Of a stretch of DNA of 64,000 nucleotides, positions 1 through 64,000 are shown in pieces (position 1 is the first letter of the stretch; every line of letters starts with the position of its first letter). The stretch covers positions 1,639,501-1,703,500 of the forward strand of contig NZ_CP048829.1 of the NCBI RefSeq assembly GCF_019355395.1, read 5' to 3'. The notes beneath the pieces were generated by a model that saw only the letters and a program-made list of their open reading frames with translations, was not told the DNA's origin and searched no databases. This DNA comes from Chordicoccus furentiruminis. Its GTDB lineage: Bacteria; Bacillota; Clostridia; Lachnospirales; Lachnospiraceae. The position numbers and the translations under genes were made by a program.

Positions 1-337
1 CGTACACATCGTCGGCTTTTTCGCAGAGCAGATTGAACAGCTGGGTGTAGCACATAGAAATCAGAAAGTTAAAGGAATCGTCCGTATCGCTCATAATGAG
101 GAACAGGGCAGTTTTCCGATCTCCCAGAGTGTCCAGCTCCAGCTCATCGTAGGAAGTGACCTCCCGAAGCTCGGCAATATCGAACACGGCAAGGCGCGCA
201 CCGCAGGAAATCAGGATTGATTTTGCAGTTTTGCCAGCCGCCAGCTTTGACGAGTTTTCCTCTCTGTTGCTGCAGGAGCCTGCTAATAAAAAGTCAAGCA
301 GTAAATAAAGAAAATCGTGGAGGGTGAAAATGGGCAT
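1..337 (-). pseudogene. VirD4/TraG-type conjugative coupling protein fragment
   Basis: The minus-strand reading frame holds a stretch beginning KLAAGKTAKSILISCGARL and continuing through DRKTALFLIMSDTDDSFNFL, which is typical of the VirD4/TraG coupling ATPase of clostridial conjugative elements. That protein docks the relaxosome to a type IV secretion channel at the membrane. The window edge cuts the frame at its C-terminal side. On the N-terminal side the family resemblance fades before position 337, where an internal ATG lies, so the usual Walker A region is absent here. It sits directly beside an IS110 transposase. I read it as a remnant of an integrative conjugative element. An intact gene is unlikely because the upstream part is missing. 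Confidence 0.6.
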
Positions 338-396
338 AAGAAACCTGGCCGTATTCATTCAGACGGCCTCAGATCTGCACTATGGATAGCATTAAC

Positions 397-1623
397 TCAG
401 TCCTCTGAATCAGAGGCAGGAAGATTACGGATGCACTCCTTTACTTTACCGTAGTAGACGCGGAGGAACTTGTTCGCACCAGCGGTCATATATACGAGAT
501 ATGGTTTCCCCTCGGCTTTCTTCTTGAACAGGAACCGGCTGACCGGATCGTCATCGCGGGGACCGAGCTGGAGCATCGCCTCCATGACCTGGAACAATGA
601 TTTCCGAAGGCGTGCAGAGCCGCATTTCGATGCGTGACCACTCTTGTGAACGACCTCACCGGAATCGTTTTTTCCGGGATCCACGCCGGCGTAAGCCGTC
701 AATGCTTCCCGATGGTTGAATCGGCTGATGTCTCCGATCTCGGCCATGATCTGCGGGCCGAGGCTCGGACCTACGCCATACATGGAACGGACGGTCTGAT
801 ACTCCGGGAGCGAGGATGCGAGTTCATCCATCTTCCGGCGGAGTTCTTCGACATGCTTTGACATAAGGTTCAGCTGTGCGATGCTGTCCCTGATCATCTC
901 TTTGTAGACCGGATCCTTTGGAACAGTCGGAACCAGCTCCTTTGCCTGAGCGTAAAGCTTTTCCGGACGGGCAGGCTGGTAATCATAGCCGTGATGTTTA
1001 CAGAAGCTTTGGTAACGTTCCGCGAACACCTTCGGGCCGGAATCCAGGACACAGTCCACATGCCAGAAGGAATCGGCATAGTCGACCCATTTCTCGCTCC
1101 CATCAGGGCGCACAGGGCTTGTAAAGAGCTTATTTACGCCAGGATAGGTCATGTCAAGAAGGGCGATCAGGTTGGTCTTGGCAGCCGTTTTCTGCTTCAT
1201 GAAGAAGGCAAACTGTGAATTGAGGGTTTTCAGTTCTGTACGCGCAGTGTCCATGACTGAATACTCATGCAGGGACGCCCAGTTGTCAAGGGTGTAGCGG
1301 GCAATCTTTTTAGCATCGGCGGGATCGGTCTTGACCTTGCGGAGCGTGTTGTTTCCGTAGTTTCGGATCAGGTGTGGATTTACCGTTGAGACAAAGAGAC
1401 CTGCTTTTGACAGAGCATTACGGATCGGCTCGTGATAACGCCCTGTACTCTCCATTACGACTCTCGTTTCACCATTGAGTGAGCCGAGATAGCGGGCGAG
1501 ATCACGAAGATCTGAGGACTTGTGGGACACGTCAAAAGGCTTATGAATCACGACACCGCCTGGCTGCAGGACAGCGACCGTGCTTCTGCCTTTTGATACA
1601 TCGATACCTACTGCGTTCAACAT
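397..1623 (-). CDS. IS110 family transposase (first copy)
   Basis: This is a DEDD-type serine recombinase of the IS110 family, which moves its element through a circular intermediate guided by a structured RNA. The N-terminal half shows GIDVSKGRSTVAV (first catalytic Asp), VMESTGRYHEPI (Glu) and KTDPADAKKIARY (last two Asp). The C-terminal transposase_20 half shows YGVGPSLGPQIMAEIGDI and the AYAGVDPG motif, with the conserved catalytic serine region after it. The ATG at 1623 was chosen over one 10 codons upstream because GGAGG lies about 8 bases before it and the protein then begins MLNAVGIDVSKG. At 408 residues it has full family length and looks intact. It shares only family-level similarity with the copy at 61809-63068. 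Confidence 0.9.
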   Translation of the reverse strand: MLNAVGIDVSKGRSTVAVLQPGGVVIHKPFDVSHKSSDLRDLARYLGSLNGETRVVMESTGRYHEPIRNALSKAGLFVSTVNPHLIRNYGNNTLRKVKTDPADAKKIARYTLDNWASLHEYSVMDTARTELKTLNSQFAFFMKQKTAAKTNLIALLDMTYPGVNKLFTSPVRPDGSEKWVDYADSFWHVDCVLDSGPKVFAERYQSFCKHHGYDYQPARPEKLYAQAKELVPTVPKDPVYKEMIRDSIAQLNLMSKHVEELRRKMDELASSLPEYQTVRSMYGVGPSLGPQIMAEIGDISRFNHREALTAYAGVDPGKNDSGEVVHKSGHASKCGSARLRKSLFQVMEAMLQLGPRDDDPVSRFLFKKKAEGKPYLVYMTAGANKFLRVYYGKVKECIRNLPASDSED

Positions 1624-1937
1624 AACTGATACCTCCAGATTTAAGATACGCATTGGATGACCAGTTTTCTCACTGCCGGTTCAATCTCCTGGGGTATCAC
1701 ACGAACGCGATGAAACTTACAGACATCGGTTCAACCTGCATAAACCGAACGGCTGAGAATGAGGATGGCTGGCTGACAGGCTTTCTAACGGACGCAGACA
1801 ACTTGTGTCTGGCCCAAGGAGGAATCCGTCAGATCCATGCCATACCATTCTACAGCTTTAGCAATGAAGGGGAGCAGATCCTGACTGGTTGCCAGGTATT
1901 CTGTTACCCACAACCTTATTGTAGGAGGAGGAAAAGA
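1624..1937. other. Non-coding flank of IS110, possible bridge RNA region
   Basis: About 310 bases separate the IS110 transposase start from the ABC permease start. In the IS110 group the RNA that guides insertion is encoded just upstream of the transposase, so the part nearest 1624-1850 (read on the minus strand) is the expected place. I could not fix the element end, because no duplicated target or rejoinable gene is visible. No credible gene is seen here: the plus-strand reading frame that runs through it is only an extension of the permease frame. Confidence 0.4.
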
Positions 1938-2564
1938 ATGAAGGGTCTGCTTTACAAGAACATGCTGCTGATTGTACGGCAGTTCAAAAGGCTGCTGATC
2001 CTTTCCCTGCTTTTTCTGGTAATGGGGGTAATACCCGGAAAAGGACGGTTCTGGGCGGTCTATGCGATTGTGATGCTCAGTATGTTTGCCGCGTCGGTTC
2101 TTCAATCGGATGAAACGACGAAGTGGAAACAGTACTGTGAGGTGCTCCCGCTTTCGAGAAAGGAGATTGTCACATCCTATTATGCCGGCACGTATCTTCT
2201 TCTCGCGATGGAGATTGTTCTCTATGTGATAATCGCAGCCATAGCCAGGGCTTTTACCGGAGGGAGCGATGAGGTTCTCCTCACGGCGCTGGTCATGACG
2301 GTTGTCTCGTTTTTATTCTCCGCTATGTCCATTCCTCTGATTCTGATCTTCGGCTCACAGCGGGCCTCGGTGGTGCGGCTGATTCTGATCGCGATGGTGG
2401 TGGCGGTCGGTTTGCTTACAGGCGGCGGGGAAGAGATAACCGGCGGGATCAGCGGCATGCAGCCGGCGGCCCTGGCGGGAGCAGCGATTTTTCTGACTGT
2501 TGCGTCGGCCGTCGTGTCGTGGCTGATTTCCGTCAGAGTGTATGAGAGAAAGGAGCTGTCATAA
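1938..2564 (+). CDS. ABC-2 type transporter permease (orphan)
   Basis: This 208-residue integral membrane protein begins MKGLLYKNMLLIVRQFKR and has about six hydrophobic segments. Its motif LQSDETTKWKQYCEVLPLSRKEIV is typical of the ABC-2 permeases that work with a separate ATPase in export of peptides or lantibiotic-like compounds. The ATG at 1938 has an excellent GTAGGAGGAGG site 5-6 bases before it, so the longer in-frame extension upstream is not used. The partner ATP-binding gene normally sits immediately upstream. Here that place is taken by the IS110 region, so the permease appears to be left without its ATPase. The substrate cannot be told. Confidence 0.75.
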   Translation: MKGLLYKNMLLIVRQFKRLLILSLLFLVMGVIPGKGRFWAVYAIVMLSMFAASVLQSDETTKWKQYCEVLPLSRKEIVTSYYAGTYLLLAMEIVLYVIIAAIARAFTGGSDEVLLTALVMTVVSFLFSAMSIPLILIFGSQRASVVRLILIAMVVAVGLLTGGGEEITGGISGMQPAALAGAAIFLTVASAVVSWLISVRVYERKELS

Positions 2565-2622
2565 GGCGCCCCGCCGGCAATAAGGAACTGGAGATATTTG
2601 CGGCGCAGGCAGGGAGAGGTCA

Positions 2623-3843
2623 GTGAAAGAATGGCAGCGGAAGCGGAACAGGCGGCTGCGGGGGCGTGAAAAGACGGCAGAGCGGAAACGATTCGGAAGG
2701 AAGAAGAAAGAAACGGGAACAGTAGTTGCAGAAGATGCGGCTGACGGGAGCGAAACGGATTGCAGCAGAAAGGATTGCAGCGGAAAGGATGTTGTGCGGC
2801 GGAACATGAAAAGGATTCTGACTGTATCGGAGGTGCTGAAGGCGAAATACGGAGTCAAGGTCTACCGGCTGTCGCTGCAGTCTGGATGCACCTGTCCGAA
2901 TCGGGACGGAACAGTCGGAACGGGTGGGTGCACGTTCTGTTCGGCGGGAGGATCCGGTGACTTTGCCGCGCCGATGCTTCCCGTTGAAGAGCAGATCCGG
3001 CTGGCCAGAAAGCTGGTGGACGGCAAGATCCCCGCGTCTGTTCCGATGGAGCGGAGAAAGTACATCGCGTATTTCCAGTCGTATACCAACACCTACGGGA
3101 ATACCGCGTATCTGGAAAATTTGTTCCGGGAAGCCCTGATGAGGCCGGAGATCGTGATCCTGTCGGTCGGTACCCGTCCGGATTGTCTGGAAGACGAGAA
3201 AATTGATATGCTGCGGCGGCTTCAGGAGGAATCCGGCAAGCCGGTCTGGGTGGAACTCGGGCTTCAGACGATTCATGAGCGGACAGCGGCTCGGATCCGC
3301 AGGGGATATCCGCTGCCGGTTTTTGAGGATGCGGTGCGGCGGCTGAAGGCAGCCGGACTGACCGTCATCGTTCATGTGATTCTCGGTCTGCCGGGGGAAA
3401 GCCGGGAAGATATGCTGGATACGGTGCGGTATCTGGCGGGGCTGGGCAGAGACCGAACGGACTGTGGAGACGGAGAAGCAAGAGAGCAGGTATTTTCTGA
3501 GCACGACGGTCAGGATGAGAAGAAAGCTGCTGAGCACGGCGGCCGGCCGGCACAGGGACGGATAGACGGAATCAAGCTCCAGATGCTTCATATCCTGAAA
3601 GGGACAAGGATGGCGGAGGAATACGAAGCGGATCCGTTTCCGGTGATGTCACTGGATGAATACAGCGATCTGATCGCAGACTGTGTCCGGATTCTTCCGG
3701 AGCATATGGTCATCCACCGCCTCACCGGAGACGGACCGAAACGACTCCTGATTGCACCGCTCTGGTCAGCGGACAAGAAAAGGGTGCTTAATACCATCCG
3801 GAGAAAGTTACAGCAGGTTCAGCAGGGCCGTCTTCATCATTGA
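2623..3843 (+). CDS. TIGR01212 family radical SAM protein (YhcC-like)
   Basis: The core begins at M (2806) with KRILTVSEVLKAKYGVKVYRL. It carries the family's iron-sulfur motif as SGCTCPNRDGTVGTGGCTFC, then AYFQSYTNTYG, SVGTRPDC, WVELGLQT and HVILGLPGESREDM, all hallmarks of the YhcC/TIGR01212 group. The exact reaction of this family is not settled. Two features are odd. A basic N-terminal extension of 61 residues follows a GTG start at 2623, which has a good GGGAGAGG site; ATG 2806 has almost none. An in-frame hydrophilic insertion of about 38 residues (around 3448-3560) lies between the GLPGES block and the LQMLHILKGT block. The 3' end overlaps the convergent thioredoxin-like gene by 36 bases. 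Confidence 0.85.
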   Translation: MKEWQRKRNRRLRGREKTAERKRFGRKKKETGTVVAEDAADGSETDCSRKDCSGKDVVRRNMKRILTVSEVLKAKYGVKVYRLSLQSGCTCPNRDGTVGTGGCTFCSAGGSGDFAAPMLPVEEQIRLARKLVDGKIPASVPMERRKYIAYFQSYTNTYGNTAYLENLFREALMRPEIVILSVGTRPDCLEDEKIDMLRRLQEESGKPVWVELGLQTIHERTAARIRRGYPLPVFEDAVRRLKAAGLTVIVHVILGLPGESREDMLDTVRYLAGLGRDRTDCGDGEAREQVFSEHDGQDEKKAAEHGGRPAQGRIDGIKLQMLHILKGTRMAEEYEADPFPVMSLDEYSDLIADCVRILPEHMVIHRLTGDGPKRLLIAPLWSADKKRVLNTIRRKLQQVQQGRLHH

Positions 3844-4080
3844 TTTCGCTTCCGCACGGCTGCGGGAGGGGTGCGCTTCATAGATTTTCCGGTCTTCGGC
3901 GAAGAAGCTCGGCGTGTAGTAATAATCATACCGGCCGGCTGTTTCGGCATCCGCGACTTCATCGATTTCGCGGATGTCGACGGACTGCATTTCGGGTATC
4001 TCATCTCTTAGTTCCTTCAGAATGCCGCGCATCTGAGCGCAGTAAGGGCAGCCCGGGTAGACAAATTCTGTGATCGTCAT
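3808..4080 (-). CDS. Thioredoxin/glutaredoxin-fold thiol protein
   Basis: This 90-residue protein starts MTITEFVYPGCPYCAQM, so it has a CPYC redox motif at residues 11-14 right after the first beta strand. A cis-proline follows as YTPSFF near residue 57. The layout is that of a small cytosolic thioredoxin-fold oxidoreductase related to glutaredoxin; the target is unknown. A purine-rich GGAGG site precedes the ATG at 4080. It is convergent with, and overlaps, the radical SAM gene by 36 bases, which argues for separate transcription. Confidence 0.8.
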   Translation of the reverse strand: MTITEFVYPGCPYCAQMRGILKELRDEIPEMQSVDIREIDEVADAETAGRYDYYYTPSFFAEDRKIYEAHPSRSRAEAKSMMKTALLNLL

Positions 4081-4512
4081 TTCAATCCTCCTTCTGCAAT
4101 ACGGTGGCGGGCGGCAGAAGAACTGACAGCAGGTCAGAATCTGCTCCCATTATCGCTTTCATGACCAGATTCATACGAAATGATTATACATCGGACCGGA
4201 GCAGGTAAGGAACAGGAAAAAATCAGGCGGACGAATGGTGAGAACAGGGAAGCGGGAGGAGGATCTTTTTCCGCTTCCCTGTTTACAGGAGAAGAGCAAG
4301 CCGGAAGGCGGATAAAGAACAGCTTCGGAAAACGGAACCGGAGAAACAGGAAAATGAGAGGAATCCGCGCGTCAGGTCGTGACAGGAGAGGCGTGCGGAT
4401 TTATAATTATGCAAAATTATGTATACGGACCTTCAGGTGAGGAGGTCGGACGGAGGCCGGAAACGGAGGCGTACCGCACAACGTATACGGACAACCGGGA
4501 GGGGGACGCGAT
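4081..4512. other. Intergenic region upstream of putP
   Basis: No credible gene is seen. It holds a perfect 13-base inverted repeat, AACAGGGAAGCGG at 4243-4255 against CCGCTTCCCTGTT at 4271-4283, which lacks a clear T-tract for termination of the flanking genes. The AT-rich stretch at 4400-4420 could supply the putP promoter. The decamer GTATACGGAC occurs twice as a direct repeat, at 4421-4430 and 4483-4492, just upstream of putP, and could be a regulator site. Confidence 0.4.
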
Positions 4513-6039
4513 ATGACGGGAGCACAGTTTCTGATGCTGGCGGCGATGGGCATCTATCTGATTGCGATGATGGGCATCGGAGTCAGGCTGTCGAAGAAAA
4601 ACGAGACGGTCGGCGATTTCTATCTGGGAGGCCGGAAGCTCGGGCCGCTGGTCACGGCGATGAGCGCCGAGGCTTCGGATATGAGCAGTTATCTGCTGAT
4701 GGGTCTGCCGGGACTGGCATACCTCACAGGCACTGCGGATGTGGGGTGGACGGTAATCGGGCTGGCCTGCGGTACGTATCTCAACTGGCTGCTGGTCGCG
4801 AAGAAGCTGCGCCGCTACACGGAGCGGACGAACTCGATTACGCTGCCGGAGTTTTTCTCCAACCGGTACGGTGATACAAAGCATGTACTGACCTTTCTGG
4901 CAGCGGTCTGGATCATCATTTTTTTCGTTCCCTATACGGCGTCCGGATTTGCGGCCTGCGGGAAGCTTTTTCATTCGCTGTTCGGAGTGGATTATCATCT
5001 CGCGATGATCATCAGCGCGATCGTCATCATGTTCTATACGACATCCGGCGGATTTCTTGCCGCGTCGCTCACGGATTTTATTCAGTCCATCATCATGACG
5101 ATTGCACTGCTGGCGGTGCTTGGTTTCGGTATCTGGTCGGCCGGCGGCTGGGATCAGGTCGTCGCCCGCGCGCAGGAGCTGCCCGGCTACCTCAGCTTTA
5201 CACAGTCCTATAATCCGGTTACAGGCAAGGCCGGCACGTACACGGCGCTGACGGTTGTCTCCACGCTGGCATGGGGACTCGGCTACTTCGGCATGCCGCA
5301 CATCCAGCTCCGGTTTATGGCGATCGAGAGCGAGGATAAGATCGCGCTTTCACGCCGTGTGGCGACGGTCTGGGTCGTGATCTCGATGGCAGTGGCCGTT
5401 CTCATCGGACTGGTCGGCCATGCGATGACGGAAGCGGGAGTGATCGCGTCGCTTTCGGGAAATGCATCCGAAACCGTGATCGTACGGATTTCCGATGTTC
5501 TCTCCCGGCACGGCATACTCGCGGCGGTGACCGCGGGCGTGGTGCTTTCGGGTATACTCGCGTCCACGATGTCCACCTCGGATTCGCAGCTGCTGGCCGC
5601 GTCCTCTTCGGTTTCCAATGACATTCTGATCCGCTGCCTGCACGCGAAGATCGAGGAGAAGAAGCTTCTTCTGATCTCCCGGATTTCGCTGCTTATCATC
5701 GCGCTGGTCGGCGTGGGGATCGCCTGGAATCCGGACAGCTCGGTGTTCGGCATCGTCTCGTTTGCGTGGGCCGGCTTCGGCGCTTCCTTCGGTCCTGTGA
5801 TGCTGCTGGCTCTGTTCTGGCGCAGATCGAACCGGTACGGAGCGCTCGCGGGGATGGCGACCGGCGGCCTGATGATTTTTATCTGGAAATACTGTGTCCG
5901 TCCGCTGGGCGGCAGCTTCGACATCTACGAGCTTCTGCCGGCGTTTGTGCTGGCGATCGTCGTGAACGTCATCGTCTCGCTTGCGACGCCGGCTCCGGAG
6001 GAGGCAGTGACGAAGGTGTTTGATGAAGTGAAGGGCTGA
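4513..6039 (+). CDS. putP: Sodium/proline symporter
   Basis: This 508-residue sodium:solute symporter (SSS family) matches the PutP type in length and motifs. The N-terminus has NETVGDFYLGGRKLGPLVTA and AEASDMSSYLLMGLPG, the classic PutP signature around the Na+ and proline sites. TLPEFFSNRYGD and the helix STMSTSDSQLLAASSS follow. About 13 membrane helices are expected. It imports proline with Na+ across the cytoplasmic membrane. GGGAGGG lies shortly before the ATG. Direct GTATACGGAC repeats upstream may bind a regulator. It is followed after 143 bases by an AEC transporter on the same strand. Confidence 0.93.
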   Translation: MTGAQFLMLAAMGIYLIAMMGIGVRLSKKNETVGDFYLGGRKLGPLVTAMSAEASDMSSYLLMGLPGLAYLTGTADVGWTVIGLACGTYLNWLLVAKKLRRYTERTNSITLPEFFSNRYGDTKHVLTFLAAVWIIIFFVPYTASGFAACGKLFHSLFGVDYHLAMIISAIVIMFYTTSGGFLAASLTDFIQSIIMTIALLAVLGFGIWSAGGWDQVVARAQELPGYLSFTQSYNPVTGKAGTYTALTVVSTLAWGLGYFGMPHIQLRFMAIESEDKIALSRRVATVWVVISMAVAVLIGLVGHAMTEAGVIASLSGNASETVIVRISDVLSRHGILAAVTAGVVLSGILASTMSTSDSQLLAASSSVSNDILIRCLHAKIEEKKLLLISRISLLIIALVGVGIAWNPDSSVFGIVSFAWAGFGASFGPVMLLALFWRRSNRYGALAGMATGGLMIFIWKYCVRPLGGSFDIYELLPAFVLAIVVNVIVSLATPAPEEAVTKVFDEVKG

Positions 6040-6182
6040 AGCCGCAGGAGACGAAGAACTGACTGAGGCCGGCGGAACGGAGCCGGTAAGAGGCACCGGC
6101 GATACGGCAGCCGGTTCGATGGGGAAACAGGGCCGAAGCCGGAAGCCGGCAGCGGCCATAGACGGAGGGGAGCGGAAAAACG

Positions 6183-7121
6183 ATGGCAATGAGTCTGGCG
6201 CTCATGAAGAATCTGATCTCGATGATGCTGATGGTTGTGACGGGATTCGGCATCGTGCGGGTGCATTTTCTGAAAAGCGCGGACGCGGGACCGCTGACGA
6301 AGCTGACGGCGTATGTGCTGACGCCGTGCCTGATTCTGCAGGCGTTCCAGCGGGACATCACGCCGGAGCAGAAGGTCGGATTCTTCGCGGCGGTGGCGGT
6401 TTCCGCTCTGATTTTCGCTCTGTTTATTCTGATCGCGGGCTTGCTCCGGCGGACCGGACGGATCGACGCCATCGATGAGGCGACGCTGATCTACATGAAC
6501 TGCGGGAATCTGATCATGCCGCTGGTGCAGCTGACGCTGGGAGAGGAGATGGTCTTCTACAGCTGCGCGATACAGGTTCTGTTCAATCTGCTGGCATGGA
6601 GCCACGGGCAGTCGCTCTTTATCGGCGGAGGACGGCTCCGTCCGGCAAGGCTGCTGCTTAATCCGAACGTGCTCGCGATCCTGATCTCGGTGGCGCTGAT
6701 GCTGGCCGGGATCCGTCTCCCTCAGATTCTGATGACGGCCGTGAGCGGGTTCGGGAATATGGTCGGACCGGCGTCGATGCTGATCATCGGAATGGTGATC
6801 GCGGAAAGCGATCTGAGAGAAGTGTTCACGATGAGACAGGCCTGGCTGATCAACGCGGGCCGTCTTGTCGTGCTGCCGCTGATCGCGATGCTTCTTCTCT
6901 ACGCCACAGGATGGCTTGCCGCGCATCCGGATCTGAAGCCGGTGATGCTGGTGCTGTTTATGGGGGCCGCGGCGCCTCCGGCCGCGACGGTGTCGCAGCT
7001 TGCCGTCCTTTATCAGAAGGAGCCGGTCAAGGCGAGCCGCTACAACGTGCTGGGCACGCTGCTCTGCGTCGTGACGCTGCCCGCGATGATCCTGCTGTTT
7101 CAGATGCTGTTCGGTGCGTGA
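6183..7121 (+). CDS. AEC (auxin efflux carrier) family transporter
   Basis: This 312-residue polytopic protein has the two-half, about ten-helix pattern of the AEC family. LTAYVLTPCLILQAF appears in the first half, MNCGNLIMPLVQLTLG in the middle, and MGAAAPPAATVSQLAVLY near the end. The glycine and proline breaks in helices 3 and 8 are typical of the family. Bacterial members export or exchange malate, malonate or other organic anions; the substrate is not readable here. GGAGGGGAGCGG precedes the ATG. Its stop is only 12 bases from the sbcD start, so it may share a transcript with sbcDC by position rather than by function. Confidence 0.85.
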   Translation: MAMSLALMKNLISMMLMVVTGFGIVRVHFLKSADAGPLTKLTAYVLTPCLILQAFQRDITPEQKVGFFAAVAVSALIFALFILIAGLLRRTGRIDAIDEATLIYMNCGNLIMPLVQLTLGEEMVFYSCAIQVLFNLLAWSHGQSLFIGGGRLRPARLLLNPNVLAILISVALMLAGIRLPQILMTAVSGFGNMVGPASMLIIGMVIAESDLREVFTMRQAWLINAGRLVVLPLIAMLLLYATGWLAAHPDLKPVMLVLFMGAAAPPAATVSQLAVLYQKEPVKASRYNVLGTLLCVVTLPAMILLFQMLFGA

Positions 7122-7132
7122 GGGTGCGTTCC

Positions 7133-8275
7133 ATGAGACTGTTTCATCTTTCGGATCTTCATATCGGGCTGAAGCTGGTCAATCATGATCTGAGAGAGGA
7201 TCAGGAGGCGATCCTTTCGCAGATCGTGGAGATGGCAGCCGAAGAGAAGCCGGACACGGTGCTGATCGCGGGCGATCTTTATGACCGCGCGGTTCCGTCC
7301 GCGGACGCGGCGGAAGTATTCGATCATTTCATCTCGGCGCTGGCGGCTGCCGTTCCGGAAGCGGAGATCATGATGATCAGCGGAAATCATGACAGCGCGG
7401 CGCGGATCAATGTCTACCGGAGTATTCTGAGCCATCAGAGGGTTCATATGATCGGTATGCCTCCGCAGACGCCGGATGAGCGGATCGAGCAGGTTGTGCT
7501 GACGGATTCGTTCGGCCGGGTGCATTTCTATCTGATGCCTTTCGTTCGCCCTTCGATGGTGCGGGGCGTCATCGGTACAAATGAGGACGGGAGTCAGTTT
7601 TCCTATGACGAGACGGTTCGCCGGCTTCTGGCGCGGGAGGAGATCGACCGCTCGGAGCGGAATGTGCTTGTGAGCCATCAGTTCTATCTTCCCCGCGGAA
7701 CGGATCCGGAGCAGATCGAGCGGATGGACTCGGAGATCAGAACGGTGGGAAACATTGACGCGGTGTACGCGGATGTGCTGGAACCTTTTGACTACGCGGC
7801 GCTGGGGCATATCCACAAGCCGATGAAGGTGGGTGCGGACCGGTTCCGCTACTGCGGCACGCCGCTGGCCTGTTCGGTGAGCGAGGCGGGTCAGCAGAAA
7901 GGTGTCATCGAGGCGGATCTGGGAGAAAAGGGAAATCTTTCAATCCGGGTGCTTCCGCTCAGGCCGCTTCATCAGGTCCGCGTGCTGGAGGGGTGTCTCG
8001 AGGAGGTGCTGGCACGGCCTTCGGAGGACTATGTGACCGTGACGCTCACCGATCCGGCGGATCTTAACGTGATCGACATGCAGGACCGTCTGAGGACGGC
8101 GTTTCCGAATCTGCTCGAGATCCGGAGGAAGACGCTTCGCGGACCTCTTTCCGCTGAAGCGCCGGCGGAGGCGGCGGAGCTGGATCCGATGGCGCTCTGC
8201 GACGCTTTTCTGGGCGGGATGGACGGACCGGACCGCGCGCTGCTGACGGATGTGATGAACACGGTGCGAACGTGA
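7133..8275 (+). CDS. sbcD: Nuclease SbcCD subunit D
   Basis: This 380-residue Mre11-type metallophosphoesterase forms the nuclease half of the SbcCD complex, which opens hairpins and blocked DNA ends. The motifs come in the right order: FHLSDLHIG at residues 4-12, LIAGDLYDR, ISGNHDS, a later VLVSHQF and YAALGHIHKP. These provide the Asp, His and Asn ligands for two Mn2+ ions. The ATG at 7133 starts the conserved MRLFHLSDLH; the frame upstream belongs to the preceding AEC gene read in another phase. sbcC follows 88 bases later on the same strand. Confidence 0.95.
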   Translation: MRLFHLSDLHIGLKLVNHDLREDQEAILSQIVEMAAEEKPDTVLIAGDLYDRAVPSADAAEVFDHFISALAAAVPEAEIMMISGNHDSAARINVYRSILSHQRVHMIGMPPQTPDERIEQVVLTDSFGRVHFYLMPFVRPSMVRGVIGTNEDGSQFSYDETVRRLLAREEIDRSERNVLVSHQFYLPRGTDPEQIERMDSEIRTVGNIDAVYADVLEPFDYAALGHIHKPMKVGADRFRYCGTPLACSVSEAGQQKGVIEADLGEKGNLSIRVLPLRPLHQVRVLEGCLEEVLARPSEDYVTVTLTDPADLNVIDMQDRLRTAFPNLLEIRRKTLRGPLSAEAPAEAAELDPMALCDAFLGGMDGPDRALLTDVMNTVRT

Positions 8276-8363
8276 CGAGGAGGCCGCTGATAACAGCGGA
8301 CTCTGTTCGGGAGAGCGGGGGTCGGCAGGGGAAACGGATGGATCAGGAAGGAGGCACTGTGCG

Positions 8364-11300
8364 ATGCGGCCGGTTAAACTTGTCATGGAGGCTTTCGGTT
8401 CGTACGGACAGCGGACGACGGTGGATTTTACAGCGCCGACGCAGAACCTTTTTCTGATCACCGGCGATACGGGCGCCGGAAAGACCACAATTTTCGACGC
8501 GATCGTGTTCGCACTTTACGGTCAGGCAAGCTCGGAGAGCAACCGGAAGGACGGCGCGGAGCTGCAGAGTCAGTACTCGGCGGTCAGCACGGAGCCGTTT
8601 GCCGAGCTGACTTTCTCCGAGGAGCGGGACGGCGGGATTCGGATCTATCAGGTCCGGCGGACGCCCCGCCATCTCCGTCCGCTGAAGAAGGGATCCGGCC
8701 TTCGGGAGGAGAAGGAGACGGTGACGCTTACGCTGCCGGACGGAACGGTTTTTCCGGGGAGCGCGAAGGAGACCGATGAGAAGCTGGTGGAGATCGTCGG
8801 CCTGACGAAAAGCCAGTTCATGCAGGTGGCGATGATCGCCCAGGGCGAGTTTATGACGCTGCTGAGGGCGAAGTCGGATGAGCGGAAGCTGATTTTCCGG
8901 CGTCTGTTCGGCACGGAATTCTATCAGGCGATGGTGGATGAGCTGGCGCGGCGGAGAAAGGAGTCGCTGGCCGGTATGGCCCGGATCCATACCGCCGTGC
9001 AGACCGAGACGGCCCATGTGACAGTGCCGGAGGACGATCCGGAGGCGGAGGAGATCAATGCGCTGAAGGATTCGATTCTTTCCGGGGATCATCTGCAGGT
9101 GACGGTGTTCGAGCCGTTTATGGAGAAGCTGAAGGTGCTCTGCGTAAGGCTCGACGCGCGGTATGAAGGCCTCAGAAGCGCGTATGAGGAGGCGCGGCGC
9201 GCGCGCGATCAGCGCTACGCCGCGTGCACGGCCGCGAAGGATCTGCTCCGCTGGTTCGGTCAGAGGGAGCAGGCGGACCGTGAGCTGGCTGCTCTGGCTG
9301 CCGGAGCGGATGCGGTCCGCGCGGACGAGGAGCGGATGCGGAGGATCGCGGCCGCCTATGACGTGAAGGCGGCAGCGGAACTGAACGAGGAGGCGCAGCG
9401 GCAGCTGAAGGCGGAGGAGACGGACCGCGCGGCGCAGCAGGAAGCGCTGCCGGAGCTTAAGGAGGCCGCCGTGCGGGCGGATACCGCCGAGGCGGAGGCG
9501 CGCGCGGCCAGAGAGCAGGCGCTTTCGGACTGGAGCCGCGTTTCCGATCAGGCGGGCAAGGCGCTGGATACCTTCGCGAGAATCAGAGAAGCGAAGGCGG
9601 ACGAAAAGCGGGCCGGTGAGGCTGGAAAGAGAGCGGAGGCCTCCGCGGCGAAGGCTTCCGCGGACCTGGATGCGCTGGGAAAGCAGGAGGCCGTCTGGCG
9701 GAAGGAGTCGGAACGGCTGAAGGACGCGCCGATGCGCTTCGCGCTGTGGAGAAGGGAAGCGGACGAGGCGAACGCGCTCGCGAAGGAACTGAAGGCGCTT
9801 CGCGTTTCCGGAAAGGAGACGGAGGCACAGACGGAGCGGGCCGCGGCGGCGAGACACGCCTACGGGCTGGCCCGTGAGCGGTATCTTGAAGGCTACGCGG
9901 CGTACGGGAAGCAGCGGGTGGCGTTTCTGGATGCACAGGCCGGTTTTCTCGCCCGGGAGAAGCTGCGGGACGGCGAGCCCTGTCCGGTCTGCGGCTCGAT
10001 TGACCATCCGCATCCCTGTCCTCTGGCGGACGGAGATGTGCTGACGCGGGAGGAACTGGACCGTCTTGAGGCAGAGACTACGCGTCTTCAGGAGGCGCAG
10101 CAGAAGGCGGCGGAAGCTGCGCAGGCGGAAGCGGAGGTGCTTTCGGAGAGAAAAAGGCAGCTGTCGGCGGCTCTTGACGCGTTTGCCGGAAGGATCCGCG
10201 CGGCGGAGCGTCGGATGGCCGGGAATGAGCCGCAGAGCGCGGACGCAGCCGGTGCAGGCAGGACGGGCTATGCAGACCCGGAGGGAAACACTTGCCGGGC
10301 GGACACGGCCGGCGTGAGCGGATCGGGGATCGCCGGACAGGAGAGGAAGGAACAGACGGATGCGGCTGATGGAGAGCCGCAGAGCATGAAGACGGGACCT
10401 GCGGGGAGCCCGGGAACGGCTGATGAAGCGATCCAAGATCCGGAGGAAGCGGCCGCGCATCTGAACGCGCTGATCGGGGCGCTTCGCGCGGAAGAGAGTG
10501 TGCGGAAGGAGGAATGCCGGAAGGCTGAGGAGGTACAGCGACTCCTTGACGGCGCGGCCGCGCGCCGGACGGAGCTGGAGAAGGCGGCCGGAGACGCGCA
10601 GTCCGCGCTGGCGGAGGCGCAGGCGGCGGGTTCGGCGGCGGAAGCCGCCCTCGCCGCGCTTTCCGCTTCACTCACGTTCCCGACGGAAGAAGAGGCGGCG
10701 AAGGAACTGGCCGCCGCCGGAGCGGCGAAGGAACGGGCGGAGCAGGAGGCCGGGCGGGCGCAGGCGGAGGCATCCGCCCGCCGCACCGCCCGGGACCGTG
10801 CCGCAGCGCTGATCGGCCGGTATGACGCGGAACTGCCGGATCTCCGTGCGCGCGCAGCCGGCCGGGAGCGCGCGTACCGCGCGGCGATGGAGGAGCGGAA
10901 GCTGACGGAGGCGGACTGGCGCGCGCTGACCGCGCGTTACCCGAAGACGGAAATCGAGACGATCCGCGAGCGGGCGGACGACTGGCGGCGGCGTCAGGCG
11001 GCCGCGGAGCGGCTGCGCTCCGCCGCCGTCCAGGCCATCGGCGGAGCGGCAAAGCCGGATCCGGAGGCGCTGGAAGCGGCGCGGGCCGCCGCCGAGGCAC
11101 GGAGGGCCGGGCTTGAGGCGGCTCTCGAAGCGTGCCGCGCGGAGCGGAGCGCGGACCGGACCGCGCTGGCGGCGCTGTCCTCCAGGATGGAGGAGAGGGC
11201 CGCGGCCGTGGATGCATTTTCCAGAACGGATTCGATGTACAGCCGGCTTGCGGGCAAGGTAAGCGGCTTCCGGATGGACATCGAGACTTATGTGCAGCGG

Positions 11301-11765
11301 TACTATCTCGAGAGGATTCTCCGCGCGGCCAATATCCGCTTCCGCGAGATGTCGGCGGGACAGTTCGAGCTGCGGATGTATGATCTTGAGAGGGCAGGCG
11401 AAGGCCGTAACCACGGTCTGGACCTGATGGTGTATTCCGCGGTGACCGGGCGGGTCCGGGATGTGCGGACGCTCTCCGGCGGCGAGTCGTTTATGGCGGC
11501 GCTGTCCCTGGCGCTCGGGATGGCCGACCAGATCCAGCAGAACGCGGCGTCGATTCATCTTGACATGATGTTCATCGATGAGGGCTTCGGTTCGCTGGAC
11601 GATCATTCGCGGGACGAGGCTGTGAAGGTGCTGACGCAGATGGCCGGACGGACAAAGCTGATCGGCATCATCTCGCATGTGACAGAACTGCGGCAGGAGA
11701 TCGGCAATCAGCTGATCGTGCGGCGGGACGAATCCGGAAGCCACGTGCGGTGGCAGCTGGACTGA
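8364..11765 (+). CDS. sbcC: Nuclease SbcCD subunit C (SMC-like ATPase)
   Basis: This 1133-residue ATPase partners SbcD. The Walker A is GDTGAGKT at residues 34-41. A long coiled coil runs to the zinc hook CPVCGSIDHPHPC (Cys540, Cys543), a second coiled coil returns, and the ABC signature LSGGESF (about 1037) and Walker B MMFIDEGFGSLD (about 1070) close the ATPase. Alanine, glutamate and arginine dominate the arms. Residues of about 610-695 interrupt the returning arm with a glycine- and serine-rich low-complexity stretch (around 10210-10450), which is unusual for a coiled coil. Apart from that, length and order agree with the family. Confidence 0.95.
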   Translation: MRPVKLVMEAFGSYGQRTTVDFTAPTQNLFLITGDTGAGKTTIFDAIVFALYGQASSESNRKDGAELQSQYSAVSTEPFAELTFSEERDGGIRIYQVRRTPRHLRPLKKGSGLREEKETVTLTLPDGTVFPGSAKETDEKLVEIVGLTKSQFMQVAMIAQGEFMTLLRAKSDERKLIFRRLFGTEFYQAMVDELARRRKESLAGMARIHTAVQTETAHVTVPEDDPEAEEINALKDSILSGDHLQVTVFEPFMEKLKVLCVRLDARYEGLRSAYEEARRARDQRYAACTAAKDLLRWFGQREQADRELAALAAGADAVRADEERMRRIAAAYDVKAAAELNEEAQRQLKAEETDRAAQQEALPELKEAAVRADTAEAEARAAREQALSDWSRVSDQAGKALDTFARIREAKADEKRAGEAGKRAEASAAKASADLDALGKQEAVWRKESERLKDAPMRFALWRREADEANALAKELKALRVSGKETEAQTERAAAARHAYGLARERYLEGYAAYGKQRVAFLDAQAGFLAREKLRDGEPCPVCGSIDHPHPCPLADGDVLTREELDRLEAETTRLQEAQQKAAEAAQAEAEVLSERKRQLSAALDAFAGRIRAAERRMAGNEPQSADAAGAGRTGYADPEGNTCRADTAGVSGSGIAGQERKEQTDAADGEPQSMKTGPAGSPGTADEAIQDPEEAAAHLNALIGALRAEESVRKEECRKAEEVQRLLDGAAARRTELEKAAGDAQSALAEAQAAGSAAEAALAALSASLTFPTEEEAAKELAAAGAAKERAEQEAGRAQAEASARRTARDRAAALIGRYDAELPDLRARAAGRERAYRAAMEERKLTEADWRALTARYPKTEIETIRERADDWRRRQAAAERLRSAAVQAIGGAAKPDPEALEAARAAAEARRAGLEAALEACRAERSADRTALAALSSRMEERAAAVDAFSRTDSMYSRLAGKVSGFRMDIETYVQRYYLERILRAANIRFREMSAGQFELRMYDLERAGEGRNHGLDLMVYSAVTGRVRDVRTLSGGESFMAALSLALGMADQIQQNAASIHLDMMFIDEGFGSLDDHSRDEAVKVLTQMAGRTKLIGIISHVTELRQEIGNQLIVRRDESGSHVRWQLD

Positions 11766-11897
11766 GAAGCGGGGGCGCGGTGCGATTTCACGGAAAACAG
11801 GAGACGCAGCCGGGTCCGGGACAGCAGCCAGAGGGGCCGGGGAAACCCGCGGAGTCTTCTCTGGACAGCGCCGGACCCGGCGCACATGAGGTATCCT

Positions 11898-13487
11898 ATG
11901 AAACGAAGAGGGTGGTATACGGCGGTGGTCTGCCTGATTCTGCTGACCGGCGTGGCGGCGCGGATCGCGTGGATCGGCGGGATGCCGGCGGGACTCAATC
12001 AGGACGAGGCGTCGATCGGCTATGAGGCGTACGCGCTGGTTCACGACGGTATCGACCGGAACGGCCAGAGCTGGCCGGTGCATCTGATTGCGTGGGGCAG
12101 CGGCCAGAACGCGCTCTATGCGTATCTTCTGATTCCGTTTATACGGCTTCTTGGCTGCACGCCGCTCGCGGTGCGGCTTCCGATGGCACTGATCGGATGT
12201 CTCTCGCTCGCCGTGGTCTGGCTTCTGATCCGCTCGCTTCTTCCGTCCGGATACGGAAGACCGCTGGCCCTTCTGCTCTTTGCCGTGAATCCCTGGCATA
12301 TCATGAAGAGCCGGTGGGGGCTCGAGTCGAATCTGTTCCCGGACCTCGTGCTGTATGCGGCGGTGTTTCTCTATTTCGGGATAAAACGCGGAAAGCGGCG
12401 GTACGCGGCTCTGTCCGCCGTCCTGCTGGGGCTTTCGGCGTACGCCTACGGAACAAGTTATCTCTACATCCCCGCGGTGATTCTGGCGGCGTTTCTGCTC
12501 TTTCTGATTCCGTCCGTCCGCGCGGGATCCGGGCGGGAGGGAAAGGCGGCAGTTCTTTCGGTTTCGCCGGGGCGTGTGCTCCGCGGCACGGTGCTGTATG
12601 CGCTGGCGGCTTTCGTCATCGCGCTGCCGATTGCGGTCTTCGTCGTGATCAACGCGCTGGATCTTCCGGCGGTTCATCTCGGACGCGTCACGATTCCGAG
12701 GCTGGATTTCAACCGTTTTACGGCGATTACCAGCGCGAACGGATCGTTTTTTGCCAACTGCCGCTCCAATCTGGCGGGTTCTTTCCGGATTCTTCTGCAT
12801 CAGACGGACGGTATGCCGCTGAACGCGGTCAGCGGATACGGAATTTACTACTTCTTCTCACTGCCGTTTATCGTGTACGGGCTGGCTGTGTCTCTGGCGA
12901 AGCGGCGCGGACAGCTCTTCGACCGGATTGCGCTGGCGAATCTGATCGCGGCGGGCGCTGTATGCGCGATGACGCAGCCGAACATCAACCGGATCAACGC
13001 GCTTTGGCTGCCTCTTCTATATTATATGACGGTGGGAATCGTCAGTCTGGCCGAAGACCGGAGGCTCTTCGCCGCCGTGATCGCCTGCTGTTACATCCTC
13101 TCTTTCGCCGCCTTCACACGCAGCTACGCGGGCGGCTATCAGGAGAGTATCCGGCGTGTCGATGCGGAGGGGATCGACCGGGCGGTGGCCTCGCTGACGG
13201 CGGAGGACAGGGATGTCTACATCACGGATCAGATTAACAGCGTTTATATTTACTATCTGTTTTACGGGAAAATCAGTCCGCGGACGTATCTTGCGGAGCG
13301 TGAGATTCCGGAGAAGCATGTGATGTTTCAGAAGGTGACGCGGATCGGGCGGGTGCATTTCCAGACGAAGACGACGCTTGAGAAGGGGCAGACCGCCGTC
13401 GTGCTGGACGGGACGGATGTTTCCTGCGAGGGAGGGCGCGCTGAGACGGAGCGGTACGGTTCGTTCCTTGTGGTCCGCTGCCGGTGA
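11898..13487 (+). CDS. GT39-type membrane glycosyltransferase
   Basis: This 529-residue polytopic protein belongs to the GT-C superfamily. After the first membrane helix comes GMPAGLNQDEASIGYEAY, with the acidic Asp-Glu pair used by PMT/ArnT enzymes for metal and lipid-phosphate sugar donors. Further marks are RLPMALIGC, NPWHIMKSRWGLE and about ten more hydrophobic segments, with an extracytoplasmic C-terminal domain. It probably transfers a polyprenyl-phosphate-linked sugar onto a surface acceptor. The ATG at 11898 was preferred to one four codons upstream because GAGG lies 6 bases before it. It stands just ahead of an acyl-transfer cluster. Confidence 0.8.
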   Translation: MKRRGWYTAVVCLILLTGVAARIAWIGGMPAGLNQDEASIGYEAYALVHDGIDRNGQSWPVHLIAWGSGQNALYAYLLIPFIRLLGCTPLAVRLPMALIGCLSLAVVWLLIRSLLPSGYGRPLALLLFAVNPWHIMKSRWGLESNLFPDLVLYAAVFLYFGIKRGKRRYAALSAVLLGLSAYAYGTSYLYIPAVILAAFLLFLIPSVRAGSGREGKAAVLSVSPGRVLRGTVLYALAAFVIALPIAVFVVINALDLPAVHLGRVTIPRLDFNRFTAITSANGSFFANCRSNLAGSFRILLHQTDGMPLNAVSGYGIYYFFSLPFIVYGLAVSLAKRRGQLFDRIALANLIAAGAVCAMTQPNINRINALWLPLLYYMTVGIVSLAEDRRLFAAVIACCYILSFAAFTRSYAGGYQESIRRVDAEGIDRAVASLTAEDRDVYITDQINSVYIYYLFYGKISPRTYLAEREIPEKHVMFQKVTRIGRVHFQTKTTLEKGQTAVVLDGTDVSCEGGRAETERYGSFLVVRCR

Positions 13488-13685
13488 TGCCGTTTCTGGC
13501 GGAACATGCAATCGGATGCCCGTACGTCGCGGAAGGATGCCCGTTTCGCCGGGACATGCATCCGGATGTCCTTTGGTGGGGAGAACAGGACTCCGGCGGC
13601 TGAAAAGGGTACGTTCAGATAGCGCTGAAAAACAGCAAAAATAAACCGGACTGCCAATATGAGGGGTGTGACAGCCCGGGATTCG

Positions 13686-13747
13686 GATACTGGTTGCAAC
13701 AGTATCCTCAACCAGAAGTATAGCACACTTTTTATTTTAGTTCTCAA
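13686..13747 (-). promoter_or_regulatory. Orphan minus-strand promoter with palindromic operator
   Basis: On the minus strand an extended -10 (TGC then TATACT, 13717-13722) is preceded by TTGAGA 19 bases upstream (13742-13747). Just downstream of the predicted start lies GATACTG-N7-CAGTATC (13686-13706), with TTGCAA inside. It overlaps a second inverted repeat CTGGTTG/CAACCAG (13690-13715), so two hairpins exclude each other. The form resembles a dimeric repressor operator (TetR-like in size), but no regulator or target gene follows on the minus strand. Confidence 0.4.
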
Positions 13748-13897
13748 AAAACTTTCTGTTTCACAAAAAATCCACAATTTGTACAGTTGTACACTCTGTC
13801 AACGAGCAGGCCGGTTTCCGGATGCGGCCGGATCCGCATGCCGGAGATTCGGAAGAATGAATCTGAAAAAATGCATAGCCTGACCGGGAGAGCGCAT

Positions 13898-13926
13898 TTG
13901 ACACCCATCATTCACTATTGTAGAAT
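13898..13926 (+). promoter_or_regulatory. Sigma-A promoter of the acyl-transfer cluster
   Basis: TTGACA (13898-13903) and TAGAAT (13921-13926) are separated by exactly 17 bases, predicting a start near 13933 and a short leader before the gene at 13974. Confidence 0.75.
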
Positions 13927-13973
13927 CGACCTGTATCTTTTATGAACCGGTTTTATATGGAAATGCAGGTGGC

Positions 13974-15038
13974 ATGAGACGAGGAGCCGTCCGGATCATC
14001 AGAGCGCTGGTGTTCCTTCTTATTTTTAGTTATCTTTTTATCCATCTGACGTACGCGAAGCGTCCCGTGCTCGGTAACTCGCGGGACACAATCAGCGGAT
14101 TCTACGCCCAGAAGAAAGATTCGATCGATATGGTTCTGATGGGTAACAGCGGCGGCATGGCCGCTTACATGCCCATGCAGGCTTTTGAGCAATACGGCTA
14201 CGCCTCTTACAATTTCTGTGTCAACGATATGGCAATCGAGACCTATGCGTTCGGGCTCCGTGAGATTCTGAAGACGCAGCATCCGAAGGTGATTCTGATC
14301 GATGTGCGGCCCTTCCTGACGGACGGTTCCATGAAGGCGTATGTCCGTGACGGCGCGGAGGAGGATATTGCGTTCAACACGGACGCGTTCCGCTATTCGA
14401 TGAATCGTTTCCGTTTTCTCTGGAAATGTCTGCCGCATACGTCTTCCATGCTTCCTTATGTCTTTGATCTGGCGATTTATCACAAGGAACCGCTGAATCC
14501 GGCCAACTGGAACAGCGCGTATCCGGTGCTGGGCCGGGGGTATTCCGCTTTCTTCGATGTGATGAAGGTAGAAGAGCTTGACCAGCCCACAGATGAAATC
14601 CGATCGCTGGATACGTACACTTCAGGTGTGCTGGATGATCTTCTGAAAGAGTGCAGGCAGGCGGAAAAACAGACAAAGATACTGTTTTTCTATCTTCCCT
14701 ATGCGCACTATGACCCGAACGGCGATGCCCTCGTGATGCTGAATACGGTCCGGGAGCGGGTGGAGATGGCGGGCTTTGATCTTTTCGACACGCAGCAGGA
14801 TATCAGGGAAATCGGGCTGGATATCACCAGGGATTATGTCAACCCGGCACATTTGAATGCTTACGGCGCCCAGAAGCTGACCGCGTGGCTGGCGTCCCGG
14901 CTGAAGGAGCGCTACGCACTGCCGGATCACCGGGGAGAGGCGGCGTATCAGGACTGGACGTCGGATCTTCCGGCCTGGCACGATCAGGTGGCGGCGGATG
15001 AGAAACAGTTCGACGAGGCGTACGCGTCGCTGAAGTAA
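13974..15038 (+). CDS. SGNH/DltD-like envelope protein partnered with MBOAT
   Basis: This 354-residue protein has one N-terminal membrane anchor (residues about 6-27) and an extracellular SGNH-hydrolase-like domain. The block SIDMVLMGNSGGMAAYMP matches the nucleophile region, with Ser in GNSGG. KVILIDVRPF is the middle strand, and NPAHLNAYGAQKL is the position of the catalytic DxxH, here NPAH. Such proteins accompany MBOAT acyltransferases in surface polymer acylation (DltD, AlgX/AlgJ, PatB-like) and may move the acyl group onto the polymer. The gene lies 138 bases upstream of an MBOAT gene. The usual Asp of DxxH appears to be Asn, so activity may be altered. No GGAGG is obvious: GGCATGAGACG is at the start, so the first codon is less certain. 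Confidence 0.7.
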   Translation: MRRGAVRIIRALVFLLIFSYLFIHLTYAKRPVLGNSRDTISGFYAQKKDSIDMVLMGNSGGMAAYMPMQAFEQYGYASYNFCVNDMAIETYAFGLREILKTQHPKVILIDVRPFLTDGSMKAYVRDGAEEDIAFNTDAFRYSMNRFRFLWKCLPHTSSMLPYVFDLAIYHKEPLNPANWNSAYPVLGRGYSAFFDVMKVEELDQPTDEIRSLDTYTSGVLDDLLKECRQAEKQTKILFFYLPYAHYDPNGDALVMLNTVRERVEMAGFDLFDTQQDIREIGLDITRDYVNPAHLNAYGAQKLTAWLASRLKERYALPDHRGEAAYQDWTSDLPAWHDQVAADEKQFDEAYASLK

Positions 15039-15176
15039 AGGTTTCGGGAAAGGCAGCCGCGGTCCCGTCCCGCGCGGGGCGTGCCCCGCACATGAGGGGA
15101 ACCCGGATCAGATGTTTCGGCGTTCCGGGCGCGTCAATGGGACGTGTCCCGTACCGTTTTCTTCCAAGGATAGAGG

Positions 15177-16799
15177 ATGAATATGACACTTTTTTCACTG
15201 CCGTTTCTTCTCCTGATGCTGATCGCGTACGCACTCTATTATCTGCTTCCGCGGCGCTTCCAGTGGTGCGTGCTGCTCGGGACGAGCGCGGTCTTTTTCT
15301 ACAGTATGGGCGGACTGCGGGCCTGCGCGGTGCTCGCGGCGTCGATTCTGATTTCATGGGCGGGCGCGTTCCGGATGGGAAGGCTGGCCGGTCGTCAGAA
15401 GAGCGAGCTGGCCCGAACCGGCGCGGACGGCGCGCCGCTCTCCCGCGAAGAAAAGAAGGCGGTGAAGGAAGCGTACCGGAAGAAGCGGCAGCGGACGCTT
15501 GTATTTTCCCTGATCATCTGCTTCACGGTTCTGTTCGTTCCGAAGTTCGGCGCGTTTACGGTGCGGAACCTCAATGCCGCCGCCGGCGCGCTTCATATCG
15601 GACACGCTCTCGCGGTCCCGGATATTCTTCTGCCGCTGGGCATTTCCTTCTATACGTTTCAGCTGACCGGCTATCTGATTGATGTGTACAAGGAGCGGAC
15701 CGAAGCCGAGGGAAATCTTTTCCGTTATGCTTTGTTCGCCTCGTATTTTCCCCAGATGATTCAGGGACCGATCAGCAAGCACAGCCAGCTGGCGCCGCAG
15801 CTTTTTACGCCTCACGAGTACGACGAGACGGCTTTCCGGGAGGGCTTGCTCCGGCTGCTCTGGGGCTATTTCAAGAAGATGGTGATCTGCGCCAACGTAT
15901 CGGTCCTTTCCAACGAGATCATCGGCCAGTTCGACGCGAAGGGATACGCGGGATTTACGGTCTTCACCGGCGTGCTGCTCTACGGCGTGCAGATGTACGC
16001 GGATTTTTCCGGCGGCATCGATATCATCATGGGGATCTCTGAGCTCTTCGGTATCCGTCTGACGGAGAATTTCCGCTCGCCCTACATGGCGACGACGATT
16101 TCGGACTTCTGGCAGCGCTGGCATATTTCGCTCGGGCACTGGATGCGTGATTATCTGTTCTATCCGATCGCGCTCTCGAAACCGTTTTCGAGGATGGCCC
16201 GGCGGATGAAGAAGCGGATCGGACCGTATTACGGCAAGATCATGCCCGCGACGATCGCTTCCTTTGTGATCTTCCTGCTGGTCGGGCTCTGGCACGGCGC
16301 GTCATGGCGTTATGTCGCCTTCGGTCTGTATCAGGCAACCTTCACTTCTCTCGATTCCGTCTTCGAGCGTACGGCGGAGAAGACGAGAGGCGTCCTCCGG
16401 ATCGACGGGGCGAGCTTCTCGTGGCGGCTTTTCCAGATCCTGAGGACGGCCGCGCTGGTGACAGTGGGCCGCTACTTCGACTGCGCGGCTTCTCTCAGGA
16501 CGGCGCTCCGGATGCTGAAGGCTACCTTCACGACGTTCAACCCGACGGTCTTCCTCGACGGAAGCTTCCTGCAGATGGGACTCGATCCCGGAACCTTCCG
16601 GTTCACGATGCTGCTGATCGTCTTTCTGATCGCCGTCGATGTCTTTAATGAGAAGGGACTCGTGTTCCGGGAACTGTTCGCGAAGCAGGGCATTGTCTTC
16701 CGGTGGATGGTCTACCTGACCGCGATCTTCGCCGTGCTGGTCTTCGGCGCGTGGGGGCCGGGGTACAACGCGGCGGCGTTTATCTACCAGCAAATCTGA
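15177..16799 (+). CDS. MBOAT family O-acyltransferase (DltB/AlgI-like)
   Basis: This 540-residue polytopic enzyme belongs to the MBOAT family. SYFPQMIQGPISKHSQLAPQ is the AlgI/DltB signature, YADFSGGIDIIMGISELFG follows, then FWQRWHISLGHWMRDYLFYP and LVGLWHGASWRYVAFG with the invariant catalytic His. These enzymes pass an acyl group from an intracellular carrier across the membrane onto a wall polymer or exopolysaccharide. A charged cytoplasmic loop at residues 65-105 is longer than usual. The first of two close ATGs is used, with AAGGATAGAGG ahead. It lies between an SGNH partner and a GT-C enzyme, with an acyl carrier protein two genes on. Confidence 0.9.
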   Translation: MNMTLFSLPFLLLMLIAYALYYLLPRRFQWCVLLGTSAVFFYSMGGLRACAVLAASILISWAGAFRMGRLAGRQKSELARTGADGAPLSREEKKAVKEAYRKKRQRTLVFSLIICFTVLFVPKFGAFTVRNLNAAAGALHIGHALAVPDILLPLGISFYTFQLTGYLIDVYKERTEAEGNLFRYALFASYFPQMIQGPISKHSQLAPQLFTPHEYDETAFREGLLRLLWGYFKKMVICANVSVLSNEIIGQFDAKGYAGFTVFTGVLLYGVQMYADFSGGIDIIMGISELFGIRLTENFRSPYMATTISDFWQRWHISLGHWMRDYLFYPIALSKPFSRMARRMKKRIGPYYGKIMPATIASFVIFLLVGLWHGASWRYVAFGLYQATFTSLDSVFERTAEKTRGVLRIDGASFSWRLFQILRTAALVTVGRYFDCAASLRTALRMLKATFTTFNPTVFLDGSFLQMGLDPGTFRFTMLLIVFLIAVDVFNEKGLVFRELFAKQGIVFRWMVYLTAIFAVLVFGAWGPGYNAAAFIYQQI

Positions 16800-16815
16800 A
16801 AGAGGGGAAGAGGCG

Positions 16816-18084
16816 ATGAGCCGTTGGGAATCGAGATGTCTTGACTGGATGGACCGCCATCTGACAGAGATCGTACTGTGTCTGGTGCTGGTTCTTTCCT
16901 TTGCGATCCGCGTGAGCAACCGGACTTTTGTCTCGAAGGACGTGCAGAAGTACCTGCTGCCCTGGTATCAGGAAATCAGCCGGGGCGGGGGGCTCGCCTC
17001 TCTGAGACATCAGACGGGCAACTACAACGTTCTTTACCAGACCGCGATCGCGCTGATGACCTATCTTCCGATGAATCCGCTGACGAAGTACAAGGCGCTC
17101 TCCATTCTGTTCGATTATGTTCTGGCAGCCGGGACGGGTGTGCTGGCCGTGATGGGAACGCGCCGGCCGGATTCCGCCTCCGCTCTTCCCGTTTCCGGAC
17201 GCCGGAGGGGGCGGATCGGTTTTCCACTCTCCGGTCCGGAAGGCCGGAGCATGACGGCGGCGGTCTGTCTCTGCCTTCTGACGCCGACGGTGATTTTCAA
17301 TTCTTCGCTCTGGGCCCAGTGCGACGCGATCTATACCGCCTTCATCGTCTGGTCGATGGCGGATCTCTATGACGGGGCTTACGGCCGCTCGCTTCTTCTT
17401 CTCGGCATCTCCTTCGCGTGGAAGCTTCAGGCGATCCTGATCCTTCCGTTCTATCTCGCCGTCTGGCTGTACCGGAAACGGTTTTCGATTTTCTGGTTTC
17501 TCCTGGTTCCGGCCGTGATGCTGGCGGCTTCGCTGCCGGCCGTGCTGATGGGGCGGCCGGTGACGGAAGCGTTTTTGATCTACGCGAAGCAGACGACGGA
17601 GTTTCCGGTGATGACGGCCCGCTTCCCGAATATCTGGCAGCTCTTTGGCGGCTCCTATGACGTGCTCCACCGGGGCGCGGTGCTGGGGGCGGCGGCTGCG
17701 CTGGCGCTTTTGATCCTCGCGCTGGGCCGCCGCCGCGATCTGCTGGAGACGCCGGAGGGATTCCTCGCCACCGCGGCGCTTTTTGTCTGGACCGCGGTGC
17801 TGATCCTGCCGGGCATGCATGACCGGTACGCGTATCTGCTGGATATCCTGCTGCTCGTTCTCACGGTCCGAAAGCCCCGCGCATTCGGTGCTTTTTTCAC
17901 GGTGGCGGTATCCGAGAGCCTTCTGTCCTACAGCGGGTATCTGTTCGATCAGGTCTTTGACCTGCGGCTGGCCGCTGCGGCCTATCTCGCCGCTTACGGC
18001 GCGTTTGTCGGACTGCATTTTCTGAAACCCGCGTGTCCGGAAGAATCTTCGCATTGTGCGGGCGGACCGGACGTGCTACAATAA
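16816..18084 (+). CDS. Polytopic GT-C glycosyltransferase (Gpi18/mannosyltransferase-like)
   Basis: This 422-residue membrane protein starts 17 bases after the MBOAT stop with GGGGAAGAGG before the ATG. The first loop SKDVQKYLLPWYQEI carries the acidic residue of GT-C enzymes. FNSSLWAQCDAIYTAF matches the WGQxD-type motif of Gpi18-like mannosyltransferases, and LPGMHDRYAYL near the C-terminus is the HDRY motif shared by this group. It likely uses a polyprenyl-phosphate sugar at the outer membrane face. A basic, low-complexity cytoplasmic insertion (around 17155-17255) splits the fourth hydrophobic region. Position suggests it glycosylates the same polymer that the MBOAT pair acylates; that is inference. 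Confidence 0.75.
   Translation: MSRWESRCLDWMDRHLTEIVLCLVLVLSFAIRVSNRTFVSKDVQKYLLPWYQEISRGGGLASLRHQTGNYNVLYQTAIALMTYLPMNPLTKYKALSILFDYVLAAGTGVLAVMGTRRPDSASALPVSGRRRGRIGFPLSGPEGRSMTAAVCLCLLTPTVIFNSSLWAQCDAIYTAFIVWSMADLYDGAYGRSLLLLGISFAWKLQAILILPFYLAVWLYRKRFSIFWFLLVPAVMLAASLPAVLMGRPVTEAFLIYAKQTTEFPVMTARFPNIWQLFGGSYDVLHRGAVLGAAAALALLILALGRRRDLLETPEGFLATAALFVWTAVLILPGMHDRYAYLLDILLLVLTVRKPRAFGAFFTVAVSESLLSYSGYLFDQVFDLRLAAAAYLAAYGAFVGLHFLKPACPEESSHCAGGPDVLQ
18054..18082 (+). promoter_or_regulatory. Candidate promoter for the acyl carrier protein gene
   Basis: TTGTGC (18054-18059) and TACAAT (18077-18082), 17 bases apart, lie within the last codons of the GT-C gene and would give the acyl carrier protein its own transcript. 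Confidence 0.55.
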
Positions 18085-18188
18085 CACAATTACACTTCGT
18101 TCCGGACAGGCGCAGCGTCAGATGCGGTCGGAGGATCGGACAAAGACGGCGGCCACCGGGCCGCGTAACAAAGTCAGGAGGTAGAAAG

Positions 18189-18419
18189 ATGGATGAACTG
18201 ATGAAGATTCTTGAGGAAGCAAGACCGGATGTGGACTTTCACAAGGAAAAGAAACTGATTGACGACGAAATTCTGGATTCCTTCGATATTATCTCGATCG
18301 TCGGGGACATCAATGATACGTTCGATGTCAGCATCAGCGCGGATGAACTGCTTCCCGAAAATTTCAATTCCGCGGAGGCGATCTGGGATCTGATCCGGAA
18401 GATGAAGGAGCAGGCGTAA
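18189..18419 (+). CDS. Stand-alone acyl carrier protein
   Basis: This 76-residue acidic four-helix protein has the phosphopantetheine attachment motif as DEILDSFDII, with Ser31 at the modification site (the usual DSL reads DSF here). AGGAGGTAGAAAG gives a strong ribosome site for ATG 18189. It resembles DltC-type and other secondary carriers more than the housekeeping AcpP, on the basis of the DSF motif and its place by an MBOAT. It probably holds an activated acyl or aminoacyl group for the MBOAT enzyme two genes upstream. No adenylating DltA-like ligase is encoded nearby, so how it is charged is unknown. Confidence 0.85.
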   Translation: MDELMKILEEARPDVDFHKEKKLIDDEILDSFDIISIVGDINDTFDVSISADELLPENFNSAEAIWDLIRKMKEQA

Positions 18420-18425
18420 GACGGG

Positions 18426-19004
18426 ATGAACCTGGCCTTTTTCTTCAACAGCGTGATGCTGGGCGCAGGGCTCGCGATGGACGCGTGCTCTGTCTCGATG
18501 GCCGACGGTCTCGGCGATCCGGGGATGAGCCGCAGGCGGATGACGATCATTGCGGGAACCTTCGCCGGGTTTCAGTTTCTGATGCCGGTGCTGGGCTGGT
18601 TCTTCGTCCGGATGGCGGCTTCGTACTTCCGTGTGTTCGAGACATGCATTCCGTGGATCGCGCTCGTCCTGCTCTGTCTGATCGGCGGCGGCATGCTGCG
18701 GGACGGCGTGCGCTGCCGCCGGTGCGCGGAGCCGGCGGTGTCGAGGCTCGGCGCCCGGACGCTGTTTCTGCAGGGAGTTGCGACCTCCATCGACGCGCTG
18801 TCGGTGGGTTTCACGATCGCGGAATATGGCATGGACGCTGCGCTGACGGCATCGCTGATCATCGCGGCGGTCACCTTCTGGCTCTGCGTCGGAGGGCTCC
18901 TGATCGGAAAGCGGTTCGGGACAAAGCTGGCCGGCCGGGCCTCGATTCTCGGCGGCTGCATTCTCATCGTGATCGGCGCCGAGATCTTCCTTTCCAATCT
19001 GTGA
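18426..19004 (+). CDS. mntP: Manganese efflux pump MntP
   Basis: This 192-residue, six-helix protein has the paired MntP motifs, GLAMDACSVSMADG in the first half and GVATSIDALSVGFTIAEYG in the second, each carrying the metal-binding Asp. The length matches the family. It exports Mn2+ to relieve metal excess. The start lies only 6 bases after the acyl carrier protein stop, so the two are likely cotranscribed. No yybP-ykoY manganese riboswitch is visible upstream, so metal control is not evident here. Confidence 0.9.
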   Translation: MNLAFFFNSVMLGAGLAMDACSVSMADGLGDPGMSRRRMTIIAGTFAGFQFLMPVLGWFFVRMAASYFRVFETCIPWIALVLLCLIGGGMLRDGVRCRRCAEPAVSRLGARTLFLQGVATSIDALSVGFTIAEYGMDAALTASLIIAAVTFWLCVGGLLIGKRFGTKLAGRASILGGCILIVIGAEIFLSNL

Positions 19005-19056
19005 GCGTGCCGGACAGGTTTCGCCGGCGGCTGCATGTTCCTTATGAGGTGAGTGG

Positions 19057-20325
19057 ATGAAACTGTTTGCTCTGGTCCTTTTCTTTGCGATGTATGTCGT
19101 GATGATCGCGTTTCAGAAGTACCGTGTCCCGGTGGTGCTCACTGTCGCTGCCGTCTATATTCTCTCCGGCGTGCTTCCGGCTGCGGCGGTACCGGGCGCG
19201 ATCGACTGGAACGTGCTGCTGATGATGGCCGGCACGATGGTCACGGTGGAATATTTCATCCAGTCGAAGATGCCGAACCGGATCGCGGACATCCTGCTGG
19301 ACAAATCGAAGAATGTGATGTGGGTCACGATCTTCATGTCGCTGTTCGCCGGCGTCATCTCGGCCTTTATCGACAATGTGGCGACCGTGCTGATGGTGGC
19401 GCCGGTCGGCATCGCGGTCTGCCGGAAGCTGAAGATTTCGCCGGTGCCGATGATCCTCTCGATTGCCGTTTCGTCCAATCTTCAGGGCGCGGCGACGCTG
19501 GTGGGCGATACCACATCCATCATGCTGGGCTCCTACGCGCATATGAGCTTCATGGATTTCTTCTGGATGAACGGAAGACCCGGGATTTTCTTCGCGGTGG
19601 AGTTCGGCGCGCTGGCGACGATCCCGATCATGATGATCCTTTTCCGGGATCAGAAGCAGCCGGTGTCGATGGATGAGAAGACAGCCGTGGAGGATCATGT
19701 GCCGGGCGTGATGCTGCTGGTGATGATCGGCGCGCTGATCTGCGCCTCCTTCATCCGGAATAAGCCGGAGGTGACCAACGGCGTCATCTGCGTGCTTGTC
19801 GCGCTGATCACGATGGCGGACAATTACCGCCGGACGCGCCGGAAGACCAACGCGAAGCAGGCGGTTCGCGCGATCGACGTGCAGACGCTGCTGCTTCTGG
19901 CCGGCCTTTTTCTCGTGATCGGAGGCGTTACGGAAGCGGGTATCATCCGGGATTTTGCGAATCTGATCGTGAAGGTGGGCAGCGGAAATCTCTTCCTGCT
20001 CTATTCGATCATCGTCTGGGGATCGGTGGCGATCTCGGCGTTCGTGGACAACATTCCCTATGTCGCGACGATGCTTCCGGTGGTATCCCTGGCGGCCTCG
20101 TCTCTGGGCGTCGAGCCTTATGTCTTCTTCTTCGGGCTTCTCTGCGGTGCGACGCTGGGCGGCAATCTGACGCCGATCGGCGCGTCAGCCAATATCGCGT
20201 CCGTGGGACTTCTGAAGAAGCATGGCTGGGAGGTCAGTTTCCGGGATTTCATGCGGATCGGCGTGCCCTTCACGCTGACCGCGGTGACCGCGGGGTATGC
20301 GTACATCTGGCTGGTCTGGCACTGA
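19057..20325 (+). CDS. SLC13/ArsB-CitMHS superfamily transporter
   Basis: This 422-residue protein has about eleven helices and the family's two inverted halves. ISAFIDNVATVLMVAPVG and later ISAFVDNIPYVATMLPV are the paired Asp-Asn hairpin motifs, and LQGAATLVGDTTSIMLGSYA with LGGNLTPIGASANIASVG are the re-entrant loops. Relatives move arsenite, Na+/H+, citrate or dicarboxylates; the exact substrate is unclear. The motif TGCATGTTCC (19032-19041) and a GAGGTGAG site lie directly before the ATG. A strong terminator follows. Confidence 0.8.
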   Translation: MKLFALVLFFAMYVVMIAFQKYRVPVVLTVAAVYILSGVLPAAAVPGAIDWNVLLMMAGTMVTVEYFIQSKMPNRIADILLDKSKNVMWVTIFMSLFAGVISAFIDNVATVLMVAPVGIAVCRKLKISPVPMILSIAVSSNLQGAATLVGDTTSIMLGSYAHMSFMDFFWMNGRPGIFFAVEFGALATIPIMMILFRDQKQPVSMDEKTAVEDHVPGVMLLVMIGALICASFIRNKPEVTNGVICVLVALITMADNYRRTRRKTNAKQAVRAIDVQTLLLLAGLFLVIGGVTEAGIIRDFANLIVKVGSGNLFLLYSIIVWGSVAISAFVDNIPYVATMLPVVSLAASSLGVEPYVFFFGLLCGATLGGNLTPIGASANIASVGLLKKHGWEVSFRDFMRIGVPFTLTAVTAGYAYIWLVWH

Positions 20326-20390
20326 CGGCGCCGGATCCGCCCCATTCTCTCATTTAAACATATATATGACAGCCGTACGGGTTTTATAAA

Positions 20391-20446
20391 CGGCGGCAGG
20401 AAGCGGACCTCATGGTCATGCCCGCTTCCTGCCGCCGCTTTATTTT
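20391..20446 (+). terminator. Rho-independent terminator after the SLC13-type gene
   Basis: A perfect 16-base stem, CGGCGGCAGGAAGCGG (20391-20406) with CCGCTTCCTGCCGCCG (20422-20437), is followed by CTTTATTTT. Confidence 0.85.
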
Positions 20447-20842
20447 GAGCACAGGGGACAACGCTGTCTGACTGAGATCATATCCGGGATGTTTTGTCAA
20501 GTGCCGGTTTTTTCGGATCATTCTGAATATCCGTTCTGTCAGCAGAAAAATGTTTATGATAAAAATGACTTGTAACAAAGTTTACGCTGTGAGAAGTCTC
20601 TGAATTGGCGACGTGAAGGAGGATCATGAAAAACCAGTTTGATCCGGCGCCTCCATGAAGACGCACCGGTGCCGCGGACAGGCTCAGATGTCTTGATAGA
20701 CAAAATATTCAGAAATAAATAACTGCAAGAAGCATAGCCAAAATATAAGTTCAAATTAAGTTAAAAAAGACAAAGCACAAGTGATAATTGACGCGATGAC
20801 AATTACATATTGATGAGAATGTAGCCGGATTATATAATCAAA
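20447..20842 (+). promoter_or_regulatory. AT-rich intergenic region ending in a strong promoter
   Basis: Nearly 400 bases hold no credible gene. Composition changes sharply to AT-rich after about 20690. At its end stands TTGATG (20810-20815), 17 bases, then TATAAT (20833-20838), facing right and stopping 4 bases short of the IS1380 end. I infer this was the promoter of the surface-protein gene whose 3' part survives at 22499-23898. Confidence 0.55.
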
Positions 20843-22498
20843 CCTGAATTATTCATGACGTTAGATTCCAACTGGAAATCTCGTCAGATAATTGTTTGAT
20901 GATGGCATCTCATTCGCAAAAGCAGAGAGTTATCCACAAAAAGGGCAAATTATCCCCTTGTTTATGAGTGGTTGCGTTTGAGATTGTCAAGGTTCACGAA
21001 TTACTGCTTATTCCAGCAGTGGTTGTAGCTGCCTGATATTTAAGAGCGTTTCATTAAACTCTTTCTTGTAAGGGCAGCTGCTGCACAGCTTGAATATGAT
21101 ATATCTTGCTGAATGAACCGCTTTCGCGGCGATCTTCAGCAACTTCAAACGAACGGTATTGATCCGCTGCTTTCTCATGCCTGCGGGTAATACCAGTCGT
21201 CGAAACCAATTGAACAGGTTATAGGCAAGAGCATGTACTTGCAGGCGGTTTGCATTGACCACCTTGGAACGACTGCTCACAGAAGAGAAATCGAACCCAG
21301 ATTTTCCTTCTTTGATGAAGTTCTCCATCTTGCCCCGGCCACAGTAAAACTTAATGACCTGATATGGAGCTGTTTCCATCGTTGTGACGATAAAGGTATA
21401 CAGATGGACCATCTGGTTATAGGGTTTCTCAATCTTAAAGACAACCCTTCTCGGATGAGGCCAACTGCCGGCCTGATATTCAAACTCGCCGTATTCCACA
21501 GCGTAATCAACCTGGTTTTCACGAGTAGCCCGGTAAAGGTCTTCATCCGCATCGGATGCATACTTGATTAATGTCGAGTTCTGTTTCAGGCGGATCGCAT
21601 ACTTGCAGTCGTTTTCTTCACAGGCTTTATACAGTTCCGGCGAGGCAAAACCGCTGTCACCACGCAGATACAAGGGCAATGATGGATATTTTATCCTGTA
21701 CTCCTGCATCAGTGGAATCATGAACTGATCGGCATCCTTGCTGCAATACTGTGTACCATCACGCAGCTCCGATTTCAGCAGATCTCCGGTCAGCCCATCG
21801 CAGCAAAGCAGCGGGTGATAGCCGTGGGCTTGATAATGAAAGTTGAAGCCTTCACCTTCCTGGCCGCCATATGTGTTCAGTAGGGTGGAGTCCAGATCAA
21901 ACAGCATAAACTCTGGCATTTTACTGGAATAAACAACATCTCTCATTTTTGACTGGATCATCGCCAACTGAGCGAGCGTATCTTCATCCATGCGGTTCCA
22001 GAAACGGGACAGTGTAGGCTGTGAAGCAAGTATATCTTTATCAAGGATTGCGGTCAGTACTGGATCGTTTGTCAGTTCATCGGCACAATCATCTTCGAAA
22101 TAAGCAGCTATGATCTGATAGACCATCTGCATCAGGTTATCAGGGTCCGTGTGAATGCGGCAGTTCGTATGATCGTTGGTCTTAAAAAGCTGTTTTACAA
22201 GCTTTGTCAGGCCGATCTTTGAGGCGAATTCTTTGATCAGAAGCAATCCGCCGTCAGAGGAAAGGTCGCCGCCGTCAAAATTTATTTTGATTTGCTTATT
22301 GCTTTCAAGTGAAATGGTGTTTAGAATTGTCATAGAGGACCTCTTTCTCTTGGTAATTGATTGATTCGACACCTTGATTTTACCAAGAATAGGGTCCTTT
22401 TTCTATTCACTTTTCAAGTGAAAGCAGGAAAGCTGTGTAACCATAGTAACCATGCGACTTTTAGTCGCAATCACCGCCTTGCGGTGAATAATTCAAGG
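20843..22498. mobile_element. IS1380 family insertion sequence
   Basis: The left end CCTGAATTATTCA (20843-20855) matches the inverted right end, which read inward is CCTTGAATTATTCA (22485-22498). The span of 1656 bases suits the family. Both ends have subterminal hairpins; on the right these are GCGACT/AGTCGC and TCACCGC/GCGGTGA. The bases outside (CAAA left, TGAG right) are not a matching 4-base target duplication, and the gene on the right lacks its 5' part, which points to a deletion next to the element. Confidence 0.7.
21008..22333 (-). CDS. IS1380 family transposase
   Basis: This 441-residue DDE transposase has the IS1380 layout. NFDGGDLSSDGGLLLIKEF lies at the N-terminus, LFDLDSTLLNTYG carries the first catalytic Asp, LRGDSGFASPELY the second, and GRGKMENFIKEGKSGFDF the Glu. 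The ATG at 22333 has AGAGG 7 bases upstream and is preferred to a GTG 13 codons earlier. The gene is AT-richer than its neighbours, as expected for a newcomer. It looks intact. Confidence 0.93.
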   Translation of the reverse strand: MTILNTISLESNKQIKINFDGGDLSSDGGLLLIKEFASKIGLTKLVKQLFKTNDHTNCRIHTDPDNLMQMVYQIIAAYFEDDCADELTNDPVLTAILDKDILASQPTLSRFWNRMDEDTLAQLAMIQSKMRDVVYSSKMPEFMLFDLDSTLLNTYGGQEGEGFNFHYQAHGYHPLLCCDGLTGDLLKSELRDGTQYCSKDADQFMIPLMQEYRIKYPSLPLYLRGDSGFASPELYKACEENDCKYAIRLKQNSTLIKYASDADEDLYRATRENQVDYAVEYGEFEYQAGSWPHPRRVVFKIEKPYNQMVHLYTFIVTTMETAPYQVIKFYCGRGKMENFIKEGKSGFDFSSVSSRSKVVNANRLQVHALAYNLFNWFRRLVLPAGMRKQRINTVRLKLLKIAAKAVHSARYIIFKLCSSCPYKKEFNETLLNIRQLQPLLE

Positions 22499-23898
22499 TG
22501 AGTTATGTTCCGGGAACCCTGACGATCAGCAAGTCCGGAGAGATGACACTGTCTGCAACCGGATACGAAGGCGAATACGATGGAAATACACACGCCGCAT
22601 CCGCAAGTGCAAGCATCACGGAAGGCACAACGATTTCCTACAAGGTAGGGGATGACGGCGAGTGGACGACGGAAGCTCCGAGCATCAAGGATGTTGGCGA
22701 GCAGACAGTCAACGTCAAAGCCGAGAATGCAAACTATGAAACGGCAGAGGCAACTGTCACGCTGAAGGTAACGCCGAAGGCAGTGACCGTCACAGCGGAC
22801 AACAAGAGCAAGACCTATGGAACCGCTGATCCGGAGCTGACTGCAGCTGTAACCGGAACACTGAATGACGATACTGTCGCATATACACTGAGCCGAGAAA
22901 AAGGCGAAGTCGTCGGCACGTATGCGATCACACCAACCGGAAAAGCAAGCCAGGGCAACTATACGGTGAGTTATGTTCTGGGAATGCTGAGGATAACGGA
23001 CGATGGCGTGGATCCGAGGCTGGTGGTAACAAAGACCCATGACGGCAAGGCGTACCAGCCGGGCGAGGAGATCGTGTTCCGGATTCAGGTGACCAACATC
23101 TATGACAGCGCCCGGACGATCCGCCTGATCGAGCAGGACGGCGTTGTGATCAAGGGCGAATCGGTCTTCAAAGACGTGCAGCCGGGTGCTGCCGTGACGG
23201 CGGAGGCGGTGCATGTCGTGACGGCGGAGGACGTCGCGAACGGAAGCTATACGAACCATGTAACCGCTCACTTCGACGGCTCCGGAAAGGAATTCGGGGC
23301 GGAGGATAAGGTGGATTCGTTCGCTCATCTGACGCTGGCCAAGAAGGTCACGAGCCGTCCGGCAAACGGAAGCAGCTACGCGCTGGGCGAGACGATCCGC
23401 TACGACATCACGGCGAAGAACGAAGGCACGACGGCTCTGGAAGAGGTGAAGATCGAGGACGCTCTGACCGGCGAGAGCTGGACGGCTGATTCTCTGGCGG
23501 CCGGTGAGAGTCGGAGCTTTGAGACGAGCTGGACCGTGACCGAGGAGGATATCCGGAAAGGCCATGTGAGCAATGTGGCGACCGGAAGCGCGAAGGCCGG
23601 AGACGGCGATCCGGTGGTGCCGGATCCCGGAAAGGCGGACGAGCCGACGGAATCCCCGAATCCGGGGCTGTATCTGGAGAAGACCTCCGATAAGGAAGGC
23701 GAGGTGAAGCTGGGCGAGACGCTGAAGTATACGGTCCGGGTGCTCAACAACGGCAATGAGACGCTGACGGATGTCACGGTGACGGATGAGATGACCGGGG
23801 ACGCGTCGAAGCCGGAGCTGTATCTGATCCTGGTGCTGGCCGCACTGGCGGCAGCGGCCGGAGCGGGCGCCGCAGGCAGAAAAAAACGCCGTGGATAA
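22499..23898 (+). pseudogene. MBG-domain surface protein, 5' end lost at IS1380
   Basis: The frame enters at the IS1380 end inside an MBG-type repeat (SYVPGTLTISKSG). One further MBG unit (VTVTADNKSKTYGTADPELT, ending NYTVSYVLG) follows, then DUF11/DUF7507-like beta-sandwich repeats and the tail MTGDASKPELYLILVLAALAA with a KKRR end, which is a membrane-spanning wall-sorting signal. No start codon, ribosome site or signal peptide exists in this frame, and a TAA inside the IS closes it upstream. The missing 5' part is not found on the other side of the IS. The intact protein would have been a wall-anchored adhesin or matrix protein. Confidence 0.75.
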
Positions 23899-24006
23899 GA
23901 GCAGGCCGCGCCGGTGACGGAACGGGACATGTCCCGGCCGGTATGACCGGGAGGCTGTGAGGCACGGCAGCAGAACGAAACCCTCTGCCGCAAGGCGGGG
24001 AGCAGG

Positions 24007-24055
24007 CAGGGCGGCCGGACGCGATCGGTGGATCGCGGACCGGCCGCCCTGTTTC
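24007..24055 (+). terminator. Long hairpin terminator after the surface-protein remnant
   Basis: The stem CAGGGCGGCCGG/CCGGCCGCCCTG encloses a second stem CGCGATC/GATCGCG with a GGTG loop, followed by TTTCT. Confidence 0.8.
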
Positions 24056-24078
24056 TGCGAGAAACCCTCTATTTCATA

Positions 24079-24107
24079 TTGACAATATAGGAATATCGGC
24101 GTATGAT
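24079..24107 (+). promoter_or_regulatory. Promoter of the amino-acid ABC operon
   Basis: TTGACA (24079-24084) and TATGAT (24102-24107) are 17 bases apart, 42 bases ahead of the binding-protein start. Confidence 0.8.
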
Positions 24108-24148
24108 CCCATCATATCACAAAAGCGACAAAGAGAAAGGAGTTTCCT

Positions 24149-25120
24149 ATGAAGAATACCCTTCTGAAGAAGACTTTGACACTGGCTCTTGCCTCGGCTC
24201 TCGCCGTTGGCACATTCGCGGCGCCGGCCTTCGCTTCGGCGTCGGGCGCTTCCTCCGCAGCTTCCGCGGCGGAACCGACGGAAGTGGCCGGCACGGCCAT
24301 CGATGCATCGGCCTATGACGCGCTGATCGCCGCCGGTCCGGTGGCGGACGACAAGGATATCGAAGCCAGCAGCTGGGCGAGCGCGGTGAAGAAGGCCGGC
24401 AAGCTCAGGGTCGGCGGCACCCGCACATCCCAGCTTTTCAGCCAGCTGGACGAGACGGACAACAGCGTCCGCGGCTTCGACGCCGGACTTTACGAGCTGC
24501 TCGCCCGTTACATCACGGGGTCGGAAGCCAGCTATGAGCTGACGCAGGTGGATTCCAGCACACGCGAGTCCGTTCTGACCAGCGGTCAGGTAGATGCGGT
24601 GTTTGCCACCTACTCGATTACAGACGAGCGGAAGAAAGTCATCAGCTTCGCCGGCCCGTACTATACCTCCCAGCAGGCGATTCTCGTAAAGAAGGACAAC
24701 ACCGACATCAAGAGCGTCGATGATCTCGCGGGCAAGACGGTTGCGACCCAGTCCGGCTCGACAGGACCGGATATTCTTGCGCAGTACGCGCCGGAGGCGA
24801 CGGTTCAGGAGTTCGCGAATGATACCGAGGCCCGCACTGCGCTTTCCCAGGGCCGTGTGGATGCGTATGTCACAGATTACACGCTGATTCTGAACGCGCT
24901 GGTCAAGGATTCCGACACCTTCGCGGCCGCGGGCGACGTGTTCGGTCCGGAGGACAACTACGGCATCGGCCTTCCGAAGGACTCCGACGGTGTCGCCTTC
25001 GTCAATGCCTTCCTCAAGAAAATCGAGGACGACGGGACATGGGCGAAGCTCTGGAAAATCTCCATCGGGGACCGCACGGGTATCACGAACGTGCCGAATC
25101 CGCCGGCCATCGCCGAATAA
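24149..25120 (+). CDS. Polar amino-acid ABC transporter substrate-binding protein (GluB-like)
   Basis: This 323-residue type-II periplasmic-binding-fold protein (SBP family 3) captures a polar amino acid, probably glutamate or a relative, and delivers it to the two permeases downstream. Visible marks are VRGFDAGLYELLARYI, SITDERKKVISFAGPYY and VATQSGSTGPDILAQY. The N-terminus is a signal peptide ending PAFA-SAS, followed by a serine/alanine linker. No lipobox cysteine is present, which is unusual for a Gram-positive binding protein. AAGGAG precedes the ATG, and a perfect promoter lies upstream. A stem-loop follows the stop, consistent with higher expression than the permeases. Confidence 0.88.
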   Translation: MKNTLLKKTLTLALASALAVGTFAAPAFASASGASSAASAAEPTEVAGTAIDASAYDALIAAGPVADDKDIEASSWASAVKKAGKLRVGGTRTSQLFSQLDETDNSVRGFDAGLYELLARYITGSEASYELTQVDSSTRESVLTSGQVDAVFATYSITDERKKVISFAGPYYTSQQAILVKKDNTDIKSVDDLAGKTVATQSGSTGPDILAQYAPEATVQEFANDTEARTALSQGRVDAYVTDYTLILNALVKDSDTFAAAGDVFGPEDNYGIGLPKDSDGVAFVNAFLKKIEDDGTWAKLWKISIGDRTGITNVPNPPAIAE

Positions 25121-25195
25121 GCAGGGCCGGACGATCATTCCGGAAAAGACGGTTCAGGTATATAAGTGGAGCGAAGCCAGGAGAACAAGCATAGA

Positions 25196-25235
25196 CAAAT
25201 GCCATGGAGCCGATCCATGGCATTTGTGATATAAT
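25196..25235 (+). promoter_or_regulatory. Intercistronic stem-loop overlapping a TATAAT
   Basis: The perfect 12-base inverted repeat CAAATGCCATGG (25196-25207)/CCATGGCATTTG (25215-25226) is followed by TATAAT at 25230-25235. It may stabilise or attenuate the binding-protein message, or act as an operator over an internal promoter for the permeases. Confidence 0.55.
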
Positions 25236-25273
25236 CGACGCAACACGGCGACATACCCGGAAAAGAGGACTGT

Positions 25274-25933
25274 ATGACGATCGGAGAACTGCTGGCTCAG
25301 TTTGGAAACAAATATCTTGTGGCGATGCTGACGACATGGAAGCTGACGGCCGTCTCCTTCGCCTTCGCGCTCCTGATCGGCGTGGCAGTGACCGTGATGC
25401 GGACCTGTCCGGTCCGGCCTCTGCGGATGCTGGGCGATTTCTATGTGCAGGTTTTCCGGAACATTCCCGGCGCGGCGCTGCTGATGGTGCTGGTCTACGC
25501 GCTGCCGTATCTCGGCGCGGTGCTGCCGTATGGAAACTGCGTGGTGATCGCGACGACGCTGATTCCGTCCGCCTTCTGCTCGGAGTATCTGATGAGCGGC
25601 ATCAACACGATCGGCATCGGCCAGATCGAGGCGGCCCGTTCGCTGGGCATGACCTTCGGGAAGATGATGCGGCGCATCGTAATTCCGCAGGCGGTGCGCT
25701 CCTCGGTGCTCCCGATGACGAATCTGCTGATCGCGACGATGCTGACGACCTCGCTCGGTTCTCAGGTTCCGCTGAACCCGCAGGAGCTGACAGGACTCGT
25801 CTCCTACATCAATACGCACGCGGTGGGCGGCGTGACCGCATTCCTCATATCGGCCCTGCTGTACTGCGCGACGGCGGTCGTGATCGGCCAGATCGGAAGC
25901 GCGATCGACCGGCGCGTGCGGATCATCCGGTGA
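25274..25933 (+). CDS. Amino-acid ABC transporter permease (first)
   Basis: This 219-residue HisM/GlnP-type permease has five helices. FYVQVFRNIPGAALLMVLVYALP is the conserved entry motif, and EAARSLGMTFGKMMRRIVIPQAVR is the EAA loop that contacts the ATPase. It forms the membrane channel with the second permease. AAAAGAGGAC lies before the ATG. It sits between the binding protein and the second permease on the same strand. Confidence 0.92.
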   Translation: MTIGELLAQFGNKYLVAMLTTWKLTAVSFAFALLIGVAVTVMRTCPVRPLRMLGDFYVQVFRNIPGAALLMVLVYALPYLGAVLPYGNCVVIATTLIPSAFCSEYLMSGINTIGIGQIEAARSLGMTFGKMMRRIVIPQAVRSSVLPMTNLLIATMLTTSLGSQVPLNPQELTGLVSYINTHAVGGVTAFLISALLYCATAVVIGQIGSAIDRRVRIIR

Positions 25934-26089
25934 ACGCCGGCCTGACGCCGTTTCATGGAGATAGATCCGGACAGGCGGCCGTCACCGGAGCGTTTCGGCG
26001 GAAAGACGCAGGGAAACAGGCCGCGGAGCGCCGGGAGGACGAACCGCGGGACAAGGCGGAAAGTCGCCGCAGAAAGGAAGACTCAGCCT

Positions 26090-26920
26090 ATGAGCGCAGA
26101 CAATCGAAGCGTACGGGACGCTCTCTACGAGACGCCGGGGCCGAAGGCACGGCGCCGGGTACGGGCTGCCACCGTCCTTTCGCTGGCGGCGATTGCATTT
26201 CTTATATGGAAATGCATCCGCCTGTTCGCGGAGAACGGCCAGCTGGACACGCGGTACTGGTCATTTTTTACAAAAATCACGACATGGCGCTTCCTCGGGA
26301 GCGGACTTCTGGGGACGCTGGCGGTGGCGGCGGCTTCCGGCGCGCTGGCCTTCGGGCTGGGGCTGCTCTTTATGCTGGGGCGGATCAGCCGGTCGGGCTG
26401 GCTCCGGGCCGTCAGCGCGGCGCTGATCGAATTCACCCGCGGCGTACCGACGCTGCTTTTCATCTATTTCTTCTTTCTGGCGGCGCCGCAGATCGGCATC
26501 ACGCTTCCGTCCTTCTGGAAGATCGCGCTGCCGGTCGCGATCTCCGCGTCGGGCGTGGTGGCGGAGGTGCTCCGCTCGGGCGTCAACGCCGTGCCGAAGG
26601 GGCAGCGGGAGGCCGCTTTGTCGCTCGGGATGCAGGAGAGCCATGCGTTCTTCCGGATCATCCTTCCTCAGGCGATGCGATACATCGTACCGTCTCTGAT
26701 CTCGGAGCTCGTGATCGTCGTCAAGGATACCACCTTTGCGTATGTGGTGAATTTCCCGGATCTGATGCAGGACGCGAAGGTGCTGATCTCCAACTACGAC
26801 GCGCTGCTGTCGGTCTATCTGACGATCGCGGTGATCTATATTCTGATTAACTACGCACTGAACAGGCTGTCGGTTTTCGCCGCGGCGAAAACGGGAACGA
26901 AGCCGGTCCTGACCCGGTAA
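26090..26920 (+). CDS. Amino-acid ABC transporter permease (second)
   Basis: This 276-residue HisM/GlnP-type permease shows [19 protein letters not shown] and the EAA loop [24 protein letters not shown]. The start at 26090 was chosen for AAAGGAAG upstream and because the in-frame stretch before it looks non-coding. A first helix and a variable linker precede the core domain. It pairs with the permease at 25274-25933, and the ATPase gene follows after 10 bases. Confidence 0.92.
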
Positions 26921-26930
26921 GGAGGAACAG

Positions 26931-27689
26931 ATGGCGAATGAAACGGAGAAGGGTACGCCCCTGATCGATCTTCGGCATGTGGAAAAGCACTACGGTTCGC
27001 TGCATGTGCTGAAGGATGTGAATCTCAGCGTGGATCGCGGCGAGGTGGTCGTGATCGTCGGACCCTCCGGATCCGGAAAATCCACGCTCTGCCGGACGAT
27101 CAACCGTCTGGAAAGCATTGACAGCGGCGAGATCCGGATCGACGGCCAGCCGCTTCCGGAGGAGGGACGCGCGCTGGCTCAGGTCCGTTCCCGGATCGGG
27201 ATGGTCTTCCAGAGCTTCAATCTGTTCGCGCATAAGACGATTCTGGAAAATGTCACGCTCGCCCCGATGGATGTGCTGCATGTCCCGAAGGAAGAGGCGG
27301 AGAAGGAAGCGATGAAGCTCCTGAAGGAGGTCGGCGTCGACTCACAGGCCGGGAAAGTCCCGGCGCAGCTTTCCGGAGGCCAGCAGCAGCGTGCCGCGAT
27401 CGCCCGCTCGCTGGCGATGCACCCGAAGGCGATGCTGTTTGATGAGCCGACATCTGCACTGGATCCGGAGATGATCAATGAAGTGCTGGACGTGATGATC
27501 CGGCTCGCGAAGGACGGGATGACGATGGTGGTCGTCACCCATGAGATGAACTTTGCGCGGCGGGTGGCCGACCGGATCGTTTTTATGGCGGACGGCGCGA
27601 TTCTCGAGGAGCAGGAGCCCGAGGCGTTTTTTGCCCATCCGCGGACGGACCGGGCGAAGGAGTTTCTGGAATCCCTTCAGGGACACTGA
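26931..27689 (+). CDS. Amino-acid ABC transporter ATP-binding protein
   Basis: This 252-residue GlnQ/GluA-type ATPase has Walker [10 protein letters not shown], the Q-loop in [13 protein letters not shown], signature [16 protein letters not shown], Walker [13 protein letters not shown] and the H-loop VVTHEM. It powers uptake through the two upstream permeases. AAGGAGGAAC gives a strong ribosome site. It completes the set of binding protein, two permeases and ATPase. Confidence 0.95.
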
Positions 27690-27826
27690 GAAGGAAAAAC
27701 GCCGGAAATCCGGCGGAAAGGGGATGCAGTCCGCGGCAGACGCGGGCTGAGAGAAAACAGTACCGCGGCGGACAGCCGGATCAGCGGCCGCCGGCGGATG
27801 CATGTTACTGGAAAAGAGGGGGAAAA

Positions 27827-28513
27827 ATGCGAGCGATTCGGATTGTGATTCCGGTTCTGCCTTGCAATATTGATCACTATATTGACGCGATGCGGGCTTT
27901 GGGAGCGGAGCCGCTGGTGCGGACCGACGCGGAAGGGCTGGACGCCGGTTCGTTTGACGGCCTGCTGCTTCCGGGAGGAGGCGATATTGATCCGGCCTGC
28001 TACGGATGCGAGAACCGGGCCTGCATGATGGTCAGTGACGCGCTGGACGACCTGCAGAGCGCCTATCTGGACGCGGCGGTCCGGGCGGGAAAGCCGGTGT
28101 TCGGGATCTGCCGGGGGCATCAGCTGGTAAACGTCTATTTCGGAGGGACGCTGATTCAGGACGTGGGAACGGCCCGGGTGCATGCACGGGACGTGCTGAC
28201 GGGCCCGGACAAGCGTCACGAAGCGGCGGTGAGCGGACCAGATTCCTATCTGCGGCCACTGTACGGCGACCGGTTTCGCATCAACAGTTCGCACCATCAG
28301 GCTGTCGACCGGCTCGGCGAAGGGATGACCGCCGACCTCTACAGCGTCGGGGACCATCTGATCGAGGCTGCGCATCACCGGACCAAACCGGTCTGGACAG
28401 TGCAGTGGCATCCGGAGAGGTGCTTCCCGAGTGAGGAAGAGCCGGATCTTGTGGACGGGAGGACCGTTCTCCGGTTCTTTCTCGACCGGGTGCGGGAGCG
28501 GATGACGGAGTGA
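27827..28513 (+). CDS. Gamma-glutamyl-gamma-aminobutyrate hydrolase family protein (peptidase C26)
   Basis: This 228-residue class I glutamine amidotransferase-like hydrolase has LLLPGGGDIDPACYG, the nucleophile elbow FGICRGHQLVNVYFGG (catalytic Cys) and VQWHPER (catalytic His). PuuD relatives cleave gamma-glutamyl bonds, for example in gamma-glutamyl-GABA. Its place after a glutamate-type importer suggests that gamma-glutamyl compounds are taken up and trimmed; that is inference. A TGCATGTTAC motif (27799-27808) stands 18 bases before the ATG, and GAGGGGG is the ribosome site. Confidence 0.85.
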   Translation: MRAIRIVIPVLPCNIDHYIDAMRALGAEPLVRTDAEGLDAGSFDGLLLPGGGDIDPACYGCENRACMMVSDALDDLQSAYLDAAVRAGKPVFGICRGHQLVNVYFGGTLIQDVGTARVHARDVLTGPDKRHEAAVSGPDSYLRPLYGDRFRINSSHHQAVDRLGEGMTADLYSVGDHLIEAAHHRTKPVWTVQWHPERCFPSEEEPDLVDGRTVLRFFLDRVRERMTE

Positions 28514-28619
28514 AAGGACGGCTCATGCCGGCGGAAGAGACAATACACACGGCGAGGCGAATGCTGTGCAGCCCGCTCGCGCCGGGCGGGAGCGGACGAT
28601 ACAGTGACGAAGGGAGGTC

Positions 28620-29342
28620 ATGCCTATGTATTACGGCGGGTACGGCTACGGGGGAATTTATTTCGACTGGACATGGATTCTGCTGATTCTCGGGACGGTG
28701 GTCTGCCTGATCGCATCGGGCGTCATGCAGTCCATCGCGGGAAAGTACGCGAAGGTGCCCGCGTCAAGCGGCGTCACGGGCCGTGAGGCCGCGCGGACGA
28801 TTCTTCAGTCAGCAGGCGTCTATAACGTTCAGGTGGGACATATTTCGGGCCGTCTGTCGGATCATTATGATCCGCGGACCAAGGTCGTGAATCTCGCGGA
28901 CGAGAGCTTTGACAGCGCTTCGATCACCGGGATCGGCGTCGCGGCCCACGAGTGCGGCCACGCGATTCAGGACCACATCGGCTATCTGCCGCTGCGGATC
29001 CGCTCCGCTCTGGTTCCGGCGGTCAATATCGGCCAGAACCTCGGCTGGCCGCTGTTTCTGATCGGGCTGATCTTCAGCATGCAGCCGCTTCTGACGGCTG
29101 GCATCCTGCTTTTCTCGATCGCGGTGCTGTTCCAGCTGGTGACGCTTCCGGTGGAGATCGACGCGTCCCGCCGCGGCCTTCAGATGCTGAAGCGTACCGG
29201 ACTGGTCGAAGAGCGGGAGCGCGGAATGGCCCGCAGCGTGCTGATCGCCGCGGCGATGACCTATGTCGCCGGGCTCGCGTCCTCGCTCCTCCAGCTTCTG
29301 CGTCTGGTGATTCTGGCGAACAGCAGCCGGCGGGACGACTGA
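28620..29342 (+). CDS. YugP-type zinc metallopeptidase (membrane)
   Basis: This 240-residue protein has an N-terminal membrane segment, the zinc-binding motif VAAHECGHAIQDHIGYLPLRIRS, two or three more helices, and LPVEIDASRRGLQML. All are typical of the YugP/peptidase-like family of unknown substrate. ATG 28620 lies only 2 bases from GGAGG, so the in-frame ATG at 28626 is an equally good start. It stands alone between the C26 gene and a tRNA gene. Confidence 0.9.
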   Translation: MPMYYGGYGYGGIYFDWTWILLILGTVVCLIASGVMQSIAGKYAKVPASSGVTGREAARTILQSAGVYNVQVGHISGRLSDHYDPRTKVVNLADESFDSASITGIGVAAHECGHAIQDHIGYLPLRIRSALVPAVNIGQNLGWPLFLIGLIFSMQPLLTAGILLFSIAVLFQLVTLPVEIDASRRGLQMLKRTGLVEERERGMARSVLIAAAMTYVAGLASSLLQLLRLVILANSSRRDD

Positions 29343-29424
29343 AGACGACGCGCAGTGCGGAGGGATCCGGGTGGACGGCCAGCAGATCATCATCACCAGA
29401 AACGGAAGATTATAAAATTCCCTG

Positions 29425-29454
29425 TTGCCAAAACCCCATCCGGCATGGTATAGT
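29425..29454 (+). promoter_or_regulatory. Promoter of tRNA-Glu
   Basis: TTGCCA (29425-29430) and TATAGT (29449-29454) are 18 bases apart and place the start of transcription at or just before the tRNA 5' end. Confidence 0.65.
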
Positions 29455-29460
29455 CTTCGT

Positions 29461-29532
29461 GGCCGGTTGGTCAAGCGGCTAAGACGCCGCCCTCTCACGG
29501 CGGAATCAAGGGTTCGATTCCCTTACCGGCTA
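29461..29532 (+). tRNA. tRNA-Glu (anticodon CTC)
   Basis: The cloverleaf is complete. The acceptor is GGCCGGT/ACCGGCT with a G1-U72 wobble, the D stem GTC/GAC, the anticodon stem CCGCC/GGCGG around loop CTCTCAC giving CTC, and the T stem AAGGG/CCCTT around TTCGATT, ending with discriminator A. CCA is not encoded. It reads GAG, a common codon in this GC-rich genome. Confidence 0.92.
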
Positions 29533-29534
29533 CG

Positions 29535-29568
29535 AAAGCTCTCATGCAGGCTGCATGAGAGCTTTTTT
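29535..29568 (+). terminator. Terminator after tRNA-Glu
   Basis: AAAGCTCTCATGCA pairs perfectly with TGCATGAGAGCTTT and is followed by a T-run. Confidence 0.88.
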
Positions 29569-29601
29569 CGTTGCAGAGGCGGCAGAAAGGAGGAAGCGGC
29601 G

Positions 29602-30333
29602 TTGCAGAAGCGATGCGACTGCGCGTTTTACGGGAAGGATACCTGGTGCATTTCCAGAATCCGGCTGTTCAGAGATTTCTCGCCGGAGATCCAGAAGCAG
29701 CTGATCCGTGAGGCGGCTCATTCGGAGCATCCGAAGGGAAGCACGCTGGTTTCCGAGGGGGATGAAATCCGGTCGGTACTGATCATACGGAGCGGCAAGG
29801 TCAAGACCCGCCGCATCGAGGCTTCCGGCGAGGAGCATATTCTGGATGTACTGCACGACGGCCAGGCGGTCTGGCATGGCATTTTTCTGAAGAATCCGCA
29901 ATACCGCTATGATGTTGTCTGTCTGACGGACGTGACGCTATGCGAGATTCCGAGAGAGGAGCTGACCGGCGTTTTCAGGAGGAATCCGCAGGTGTCCATG
30001 AATCTCATCGAGATGCTGAGCACCGAGCTGGAGGAGGCAGAGGAGAAAATCCTGCTGCTGTCGATCCGGGAACCGCAGAAACGGATCGCGGAGTTTCTTC
30101 TCTGGCGGGATCATCGCTGTCTCGGCGACGAGATCCATCTGAAGCTCGATGACATCGCGTCTTCCGTCAACCTCCGGATCGAGACGGTGAGCCGGAATCT
30201 CGTTCGGATGGAACGGGAAGAACTGGTGGCGCGCGTGGGAAGAGGGCGGCTTAAGGTGCTGGACAGAGAGCGGCTCCGGGCGTACGCAGGGGAGGAGGAG
30301 GGGCACGTTTTGTCCGACGGAAAAAACATCTGA
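29602..30333 (+). CDS. Crp/Fnr family regulator, FNR-like
   Basis: This 243-residue regulator has an N-terminal cysteine cluster (Cys5, Cys7, Cys16), a cyclic-nucleotide-fold sensor domain (PKGSTLVSEGDEIRSVLIIRSG), a dimer helix and a C-terminal winged helix. The recognition helix region reads LDDIASSVNLRIETVSRNLVRME. E-SR resembles the E-SR contacts of FNR rather than the RE-SR of CRP. The cysteines suggest an oxygen-labile cluster, though their spacing differs from E. coli FNR. The TTG at 29602 is taken as the start because AGGAGG is 8 bases upstream. A perfect FNR box lies just past the stop, ahead of pflA. Confidence 0.85.
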   Translation: MQKRCDCAFYGKDTWCISRIRLFRDFSPEIQKQLIREAAHSEHPKGSTLVSEGDEIRSVLIIRSGKVKTRRIEASGEEHILDVLHDGQAVWHGIFLKNPQYRYDVVCLTDVTLCEIPREELTGVFRRNPQVSMNLIEMLSTELEEAEEKILLLSIREPQKRIAEFLLWRDHRCLGDEIHLKLDDIASSVNLRIETVSRNLVRMEREELVARVGRGRLKVLDRERLRAYAGEEEGHVLSDGKNI

Positions 30334-30336
30334 TAT

Positions 30337-30378
30337 TTGATCCTGATCAAAGAACTGAAGACGGACTTCTGGTATCTT
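30337..30378 (+). promoter_or_regulatory. FNR box and promoter of the pfl operon
   Basis: TTGAT-CCTG-ATCAA (30337-30350) is a perfect FNR consensus. A -10-like TATCTT (30373-30378) predicts a start near 30385, which would centre the box at about -41.5, the classic class II activating position. No good -35 hexamer is needed or seen. Confidence 0.75.
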
Positions 30379-30601
30379 CAAGGTGTCCTGAGAAGAGCGG
30401 AGGATGAATCGCCTGTCCCGAATCCGGGGCGGGCGATTTGTGTATGACAGGAGCCAGGCAGACAGGGCGGCAGCGGGGTCCCGCTGTATCGGACGGCAAA
30501 ACTTTCCGGAGACGGTGCAGGGCAGCGGCGGGGCTTCTGACGGCGCCGGGCGGCAAAAGACCGTACGGGATCCGCCGGCCCGCAGGAAGAAAGGAAGGAA
30601 G

Positions 30602-31366
30602 ATGACCAGAGGCAGGATTCATTCGATTGAGACGTTCGGGTCGGTGGACGGGCCGGGGATCCGGTTCGTGGTTTTTCTGAAGGGCTGTGCGATGCGGTGC
30701 CGGTTCTGTCATAACGCGGATACATGGGACGGCCGGTCCGACGACTGCCGGACAGCGGATGAGGTGATGGCGCAGGCGCTCCGGTACAGGAGCTACTGGG
30801 GCAGCCGGGGAGGCATCACAGTTTCGGGCGGCGAACCGCTTCTTCAGATTGATTTCCTGCTGGAGCTCTTCCGGAAGGCGAAGGCGGCAGGAATCCACAC
30901 GGCGATCGATACGGCGGGGCAGCCGTTTACGAAAGAGGAGCCGTGGTTCGGAAAGTTCCGGGAACTGATGCGGTACACCGACCTGCTGCTTGTGGACATC
31001 AAGCAGATCCGGCCGCTGAAGCATGTACGGCTGACCGGCGTACCGAACGGCAATATTCTGGACATGATCCGGTATCTCGATTCGATCGGGAAGCCGGTCT
31101 GGATCCGTCAGGTGCTCGTGCCCGGGTGGACGGACGATCCGGAGGATCTGAAGGAGGAGAGAAGGTTCCTCGATACCCTTCACAATGTGGAGCGGGTGGA
31201 GGTTCTCCCCTATCACACGATGGGCGCCTACAAGTGGGAGAAGCTCGGCGTTCCGTATCCGCTGGCCGGGGTCCGGCCTCCGACGGAGGAACAGGTGAGG
31301 CAGGCAGAGGCGATCCTCGGCGCCGGGGAATTCGCCGGGCAGCCGGAGGCGGGCCGGACGGCGTGA
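30602..31366 (+). CDS. pflA: Pyruvate formate-lyase activating enzyme
   Basis: This 254-residue radical SAM enzyme installs the glycyl radical on Pfl[21 protein letters not shown] leads to the C-x3-C-x2-C cluster motif (Cys29, Cys33, Cys36). [19 protein letters not shown] and [15 protein letters not shown] follow in the family's order. ATG 30602 follows AGGAAGGAAG closely; the frame upstream is a leader. Here the activase gene precedes pflB, the reverse of many genomes. Both are probably driven from the FNR-box promoter. Confidence 0.93.
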
Positions 31367-31538
31367 GACGGCCGGCCCGGCGCACAAAAGACTGCCTCAC
31401 GGCGGGATGAGCAGGCCGGTGCACAAAAAGCCCGCCATGCGGCGGAATGCTCAGACAGATGCTCAAAGAGCCAGTCCGCAGCGGCTTCCGGATGCATGTT
31501 CCGGATCGAATGACGAAAAGAGAGAAAGGAAGGAAAAG

Positions 31539-33803
31539 ATGAGAGAGGCATGGCGAAACTTTCGGGGAAACAGATGGACCGATGAGATCGACGTGAGAGC
31601 CTTCATTCAGGATAACTATACGCCCTATGACGGAGACGAGAGCTTTCTTGAGGGGCCGACGGAGGCGACCGAAGCGCTCTGGAACCGGGTGCAGGAGCTG
31701 CAGAAGGAAGAGCGCCGGAAGGGCGGCGTGCTGTCCTGCGAGACGGAAGTGGTTTCCGGACTGACCGCCTACGGGCCGGGCTATATCGATCCCGCGCGGA
31801 AGGATCAGGAGAAGATCGTGGGTCTTCAGACGGATCAGCCGCTGAAGCGGGCCTTCATGCCCTACGGCGGCATCAAGATGGCCGAGGAAGCGGCTGAAAA
31901 CTACGGCTATCACGTCAACGACAAATTCCACAAAATCTTCACGGAATACCACAAGACCCATAATCAGGCGGTGTTCGACGCCTATACGCCGGAGATGCGG
32001 AAGGCGAGACATTCCCATATCATCACAGGGCTGCCCGACACCTACGGACGCGGCCGGATCGTCGGGGACTACAGAAGAGTCGCGCTGTACGGCATCGATG
32101 CGTTGATCGCGTGGAAGCAGGAGGATTTCGCGAACTGCGGCGACGGTACGATGACCGATGACATCATCCGCCAGAGGGAGGAGATCACCGACCAGATCCG
32201 CGCACTCAAGGGCATGAAGCAGATGGCGGCGGCGTACGGCTTCGATATCTCCGGTCCGGCCCGCAGCGCCCGGGAGGCAGTTCAGTGGCTGTACTTCGGC
32301 TATCTGGCAGCGATCAAGACGCAGAACGGCGCCGCGATGTCCGTCGGCCGGATCTCCACCTTCCTCGACATCTACATCGAACGGGATCTCCGGGAGGGTA
32401 CGCTCACGGAGCGGGAGGCGCAGGAGCTGATCGACCATCTGACGATGAAGTTCCGGATGGTGAAGTTTGCCCGGATTCCGAGCTACAACCAGCTGTTTTC
32501 CGGCGACCCGGTCTGGGCGACGCTGGAGGTGGCCGGCACCGGCCTCGACGGCCGCCCGATGGTCACAAAGAATGACTTCCGGTTCCTCCATACGCTGGAG
32601 AATATGGGTCCGTCGCCGGAACCGAACCTCACGGTGCTCTACAGCTCCCGCCTTCCGAAGGCCTTCAAGGCCTACGCGGCGGCGATCTCGATCCGTACCT
32701 CCTCGATCCAGTACGAGAACGACGATGTGATGAAACCCGTCTGGGGCGACGACTACAGCATCTGCTGCTGCGTCAGCGCGACGCAGACCGGAAAGGAGAT
32801 GCAGTTCTTCGGGGCGAGAGCCAATCTCGCGAAATGCCTCCTGTACGCGATCAACGGCGGAAAGGATGAAAAATTCACCGACAAGGACGGCTCGCCCATG
32901 CAGGTGGGGCCGGAGTACGCGCCGATCACGTCCGAATACCTCGACTACGGCGAGGTTGTGGAGAAGTACGACCGGATGATGGACTGGCTGGCCGGCCTCT
33001 ACGTCAATACGCTGAACCTGATTCAGTACATGCACGACAAATACTATTACGAGGCTGCGGAGATGGCTCTGATCGACACCGACGTCAGGAGAACCTTCGC
33101 CACCGGCATCGCCGGCTTCAGCCATGTCGTCGACTCGCTCTCCGCGATCCGATACGCGAAGGTGAAGACGGTCCGGGCGGAGAACGGGATGGTCACGGAT
33201 TATCAGGTGGAAGGCACGTTCCCGCGGTACGGCAATGACGACGAACGCGCCGACGCCATCGCCGTCTGGCTTCTGAAGACCTTCATGAAGAAGATCCGTA
33301 AGCACCATACCTACCGGAATTCCGAGCCGACGACGTCCATTCTGACGATCACCTCCAACGTGGTCTACGGGAAGGCCACCGGTGCGCTTCCGGACGGCAG
33401 AGCGGCCTATACGCCGTTTTCACCGGGTGCGAATCCGGCGTACGGAGCGGAGCAGAACGGACTGCTCGCCTCCCTCAACAGCGTGGCGAAGCTTCCGTAC
33501 ACATGGGCGCTGGACGGCATCTCCAACACGCAGACGATCCATCCGGACGCGCTCGGACACAGTGAGGACGAGAGAAAGGAAAATCTCGTCAGCGTGCTGG
33601 ACGGCTATTTCGATCAGGGCGCGCACCATCTTAACGTCAATGTCTTCGGCATCGAGAAGCTGAAGGACGCGATGGAGCATCCGGAGAAGCCGGAGTACGC
33701 GAACTTCACGATCCGGGTCAGCGGCTACGCGGTCAAATTCATCGATCTGACCCGTGAGCAGCAGCTTGACGTCATCGCGCGTCAGGCGCATAAGAGAATG
33801 TGA
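31539..33803 (+). CDS. pflB: Formate C-acetyltransferase (pyruvate formate-lyase)
   Basis: This 754-residue glycyl-radical enzyme converts pyruvate and CoA to acetyl-CoA and formate under anaerobiosis. The active-site cysteines lie in [12 protein letters not shown] (Cys409-411, with one more Cys than the usual pair). The radical glycine is Gly729 in RVSGYAVKF near the C-terminus. [19 protein letters not shown] is the family N-terminus. AGGAAGGAAAAG precedes the ATG. TGCATGTTCC (31493-31502) lies 36 bases ahead of the start. It is downstream of pflA with a 172-base gap. Confidence 0.96.
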
Positions 33804-33928
33804 CAGGCATCCGTCGGCGGCGCGCGTCCGGGGGAATGGGTGTCCGCGGCGCGGACGGGCGCCGCGGGCCGGCGGAAGCGCCGCCGCCCGTCAGATTCAC
33901 CAAATTTTGCCAAAGCGGCAGTCCGCTC

Positions 33929-33956
33929 TTGCATCTGCAATATCTTGTGCTATCAT
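33929..33956 (+). promoter_or_regulatory. Promoter of the small HTH gene
   Basis: TTGCAT (33929-33934) and TATCAT (33951-33956) are 16 bases apart, 36 bases before the start of the 55-residue protein. Confidence 0.5.
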
Positions 33957-33992
33957 AGAAAAAGATGCGCAAAATCGTGTGGAGGCGTGGAG

Positions 33993-34160
33993 ATGAACGG
34001 AGAAGTACAGTCTGGGATTGACGCGGGAAAAAGATCAGTGATCGCGCAGCTGCTGCGCCGCGGCGAGTCGGTGGAGCGGATCTCGACGATCTGCCATGTG
34101 CCGGCGATGGAGGTCGAGCGGATTCTCGACCGGATGGTTCGTCTCGCCTGCTTCGACTGA
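33993..34160 (+). CDS. Small helix-turn-helix protein (55 residues)
   Basis: This short protein reads as two helices with a turn: SVIAQLLRRGESVERISTI, then HVPAMEVERILDRM. The pattern resembles the C-terminal helix-turn-helix tail of Rpn/PD-(D/E)XK transposase-like proteins and small DNA-binding proteins. GTGGAGGCGTGGAG supplies a ribosome site, a promoter is visible upstream and a terminator follows, so it is probably expressed. I do not recognise a named family. It could be a regulator or a relic of a larger protein. Confidence 0.55.
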   Translation: MNGEVQSGIDAGKRSVIAQLLRRGESVERISTICHVPAMEVERILDRMVRLACFD

Positions 34161-34229
34161 AACGGTCCGGCAAGACCGGCTCCGGATCCAAAACATGCAA
34201 TCGATTTCATAAACAGAGCGCCTAAAATC

Positions 34230-34272
34230 GCCGCCGGTCTGATCCTTCCGATGGTCAGACTGGCGGCGTTTT
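34230..34272 (+). terminator. Terminator after the small HTH gene
   Basis: GCCGCCGGTCTGA (34230-34242) pairs with TCAGACTGGCGGC with one mismatch and is followed by GTTTT. Confidence 0.75.
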
Positions 34273-34391
34273 GGCATGAGCGGGTGAGCGGGCGGGTGCA
34301 TGTTCCACAAAAAAACGGAAATCTCCGGCGGGGTATTGTTTCAGTGTTCACCCGCAATTTATCATCGCTTTAGCGCACTAAAATTTATGCA

Positions 34392-34420
34392 TTGACAAGG
34401 AGGAAACGCAAGGCTATAGT
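34392..34420 (+). promoter_or_regulatory. Promoter of the liv binding-protein gene
   Basis: TTGACA (34392-34397) and TATAGT (34415-34420) are separated by exactly 17 bases. Confidence 0.8.
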
Positions 34421-34544
34421 ATTGAACTGATTCAGAACGTAGGGTTCGTGTATATCGGATCAAACAAAAAGAGCGGATTCGAGTACGGCGGAACGGACAT
34501 TCTGGTCATCCATTCGATCCTTATGAATAGAAGGAGGAACTGTT

Positions 34545-35759
34545 ATGAAAGCAAAGAAAATCATGGCCCTGGCACTGACCGCGGTGATGACCTGCGGCCT
34601 TGGCGCCGCCTCTGTTCCGGCGGCGGACAAGACTTTCAAGATCGGCGCCATCGGACCGCTGACCGGAGCGGCCGCGAACTACGGCACGGCTGTCATCAAC
34701 GGCACGCAGATCGCTGTCGATGAGATCAACGCGGCGGGCGGCATCAACGGATACCAGATTGAGTATAAGAACGAGGATGATGAGCTGGACAACGAGAAGT
34801 CCGTCAACGCGTATAACACGCTGAAGGACTGGGGTATGCAGATGCTGGTCGGCCCGACGACCTCCGCGTGCAGCATCGCCGTCTCAGAGAAGACCAAGGC
34901 GGACAGCATGTTCCAGCTGACGCCGTCCGGCTCCGCGAAGGACTGCACGAAGTATGACAACGTCTTCCGTGTCTGCTTCTCCGATCCGGCGCAGGGCACC
35001 AAGTCCGCCCAGTACATCGGCGAGAACGGACTGGCGAAGACGGTCGGCGTGATCTATGATTCCTCCGACGTGTATTCTTCCGGCATCTATCAGAACTTCG
35101 TCACGGAAGCCAAGAACCAGGGCTTCGACGTTCCGGTTCAGGAAGCCTTCACCGCTGACTCCAACACGGATTTCTCCGCGCAGCTTCAGAAGTGCAAGGA
35201 CGCCAACGTGGATCTGATTTTCCTTCCGATCTATTACACGCAGGCCGGCACGATTCTCACGCAGGCCGCTTCGATGGGTATCCAGTCCAAGTTCTTCGGC
35301 TGTGACGGTCTCGACGGCATGCTGGATATGGACAACTTCAACAAGGATCTCGCCGAGGGCGTCATGCTGCTGACCCCGTTCGCGGCGGACGCGAAGGATG
35401 AGCTGACCCAGAAGTTCGTCAAGACCTACACCGACAAGTTCAAGGTGACCCCGAACCAGTTCGCCGCTGACGCTTATGACGCGATGTATGCGATCAAGGC
35501 GGCGGCCGAGAAGGAGAACATCACGCCGGATATGAGCGTTGCGGATATCTGCGCGGCAATGGAGAAGGGCATGACCGAGATCAAGATCAACGGTCTGACC
35601 GGTGAAAACATCACCTGGACGGCTGACGGAGAGCCGGACAAGGAGCCGAAGGCTGTCGTGATCCAGAACGGCGCCTATGTCTCCATGACAGGCTCCGCGG
35701 ACAGCTCCGCCGAGAGCGCTGCGGCTTCCACAGCGGATGTCGAGTCCACTGCGGCCTGA
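34545..35759 (+). CDS. livJ: Branched-chain amino-acid ABC transporter substrate-binding protein
   Basis: This 404-residue type-I binding-fold protein (peripla_BP_6) shows FKIGAIGPLTGAAANYG at the mature N-terminus, GINGYQIEYKNEDDELD, VGPTTSACSIAVSE, and YDAMYAIKAAAEKENI. It delivers Leu/Ile/Val or related substrates to the LivHM channel. The signal peptide ends near SVPA-ADK. A Cys at residue 17 lies in VMTC, which is a poor lipobox inside the hydrophobic core. The protein ends in an unusual serine/alanine-rich tail of about 25 residues. AAGGAGG precedes the ATG. A terminator follows the stop, so the permease genes have their own promoter. Confidence 0.9.
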   Translation: MKAKKIMALALTAVMTCGLGAASVPAADKTFKIGAIGPLTGAAANYGTAVINGTQIAVDEINAAGGINGYQIEYKNEDDELDNEKSVNAYNTLKDWGMQMLVGPTTSACSIAVSEKTKADSMFQLTPSGSAKDCTKYDNVFRVCFSDPAQGTKSAQYIGENGLAKTVGVIYDSSDVYSSGIYQNFVTEAKNQGFDVPVQEAFTADSNTDFSAQLQKCKDANVDLIFLPIYYTQAGTILTQAASMGIQSKFFGCDGLDGMLDMDNFNKDLAEGVMLLTPFAADAKDELTQKFVKTYTDKFKVTPNQFAADAYDAMYAIKAAAEKENITPDMSVADICAAMEKGMTEIKINGLTGENITWTADGEPDKEPKAVVIQNGAYVSMTGSADSSAESAAASTADVESTAA

Positions 35760-35801
35760 GCAGCGCAGCCGGGTGAGAGCAGAACGCAACTCAGAAATCC
35801 G

Positions 35802-35837
35802 GGGAGGGACATCCGCAAAAAGATGTCCCTCCCTTTG
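35802..35837 (+). terminator. Terminator between livJ and livH
   Basis: GGGAGGGACATC (35802-35813) pairs perfectly with GATGTCCCTCCC (35822-35833), followed by TTTG. The short T-run suggests partial read-through. Confidence 0.75.
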
Positions 35838-35871
35838 TCATCAGAACCGTTTTTGCTGCGCGGAATGCATC

Positions 35872-35900
35872 TTTCACAACATTTCCGATCATGCTATAGT
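35872..35900 (+). promoter_or_regulatory. Candidate promoter for livHMGF
   Basis: TTTCAC (35872-35877), 17 bases, then TATAGT (35895-35900); the -35 is weak. Confidence 0.55.
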
Positions 35901-36011
35901 TAAGAAAATGCATCCGGGAGCCTGAACGAGGCGGAATCCGTTCTGCGGACAAATGACTGACAACCGGTACGGCGCTTTTCGGCAGGCGCCGCCAGTAAGG
36001 GGTGGAGACGT

Positions 36012-36899
36012 ATGGTCAGCTTTATAACGAATCTCATCAACGGTCTGAGCCTTGGAAGTATCTACGCGATCATCGCGATCGGGTACACGATGGTCTATGG
36101 AATCGCGAAGATGCTGAACTTCGCTCACGGCGATATCATCATGGTCGGCGCGTATATCGCGTTCACCATCATCACGACGCTGTCGCTCCCGACCGCGATC
36201 GGTATGATCGCGGCGATCGGCGGCTGCCTCCTGCTGGGCGTAGGCATTGAGAAGGTCGCCTACAAGCCGCTGCGGCACGCGTCCTCCTCTCTGGCGGTTC
36301 TGATCACAGCGATTGGCGTCAGCTACTTTCTGGAGAATCTCGCGCTGCTGATCTTCTCCTCGAACCCGAAGATGTTCACCTCGGTGATCCCGATGGACCA
36401 CGCGACGATCGCGGCGGGGCCGTTCCTTCTGCAGACCGTCAACGTCGTCTGCATCATCGTCAGCGTCGCGCTGGTGATCCTCCTGCAGCTGTTCATCAAC
36501 CGGACCCGTCCGGGTCAGGCGATGCTTGCCTGCTCGCAGGATCGTGACGCGGCGTCTCTGATGGGCATCAGCGTGGACCGCACGATCTCGCTGACCTTTG
36601 CGATCGGTTCCGCGATGGCGGGCGTCGCGGGCGTGCTGCTCTGCTCCGCCTACCCGACGCTTTCCCCGTACACCGGCGCGATGCCCGGCATCAAAGCCTT
36701 CGTCGCGGCTGTCTTCGGCGGCATCGGCTCGATCCCCGGCGCGATGATCGGCGGCCTTCTGCTGGGTATCATCGAGATTCTCGCGAAGTCCTACATTTCG
36801 TCCCAGCTGTCGGATGCGATCGTGTTTTCTGTTCTGATCATCGTCCTTCTGGTCAAGCCGACCGGTATTATGGGCAAGGTCATTCAGGAGAAGGTCTGA
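36012..36899 (+). CDS. livH: Branched-chain amino-acid ABC permease LivH
   Basis: This 295-residue permease starts FITNLINGLSLGSIYAIIAIGYTMVYGIAKMLNFAHGD, the standard LivH opening with the NFAHG motif. CSQDRDAASLMGISVDRTI is the cytoplasmic loop that contacts the ATPases, and FGGIGSIPGAMIGG follows. About eight helices are expected. It forms the channel together with LivM, whose gene starts 16 bases later. Confidence 0.94.
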   Translation: MVSFITNLINGLSLGSIYAIIAIGYTMVYGIAKMLNFAHGDIIMVGAYIAFTIITTLSLPTAIGMIAAIGGCLLLGVGIEKVAYKPLRHASSSLAVLITAIGVSYFLENLALLIFSSNPKMFTSVIPMDHATIAAGPFLLQTVNVVCIIVSVALVILLQLFINRTRPGQAMLACSQDRDAASLMGISVDRTISLTFAIGSAMAGVAGVLLCSAYPTLSPYTGAMPGIKAFVAAVFGGIGSIPGAMIGGLLLGIIEILAKSYISSQLSDAIVFSVLIIVLLVKPTGIMGKVIQEKV

Positions 36900-36915
36900 G
36901 AGGAAGGTGCAGAAG

Positions 36916-37995
36916 ATGAAGACGAAAAAAATGACGAAGGCCTCCCGTGACAATCTCAACACCGTGCTGATGCTGGTGATCCTGTTCGCTCTGATCGAGG
37001 CGGCCAGCGCGGCCGGACTGATCAACAGCCATCTGGGCGGCCTTCTGGTTCCGCTCTGCGTCTACGCGACGATGGCGGTGTCGCTCAACCTTGTGGTGGG
37101 GATTCTCGGCGAACTTTCTCTCGGGCACGCGGGCTTTATGTGCGTGGGCGCGTTCGCCAGCGCGTTTTTCAGCAAATGCTTCGAGAACAGTATGGGTGTC
37201 TTTCCCCGCTTCCTGCTCGCGATCCTCATCGGCGGTCTTGTGGCCGGCATCTTCGGATTCCTGATCGGGATTCCGGTTCTCCGGCTCAACGGCGACTACC
37301 TCGCGATCGTGACGCTGGCCTTCGGAGAGATCATCAAGAACCTGATGAACGTGATCTATATCGGACGCGACAGCAGGGGAATGCATTTCTCGATGCAGAA
37401 CCAGATGGCTCTCAATCTCGAGCCGGACGGCGAGATGATCATCAACGGTCCGCAGGGCATCACCGGAACGCCGAACGACTCCACGTTCATCGTCGGCTTC
37501 GTGATCCTGCTGATCTCGACGATCCTCGTGCTGAATCTGATCAATTCCCGCGAGGGCCGCGCGATTATGGCAATCCGCGACAACAACATCGCGGCGGGCT
37601 CCGTGGGGATTCCGATCACGACCTACAAGATGCGCGCCTTCACGATCTCGGCGGTCATCGCGGGCTGCGCCGGCGCGCTGTACGCGCACAATCTGGCGTC
37701 TCTGATCGCGACGCCGAGCCGGTTCGGCTACAATATGTCGATTCTTTTCCTTGTCTTCGTGGTGCTCGGCGGCATTGGTTCGACCCGCGGCGCGATCATC
37801 GCCTCGATCGTCCTCACGCTGATTCCGGAGGTGCTGCGGTTCATGAATGACTACCGCATGCTGATCTACTCCATCGTGCTGATCGTGATGATGATCGTGA
37901 ACTGGAATCCGCACTCCCGTGCATGGATCGCTTCGCATTCGCTCTTCAGGAAGAAAAAGACGGCGGAGGCATCCGGAAAGGAGGCAGCGCAATGA
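36916..37995 (+). CDS. livM: Branched-chain amino-acid ABC permease LivM
   Basis: This 359-residue permease carries LVVGILGELSLGHAGFMCVGAF, the LivM GxxSLGHAxF motif, then LNGDYLAIVTLAFGEIIKNLMN, IRDNNIAAGSVGI (the ATPase contact loop) and VLGGIGSTRGAI. The ATG at 36916 has AGGAAGG 8 bases upstream and is preferred to a GTG three codons earlier. Its stop overlaps the livG start as ATGA, a sign of translational coupling. Confidence 0.94.
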   Translation: MKTKKMTKASRDNLNTVLMLVILFALIEAASAAGLINSHLGGLLVPLCVYATMAVSLNLVVGILGELSLGHAGFMCVGAFASAFFSKCFENSMGVFPRFLLAILIGGLVAGIFGFLIGIPVLRLNGDYLAIVTLAFGEIIKNLMNVIYIGRDSRGMHFSMQNQMALNLEPDGEMIINGPQGITGTPNDSTFIVGFVILLISTILVLNLINSREGRAIMAIRDNNIAAGSVGIPITTYKMRAFTISAVIAGCAGALYAHNLASLIATPSRFGYNMSILFLVFVVLGGIGSTRGAIIASIVLTLIPEVLRFMNDYRMLIYSIVLIVMMIVNWNPHSRAWIASHSLFRKKKTAEASGKEAAQ

Positions 37996-38753
37996 CGGCA
38001 TTACTTGACGTAAAGAATCTCTCGATCCAGTTCGGCGGCCTGCGCGCGGTGGACGATTTCAATCTGACAATCGAAAAGGGCGATCTGTACGGTCTGATCG
38101 GCCCGAACGGCGCGGGGAAGACGACCGTCTTCAATCTGCTGACCGGCGAATACAAGCCGAACGAGGGCGTCATCCGTCTTGACGGGCGGGACATCACGGG
38201 CCTCAGCACGATCGAGATCAACAAGGCCGGCATCGCCCGGACTTTCCAGAATATCCGGCTCTTCCGTCAGCTGTCGGTGCTCGACAACGTGAAGGCCGGC
38301 CTTCACAACCAGTTCGGCTACTCGATGTGGGCTGCCTTCCTTCACTCCGCGTCCTACCGGAAGGTGGAGCGGGAGATGGACGAGCGGGCGATGGAGCTGC
38401 TGAAGGTCTTCAGCCTGGATCAGGAGGCGGAGACGATCTCCGCGAACCTTCCCTACGGCAAGCAGAGAAAGCTGGAGATCGCCCGGGCGATGGCGACGAA
38501 CCCGAAGCTGCTGCTGCTCGACGAGCCGGCGGCCGGCATGAACCCGAACGAGACGCAGGAGCTGATGGATGATATCCGTGTCATCCGGGAGCGGTTCGGG
38601 ATGACGATTCTCCTGATCGAGCATGATATGAGGCTGGTTTCCGGTATCTGCGAGAAACTGACCGTCCTCAATTTCGGACGGATTCTGACGCAGGGCTCTA
38701 CGCAGACCGTGCTGACCAATCCGGAGGTCATCAAGGCCTATCTCGGCGAGTAA
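37992..38753 (+). CDS. livG: Branched-chain amino-acid ABC ATPase LivG
   Basis: This 253-residue ATPase has Walker A GPNGAGKTT, GIARTFQNIRLFRQLSVLDNVKAG (Q-loop with the LivG-type FQNIRLF), the signature region LPYGKQRKLEIARAMA, Walker B LLLLDEPAAGMNPNE and LLIEHDM. These are LivG hallmarks. The start overlaps the livM stop by 4 bases, and AAAGGAGGC precedes it inside livM. Confidence 0.95.
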   Translation: MTALLDVKNLSIQFGGLRAVDDFNLTIEKGDLYGLIGPNGAGKTTVFNLLTGEYKPNEGVIRLDGRDITGLSTIEINKAGIARTFQNIRLFRQLSVLDNVKAGLHNQFGYSMWAAFLHSASYRKVEREMDERAMELLKVFSLDQEAETISANLPYGKQRKLEIARAMATNPKLLLLDEPAAGMNPNETQELMDDIRVIRERFGMTILLIEHDMRLVSGICEKLTVLNFGRILTQGSTQTVLTNPEVIKAYLGE

Positions 38754-38768
38754 GGAGGAGTTTGAGCC

Positions 38769-39479
38769 ATGGCAATGTTAGAAGTGAAGGATCTGAGGGT
38801 CAGATACGGGGTTATTCCGGCGCTCAAGGGAATCTCCTTTCATGTCGATGAGGGCGAGATCATCGCTCTGATCGGGGCGAACGGCGCCGGGAAGACGACG
38901 ACGCTTCATACGATCACGGGACTGGTGGAGAAGGCCGGCGGATCGGTTGCCTTTCTCGGAAAGGATATCACGAAGACGCCGGCGCATCAGATCGTGGAGA
39001 TGGGGATCGCACATGTGCCGGAGGGACGGCGTGTCTTTCCGGAGATGACGGTTTACCAGAATCTGATGCTGGGGGCCTACACGAGAAAGGACACGAAGGA
39101 GAAGGCGGAGAATCTCGAGAGGGTCTACACACATTTCCCGCGGCTCAGAGAACGAGCGAAGCAGGTTGCCGGCACGCTTTCCGGCGGCGAGCAGCAGATG
39201 CTGGCGATGGGGCGGGCGCTGATGTCGAACCCGAAGCTGATCCTGATGGACGAGCCGTCGATGGGCCTCTCGCCGATCTTCGTGAACGAGATCTTCGGGA
39301 TCATCGAGACGGTGGCGAAGGAAGGCAAGACGGTGCTTCTTGTGGAACAGAACGCGAAAAAGGCGCTGTCCATCGCGGACCGCGCCTATGTGCTGGAGAC
39401 CGGATCGATCACGATGGAGGGCCCGGCGAAGGAGCTGATGGCCAATGACGCGATCCGGAAGGCATATCTGGGCGAGTGA
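38769..39479 (+). CDS. livF: Branched-chain amino-acid ABC ATPase LivF
   Basis: This 236-residue ATPase has YGVIPALKGISFHVDEGEI, Walker A GANGAGKTT, AHVPEGRRVFPEMTVYQNL (the LivF-specific block), signature LSGGEQQMLAMGRALM and Walker B LILMDEPSMGLSP. It completes the five-gene Liv importer. TAAGGAGGAG lies shortly before the ATG. Confidence 0.95.
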   Translation: MAMLEVKDLRVRYGVIPALKGISFHVDEGEIIALIGANGAGKTTTLHTITGLVEKAGGSVAFLGKDITKTPAHQIVEMGIAHVPEGRRVFPEMTVYQNLMLGAYTRKDTKEKAENLERVYTHFPRLRERAKQVAGTLSGGEQQMLAMGRALMSNPKLILMDEPSMGLSPIFVNEIFGIIETVAKEGKTVLLVEQNAKKALSIADRAYVLETGSITMEGPAKELMANDAIRKAYLGE

Positions 39480-39542
39480 CGGCCGGCGGACTCCGTTTCC
39501 GCAGAACTGCTGCGCTCAGTGAACAGAGGAAGGAGGAGCGTG

Positions 39543-40178
39543 ATGAATCAGAAGATTGTGATCTGCATCAACCGCGAGTACGGCAGCGGCGGGCGGACAA
39601 TCGGCGAAATGCTGTCGGAGGATCTGGGGATTCATTACTACGACAAGGAGATTCTGAAGCTGGCTTCGGATGATTCCGGCATCAATCAGCGTCTTTTCGA
39701 GCAGGCGGACGCGAAATTCCGCGGGACGACGCTCTTCCGCGCCGCGAAAAAGGTTTATAACGGCGAGCTGATTCCGCCGGAAAGCAACGACTTCACATCA
39801 GACCAGAACCTGTTCAATTATCAGGCGAAGGTGATCCGGGAGCTGGCCGAGGAGGAGAGCTGCATCATTGTCGGCCGCTGCGGCGGTTACATTCTGCGGG
39901 ATAATCCCCGGGCCGTCCGTGTTTTCGTCCATGCGCCCCACTATTTCCTGATGGAGGAGGCGGCGAAGAGGAAGTCCCTTCCGCGCCGTGAGCTGGAGCG
40001 CTGGGTCGATATGGAGAACCGCCGGCGGGCTGAGTACAACCTTTACTACAGCGGCTGGAAATGGGACGACGCGCACAACTACGATCTCTGTGTGGACGCC
40101 TCGAAGCTGGGCTTTGAGAAATGCGTGGAGATCATCAAAGGGTATCTGAAGGTCCGTTTCGACGGTCTCGAGTTCTGA
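39543..40178 (+). CDS. Cytidylate kinase-like family protein
   Basis: This 211-residue P-loop protein reads ICINREYGSGGRTIGEMLSEDLGI, the Cmk-like family form of the P-loop (GSGGRTIG in place of a standard GKST), then YYDKEILKLAS, CIIVGRCGGYIL and RVFVHAP. These cytidylate-kinase-like proteins are common in gut Firmicutes; their real substrate is not established. AGGAAGGAGGAG gives a strong ribosome site for ATG 39543. It lies 63 bases after livF and ends in a terminator, so it may be cotranscribed with the liv genes. Confidence 0.85.
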   Translation: MNQKIVICINREYGSGGRTIGEMLSEDLGIHYYDKEILKLASDDSGINQRLFEQADAKFRGTTLFRAAKKVYNGELIPPESNDFTSDQNLFNYQAKVIRELAEEESCIIVGRCGGYILRDNPRAVRVFVHAPHYFLMEEAAKRKSLPRRELERWVDMENRRRAEYNLYYSGWKWDDAHNYDLCVDASKLGFEKCVEIIKGYLKVRFDGLEF

Positions 40179-40195
40179 GACGAACGGGACGGAGG

Positions 40196-40232
40196 AGCCT
40201 TCCGCCGTGTTTTGACGGCGGGGGGCTTTTTT
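40196..40232 (+). terminator. Terminator after the kinase-like gene
   Basis: AGCCTTCCGCCGT (40196-40208) pairs, with two G-U pairs, with ACGGCGGGGGGCT, followed by six T. Confidence 0.8.
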
Positions 40233-40364
40233 ATGCTTTCGGAGCATGCAGCCGCCAGCCGCCGGTCTGACCGGGAATGCAGCAGCCTGCGGAGTGGAGG
40301 ACCGGAAAGCGGGCGGAAAATCCGGTCGAAATAAATGAAATGATGAGGATAATTCATTTCGTAA

Positions 40365-41549
40365 ATTGCAATAACAAGTTGGACACCCTCTGCTAGGCAG
40401 TATCCTGGTAGATTCGGTCGATTTCCTCCTCGAAGATTTCATCCGGGGTTCTGTAACCCAGGATCTTCCTCGGGAGACAGTTACACCAGGTCTCCACATC
40501 GGAGATCTGCTGGCCGGTAAAGTCATCAATCCGCTTACCCTTTGGTATGAACCTTCTGATCAGGCCGTTATGCCGCTCTACGGTTCCCTTATCGCAGGAT
40601 GTGTAGGGATGGGCATAGTAGACAAGTGTATCAGCCATCTTCTCAAGTTCTGAAAGGTCGGCGAATTCCGAACCGTTATCGGTCGTGATCGTTTTGAACA
40701 CTTCGCCGAAGTGTTCGCTGTAAGTCTTCTGAAGTTGTTTGATTGCCTTCATGACACACGCTGATGTCTTGTCTGCAATAGGAAGCATCAGGAGCTCACG
40801 GCTTTTGCGTTCAGCAAGAGTGAGCAGGGCCTGGTCATCCCGGGTCTTGGCGCCCAATACGAGGTCACATTCCCAGTGCCCGAATTCCTCACGGGATTCG
40901 ATTTCTCTGGGACGTTCCTCAATGCTGCGGCCCAGCTTTTTCTTGTTGATCCGAGATCTATGTTTCCTGGATTTACGCTTCAGCTTTTCAGGAAGGTTAT
41001 GGTTCCTGATGCCAAAGAGGCCAAGATCAACATAACGGTAAAGCGTTTTTGTGCAGACGATCTGCTCTCTGGTAAATTCACCATCGAGAACAGCGCGTCC
41101 GGCGCAGGCGTCCAATGACCAGCCATCTTCTGTAAAGTGTTTAAGCACATACTTAAGAAACGCTGATCTGCTCAGGAAGTCATAATGCCGGCAACTGTTC
41201 TTCCGGTTGTCCTCATAGGCTTTCTGACCGGCAGACGCCTTATAACGGGTCACGTGGCCGTTATACAAGGCAACTGAACCACGTGCTATTTCGTTCGAGA
41301 CAGTGCTCGGTGAGCAGCCGATCTCACGGGCAATTGCCCGGATGGAGTAGTGGTCTTTAAGACGAATCTGAATAAGAACCCGTTCCTCATACGAAAGATG
41401 TTTGCCTTTTATATGGGAAGTTGTGGTAGAATGAGAGTAGTCCATGGTGGCGATTCTCCTGTAGAAAGTTGGTTGTGGTGACTTACATTCTACCAAAGAT
41501 CCTGCCATGGATCTTTATTTTATTCAGATGTCCAACTTCATTTTACAAT
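40365..41549. mobile_element. IS30 family insertion sequence
   Basis: The left end ATTGCAATAACAAGTTGGAC (from 40365) matches the inverted right end, which read inward is ATTGTAAAATGAAGTTGGAC (41549 back to 41527). The 1185-base length fits IS30 elements. The right end falls inside the signal-peptide codons of the giant surface protein. The left flank holds no matching N-terminal part, so DNA seems to have been lost beside the insertion. Clear target duplications are not seen. Confidence 0.75.
40393..41445 (-). CDS. IS30 family transposase
   Basis: This 350-residue transposase has the IS30 layout. The N-terminal helix-turn-helix reads HLSYEERVLIQIRL and then IRAIAREIGCSPSTVSNEI. The DDE catalytic core follows, with FGHWECDLVLGA (Asp), TITTDNGSEFADL (Asp) and HPYTSCDKGTVERHNGLIRR (Glu). 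The ATG at 41445 has CAGGAG 9 bases upstream; the 21 codons above it are not family-like. It looks intact. Confidence 0.94.
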   Translation of the reverse strand: MDYSHSTTTSHIKGKHLSYEERVLIQIRLKDHYSIRAIAREIGCSPSTVSNEIARGSVALYNGHVTRYKASAGQKAYEDNRKNSCRHYDFLSRSAFLKYVLKHFTEDGWSLDACAGRAVLDGEFTREQIVCTKTLYRYVDLGLFGIRNHNLPEKLKRKSRKHRSRINKKKLGRSIEERPREIESREEFGHWECDLVLGAKTRDDQALLTLAERKSRELLMLPIADKTSACVMKAIKQLQKTYSEHFGEVFKTITTDNGSEFADLSELEKMADTLVYYAHPYTSCDKGTVERHNGLIRRFIPKGKRIDDFTGQQISDVETWCNCLPRKILGYRTPDEIFEEEIDRIYQDTA

Positions 41550-44500
41550 CGGCGGTCCGTTCTGATGCTGACGACGATGAACAGCTGGGTGTACGCAGCG
41601 GATTCGGCCGTGGAAGCACCGGCCGCAGAACCGGCTCCGGCGGTGGAAGCGACACCGGCTGCGGAACCGGCGCCGGCGGTGGAACCGGCACCGGCCGAGG
41701 AGCCGGCGCCGACGGAAACGCCGCAGGAGACGCCGGCCGTGACACCGGCTGTGACGCCGGAAGCGGAGCCGACGGAAGCGCCGTCGGAACCGGCTCCGCA
41801 GGCCGACTCGACGAAGGAAGCGGTCCCGGCGGATTCTCAGCCGCAGAGCACCGCTTCCGCGGTATCCGGCCCGGAATCAGCGTCTGCCACGCCGGCTCCG
41901 ACGCCGGAGGTGAAGTATGTCACGTCCTTCACGGTGACATCTCACAACGTGACCGTGACTGCGACGACGACAGACGCGGCGAAGTTCCCGGAAGGGACAC
42001 AGCTTCATGTCGACTATGCGGCACCGGGGTCGGCTCTCTATCAGTCGACGATCGGGACGGTCGAGCAGTCGCTCGGCATCGCCGGGGACGAGACCCGTTC
42101 GGCTGAGGGCGTCGTCTACGACATCTATTTCACATACAACGGAAACAGAATTGAGCCGGACGATGCCGTCAGCGTGACGATGAACTTCGCGAGCCCGGTG
42201 GCCTCTGATCTTCCGGAAGGCTCGTCGATGGAGAACAGCTGCGTCATGCATGTGACGGGCGGCGGCGCGGAGAACGTCGGCGCCTCTGTCGGCACGACTT
42301 CGGAAGGGGCGGTCACGGACGCCTCCTTTCGCTCTGACTCCTTCTCGCCGTACTTTGTCGGCGGAGTGAGACGGGCACCTGGGAATACGACGGACACACA
42401 GTCCGGAAATGTCAGCAGCAACCTTAACGATTTTACAACGAGCGTGAGCATCGATGCGAAGGAAGACGCGTCGGGTAATTATGTGGTCGAGAAGGGCGTA
42501 GCCTATAAGATCCATCTGACGTTCCAGGAAGACGACGAATCGAACGGCAAGCAGTTCGGCAATCCGCTGACGTATACGCTGCCGGCGGGTTTCCATGACA
42601 TCGATCATTCGTTTGAGGATTTTGCGATCACCGTCAGCAACCCGAACGGTTCTTCCTATACGGTCAGCGGAAATAAGGTATCGCTCGACAACGGCACACT
42701 GACGGTCACGTTCAACGAATCCGATCCGAATTGGCCTCATCTGGAGAAAGCAAGGAATACGCAGTTTCATCTCACGCTGAAGGGGACGTTCGACGACAGT
42801 GCGAAGGAGCTGGACTGGGGCAACGGAAAGAAGACCTCGCTCAGTGTGGATACATCGGGCAGCCTGACGACTGTCAAGCAGGCAAATTACGACCGTTCAG
42901 ATGGGAAAGTGCATTACACCGTGACGGTGACCTCGCATGGTTACAATACGAACGTTATCGTGAAGGATTCGCTGACGGGAACGGCGCTGACCTATGATCA
43001 GCATGTGACGTCTTCCGTCACGGGCGGAAAGGTCAAAAGCCAGACGGAACGTGGTTTCGAGTATGTGATCCCGGAGATGACGGACGGCCAGACCGCAACA
43101 CTGACGTATGCGGCCAGTGTGAACTTTGATGCGCTGGGCGGCGGCCAGGGAACCGAGGAGCAGGTCGGCAACAGCGTGGTGACTACCAGTGACCAGCAGC
43201 CGAACTCGGAACCGGTTCAGGAAAACTGGACGAATAAAATCGACTACCTCTCCATTTCGAAGCAGGCAGGCGCAGCATCGGACGGCACGGTCTCAGGGCA
43301 TAAGACGATTCCGTGGACCGTCACCTACAACGCGGACCGGAAGGGATCGGCAGCCGGCCGGACCATCACAGATTCGATCGCGGACACCTCAAAGAACATT
43401 CTGAAGTATTCCGGAGACGGCATCAAGATAGCGGTGACGGATGCCAGCGGTAACGTGGTCCGGACGGATAACGTGTCCTGGGCGAATGTGGGTGTCACTG
43501 ATCCGGCGTCGACGTCTTCGTGGCACTATACGATTCCGGAGTCAGACAAAGGGAAGGCGTATCAGTATACAGTTTCCTATACGACGGACGCGGATCTGAC
43601 CAGCGTAGTGACGAACACCTCGGTGAGCAACACGGTGCAGGACGACAAGGGTCATAACGGCGGCGCTTCCGCCAACGTGGAACCCGGGCCGGACGGCAAG
43701 ATTGGCGTCACCAAGACGGCGGGCAGTCACGACAACGAAAAGATTTCCTGGACTGTCACGCTGACTGTCCCGAAGACAGGCCTGAAGACGGCCCAGATGA
43801 TCGATTATCTGCCTACACAGTATGTGGCCGGTGCGAATCTCTATGACGAGTGGGATGCTGCCACCGTCAAGGTCGAGGGACTTCTTGACGGCGAGGACAT
43901 GGTGCAGGATACAGCGGCGTCAGATCAGACGAAAGCCGTCTACACGTTCTATCAGGACAAGGCGCATACGATGACCGGGCTGAAGGGCGGAGACAAAGTC
44001 CGCACGATCATCGTGACATTCAGCACGAAAATCAATCAGGACTGGCTGGAAAAAGCAGATCAGTCCTATATGATGACGCATGAGAACAAGGTTGATTTCG
44101 TCGGCAACGGCCAGACGGTATCTTCTTCAGATAAAGTGAAGGTGACGAAGCGGGAGATCGCCAAGAGCATGGATCAGTCTCAGACGGTCACGATTGACGG
44201 CAAGACCTACCCCGCATGGCATTTCGTTATCATGATGAAGGGAGCGGCGGCCGAGGACTTCGACGTGACGGATACGTTCGACGCAAGGCTGCGGTATGTG
44301 AAGCCGGACGAGACAGTGCCTGGATTGTATATCGGTAACGCCGGTAAACTGACGGATGCAGATGGAAACCCTTATGTTTGGAATGCTCCCGTGCTTTCCG
44401 CAGATGTGGAGGATAGCAAGGTCGTTTTCCATGTCACAAAGGAGGATGTCGAGAAATTTAATGACATAGCGGAACTCCATATCAGCTACTGGCTGATTCC

Positions 44501-47500
44501 GAAGGATGAGGCATCTCTTAAGGCCATTATGCAGGAAGCGGCGGCGAATGGAGGAAAGACGTCGCTTACGAATACCGCCAGCTGGAGCGGCGATTCTGCG
44601 GAGGCTTCTGCCACCTATGAATACCCGGGGCTTTCGAAGAAGCTGCTGACGGATCAGTCAAAGCTGAAAACGACGGACGGCACGCAGCCGGTGGCCGCCT
44701 ATGAGATCGATGCCAACCCGGCCGGCGTCCAGATGGGAGATGGCACGACGCTGGTAGTGAGGGATACGATGTCGCCCAATCAGGTGCTGAATCCGCAGTC
44801 GGTGTCCATCACACCGTCCGAGGGCTCTTCCTATCAGGTGGAAAAGGGAGACGACGGCGGACAGGTGCTTACCTTCATGATTCCGGACAAGACGCCGGTG
44901 AAGATCGTGTACAGCGCCACCGTAACCGGAGGCAACGGCTCGCAGACGCTGAAGAATACGGCGGAGCTGGCTGGGTACAAGTCTTCCTCAGAGCACTCGG
45001 CATCCAAGTCGTCGTCCGCTGGCGGATCGGCGACAAATTATGCGGTGACGGTTTTCAAATATGAGGAAGGCGATCTGACCCAAAAGCTCTCAGGCTGTAC
45101 TTTCGAACTGCATATGGCTGATTCGACTGAGGACGCTGCATGGAAAGGCAGCGGTAAACAGTTTACCACCGGCAATGACGGCACCGTGATCGTCGAGTCG
45201 ACGGAAGGATCTGTCTGGGGGCTGAAGCCCGACAGGAACTATTACCTGATCGAAGTCAAGGCTCCGGAAGGTTATCAACTGGATAAGGCAAAGCACTTCT
45301 TCTCGATCAGTGAAGACGGGACGATAGATGAGACCAAAAACGTCTATATGAACGGCGCGACCATCGCGGTTTCTGATAAGAAGGAAGAGCAGACACCGGA
45401 TAATGGCTCGCTGGAGATCGTGAAGACGACCAGCGGAGCAGCGACGCCGGCCGATACGATCTTCACGATCAGCGGACCGAACGGTTATAAGGTCGAAAAG
45501 AAGTACAGCGAGTTCACAGACGGGAAGCTGACGCTGGAAAACCTTCCGGTTGGCGAGTACACCGTGACCGAGGATGCGGGCAGCGCGGCGGTAGAGAATT
45601 ACAGCCTGACGGTGACCGGAAACGGCGGCAAAGCGCAGGTAGCGAAGGACAGGACAGCGGCTGTCACGATCACGAACATGTACAGCCAGGAAGAGGGCTC
45701 GCTGAAGATCGAGAAGACGACCAGCGGAGCCACGACGCCGGCCGGTACGACCTTCACGATCAGCGGACCGAACGGTTATAAGGTCGAAAAGAAGTACAGC
45801 GAGTTCACAGACGGGAAGCTGAAACTGGATAACCTTCCGGTGGGCGAGTATACCGTGACCGAGAATACAGGCAGCGCGGCGGTAGAGAACTACAGTCTGA
45901 GCGTGACCGGAAACGGCGGCAAAGCGCAGGTAGTGAAGGGCGAGACCGCGACCGTCACGATCAAGAACACGTACAGCCAGGAAGTGGGCTCGCTGGAGAT
46001 CGTAAAGACGACCAGCGGAGCCACGACGCCGGCCGGTACGACCTTCACGATCAGCGGACCGAACGGTTATAAGGTCGAAAAGAAGTACAGCGAGTTCACA
46101 GACGGGAAGCTGAAACTGGATAACCTTCCGGTGGGCGAGTATACCGTGACCGAGAATACAGGCAGCGCGGCGGTAGAGAACTACAGTCTGAGCGTGACCG
46201 GAAACGGCGGCAAAGCGCAGGTAGTGAAGGGCGAGACCGTGACCGTCACGATCAAGAACACGTACAGCCAGGAAGTGGGCTCGCTGGAGATCGTAAAGAC
46301 GACCAGCGGAGCAGCGACACCGGCCGATACGACCTTCACGATCAGCGGACCGAACGGTTATAAGGTCGAAAAGAAGTACAGCGAGTTCACAGACGGGAAG
46401 CTGACACTGGAAAACCTTCCGGTGGGCGAGTATACCGTGACCGAGAATACAGACAGCGCGAAAGTGGCGAACTACACGCTGAATGTGACCGGAAACGGCG
46501 GCAAAGCGCAGGTAGTGAAGGGCGAGACCGCGACCGTTTCGATCACGAACACGTACAGCCAGGAAGTGGGCTCGCTGAAGATCGAGAAGACGACCAGCGG
46601 AGCAGCGACACCGGCCGATACGATCTTCACGATCAGCGGACCGAACGGTTATAAGGTCGAAAAGAAGTACAGCGAGTTCACGGACGGAAAGCTGACGCTG
46701 GAAAACCTTCCGGTGGGCGAGTACACCGTGACCGAGAATACGGACAGCGCGAAAGTGGCGAACTACACGCTGAATGTGACCGGAAACGGCGGCAAAGCGC
46801 AGGTAGCGAAGGACAGGACAGCGGCTGTCACGATCACGAACATGTACAGCCAGGAAGAGGGCTCGCTGGAGATCGTAAAGACGACCAGCGGAGCCACGAC
46901 GCCGGCCGGTACGACCTTCACGATCAGCGGACCGAACGGTTATAAGGTTGAAAAGAAGTACAGCGAGTTCACAGACGGGAAGCTGACGCTGGAAAACCTC
47001 CCGGTTGGCGAGTACACCGTGACCGAGGATGCGGGCAGCGCGGCGGTAACAAACTACACGCTGACGGTGAGCGGTGACAACGGAAAGGTGACGACGGTCA
47101 AGAAGGACGAAACCACGACCGTTTCGATCACGAATACGTACAGCAAAGAAGTGGGCTCGCTGGAGATAGAGAAGACGACCAGCGGGGATGTTGCGACGCC
47201 GACCGATACGACCTTTACGATCGCAGGCCCGAATAAGTACTCGAATACGGTCAAGTACAGCGAGTTCACGGACGGAAAGCTGACGCTGGAAAAACTTCCG
47301 GTTGGCGAGTACACCGTGACCGAGAATACGGACAGCGCGAAAGTGGCGAACTACACGCTGAATGTGACCGGAAACGGCGGCAAAGCGCAGGTAGCGAAGG
47401 ACAAGACCGCGACCGTCACGATCAAGAACGAGTATTCAAGGGATAAAGGCTCTCTGAAGATTACCAAGTCTACAGAGGGCGGAGTCAAGACACCGGAGAA

Positions 47501-50500
47501 GACAGAGTTCAAGATCACCGGGCCTGATGGCGTAGACCAGACCTATCATTACAGCGATTTCACCAACGGGGTGCTGATGGTCAACGATCTTCCGACCGGC
47601 ACCTATACCGTGAAAGAACTGACGGATACGGCGGATGTGAAGAACTACACACTGACGGTGACGGGCAATTCGCAGAATGCGGTGGTCACGAAAGACAGCA
47701 CGCCGTCTGTGAAGATCACCAATCATTATGATAAGAAGACCGGCGGTCTGACGGTCAGCAAGACGGTGGTCGGCGGTGATAAGGCGAAGGCGTTCAACTT
47801 TACTGTGACGCTGGACGACAAGACCATCAGCGGCACCTACGGAGGGATGACCTTCGAGAAGGGCGTCGCGACATTCCAGCTGAAAGACGGCGAGGAAAAG
47901 AAGGCGGACGGTCTTCCGTTCGGAACCGGGTATGAAGTGACGGAAGCGCCGGCGGCCGGCTATACACAGGCAGTGACGGGCGAAAAGGGAGCGATTGTCC
48001 CTGACAGCACTCTGACGGCGGCTTTCATCAACACCTATGGAACGAAAGCGGCTTCCGTGGCGCTGGGCGGCGAGAAGACACTGCAGGGCTACCCGGACAA
48101 CGCGAAAAAACCGACTTTCCGGTTTGTGCTGAAGGACAAGGAAAAGACCATCGGGACGGCCACGACGGAGGGCCAGGGGAACTTTACATTTGATACGTTA
48201 ACCTTTGAGAAGGAGGGAACCTACGAGTACACGGTGTCCGAGCAGGCCGGGACGGCAGACGGCATCACATACGACCAGACCGTATACACGGTGACGGTCA
48301 CAGTGACGGACGACAAGGCCGGCCAGCTGACCGCAAAAGCGGCCGTGAAGGATCAGAACGGGAAGGAAGCGGACACAGACGAGCTGAATTTCATCAATAA
48401 GTACAAGGCGGCTCCGGTGGAGGCGACCCTCACGGCCCGGAAGACGCTGAACGGCGCGGTGCCGGCGGACAAGGCGTTCACGTTTACGCTGACGGATGCC
48501 ACGGACGAGGAGCACCTGAAGACGCTGCAGACGGCGGCGAATGACGGAAAGGGTATCGTCACGTTCAAGACCCTGACGTATAACCAGCCGGGTGAGTATC
48601 ATTATCAGATCACGGAGAATACAGCCGCAGTCGGAAGCGTCGTGACGGATCAGCATGTCTGGAACGCGCAGGTCAGCGTCACGGACGACGGAACCGGAAA
48701 ACTGAAGGCAGAGGTGATCTACGGCAAAGACAGAAAGGAAGCGCCGGAATTCAAGAACACCCTGACGCTGAAGACATCCAAGACAGACCTGACGTCCGGA
48801 GCGGAAGTGAAGGGCGCGAAGATTTCGGTGTACAATGCAGATGGCAAGGCTGTGACGAGCTGGACATCGGACGGGACGGAGCATGACTTCGGGCCGTCGC
48901 TCGAGGCGGGCAGGACCTACACGATCGTGGAGGAATGCGCGCCGGCGGGCTACGACTACGTGAACACGATCAACCTGAGCGTCGGCAGGGATGGGAAGAT
49001 GACCGTCACCGGAACGGAAGGCGACTTCACCTATGACGAGAAGACCGGAAAACTGACGATTCAGGATAAGAAACTGGACGTCAAGGTCGACAAGACGGAC
49101 ACCACGGGTGACAAGAAAGTGCCGGGCGCGACGATCGAGGTCGTGGACAAGGAAACCGGCAAGACGGTTGACACCTGGACCTCCGACGGGAAGGGACCGC
49201 ACGACATCGGCGACAAGCTGGAGGCGGGCAAGATCTACACGCTGAAGGAGACGGGAGCGCCGCAGGGCTACGCGTACACGGCTGACGTGACGTTCAAGGT
49301 CGAGAAAGACGGTACGCTGACGGATGAGAACGGGAAGAAGATCGACGGGAAGACCGTTCTGGTGAAGGACGAGGCGCTGACCGTGAAGATCGACAAGACG
49401 GACATCACGGGTGACAAGAAAGTGCCGGGCGCGACGATCGAGGTCGTGGATAAGGAGACCGGCAGGACAGTCGACACCTGGACGTCGGACGGGAAGGGAC
49501 CGCACGACATCAGCGACAAGCTGGAGTCGGGCAGGACCTACACGCTGAAGGAGACGGGCGCGCCGCAGGGCTACGCCTACACGACAGACGTGACGTTCAA
49601 GGTCGAAAAAGACGGCACGCTGACGGATGAGAACGGAAAGAAGATCGACGGGAACACCGTTCTGGTGAAGGACGAGGCGCTGACCGTGAAGATCGACAAG
49701 ACGGACATCACGGGCGACAAGGAAGTGCCGGGCGCGACGATCGAGGTCGTGGAGAAGGAGACCGGCAGGACGGTGGAGACCTGGACCTCTGATGGGAAGG
49801 GACCGCACGGCATCGGCGGCAAGCTGGAGTCGGGCAGGACCTACACGCTGAAGGAGACGGGCGCGCCGCAGGGCTACGCCTACACGACAGACGTGACGTT
49901 CAAGGTCGAAAAAGACGGCACGCTGACGGATGAGAACGGAAAGAAGATCGACGGGAACACCGTTCTGGTGAAGGACGAGGCGCTGACCGTGAAGATCGAC
50001 AAGACGGACATCACGGGCGACAAGGAAGTGCCGGGCGCGACGATTGAGGTTGTGGATAAGGAGACCGGCAGGACAGTCGACACCTGGACGTCGGACGGCA
50101 AGGGACCGCACGACATCGGCGACAAGCTGGAGTCGGGCAGGACCTACACGCTGAAGGAGACGGGCGCGCCGCAGGGCTACGCCTACACGACAGACGTGAC
50201 GTTCAAGGTCGAAAAAGACGGCACGCTGACGGATGAGAACGGAAAGAAGATCGACGGGAACACCGTTCTGGTGAAGGACGAGGCGCTCTCGCTGAAGGTC
50301 AGCAAGACGGACCTGACGTCCGGAGCGGAAGTGAAGGGCGCAAAGATCACGGTGTACGATGTGGATGGCAAGGCCGTGATGAGCTGGACCTCAGACGGGA
50401 CGGAACATGACTTCGGACCGTCGCTGGAAGCGGGCAGGACGTACACGATCGCAGAGGACGGTGCGCCGGCAGGCTACGCTTACGTGAACAAGATCAGCCT

Positions 50501-51059
50501 GAGCGTCGGCCAGGACGGGAAGATGACCGTCACCGGCACGGAAGGCAGCTTCACCTATGACGAGAAGACCGGAGTACTGACAATTCAGGACGAGAAACTG
50601 AATTATCAGGTGGAGAAGGTGGGCCCGGACGGCAAGCCGCTGAGCGGGGCCGTGCTCAAGGCAACCGATTCCGATGGGAAGGAAGTCGACAGATGGACCA
50701 GCGATGGAAAGGCGCATGCGCTGAACACCTCCGCGATGGAGGCCGGCAGAATGTATACGCTGACCGAGGAGACGGCTCCGTCCGGCTACCAGACCATCAG
50801 CCCGATCGGATTTGAGCTGGCGAAGGACGGCAGCCTGATCCTAAACGGCAAGACTTATCCGAACGGCAGCACGATCCGGATCACGGACCAGAAGGTGACG
50901 GTATCGAAGCCGACGACGCCGACGACGCCGACGACAGGGAAGACCGGAAACGTGAAGACCGGCGATACGAGCAACGCCGCGCTGCCGCTGGCGGCCGGAA
51001 GTCTCGCTTTGCTAGCGATAGCGCTGATTCTCTTCGACAGGAAGCGCAGACAGGCGTGA
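41469..51059 (+). CDS. Giant repeat-rich cell-surface protein, 5' end altered by IS30
   Basis: The open frame encodes up to 3196 residues. The native signal peptide survives only as SVLMLTTMNSWVYA-AD after the IS30 end. The frame can open from TTG 41469 inside IS30, which adds the hydrophobic VVVTYILPKILPWIFILF, but no good ribosome site supports it. Next come a Pro/Ala/Glu spacer (residues about 48-144), isopeptide-type beta domains with DUF11-like folds (to about 1310), eight tandem units of 97-98 residues (1313-2090), FctA/Spy0128-like pilin domains, SpaA/Cna-B repeats including four nearly identical 101-residue units, and the tail NVKTGDTSNAALPLAAG with a DRKRRQA end. That tail is a sorting signal with TGD but no LPxTG. 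It is probably an adhesin or fibre protein. Whether it is still secreted is doubtful. Confidence 0.8.
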   Translation: MVVVTYILPKILPWIFILFRCPTSFYNRRSVLMLTTMNSWVYAADSAVEAPAAEPAPAVEATPAAEPAPAVEPAPAEEPAPTETPQETPAVTPAVTPEAEPTEAPSEPAPQADSTKEAVPADSQPQSTASAVSGPESASATPAPTPEVKYVTSFTVTSHNVTVTATTTDAAKFPEGTQLHVDYAAPGSALYQSTIGTVEQSLGIAGDETRSAEGVVYDIYFTYNGNRIEPDDAVSVTMNFASPVASDLPEGSSMENSCVMHVTGGGAENVGASVGTTSEGAVTDASFRSDSFSPYFVGGVRRAPGNTTDTQSGNVSSNLNDFTTSVSIDAKEDASGNYVVEKGVAYKIHLTFQEDDESNGKQFGNPLTYTLPAGFHDIDHSFEDFAITVSNPNGSSYTVSGNKVSLDNGTLTVTFNESDPNWPHLEKARNTQFHLTLKGTFDDSAKELDWGNGKKTSLSVDTSGSLTTVKQANYDRSDGKVHYTVTVTSHGYNTNVIVKDSLTGTALTYDQHVTSSVTGGKVKSQTERGFEYVIPEMTDGQTATLTYAASVNFDALGGGQGTEEQVGNSVVTTSDQQPNSEPVQENWTNKIDYLSISKQAGAASDGTVSGHKTIPWTVTYNADRKGSAAGRTITDSIADTSKNILKYSGDGIKIAVTDASGNVVRTDNVSWANVGVTDPASTSSWHYTIPESDKGKAYQYTVSYTTDADLTSVVTNTSVSNTVQDDKGHNGGASANVEPGPDGKIGVTKTAGSHDNEKISWTVTLTVPKTGLKTAQMIDYLPTQYVAGANLYDEWDAATVKVEGLLDGEDMVQDTAASDQTKAVYTFYQDKAHTMTGLKGGDKVRTIIVTFSTKINQDWLEKADQSYMMTHENKVDFVGNGQTVSSSDKVKVTKREIAKSMDQSQTVTIDGKTYPAWHFVIMMKGAAAEDFDVTDTFDARLRYVKPDETVPGLYIGNAGKLTDADGNPYVWNAPVLSADVEDSKVVFHVTKEDVEKFNDIAELHISYWLIPKDEASLKAIMQEAAANGGKTSLTNTASWSGDSAEASATYEYPGLSKKLLTDQSKLKTTDGTQPVAAYEIDANPAGVQMGDGTTLVVRDTMSPNQVLNPQSVSITPSEGSSYQVEKGDDGGQVLTFMIPDKTPVKIVYSATVTGGNGSQTLKNTAELAGYKSSSEHSASKSSSAGGSATNYAVTVFKYEEGDLTQKLSGCTFELHMADSTEDAAWKGSGKQFTTGNDGTVIVESTEGSVWGLKPDRNYYLIEVKAPEGYQLDKAKHFFSISEDGTIDETKNVYMNGATIAVSDKKEEQTPDNGSLEIVKTTSGAATPADTIFTISGPNGYKVEKKYSEFTDGKLTLENLPVGEYTVTEDAGSAAVENYSLTVTGNGGKAQVAKDRTAAVTITNMYSQEEGSLKIEKTTSGATTPAGTTFTISGPNGYKVEKKYSEFTDGKLKLDNLPVGEYTVTENTGSAAVENYSLSVTGNGGKAQVVKGETATVTIKNTYSQEVGSLEIVKTTSGATTPAGTTFTISGPNGYKVEKKYSEFTDGKLKLDNLPVGEYTVTENTGSAAVENYSLSVTGNGGKAQVVKGETVTVTIKNTYSQEVGSLEIVKTTSGAATPADTTFTISGPNGYKVEKKYSEFTDGKLTLENLPVGEYTVTENTDSAKVANYTLNVTGNGGKAQVVKGETATVSITNTYSQEVGSLKIEKTTSGAATPADTIFTISGPNGYKVEKKYSEFTDGKLTLENLPVGEYTVTENTDSAKVANYTLNVTGNGGKAQVAKDRTAAVTITNMYSQEEGSLEIVKTTSGATTPAGTTFTISGPNGYKVEKKYSEFTDGKLTLENLPVGEYTVTEDAGSAAVTNYTLTVSGDNGKVTTVKKDETTTVSITNTYSKEVGSLEIEKTTSGDVATPTDTTFTIAGPNKYSNTVKYSEFTDGKLTLEKLPVGEYTVTENTDSAKVANYTLNVTGNGGKAQVAKDKTATVTIKNEYSRDKGSLKITKSTEGGVKTPEKTEFKITGPDGVDQTYHYSDFTNGVLMVNDLPTGTYTVKELTDTADVKNYTLTVTGNSQNAVVTKDSTPSVKITNHYDKKTGGLTVSKTVVGGDKAKAFNFTVTLDDKTISGTYGGMTFEKGVATFQLKDGEEKKADGLPFGTGYEVTEAPAAGYTQAVTGEKGAIVPDSTLTAAFINTYGTKAASVALGGEKTLQGYPDNAKKPTFRFVLKDKEKTIGTATTEGQGNFTFDTLTFEKEGTYEYTVSEQAGTADGITYDQTVYTVTVTVTDDKAGQLTAKAAVKDQNGKEADTDELNFINKYKAAPVEATLTARKTLNGAVPADKAFTFTLTDATDEEHLKTLQTAANDGKGIVTFKTLTYNQPGEYHYQITENTAAVGSVVTDQHVWNAQVSVTDDGTGKLKAEVIYGKDRKEAPEFKNTLTLKTSKTDLTSGAEVKGAKISVYNADGKAVTSWTSDGTEHDFGPSLEAGRTYTIVEECAPAGYDYVNTINLSVGRDGKMTVTGTEGDFTYDEKTGKLTIQDKKLDVKVDKTDTTGDKKVPGATIEVVDKETGKTVDTWTSDGKGPHDIGDKLEAGKIYTLKETGAPQGYAYTADVTFKVEKDGTLTDENGKKIDGKTVLVKDEALTVKIDKTDITGDKKVPGATIEVVDKETGRTVDTWTSDGKGPHDISDKLESGRTYTLKETGAPQGYAYTTDVTFKVEKDGTLTDENGKKIDGNTVLVKDEALTVKIDKTDITGDKEVPGATIEVVEKETGRTVETWTSDGKGPHGIGGKLESGRTYTLKETGAPQGYAYTTDVTFKVEKDGTLTDENGKKIDGNTVLVKDEALTVKIDKTDITGDKEVPGATIEVVDKETGRTVDTWTSDGKGPHDIGDKLESGRTYTLKETGAPQGYAYTTDVTFKVEKDGTLTDENGKKIDGNTVLVKDEALSLKVSKTDLTSGAEVKGAKITVYDVDGKAVMSWTSDGTEHDFGPSLEAGRTYTIAEDGAPAGYAYVNKISLSVGQDGKMTVTGTEGSFTYDEKTGVLTIQDEKLNYQVEKVGPDGKPLSGAVLKATDSDGKEVDRWTSDGKAHALNTSAMEAGRMYTLTEETAPSGYQTISPIGFELAKDGSLILNGKTYPNGSTIRITDQKVTVSKPTTPTTPTTGKTGNVKTGDTSNAALPLAAGSLALLAIALILFDRKRRQA
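45405..47740 (+). repeat. Eight tandem 291-294 base repeats in the giant protein gene
   Basis: Units begin with the codons for GSLEIVKTTSG or GSLKIEKTTSG at 45405, 45696, 45987, 46278, 46569, 46860, 47154 and 47448. The first six are nearly identical and mix two sets of variants (TPADTIF/TPAGTTF; AAVENYSL/AKVANYTL), as expected from unequal crossover. The last two have diverged. Each unit ends in ITNxYS or KNxYS before the next. Confidence 0.95.
49071..50282 (+). repeat. Four tandem 303-base SpaA/Cna-B repeats
   Basis: Units start at 49071, 49374, 49677 and 49980, each coding for VKIDKTDITGDKEVPGATIE (first unit VKVDKTDTTGD) through YTLKETGAPQGYAYT. The Lys in KIDKTD and the Glu in LKETGAP are the expected partners of an intramolecular isopeptide bond. 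Diverged relatives flank the array on both sides (from about 48770 and 50283). Confidence 0.93.
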
Positions 51060-51144
51060 TACGGAATCGCTCCGTCTGACGGAGCCTGATAAAGGGCGGA
51101 TGGCGTTCGGCCATTCGCGCCGGATACGGGATGCATTTTATGAA

Positions 51145-51187
51145 GGGACCTTCGGGCGATTGCGATCAGCCTGAAGGTCTCTTTCTA
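51145..51187 (+). terminator. Terminator downstream of the giant protein gene
   Basis: GGGACCTTCGGGC pairs with GCCTGAAGGTCTC (one mismatch and G-U pairs), followed by TTTCT. It is about 90 bases after the stop. Confidence 0.65.
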
Positions 51188-51208
51188 TACATAGAAGTTT
51201 CCTCATAC

Positions 51209-51400
51209 TCACCCCTCAAGCGGATCGTGCCTGGCAACATTGCCATTTTCAATTTCATTGATCCGTTTCTGCAGTTCAGCCGCCTGCGTCGGAGTAAAAC
51301 CACTTTCATCACGCACAGAAAAACGCATGCTCTGCGTGTGAACTGCCTGCCGTACCAAAGCCAATGTCGCGGAGGACTTGGAAAGAACGAACGAGGATTT
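51209..51400 (-). pseudogene. RelB/DinJ-type antitoxin remnant
   Basis: The minus-strand frame ends with SGFTPTQAAELQKRINEIEN followed by GNVARHDPLEG and a stop. It is preceded by SSATLALVRQAVHTQSMRFSV, the pattern of the C-terminal half of RelB/DinJ antitoxins (a helix with RQAV, then MPFSV-like residues). The ribbon-helix-helix N-terminus and start codon are not recognisable, and no toxin gene adjoins it. It is therefore a fragment of a lost toxin-antitoxin pair. Confidence 0.5.
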
Positions 51401-51583
51401 TGAGAATGTAAAATGATGCGAAACAACTGGGAGGATCGGAGTGGATTTTGTTATGACCCGAAACGTTAAGGATTTTCTGCAGAGACGGAAGTGACGACAA
51501 AGAATGTTGAATGTATTGCACCAATAATGGATAATAAGAGTACGGTTTGCAGTGAGATATGACGGATTCTCAGGAGGTGCGAT

Positions 51584-52507
51584 ATGCTGTATGAAGAGAG
51601 TTTTCGATCTGTCAACGGACGCGATGATGTGCAGTACTGGATCTATGTGCCGGCGGCGGAGCCGGCCGGCGTCATTCAGCTGATCCATGGCTTCGGAGAG
51701 CATTCCCGCCGCTATCTCCATATGATTGGGGCTTTTGTCGACGCCGGTTTTATCGTTGCGGCGGATGATCATGTGGGACACGGGAAGACGGCTGTAGTGA
51801 ACAATACGTGGGGCGACTGGGGCCGCGCCGGGTATGAGACGATGGTGAAGGATGAGAAGCAGCTTCACGATCTGACCGCGGCCCGTTTCCCGGATCTCCC
51901 GTATCTGATGTTCGGCCACAGCATGGGTTCCGTGATCACAAGGCAGTACATGGCGCGCTTCGGATCGGATCTGAAGGCGGCGGCCCTGTGCGGTACCTGC
52001 GGAAATTTCCCGACGGATGCGGCCAGGGCGATGCTGCAGCAACTCGTGGAGGAAGGGCATGGCGGCGAGTGCGATCCGAACGCCGGCACGGCGCTGATGG
52101 GCTGGATGTTCGAACGCTGCGGCAAGCCGGTGATCGGCAATGAGTGGATCTGTCAGGACCGGTACGTCCAGATGGACCACGCGAAGGATCCGTTTGATGC
52201 CTTTACCAGGCCGATCTCGAACGAAGCGATGCTCGATTTTGTGCTGATGATCGATGACGTCAAGGGAACCGGCTGGGCTGAGAAGGTTCCCGCGGCGCTG
52301 CCGGTGTACAGCGTCGGAGGTGATCAGGATCCGTTCGGAACCTATGCGTCCGGTCTTTATGAGTGCTCCAACTGGCTGATTGAGACCGGCCACAGCGTCG
52401 AGACCCGGGTGTACGGCGGCTTCCGCCATGAGGTTCACAATGATCCGGCGATCCGTGATGATGTTGAAAAGGGGATCATCACCTTCTTCAGACAGAAGAT
52501 CGGGTAA
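51584..52507 (+). CDS. Alpha/beta hydrolase, monoacylglycerol lipase/lysophospholipase-like
   Basis: This 307-residue hydrolase_4 (serine aminopeptidase S33-like) protein reads AGVIQLIHGFGEHSRRYLHM (oxyanion region) and ADDHVGHGKT. The nucleophile elbow is FGHSMGSVITR, VYSVGGDQDPFG carries the acid, and GGFRHEVHND carries the catalytic His. There is no signal peptide, so it is cytosolic. It likely cleaves small esters such as monoacylglycerols or lysophospholipids. CAGGAGGTG precedes the ATG. Confidence 0.87.
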   Translation: MLYEESFRSVNGRDDVQYWIYVPAAEPAGVIQLIHGFGEHSRRYLHMIGAFVDAGFIVAADDHVGHGKTAVVNNTWGDWGRAGYETMVKDEKQLHDLTAARFPDLPYLMFGHSMGSVITRQYMARFGSDLKAAALCGTCGNFPTDAARAMLQQLVEEGHGGECDPNAGTALMGWMFERCGKPVIGNEWICQDRYVQMDHAKDPFDAFTRPISNEAMLDFVLMIDDVKGTGWAEKVPAALPVYSVGGDQDPFGTYASGLYECSNWLIETGHSVETRVYGGFRHEVHNDPAIRDDVEKGIITFFRQKIG

Positions 52508-52746
52508 GCGGATACCTGGAACGTTTCCACCGGAAACTGCTTCTTGGTGAGAGAAATGAGCTTCTTAATCGGGAAATGCATATCAGCGGGGTCTTTCCGG
52601 TGAACCAAAAGAAATCCGCCCCAATAACTGACCCGATAAATGACCCGATAAAAATACCGGGGCGTGAACGGAAACGTAAACAAAGCTTTTGAACTGGAAA
52701 CATGTAGTGGACTTTACACTCCCGACGGCCAGACGAAGGTGAAAGT

Positions 52747-53337
52747 ATGAAGAACGGGAAGAGCGCGGTTGTATTTCCGGGGATCGGGTATCATACGGAC
52801 AAACCGCTGCTGTATTACGCGAAGAAACTGGCAAGGCAGGCCGGTTATACGGTTCAGGAAATCCGATACGGATCTTTTGAGGACAAAACGAAGATCCGGG
52901 GAAACCGCGAACAGATGGAGCGGGCGTTCGATTCCGCTTATGAGGATGTGAAGGCGCAGCTCGATACGGAGGAGCTTCGCGGCGCGGATGTTCTCTTCAT
53001 TGGGAAAAGCATCGGGACGATCGCGGCGTGCGCCTTTGCGGAGGCATTTCAGATTCCGGCGAGGCAGATTCTTTACACGCCGCTTGAGGATACCTTCCGA
53101 TTCATAACAAAGAAGGGAAGGGCGGACGACTGCATTGCGTTTTTCGGTTCGTCTGACCAGTGGACCGACCCGGAAATCCTCCGCAGGGCGTGTGAGGAGC
53201 GGCGGATGCCGTTTCATGTCTATGAGCACGGCAACCACTCGATCGAGACCGGAGATGTCGATACGGATCTCGGAAATCTCAGAGACGTGATGAGGCATAC
53301 GGCGGCCTTCATCGGGGCGCAGCGCTTCAAGGCATGA
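52747..53337 (+). CDS. Small alpha/beta hydrolase-fold protein
   Basis: This 196-residue cytosolic protein has VVFPGIGYHTDKPLLYYAKK at the N-terminus and LFIGKSIGTIAACAFAE as the elbow, with Ser in GKSIG. LYTPLEDTF and HGNHSIETG follow, the latter supplying a candidate catalytic His. It fits a family of short phosphoglycolate- or alpha/beta-hydrolase-like proteins of unknown substrate. It follows another hydrolase by 240 bases. AAGGTGAAAGT is a modest ribosome site. Confidence 0.72.
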   Translation: MKNGKSAVVFPGIGYHTDKPLLYYAKKLARQAGYTVQEIRYGSFEDKTKIRGNREQMERAFDSAYEDVKAQLDTEELRGADVLFIGKSIGTIAACAFAEAFQIPARQILYTPLEDTFRFITKKGRADDCIAFFGSSDQWTDPEILRRACEERRMPFHVYEHGNHSIETGDVDTDLGNLRDVMRHTAAFIGAQRFKA

Positions 53338-53388
53338 CGGATCTGCCGTATCGGTACAGCCATATCCGGCGAATATAGGATGTCGGAC

Positions 53389-53490
53389 AGCCGGATCGGC
53401 AGCCGAACGGAAAGATCGTGTAAGCGCAGCTGGATCGGCAGCCGAACAGAAAGATTGTGCAAGCGCAGCCGGATCGGCAGCCTGACGGAC
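53389..53490 (+). repeat. Short tandem repeat, 39-base unit
   Basis: AGCCGGATCGGCAGCC starts copies at 53389, 53428 (AGCTGG variant) and 53467 (partial), each 39 bases apart, between the hydrolase gene and the J-domain-like gene. It is not obviously coding. Confidence 0.8.
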
Positions 53491-53556
53491 GGATTGCGGC
53501 CGCTGTTTAGCGGGACGCTCGCAGTTTGACAGACGGTACGGCAAGGGGGGGGGTAA

Positions 53557-54495
53557 ATGGACGCGATCATCGTGTCGGATGCATGCCGGCGGATCGAAGA
53601 GGAAATTCAGAGGCTGCGGATGGTGCTGGCCTCCCTGACCGCGGAGCGGGACGAGCTGCGCTGCCATATCTGTCCCGAACTGGAGGCTCGTTACGCGCAG
53701 GCAGTCGGGGACCTGCAGATCCGGATTCATCTTCAGGAAATTCTGATTCAGGAGTTCCGGATCAGCATCGAGCTGGCCCGCGCCGCGCTGAACCGGGAGA
53801 AAGTGATTTCCAGAGAGGAAATCGAGGATCAGGTCCGTCGGAGGTATCAGACCTTCCATGATCGGGTCGGGGAAGAGCGCCGAAAGGCGGAGCGGGCCAA
53901 AAGAGAGCAGAAGGAGCGGGAAAGCCGGCAAAGGCAGTACGAGCGGGCATGGCGGGACCGGTACGGCGGCGACGCGGGGAAGGAAGCATCCCGGGAGGAC
54001 GGACATGCCAAAGGAAAAGCGGGCCGGATGCCGGACGCAAAAGAGCTCTACCGGAAGCTTGTGAAAAGACTGCATCCGGATATGAATCCTGACGGGACGG
54101 AGCGGGAGAAGGAACTGTTCCGCCGGGCCGTGAAGGCCTATCAGGAGGGCGACATTGCCACGCTGCAGGAAGTGTATGATGAGGTTTTCGGAGATGAAAC
54201 CGCGGCGGATACGGGTTGGAAGGCACGGTCCTATGAGGAACTGACGGCGCTTCGGGACCGGCTGAAGGAACAGATCCGTCTTTTGCAGGAAGAGATCCGG
54301 GCAATCAGGGAGAGTTTCCCTTACAGCATGAAGGAGATGCTGGATGATCCGGCGGCTGTGGCGGCGAAGCGGGAGGAACTGCAGCGGCAGATCAGTCGGA
54401 ACGACGAGGCGCTGAAACGGCTGGACGGAATCTCGAAGGAGATTGTCCGGGAAATGGAGGCGCTCCGGAAAAAAAAGGGCGGAGCAGACGGATGA
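53557..54495 (+). CDS. Coiled-coil protein with a J-domain-like HPD motif
   Basis: This 312-residue, highly charged protein has coiled coil at residues about 5-130 and 225-310. Between them is a J-domain-like segment, PDAKELYRKLVKRLHPDMNP then ELFRRAVKAYQEGD, with the HPD tripeptide that stimulates Hsp70. There is no Gly/Phe or zinc domain, so it is not DnaJ itself. A run of nine G (53545-53553) forms its Shine-Dalgarno just before the ATG. The next gene encodes a HIRAN protein 43 bases on. The function is unknown; a dedicated Hsp70 partner is an inference. Confidence 0.7.
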   Translation: MDAIIVSDACRRIEEEIQRLRMVLASLTAERDELRCHICPELEARYAQAVGDLQIRIHLQEILIQEFRISIELARAALNREKVISREEIEDQVRRRYQTFHDRVGEERRKAERAKREQKERESRQRQYERAWRDRYGGDAGKEASREDGHAKGKAGRMPDAKELYRKLVKRLHPDMNPDGTEREKELFRRAVKAYQEGDIATLQEVYDEVFGDETAADTGWKARSYEELTALRDRLKEQIRLLQEEIRAIRESFPYSMKEMLDDPAAVAAKREELQRQISRNDEALKRLDGISKEIVREMEALRKKKGGADG

Positions 54496-54538
54496 GCAGC
54501 CGCGGGTCTTCGGTCGTGGCACGCGGACGGGAGCGGCG

Positions 54539-54967
54539 ATGGATCAGGATAAGAAAGAGCTGACGACGGCTGCGGCGGATGCCGCGGCGATGACGTATCT
54601 GCAGCAAAGCGGAGTGGAGCTTGCGGACCTGTTCACACGGGATATTCTGCTGATGCATACGTCGGTCGCCGGTGTGATGTTTACGGATCATTTCCGGGAG
54701 CACGCTGCTGAGACGAAGAAGGGCGATCCGGTGAGTCTTGTGCTGGAGCCGGATAATCCCGCGGATCCGATGGCGATTCTGGTCCGGGACCGGCAGGGTC
54801 GGAAACTCGGCTATATCCCGCGGGTGAAGAACGAAGCACTGTTTCATCTTATGGACGCGGGCAAGTATCTCTATGGCGCGGTGACCGGAGGCACCATCGG
54901 CACCATGACGAATCCGAAGGATACGCCGTGGGTGGAGATTGACATCGACGTGTTCATGAAGGACTGA
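54539..54967 (+). CDS. HIRAN-domain protein
   Basis: This 142-residue protein carries a HIRAN domain. TSVAGVMFTDHF opens the fold, SLVLEPDNPADPMAILVRD holds the conserved PxNPxDxxAI pattern, and GRKLGYIPRVKNEAL is the closing LGYIPR. HIRAN domains bind DNA ends or stalled forks when fused to helicases (HLTF). Free-standing bacterial copies are less understood. The ATG at 54539 has GGGAGCGG ahead. It follows the J-domain-like gene and ends at a terminator, so the two likely form an operon. Confidence 0.82.
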   Translation: MDQDKKELTTAAADAAAMTYLQQSGVELADLFTRDILLMHTSVAGVMFTDHFREHAAETKKGDPVSLVLEPDNPADPMAILVRDRQGRKLGYIPRVKNEALFHLMDAGKYLYGAVTGGTIGTMTNPKDTPWVEIDIDVFMKD

Positions 54968-54971
54968 TGGA

Positions 54972-55042
54972 AAAGAAGCCTCCTTCCGATGGTCGGGATC
55001 TGGGCGGTCAGCGGCCGTCTCCGCGGAAAGGGGCTTCTTTTT
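54972..55042 (+). terminator. Terminator after the HIRAN gene
   Basis: AGAAGCC (54974-54980) with a following TTCC pairs with GGAA and GGCTTCT (55032-55038), followed by a T-run; the loop is long. Confidence 0.65.
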
Positions 55043-55095
55043 GCTTTGTCAGATCGGGATGCACTGGAGTCCGGCGCATCCGGACGTGCGGCTCG

Positions 55096-55665
55096 TCAGA
55101 CAGCCGCGGTCTTTTTTCTGAAGAGGCGGAAGACGCCGGTCTGGCCGAGCAGCCGCATCAGCAGATAGAAAATACCGGAATCGATCGGCCACATGATCAG
55201 ATTCTTCAGCGTGCGCGCCGGAAGGATCGCCAGAAACGCCTGGCCGTAGAGCATGCTCAGCCAGAGCGTATTGAAGAAGACGTTGACGACCAGGACGACG
55301 GTAAGCTTCGCCGCAAGCACGCGCGGGAAGGTCAGCTTCCGGTGATAGTAGAAGCAGCCGTAAATGAAGGCGGCGAGCATCGCGTTGAACGTGAATCCGA
55401 AGAAGAACGGGCCGTCGGGACGGAGAAAATACTTGACGATATCGAGTACGCCGGCGAACAGCGTGCCGGTGATCGGTCCGAACAGAAAGTCAACCATCTG
55501 GTTGGGGATGGCCGAGAAACCGATCTTGACAAAGGGTCCGATGTTGATCGAAGCGACGGAATTGAGAATCAGCGCCAGTGCGGCGAGCATGGCGCAGGCC
55601 GTCAGTGAGGGAACAGCTCTCAGCTCACCGACGGAATCGCGGAACAGGCCGGTCCATTTTTTCAT
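55096..55665 (-). CDS. folT: Folate ECF transporter S-component
   Basis: This 189-residue membrane protein binds folate for an energy-coupling-factor transporter. SVASINIGPFVKIGFSAIPNQ, then FGPITGTLFAGVLDIVKYFL and FFFGFTFNAMLAAFIYG are the FolT signatures; about six helices are present. The shared EcfAA'T module is not in this window. TGGAGGTAATGA precedes the ATG. A tetrahydrofolate riboswitch in the leader supports the substrate call. Confidence 0.93.
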   Translation of the reverse strand: MKKWTGLFRDSVGELRAVPSLTACAMLAALALILNSVASINIGPFVKIGFSAIPNQMVDFLFGPITGTLFAGVLDIVKYFLRPDGPFFFGFTFNAMLAAFIYGCFYYHRKLTFPRVLAAKLTVVLVVNVFFNTLWLSMLYGQAFLAILPARTLKNLIMWPIDSGIFYLLMRLLGQTGVFRLFRKKTAAV

Positions 55666-55740
55666 GATTCATTACCTCCATAGGTTGTCTGCGTTGTCTA
55701 CAACAGGAGATAATCTTCCCGACCGTATCTTATCTTCTGA

Positions 55741-55836
55741 TGCAGCGAGTGCAATCCGCCTATCGCAAGATTTCTCTTTTCGTCTCCCGGCAACTCTCCA
55801 TCCGGAAGCACTTGACGCACGCGGATTTACTCTGCA
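55741..55836 (-). ncRNA. Tetrahydrofolate (THF) riboswitch controlling folT
   Basis: Read on the minus strand, the leader begins GCAGAGTAAATCCGCG, continues with CAAGTG, CCGGATGG, CCGGGAGACGAAA and GGCGGATTGCAC, and closes with TGCA pairing with the TGCA at the start. This order (GAGTA, CGCGT-AAGTG, GGATGG, CCGGG-ACGAA, GCGGATT-GCA) matches the THF riboswitch consensus found before folT genes. It should lower folT expression when reduced folate is plentiful, probably by hiding the GGAGG at the gene start. Confidence 0.85.
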
Positions 55837-55848
55837 AGTTCCGATCTG

Positions 55849-55877
55849 ATTGTACGAATATGCACCGGATTTAGCAA
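55849..55877 (-). promoter_or_regulatory. Promoter of the folT riboswitch transcript
   Basis: On the minus strand TTGCTA (55872-55877), 17 bases, then TACAAT (55849-55854) place the start 5-7 bases before the riboswitch. Confidence 0.7.
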
Positions 55878-55885
55878 TAGAAAAC

Positions 55886-56650
55886 TTAAGAAAAACGGTC
55901 CTTCGCGGCCTGTTTCCGGTACTGCGTCGGCGATTCTCCGTAGTAGTTCCGGTAGGCCTTGCTGAAGTAGTGCGTGTCGGAGTAGCCGGTGCGGGCGGCG
56001 ATTTCCTGAATCTGGAGCGACGGGTCGGAGAGCAGCTCCCGGGCCCGCGTCATCCGGGTCCGCAGCAGAAACTCGTAGATGCCGCAGCCGTAGCGCGCCT
56101 TGAAGAGCTTCGAGAGATATTCCTTCGAGAAGAAGTAGCGGGAAGTAAAGCCGCTGATGGAAATATTCTCGCTGTAGGATTCCTCGATCGTCCGATGAAT
56201 CATTTCGATGACTTCGTCGGCGCGGACGGACGCCGGCCGCTCTGAAGTGCCCGTTTCGTCAAAGCGGGCGTCCGGATGAAGCTCGAGAAGGGCCTTCCGG
56301 ACGGCCTGATTCAGCTCGTCGGCTTTGAGCGGCTTCAGCAGATAGTCGGTCGCGCCGAGCCGGAGCGCCTGCTGGGCGTAGGAAAATTCATCGTAGCCGC
56401 TGATCATGATGACGCGCGCGTCGAGTGCCGGGGACTGACGGATCCGGCCGAGAAAGGTAAGTCCGTCCATCCGCGGCATGCGGATATCCGCGAGAATGAC
56501 GTCCGGATGCAGCTCGCGTGCCAGCTTCAGCGCATCGGCTCCGTTGTCGGATTCCTCGATCCGGCCGATGGACAGTGCGGTCGTATCGAGCAGTTTCCGC
56601 ACGGCGATCCGGACCGGCGCCTCATCATCTGTAATCAGTAAAGTGAACAT
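55886..56650 (-). CDS. Response regulator, AraC type (YesN-like)
   Basis: This 254-residue regulator has a receiver domain, with acidic TDDEAP at the start, phospho-acceptor Asp55 in LADIRMPRMDG and Lys in LLKPLKADEL. The C-terminal AraC-type double helix-turn-helix reads FSKEYLSKLFKARYGCGIYEFL and EIAARTGYSDTHYFSKAYRNYYGESPTQYR. Its start overlaps the end of the kinase gene by 16 bases, so the two are translated together. It likely activates the divergent sugar ABC operon at 58573. Confidence 0.93.
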   Translation of the reverse strand: MFTLLITDDEAPVRIAVRKLLDTTALSIGRIEESDNGADALKLARELHPDVILADIRMPRMDGLTFLGRIRQSPALDARVIMISGYDEFSYAQQALRLGATDYLLKPLKADELNQAVRKALLELHPDARFDETGTSERPASVRADEVIEMIHRTIEESYSENISISGFTSRYFFSKEYLSKLFKARYGCGIYEFLLRTRMTRARELLSDPSLQIQEIAARTGYSDTHYFSKAYRNYYGESPTQYRKQAAKDRFS

Positions 56651-58422
56651 TCTGATCCTTTCTCTGCATGCATCGGGATCCGGAGTGTGACCTTCGTGCC
56701 GTGGTCCGCGCCGGTCCGGCTTGCGATCAGCACATCCGCGTCGCGGTAGAGGATCTTCAGCCGGTTGAAGAGGTTCGGAAGGCCGACACCGGTGTCGGGA
56801 TCGGTCAGCCGGCGTTCATCGAAGAGCGTGCGGAGCTTGTGAAGCTCCGCTTCCGGGATCCCGCATCCGTCGTCTGTCACCGAGAGCAGCAGATTCGTCC
56901 CGTCCGTCTCCGCGTTCAGCTGGATCCGGATCGAGGTCACATCGTCGGACAGCCCGTGCCGGATGGAGTTTTCCACCAGATTCTGGAGACTGACTTTCGG
57001 GATCGGAAGATCGAGAAGGTCCTGAGAGACGTTCTCGTCCAGTGTCAGCCGATCGCCCTTCCGCAGCTTCTGCAGACGGTAGTAGTTGTCGACATAGCGA
57101 AGCTCCTCTCTCAGCGTGACGGTGTCGCTGGCCCGGATCGTGTAGCGAAGGCAGTCCGCCAGTGTGGTCAGCATCGAATAAACCGTGGTGCCGTCGGTGT
57201 CCGTAAGCGCCTCGGATCCGATTGCCTGCAGCGTGTTGTACAGAAAGTGCGGGTTGATCTGCGCTTCCAGCGCTTTCAGCTGAGCGTTCTGTTCGTTGAT
57301 CCGGGCGGCGTAATTCTGCTCAATCAGCCGGTTCAGGCTGTCGGACATCTTGTTGAAGCTTTCGGCAAGCATGCTCACCTCCCGGCAGCCGGTGAGATGT
57401 ACGTGAGTGAAGTCCCCGCCTCCGAAGTCACCCTGCTTTTTCGCGAGCAGCGTCAGAGGTTTCGTGAAGAAGCGGATCACCACATAGGCCGAGGCCATCA
57501 GGATGACGAAGAGAAGAAAGCCGTCGGCGGCCGTGGTCCGGGCCGTGCCGCGGAACGCCTCCATCAGCCGGTCGTAGGAGGAGAAGGAGCAGAGCGTCAG
57601 CCCGTACCGCGTGGAATAAGCGGAGGTCATCAGATACGGTGTGTCCTTCAGGTTTATCAGCCGGCCCGATTCGTCCTCTTCAGCCGGAGCTTTCTTCGCG
57701 AGAAATGCGGACGCCGCTTCTGCCGGAAGATCACTGTAGATCAGATGACCGTTTTCGTCCGTCAGCAGAACGAAACGGCCGCTGCCGCGGCCGGAGGTCT
57801 GGCCGACCGAGCAGGCGGGATCCAGCACCAGTTCCACCAGCGCCGTCACCTTCTGATCGCTGATCCGGATCAGCGTGTGACAGTAATGCAGCAGCCGGCG
57901 CCCGTTTTGTTCCGCTGCAAAGAGCGCGCAGTTCAGCGGGGACGCCGCGCAGGCACGGTACGCTTCGGAATCGGTGATGTCCGACGGGTCCACGGACCGG
58001 GTCAGGGTATGATCCGTATCATTTCCGCGATACACAGTCAGCCCGGGACTGAGAAACGTGATGCGAAGCGAGATCAGGTCGTTCCGCGAGAAATAACTGC
58101 TTTGCACGAAGGCCCTCGCCGCATCGAGGAGCGCGTCCTCATCCACAGCCTGATACGTATTCAGTGCCTGACTCAGAATGGCATTATAGCACGGCTGAAC
58201 GGCGAACTGGGCCAGCGTGTCAAGATAGCGGTCCAGATTGATGATACGGAGGCTGGACAGCTGGCGAGAGCAGCCGATCTCGTTCCGTATCGTGGAGCTC
58301 CGGCTGTGCCGGTAGTACCGGATCGTGAAAAACAGCGTCAGCGTCATCAGCGACGCGAAGGAGAGAAGTGTCAATATCGCCCATAAAGGCGTTCGCGACA
58401 GACGTTTTCTGATCGTCCGCAA
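56635..58422 (-). CDS. Sensor histidine kinase (YesM-like)
   Basis: This 595-residue membrane kinase has helix one at residues about 11-32, an extracellular sensor of about 260 residues, helix two near 300-322, and HAMP after RFFTKPLTLLAKKQ. The His-kinase box is LEAQINPHFLYNTLQAIG (about 380-397), with HATPase boxes LQNLVENSIRHGL, DDGCGIPEAEL and GVGLPNLFNRL. The TTG at 58422 follows AAGGAGG by 8 bases and precedes the first membrane helix properly; codons above it look non-coding. It probably senses an extracellular sugar and phosphorylates the YesN-like partner. Confidence 0.9.
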   Translation of the reverse strand: MRTIRKRLSRTPLWAILTLLSFASLMTLTLFFTIRYYRHSRSSTIRNEIGCSRQLSSLRIINLDRYLDTLAQFAVQPCYNAILSQALNTYQAVDEDALLDAARAFVQSSYFSRNDLISLRITFLSPGLTVYRGNDTDHTLTRSVDPSDITDSEAYRACAASPLNCALFAAEQNGRRLLHYCHTLIRISDQKVTALVELVLDPACSVGQTSGRGSGRFVLLTDENGHLIYSDLPAEAASAFLAKKAPAEEDESGRLINLKDTPYLMTSAYSTRYGLTLCSFSSYDRLMEAFRGTARTTAADGFLLFVILMASAYVVIRFFTKPLTLLAKKQGDFGGGDFTHVHLTGCREVSMLAESFNKMSDSLNRLIEQNYAARINEQNAQLKALEAQINPHFLYNTLQAIGSEALTDTDGTTVYSMLTTLADCLRYTIRASDTVTLREELRYVDNYYRLQKLRKGDRLTLDENVSQDLLDLPIPKVSLQNLVENSIRHGLSDDVTSIRIQLNAETDGTNLLLSVTDDGCGIPEAELHKLRTLFDERRLTDPDTGVGLPNLFNRLKILYRDADVLIASRTGADHGTKVTLRIPMHAEKGSECSLY

Positions 58423-58572
58423 CAGGAAAACCTCCTTTTGAAAACCGGCGGTGGTGTAAAACTGTACAGCATTATACACTTTTCTGACCACAAAATAACA
58501 TGTATTACACAAAACGGGAACGCTACAATGACAGATGTCAGAGAAATGCAGCTGACATCGGCTTGGGAGGTC

Positions 58573-59454
58573 ATGATGAAAAAACAAACGAAGGAGCGGG
58601 TGGAAAATGTCTGCTTTACGCTGCCGGCTCTCATATGCATTTTCGTGATGTTCTATATTCCGTTCGTGATGGGCGCGGGATATTCCTTCACGCAGTGGAA
58701 CGGGATCTCACAGCAGCCGAAATTCATCGGTCTTGACAATTACAAGGCGATCTTCGGCGGCGGAAGCGGATTCTTCTCCACGATCGGTTTCACAATCGGC
58801 TATACGGCGCTCTTCATTCTGTTTTCAAATGTGATTGCGCTGATTCTGGCGGTGGCGCTGACGAAGAAGTTCCATCTGGCGAACGTCTTCCGGGGGGTTT
58901 TCTTTATCCCCTACATTATGAGTATGACGATCGTCGGCTTCATCTGGAAGTTCATCTTCACGAAGGGCTTCGAGACGATGTTTGAGCACTGCCCGCTGCC
59001 GTTCTTCAACTGGAGCTGGCTGGGCGACCCCAGGGTTGCGTTCTGGGCGGTCACGCTGGTCGGCATCTGGCAGTCTCTGGGCTTCTACATCGTCCTCTAC
59101 ATCGCCGGTCTCGAGGCAGTGCCTCAGGATGTGGAAGAAGCGGCCAGAGTGGACGGCGCGACGAGCACGCAGCGGTTCTTCCGCGTGACGCTTCCTCTGC
59201 TGGGACCTTCGATCACCACATGCATTTTCATGTCGCTGACCAACGGACTCAAGGTTTTCGATATTATTCTGGCGTTGACGAAAGGCGGACCCGGCCAGGC
59301 AACTTACAGCGCGACGATGAGCATCTACATGGACGCGTTCACGAACAACCAGTACGGACTCGGTTCGGCGGAAGCGATCGTCTACTTCCTGGTGGTGCTC
59401 GTGATCACGAAGCTGACCCTTAAGGGACTGAACCGGACGGAGGTGAGTCTGTGA
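58573..59454 (+). CDS. Sugar ABC transporter permease (LplB/MalF type)
   Basis: This 293-residue permease of the CUT1 type has six helices. TLPALICIFVMFYIPFVMGAGYSFTQWNG is the typical N-terminus, and the EAA loop reads EEAARVDGATSTQRFFRVTLPLLGPS. GGGAGGTC lies before two adjacent ATGs (58573 and 58576). The gene diverges from the YesM-like kinase over about 150 bases, where the controlling promoter must lie. It is translationally linked to the next permease. Confidence 0.9.
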   Translation: MMKKQTKERVENVCFTLPALICIFVMFYIPFVMGAGYSFTQWNGISQQPKFIGLDNYKAIFGGGSGFFSTIGFTIGYTALFILFSNVIALILAVALTKKFHLANVFRGVFFIPYIMSMTIVGFIWKFIFTKGFETMFEHCPLPFFNWSWLGDPRVAFWAVTLVGIWQSLGFYIVLYIAGLEAVPQDVEEAARVDGATSTQRFFRVTLPLLGPSITTCIFMSLTNGLKVFDIILALTKGGPGQATYSATMSIYMDAFTNNQYGLGSAEAIVYFLVVLVITKLTLKGLNRTEVSL

Positions 59455-60308
59455 TGCATACGGCGGCTGTGGGAATGAAGAAAAAGCGGGCCGTGGGGAA
59501 GATTCTCTGGTACGTGCTGCTGACGCTGTTTGCGGCCGTCTACATCTATCCGGTCTTCATCATGGTACTCAACTCCTTCAAGAGCTTCGGTGAGGTCGTT
59601 TCGGATCCGATCGCGTGGCCGAAGGTGTTTACGCTTCAGAACTACAAGGATGTGGCCGAGAAAATTCATTATATCCGGCTCTTTTTCAACAACGTGATGA
59701 TCACCGTGATCGGCGTGGCCGGCATCGTCGTGATCTCCTCGATGACAGCCTATATTCTGGACCGCCGGCGTACGCGCTACACGAAGCTGGTGTACGCGCT
59801 CGCGATCACGCCGATGCTGGTGCCGTTCCAGACCATCATGATTCCGCTGCTGAAGACGATGACGACCCTGCATCTCGCGAAGAGCCGCGCCGGCCTCGGT
59901 ATCCAGTACTGGGGACTGGGTATCCCGATGGCGGTCTTCATCTACTACAATTTCATGCAGTCGATTCCGAAGGAGCTGGATGAATCCGCCCGTATGGACG
60001 GCGCCTCCACCTTCCGGACGTTCGTCTCCGTGATCTTTCCGCTGCTGAAGCCGGTGACGACAACCGTCGTCGTGCTCGACGTGATGTGGATCTGGAACGA
60101 TTTCCTGGAACCGCTGCTGATGGTCAATTCCAGCGACAAGACGAAGACGCTGGTGCTGGCCTCCTATACCTTCATCGGGCAGATGAATACGCAGTGGCAC
60201 TACGCGATGACGGCGATGGTGCTGACGGTGCTTCCGTCCGTCATCATCTTCATCCTGCTTCAGAAGAATATCATCAACGGGGTGGTTGCCGGAGCGGTCA
60301 AGGGCTGA
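59454..60308 (+). CDS. Sugar ABC transporter permease (AraQ/MalG type)
   Basis: This 284-residue CUT1 permease shows IYPVFIMVLNSFKSFGEVVSDP near the N-terminus and the EAA loop ELDESARMDGASTFRTFVSVIFPLLKPV. Its ATG shares a base with the previous stop (TGATG), and GGAGGTG lies 8 bases upstream. It pairs with the permease before it. No ATPase is encoded here, as is usual for CUT1 systems that share MsmX. Confidence 0.9.
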   Translation: MHTAAVGMKKKRAVGKILWYVLLTLFAAVYIYPVFIMVLNSFKSFGEVVSDPIAWPKVFTLQNYKDVAEKIHYIRLFFNNVMITVIGVAGIVVISSMTAYILDRRRTRYTKLVYALAITPMLVPFQTIMIPLLKTMTTLHLAKSRAGLGIQYWGLGIPMAVFIYYNFMQSIPKELDESARMDGASTFRTFVSVIFPLLKPVTTTVVVLDVMWIWNDFLEPLLMVNSSDKTKTLVLASYTFIGQMNTQWHYAMTAMVLTVLPSVIIFILLQKNIINGVVAGAVKG

Positions 60309-60359
60309 GCTCCGGAAAACATAGAAAACCAACAGTCAATGCGAAGGAGGAACAATGCA

Positions 60360-61142
60360 ATGAAGAAACGCATGGTATCAGCAATACTTTGCGGCGTGAT
60401 GACGGCAGGGCTTCTGGCGGCGTCGGTTCCGGTGGGCGCGGCTTCATCGGCTGCGTCAGCGGAGAGCGCGGAGACGCCGGCGGTCGACTATTCGAAGGAT
60501 TCCGGCACGATCAATATGTTCATCTCGTCCCCTGAATACGCGGACGCGATTCAGCAGCTGATCTCGGAGTACGCGAAGGTGGCGCCGAATGTCACGATCA
60601 ACTATGAGACGACCCAGAACGATTATCCGACGATGCTGAAGGCAAAGATCAATTCCGGCGATATCCCGGATATTTTCTCTTCCACATCCGGCAAGGAAAT
60701 CGACACCTACATGGACTACTCCTATGATCTTTCGGATCAGCCGCTGATGGAGACGATCGATCCGGCGGTGGCGGACACGATGAAGTCGCTGAAGACCGGC
60801 AAGGGATGCTACGGCATCGCGATCAAGGGCAACTTCTTCGGAATTCTCTACAACAAGGACATCTTCGATCAGTGCGGCATCAAGGAGTTCCCGACGACGA
60901 CTTCCGCGATGAAGGATGCCTGCGAAAAGATTTCCGCCAAGGGAATCCAGCCATTCACCACCGGCTTCTCTGAATGGTGGGTGTTCAAGCACTGCTGGCA
61001 GCCGTTCCTTGACGCGGCGGCGGATCAGGCCGGCATCACCGCGGCGGAGCTCGTCCGGAAATTCGAGTCCGGCGAGGCGAAGGTCAAGGATTATCCGGAG
61101 CTTTACAATAATTTCGCTTCAATCACAAATCTTATGGGATAA
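60360..61142 (+). pseudogene. Sugar ABC binding protein gene truncated by ISL3
   Basis: The first 255 or so residues are a normal family 1 extracellular binding protein: signal peptide ending VPVGA-AS, then DSGTINMFISSPEYADAIQQL, YPTMLKAKINSGDIPDIFS and GIAIKGNFFGILYNKDIF. The frame then runs into ISL3 sequence and stops at 61140, where the family continues for about 170 more residues. The product would lack most of its second lobe and could not bind sugar. No lipobox cysteine is visible. AAGGAGGAAC precedes the ATG. Confidence 0.87.
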
Positions 61143-61499
61143 GGGGTTGCGAATATAACCCTTCCTGCTGGCGTCAAACAGCCTGAGGAAGAAATAATCG
61201 TCATCCGGAAGTCCGTAGGCCTGTCGCCGTAAGACTTTGATCTTGTTGTTGATGCCCTCCATCTTGCCAGAGGAGATTTTATAAGTTGCATGGGCTATGA
61301 TGCCCTCAAAGTGGTTTCCAAGGAGTCTTCCGAACCACTGAAGATGACTGTTTCCGGATGCACTGCAGGTATCCATGATCCAGGTGATGTCATCCGCCAT
61401 ACGGGCTTCATCAGTGCGGGTGTAGGAAAGAGACAGACGCTCCTTAATCAGATCAAGCGTGAACAGAAGCTTGTTCTGACTGAGAAGTTCGTCATATCT
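61119..61499 (-). pseudogene. ISL3 family transposase, C-terminal part
   Basis: On the minus strand this piece reads RYDELLSQNKLLFTLDLIKE, HFEGIIAHATYKISSGKMEG, INNKIKVLRRQAYGLPDDDY and RNPLSHKICD-stop, the end of an ISL3 DDE transposase. It continues in frame with the N-terminal part at 63152-64000 once the IS110 element is removed. The rejoined junction reads FEKRYDELL. The stop lies at the ISL3 end inside the broken sugar-binding gene. Confidence 0.9.
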
Positions 61500-61808
61500 A
61501 TTTTCCGCCTTTCTGGCGAAAGGCACCGATGGGGTCATGAAAATCGAGGTGCTTTCGCTCTTTCTACTATTCTCAATTCCTGATATCTTTTTCTTGCAGG
61601 GTCGGCACACTACAGAGCACGTGGAGGTGAGTGGCGGGGCGGTATAGCGGCCTACCTCGCATATCTATATGTTGCCGGTCATCCTTAAGGCATCAATGAA
61701 TGGCGCATCTCGTAGCCCGTAAACTTATCTCTTCCGAAGTTGTCTCGATTTCGCCGGATGACCAGTCACCGCCGCTCCTGCAACTACAAAATATCAGGAG
61801 GTGTTTTA
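61500..61808 (+). ncRNA. Candidate IS110 bridge RNA region
   Basis: This leader lacks a gene. ATATCTTTTT (61583-61592) is identical to the restored target site across the CT core. GCCTACCTC (61650-61658) is identical to the element's right end running into the core (63145-63153). They occur in the order target loop then donor loop, as in the known IS110 bridge RNA. CCTG-GCAGG type stems surround the first. The exact RNA ends and fold are not established. Confidence 0.6.
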
Positions 61809-63068
61809 TTGGCTTTTAAAATCTTTCGTTTTAACTGCTGTGGCCTTGATGTCCACAAGACCTGGATCTTTGCCTGCATTGGACTCACGGATGCAAACGG
61901 CCGGACAGAATATAAGGAAAAGATGTTTTCCTCTTTCTCCAGAGGTCTGCGGGATCTCGCCGCATGGCTCGCCTCTTACAACTGTACCGATGTATGCATG
62001 GAATCTGCCGGCAAGTACTGGATCCCGGTATTCAATGTCCTTGAAAAGACATGCAACGTGATACTTGCTCACCCTAAGTACACCAAACCACAAAAAGGGA
62101 ATAAGACCGACCGTAAGGACGCGAAGTGGATATGCGATCTGTTCATGTGCGACATGATCAAGCCTTCCTTTATCCCACCCGCCGAGATTCGTCATCTTCG
62201 GGATTTAGTGCGGTACCGGTTCAAACTCACCAACATGCTGACAGGTGAGAAGAACCGTGCACAGAATTGTCTGACTGTATCAAACCTCAAACTTGACGAT
62301 GTCTTCAGCGACGTGTTCGGGAAGTCTTCCAGATCGATTACGGAATACATCCTCGCCCATCCCGGTGAAACCTTTGATGTCACTCCTTTTGTGGATAGAA
62401 GATGCAAGACCCCAATTGAAGAAATCCAAGCCGCTGTTGACGGCGCTGTCTCTCCAGAACAGGCTATAAAGCTTCGTCAGTGTCTGGACCACATCGATGA
62501 GTTGGAAAAGCACAAGGCAGAAATGGAACGGGAAATCCTTCGCGTTTCTGATCCGTACCTTGACGCTCTCGAACTGATCCGCACTGTCCCCGGTTTCGAC
62601 AAAAACCCTTTTACGGCGATTCAGATTCTCTCTGAGATTGGCGGCGACATGTCTGTGTTCCCGACAGACAAACATCTTGTTTCCTGGGCAGGATGCTGTC
62701 CCCGTAACGATCAAAGCAATTTCAAGATCAAATCCACTCGGATTTCCCGTGCTGGTTCCTATCTTAAACCAGTTTTGGTGCAAGTTGCAAATGCTTTGAT
62801 CAAATCGAAGAAACATCCGGAGATCACAGAACGTTACCGCCGTATCAAATCCCACCGCGGGCACAAGAAAGCCATCATCGCTGTCTGCCGTATGCTCCTG
62901 ACCGCTATCTGGCACATACTGACAGATCTGAAGCCGTATACAGCTGAAGGGTATCTTGCTCCGCGGCCTGTGAAGACAGAAAAGATTCTCACTACTTCGC
63001 AGGCACTTAATCTGCTGAAGCTCAGAGGCTACGTCATCAAAGACGATCTGCCCGTCACTGCTTCCTGA
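61809..63068 (+). CDS. IS110 family transposase (second copy)
   Basis: This 419-residue transposase shows FNCCGLDVHKTWIFACIG (first Asp), VCMESAGKYWIPVFNVLEK (Glu) and NKTDRKDAKWICDLFMCDM (Asp pair). The C-terminal half holds IRTVPGFDKNPFTAIQILSEIGGDMSVFP and SWAGCCPRNDQSNFKIKSTRISRAGSYLK, which includes the catalytic serine region. TTG 61809 is used as the start: AGGAGG lies 8 bases upstream, while the 23 codons above belong to the non-coding leader. It looks intact. Confidence 0.92.
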   Translation: MAFKIFRFNCCGLDVHKTWIFACIGLTDANGRTEYKEKMFSSFSRGLRDLAAWLASYNCTDVCMESAGKYWIPVFNVLEKTCNVILAHPKYTKPQKGNKTDRKDAKWICDLFMCDMIKPSFIPPAEIRHLRDLVRYRFKLTNMLTGEKNRAQNCLTVSNLKLDDVFSDVFGKSSRSITEYILAHPGETFDVTPFVDRRCKTPIEEIQAAVDGAVSPEQAIKLRQCLDHIDELEKHKAEMEREILRVSDPYLDALELIRTVPGFDKNPFTAIQILSEIGGDMSVFPTDKHLVSWAGCCPRNDQSNFKIKSTRISRAGSYLKPVLVQVANALIKSKKHPEITERYRRIKSHRGHKKAIIAVCRMLLTAIWHILTDLKPYTAEGYLAPRPVKTEKILTTSQALNLLKLRGYVIKDDLPVTAS

Positions 63069-63151
63069 TTAGGTCGTGTCTATATTTGCTTTTCAAAGAC
63101 CCCTTGAGGGTTTGTTTGCTATGCCCTCTTTACGATATCTAACCGCCTACC

Positions 63152-64000
63152 TCTTTTTTCAAACTTTGCTTCATAACCCTCTTTCCGGACGTACTCTTCC
63201 TTGGGAAAGATGGAACCGGACCGGCTGATCGGCTCACCTGTCCTGGCTTGCGCATCTTTCGCCTGAAGCGTTGATCGACTTGACATCAGGATGTAACGGG
63301 TCTTTTTTAAAGCCCTTGCCTCCTCCATAAGGCCTTCCTCATACAGGCGGCGCTGCTCGTCCTTGCGGACTTCACTGACCACCTTGTCGTTGAAGTTCTT
63401 TACGATGTGGAAGTAATCGAACACCGGCTGTATCCAGGGGCATTTTTCCTCAAAAGCCTCCTGGAAATCGGAGTTCATGTCGCAGGCGACGGCCTCGACA
63501 GAGTCCATCCATTCCAGGCCGACATGGTCGATGAAGTCATAGACCACCTGCTTTTTCTTCCCATGGGAGATCCAGAGGATATGGCCGGTATCAAGATCTA
63601 TGATGTGGGTGGCATAGCGGTGGCCGTTGTGGAGCTTGAACTCATCAATGGCAAGCATTTTTGCCGGCTGCTCCGGTCTGATCAGTTTCGTGCCGTCGAT
63701 GGTATAGAGCTCCTTCAGGCGCTTAAGGTCTAAGGCTTTGACCGTGTTCTTTCCGAGCCCGGTGATCTCAGCTACCTGCTTGAGCGTGTAAGTGCCAAGT
63801 GCCAACAGATCCCTGGTATACTGGTACAGTTCCACAGATATCTGATGGCCGTCTGCTTTGAACGGAACAGACTGCATATGGGAATGTCCGCATTTGCAGA
63901 TGAGCTGCACGCGGTCAAAATGGATCGCACTGAGGCTTCCGCCAAAGCAAAGATGCCGGAGCGTAAGATCCCGGTGACCGTTGATGTGCATACGGCTTCC
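63152..64000 (-). pseudogene. ISL3 family transposase, N-terminal part (runs off the window)
   Basis: The minus-strand frame has the zinc finger LICKCGHSHMQ, a helix-turn-helix region YTLKQVAEITGLGKNTVKAL, and the first catalytic blocks of the DDE domain, MLAIDEFKLHNGHRYATHIID, VEAVACDMNSDFQEAF and PVFDYFHIVKNF. It breaks at the IS110 right end after EGYEAKFEKR, where the C-terminal part at 61119-61499 would continue. Its own start codon and the outer ISL3 end lie beyond the window. Confidence 0.9.

What the first reader, a model, noticed from the sequence alone, without database searches (positions are those of the whole stretch)
61497..63154. Nested IS110-in-ISL3 insertion whose leader matches both target and donor, as expected of a bridge RNA
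Excising the IS110 element restores the ISL3 frame (FEKR-YDELL), which gives the pre-insertion target as CATATCTTTTTTC. The leader contains ATATCTTTTT (61583-61592), a 10-base match to that target across the CT core, and GCCTACCTC (61650-61658), a 9-base match to the element's right end and core. Target-like and donor-like matches come in the order known for IS110 bridge RNAs, so this element's specificity may be readable from one locus. The transposase differs from well-studied ones.
Basis: partly seen in the sequence, partly recalled or inferred. Interest (0 to 1): 0.7.

Follow-up and report, generated by a model that had tools for sequence, protein, structure and literature searches.

The report
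Mobile element aimed at start codons
This is a small bacterial mobile element whose predicted guide RNA appears built to recognise the place where genes begin to be translated, and many relatives in the same bacterial phylum carry the same address with only a few letters changed.

Summary
Seven ISL3 copies without the insert show the true site, CATAT-CT-TGCTTC. Three further identical copies sit just upstream of ATG codons, one that of hisS.

The bridge-RNA idea holds. Related leaders share a structure with 17 of 39 pairs changed on both sides. A target guide, CAU-NN-YU (61660-61666), agrees with the insertion site at 210 of 225 bases over 75 junctions (uncorrected 203, shuffles at most 106). 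A donor guide, AAACUU (61721-61726), equals the right end in 85 of 86 loci.

CAT, complement of a start codon, is at 78 of 78 junctions; 61 of 65 have a Shine-Dalgarno-like complement on the other side. The RNA carries GGAGGUGAG opposite the target guide. Best reading: an IS110 clade whose bridge RNA addresses translation starts, with guide sides reversed relative to IS621. RNA expression and activity were not tested.

The parts
61500..63164 (+). IS110-family element between the cores (left core CT 61498-61499 from the target, right core TT 63165-63166 from the donor)
   Evidence: four identical copies and seven ISL3 copies without the insert; coordinates
61493..61499 (+). left target CATATCT: CAT, NN = AT, core CT
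   Evidence: same 7 bases left of all four copies and present in the ISL3 copies without insert
63167..63172 (+). start of the right target, TGCTTC
   Evidence: continues as in the ISL3 copies without insert
   Evidence: TGnTAnnnT in 53 of 56 leaders, 4.05 expected from shuffles; promoter function inferred
61601..61776 (+). structured bridge-RNA domain, 176 nt
   Evidence: covarying structure on 44 leaders
61623..61631 (+). GGAGGTGAG, 5' side of the target loop, proposed guide for the Shine-Dalgarno side (top strand)
   Evidence: complementary to the CCTCC-like right flank; register shifted by one base and covariation weak
   Evidence: 97.7% of cells paired, changes only through G-U pairs or losses
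61660..61666 (+). target guide CATATCT, 3' side of the target loop (pairs with the bottom strand)
   Evidence: covariation with insertion sites
61721..61728 (+). donor guide AAACTTAT, 3' side of the donor loop
   Evidence: its first six bases equal the right end in 85 of 86 readable loci, seven variants
61809..63068 (+). IS110 recombinase, 419 aa, TTG start
   Evidence: Pfam PF01548 and PF02371
63157..63166 (+). true right end TTTCAAAC plus donor core TT
   Evidence: shared by the four copies and widely by relatives
61119..61499 (-). interrupted ISL3-type transposase gene, 3' part (seven copies without the insert elsewhere)
63167..64000 (-). interrupted ISL3-type transposase gene, 5' part (to the window edge)

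Best explanation
The element belongs to an IS110 clade whose left-end bridge RNA is hard-wired to bacterial translation-initiation sites. The 3' side of the target loop reads CAU-NN-YU: CAU is the fixed complement of the start codon, while NN and the first core base differ between elements. The 5' side carries GGAGGUGAG, which would pair with the CCTCC-like (Shine-Dalgarno complement) side of the target. A second loop holds AAACUUAU, which would pair with the joined ends of the circular element. The recombinase then exchanges strands at a dinucleotide core. The element lands between the Shine-Dalgarno sequence and the ATG, left end facing the gene; in this window it used a look-alike site (AAGCAAGATATG) inside an ISL3 gene. 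Shown by sequence: boundaries, target motif, covariation of both 3'-side guides with target and donor, RNA structure and strand. Inferred: that the RNA is made, binds the recombinase and directs recombination, and that the GGAGG side pairs with DNA.
For: Boundaries from four copies and seven sites without insert. CAT at 78 of 78 unique junctions (75 by the automatic register, 3 corrected). RNA NN+core base equals the target at 203 of 225 bases (210 register-corrected); shuffled guides mean 77.9, maximum 106 of 20,000; one locus per each of 24 guides 68.2 of 72 against mean 20.8, maximum 41. Donor guide equals right end in 85 of 86 (shuffle maximum 70). Structure: 97.7% of cells paired, 17 of 39 pairs and 131 cells changed on both sides against 40.7 shuffled. 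Shine-Dalgarno-like right side in 61 of 65 insertions, against 69 of 158 gene-start-like and 176 of 949 non-gene ATG sites; also in 8 of 11 insertions at ORFs under 20 codons, p = 1.3e-4. More distant loci: 12 of 14 with the RNA anchor and 16 of 24 in new searches, shuffled maximum 7 of 2,000. Genes begin at the ATG: 55 of 75 junctions open for 60 codons or more, and 7 of 10 scanned proteins have a Pfam domain starting within the first ten residues.
Against: The 5'-side guide fits best with a one-base shift, and its covariation is weak: over 77 loci no shift is significant (shift +1: 637 of 5,000 shuffles as good); with one locus per guide (20), 0.043 at one of four shifts tried. In 24 loci the RNA has U at the first guide position yet all 24 targets keep C, so that base is not simply read by Watson-Crick pairing. 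The single-sequence fold of this leader is not unusual (z -1.33). The partner on the 5' side of the donor loop was not found. Loci are not independent, and the ATG background comes from one genome only. In one search, 8 of 24 scored loci had no match and 22 of 46 were not scored. No expression or activity data.
Confidence: 0.88

Rival explanations
1. The RNA reads only CATNNYT; the start-codon and Shine-Dalgarno pattern comes from selection, because insertions inside genes are lost and insertions just before genes survive.
For: Natural gene starts also carry Shine-Dalgarno sequences. C is kept in 24 of 24 targets whose RNA has U there. Covariation of the GGAGG side is weak.
Against: 8 of 11 insertions at ORFs under 20 codons still have the Shine-Dalgarno-like side (background 18.5%). 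All 47 insertions at ORFs of 60 or more codons have it, against 69 of 158 background gene-start-like sites. Of 30 AGATATG sites in 400 kb of this genome only 2 have both a long ORF and such a sequence.
Confidence: 0.15
2. The recombinase protein itself recognises start-codon regions, and the RNA matches reflect only shared ancestry.
For: The fixed CAT and the GGAGG side vary too little to show pairing.
Against: NN and the core base track the RNA across 24 guide variants, including pairs with similar proteins and different guides. RNA guidance is published for IS621 (PMC11208160, passages).
Confidence: 0.04
3. One reading: guides ATATCTTTTT (61583-61592) and GCCTACCTC (61650-61658) for a target CATATCTTTTTTC.
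For: Both strings exist.
Against: Copies without the insert show a different target; the T-run is part of the element in all four copies; the strings overlap a -10-like box and a stem.
Confidence: 0.01

Closest known systems
IS621 bridge RNA system, IS110 group (PMC11208160, passages; PMC11208158, passages)
   Same: DEDD plus Tnp domains in the recombinase; long left end holding the RNA; target loop before donor loop; guides that include a core dinucleotide; structured domain of 176 nt against a 177-nt RNA.
   Different: [quoted passage not shown] LDG before RDG); here the covarying bottom-strand guides are on the 3' side of both loops. Target core here is CT, TT, GT or AT with donor core mostly TT (CT at both ends in IS621). 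[quoted passage not shown] IS621 is described as using a promoter formed at the circle junction; here a -10-like box inside the left end is conserved. Targets are start-codon regions, not REP elements.
seekRNA of IS1111 elements and of ISEc21 (PMC11187229; sections 12 and 13 and passages read)
   Same: That paper says the IS1111 seekRNAs tested have the top-strand match 5' of the bottom-strand match, which is the order proposed here.
   Different: IS1111 elements keep the RNA in the right end and have subterminal inverted repeats (PMC11208160). Here the RNA is in the left end, and one search listed no inverted repeat of 9 bp or more between the ends.

Membership tests
IS110 family | DEDD RuvC-like domain and C-terminal Tnp domain | tested here: met
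   PF01548 5.5e-23, PF02371 1e-16
IS110 family | dinucleotide core at the junctions without further target duplication | tested here: met
   occupied and insert-free ISL3 sites differ only by the element and a 2-bp core
IS110 family | circular intermediate | not testable with these tools
   needs PCR; predicted junction TTTCAAAC-TT-ATTTTCC
IS110 group (against IS1111) | RNA in a long left end, short right end | tested here: met
   309 bp from element start to the TTG, 96 bp after the stop; RNA domain 61601-61776
bridge RNA | structured RNA with a target loop that covaries with insertion sites | tested here: met
bridge RNA | donor loop that covaries with the element's ends | tested here: met
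   85 of 86 loci; only one side of the loop identified
bridge RNA | RNA transcribed, bound by the recombinase and required for recombination | not testable with these tools
[quoted passage not shown]
   covarying guides at columns 105-111 and 169-176 lie on the 3' side (IS621)
IS1111 group | RNA in the right end | tested here: not met
   RNA lies upstream of the recombinase gene
IS1111 group | subterminal inverted repeats of 7-17 bp | tested here: inconclusive
   none of 9 bp or more listed between the ends; shorter ones were not searched
any Rfam family | match to a covariance model | tested here: not met
   no match at E up to 1 in 61400-61900

The most novel reading that the evidence does not exclude
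A clade of IS110 elements spread over the Bacillota carries bridge RNAs whose two target guides together mimic a translation-initiation region (Shine-Dalgarno on one side, anti-start-codon on the other). This would be a near-universal genomic address that leaves coding regions intact; only NN and the first core base drift between elements, and the guide sides are reversed in both loops relative to IS621.
Probability: 0.65. Interest if true: 0.85.

Novelty: new variant of a known kind. Interest (0 to 1): 0.76.

Why it matters
It would show that an RNA-guided recombinase lineage has settled on a functional signal found at most bacterial genes rather than on a particular repeat. It offers natural experiments in bridge-RNA retargeting: many elements that differ mainly at a few guide bases, each with matching sites. 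It describes a second guide layout (sides reversed, RNA in the left end, TT donor core) that bears on how IS110 and IS1111 systems diverged and on engineering bridge recombinases. It also warns that IS110 boundaries inferred from a single locus can mislead.

Tried and rejected
Second hypervariable spot of the RNA (apical loop after GGCGC) against the right flank: best z 2.6 among 120 comparisons over 63 loci, taken as chance. Single-sequence fold of the leader: z -1.33, 8 of 100 shuffles fold as well, so the structure rests on the alignment. Rfam: no match. Left end re-supplying a Shine-Dalgarno sequence: 29 of 35 distinct left-end-derived leaders have a 4-5 nt match, but it sits in a palindromic stretch that could fold, so this was left open. 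Viral-contig scan for the RNA core: 2 hits, not studied. Plasmids: 1 record.

Faults in my own runs. One search missed most guides (regex) and was replaced. misread six loci as donor mismatches because the pattern caught the target guide; replaced by 61. In one search the register of L066, L109 and L111 is 2 bases off, and the right flank of L099 comes from a second, wrong site (compare), which makes one of the four low Shine-Dalgarno scores false. In one search the first hit of L221 is probably spurious. The output was cut. My notebook gives the distance of the -10-like box from the ACTACA box 8 nt too short. The structure counted was assembled from RNAalifold on the same alignment and a scan of its columns, which favours it over slid versions. 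Alignment A1 holds 44 of the 59 distinct leaders. Fifteen of 113 loci below 65% identity were dropped before the counts and examined. Many loci share a genome or are closely related.

Papers. PMC11208160: passages. PMC11208158: passages. PMC11187229: sections 12 and 13 and passages. All others: search listings only. Searches bearing on start-codon or Shine-Dalgarno targeting: 1 of 1 listed; 6 of 6; 10 of 375; 15 of 48; 25 of 206; 1 of 1; no listed title or abstract start reported it. 'Start codon' occurs 0 times in PMC11208160 and once, on another matter, in PMC11187229. Supplements and preprints were not available.

Full report
Boundaries. The element has four copies, 100% identical over the 1658 bases queried, in the window's 3.27-Mb genome. 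The ISL3 gene has seven copies without the insert (one truncated further on), reading CATATCTTGCTTCATAACC across the site. The element is therefore 61500-63164, with the target's core CT on the left (61498-61499) and the donor's core TT on the right (63165-63166). Different cores kept at the two junctions fit strand exchange just after the core, as described for the top strands of IS621 (PMC11208158, passage).

Targets of the four copies. In element orientation the sites are CATATCT followed by GTCTCCTTC, GCTCTTCCT, CACCTCGCG and TGCTTCATA. Three are complements of a Shine-Dalgarno-to-ATG region, just upstream of hisS, of a family 2 glycosyltransferase gene, and of an 81-codon ORF without a Pfam match. 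The fourth, in this window, is a look-alike inside ISL3.

Relatives. Eighty loci came from the genome collection (68-92% identity; the best 80 of 119) and 29 beyond the window's own copy from the family search (117 of 397 genomes have some match at E up to 0.001, many distant). Fifty-nine distinct leaders align into a strongly conserved RNA with two variable spots. Of 113 loci, 15 were below 65% identity; the other 98 gave 78 unique left junctions. CAT is at the target in 78 of 78: 75 with the automatic register, 3 after correcting an ambiguous TATAT. The RNA carries [C/U]AU-NN-N-U at the matching place. NN plus the first core base agrees with the target at 203 of 225 bases (62 of 75 perfect); shuffled guides average 77.9 and reach at most 106 in 20,000. 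With one locus per distinct guide (24) it is 68.2 of 72, against a mean of 20.8 and a maximum of 41. Register-corrected: 210 of 225, 64 of 75 perfect. In 24 loci the RNA has U at the first position and all 24 targets keep C; unexplained, it could mean wobble, a protein contact, or selection for start codons.

Other side of the target. The right flank is rich in C and T, peaking as CCTCC four to eight bases after the core; G is absent at positions 4-6 in 65 sites. A match of at least 4 nt to AAGGAGGTG occurs in 61 of 65 insertions, against 69 of 158 gene-start-like and 176 of 949 non-gene ATG sites in 400 kb of the window's genome. Forty-seven of 47 insertions at ORFs of 60 or more codons have it, and 8 of 11 at ORFs under 20 codons (p = 1.3e-4); five of these eight come from just two genomes. 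The conserved GGAGGUGAG on the 5' side of the loop is the natural partner, but the best register is shifted by one base (mean 3.83 of 9 matches against 3.15 unshifted). Covariation is weak: over 77 loci shift +1 gives 280 against 271.8 (637 of 5,000 shuffles as good); with one locus per guide (20) it gives 74.9 against 64.8 (fraction 0.043, one of four shifts). I regard this side as likely, not shown.

Donor guide. AAACUU of the RNA equals the right end in 85 of 86 loci where both could be read: AAACTT 72, AATCTT 5, ACACTT 3, ACTCTT 2, and AACCTT, AACCTA and ACCCTT once each. The exception is L144 (AAACTT against AAATTT). Shuffles average 61.6 and reach at most 70. Twenty-four of 110 loci were unreadable on one or both sides.

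RNA structure. On 44 of the 59 distinct leaders the structure pairs 97.7% of cells; 17 of 39 pairs change on both sides; 131 cells do so against 40.7 in shuffles; slid versions pair at most 41.8%. It was derived from the same alignment, which favours it. The closing helix, the outer target-loop helix and the donor-loop stem carry most of the compensatory changes. The inner target helix varies through G-U pairs on this strand, which fits transcription from the + strand. TGnTAnnnT precedes the RNA in 53 of 56 leaders, about 4 expected, so an internal promoter is likely; IS621 is described as using a promoter formed at the circle junction.

Order of guides. [quoted passage not shown] LDG before RDG), and the left donor is the right end of the element. 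Here the two covarying guides, of the same sense as the left target and as the right end, lie on the 3' side of both loops. PMC11187229 (section 12) says that the IS1111 seekRNAs tested have the top-strand match first, unlike ISEc21; the order proposed here resembles that, but the RNA is in the left end.

Reach. Of 15 loci at 40-56% identity, 14 had the RNA anchor, and in 12 of these the guide recurs in the left end as CAT plus four matching bases. Among 46 new loci from class and phylum searches, 24 had the anchor and 16 of them the match, against a shuffled mean of 2.2 and a maximum of 7 in 2,000; 22 were not scored, several of them distant or truncated. In that test CAT is required by the pattern; only the four following bases are tested. 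At E up to 1e-60, 15 of 391 class-level and 49 of 398 phylum-level genomes have matches, the window's own genome counted in each; many of the weaker ones may belong to other subgroups.

Genes hit. Nine of ten downstream proteins scanned have a Pfam domain, and in seven of ten a domain begins within the first ten residues (for example histidyl-tRNA synthetase 10-332, PEP-utilisers N 5-126, GFO_IDH_MocA 2-117), which supports true start codons. Fifty-five of 75 junctions with enough flank are open for at least 60 codons.

Verdict. The bridge-RNA reading stands with corrected boundary and guides, and the corrected guides point to a clade aimed at translation starts. Membership in the IS110 family is met on the features that could be tested; the IS621 guide layout is not. 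There is no evidence here on expression or activity.

Noticed in passing
24 of 78 junctions, for example L068, L106, L130-L137, L170: The RNA has U (CGUAU) where the target always keeps C (CAT), so the first start-codon position is not read by simple Watson-Crick pairing.
   Followed up: partly
L013-L021 (genome positions 383719-464000): A second IS110 element (37% amino-acid identity) has nine copies within about 81 kb. Its flanks share a different motif (about TTGCTAT on the left), so another IS110 with another target lives in the same genome.
   Followed up: partly
window 565-897 and 1336-1623: Pieces of a third, distant IS110-like gene (about 30-36% identity), with a second copy near 1.979 Mb of the genome.
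   Followed up: no
L005 / L022, genome 2959968-2960108: A short remnant, 85% identical in DNA over 106 bases and 66% in protein over about 47 residues, of a relative of this element.
   Followed up: no
search of 42 genomes of the genus: Only the window's genome carries the close element; the best match in the other 41 is 43% identical, while much closer relatives (up to 92%) occur in records under other names, which suggests horizontal transfer.
   Followed up: no
window 60339-61142: The ORF of a probable ABC sugar-binding protein, after two permease-like ORFs, seems cut off where the ISL3 sequence begins; naming is by eye.
   Followed up: no
leaders of relatives; window 61706-61712: A second hypervariable spot (between GCGCA and AGCCCG) in an otherwise conserved RNA; it does not follow the right target flank. 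Its role is unknown.
   Followed up: partly
L193, L194: Two metagenomic viral contigs contain the conserved core of this RNA.
   Followed up: no
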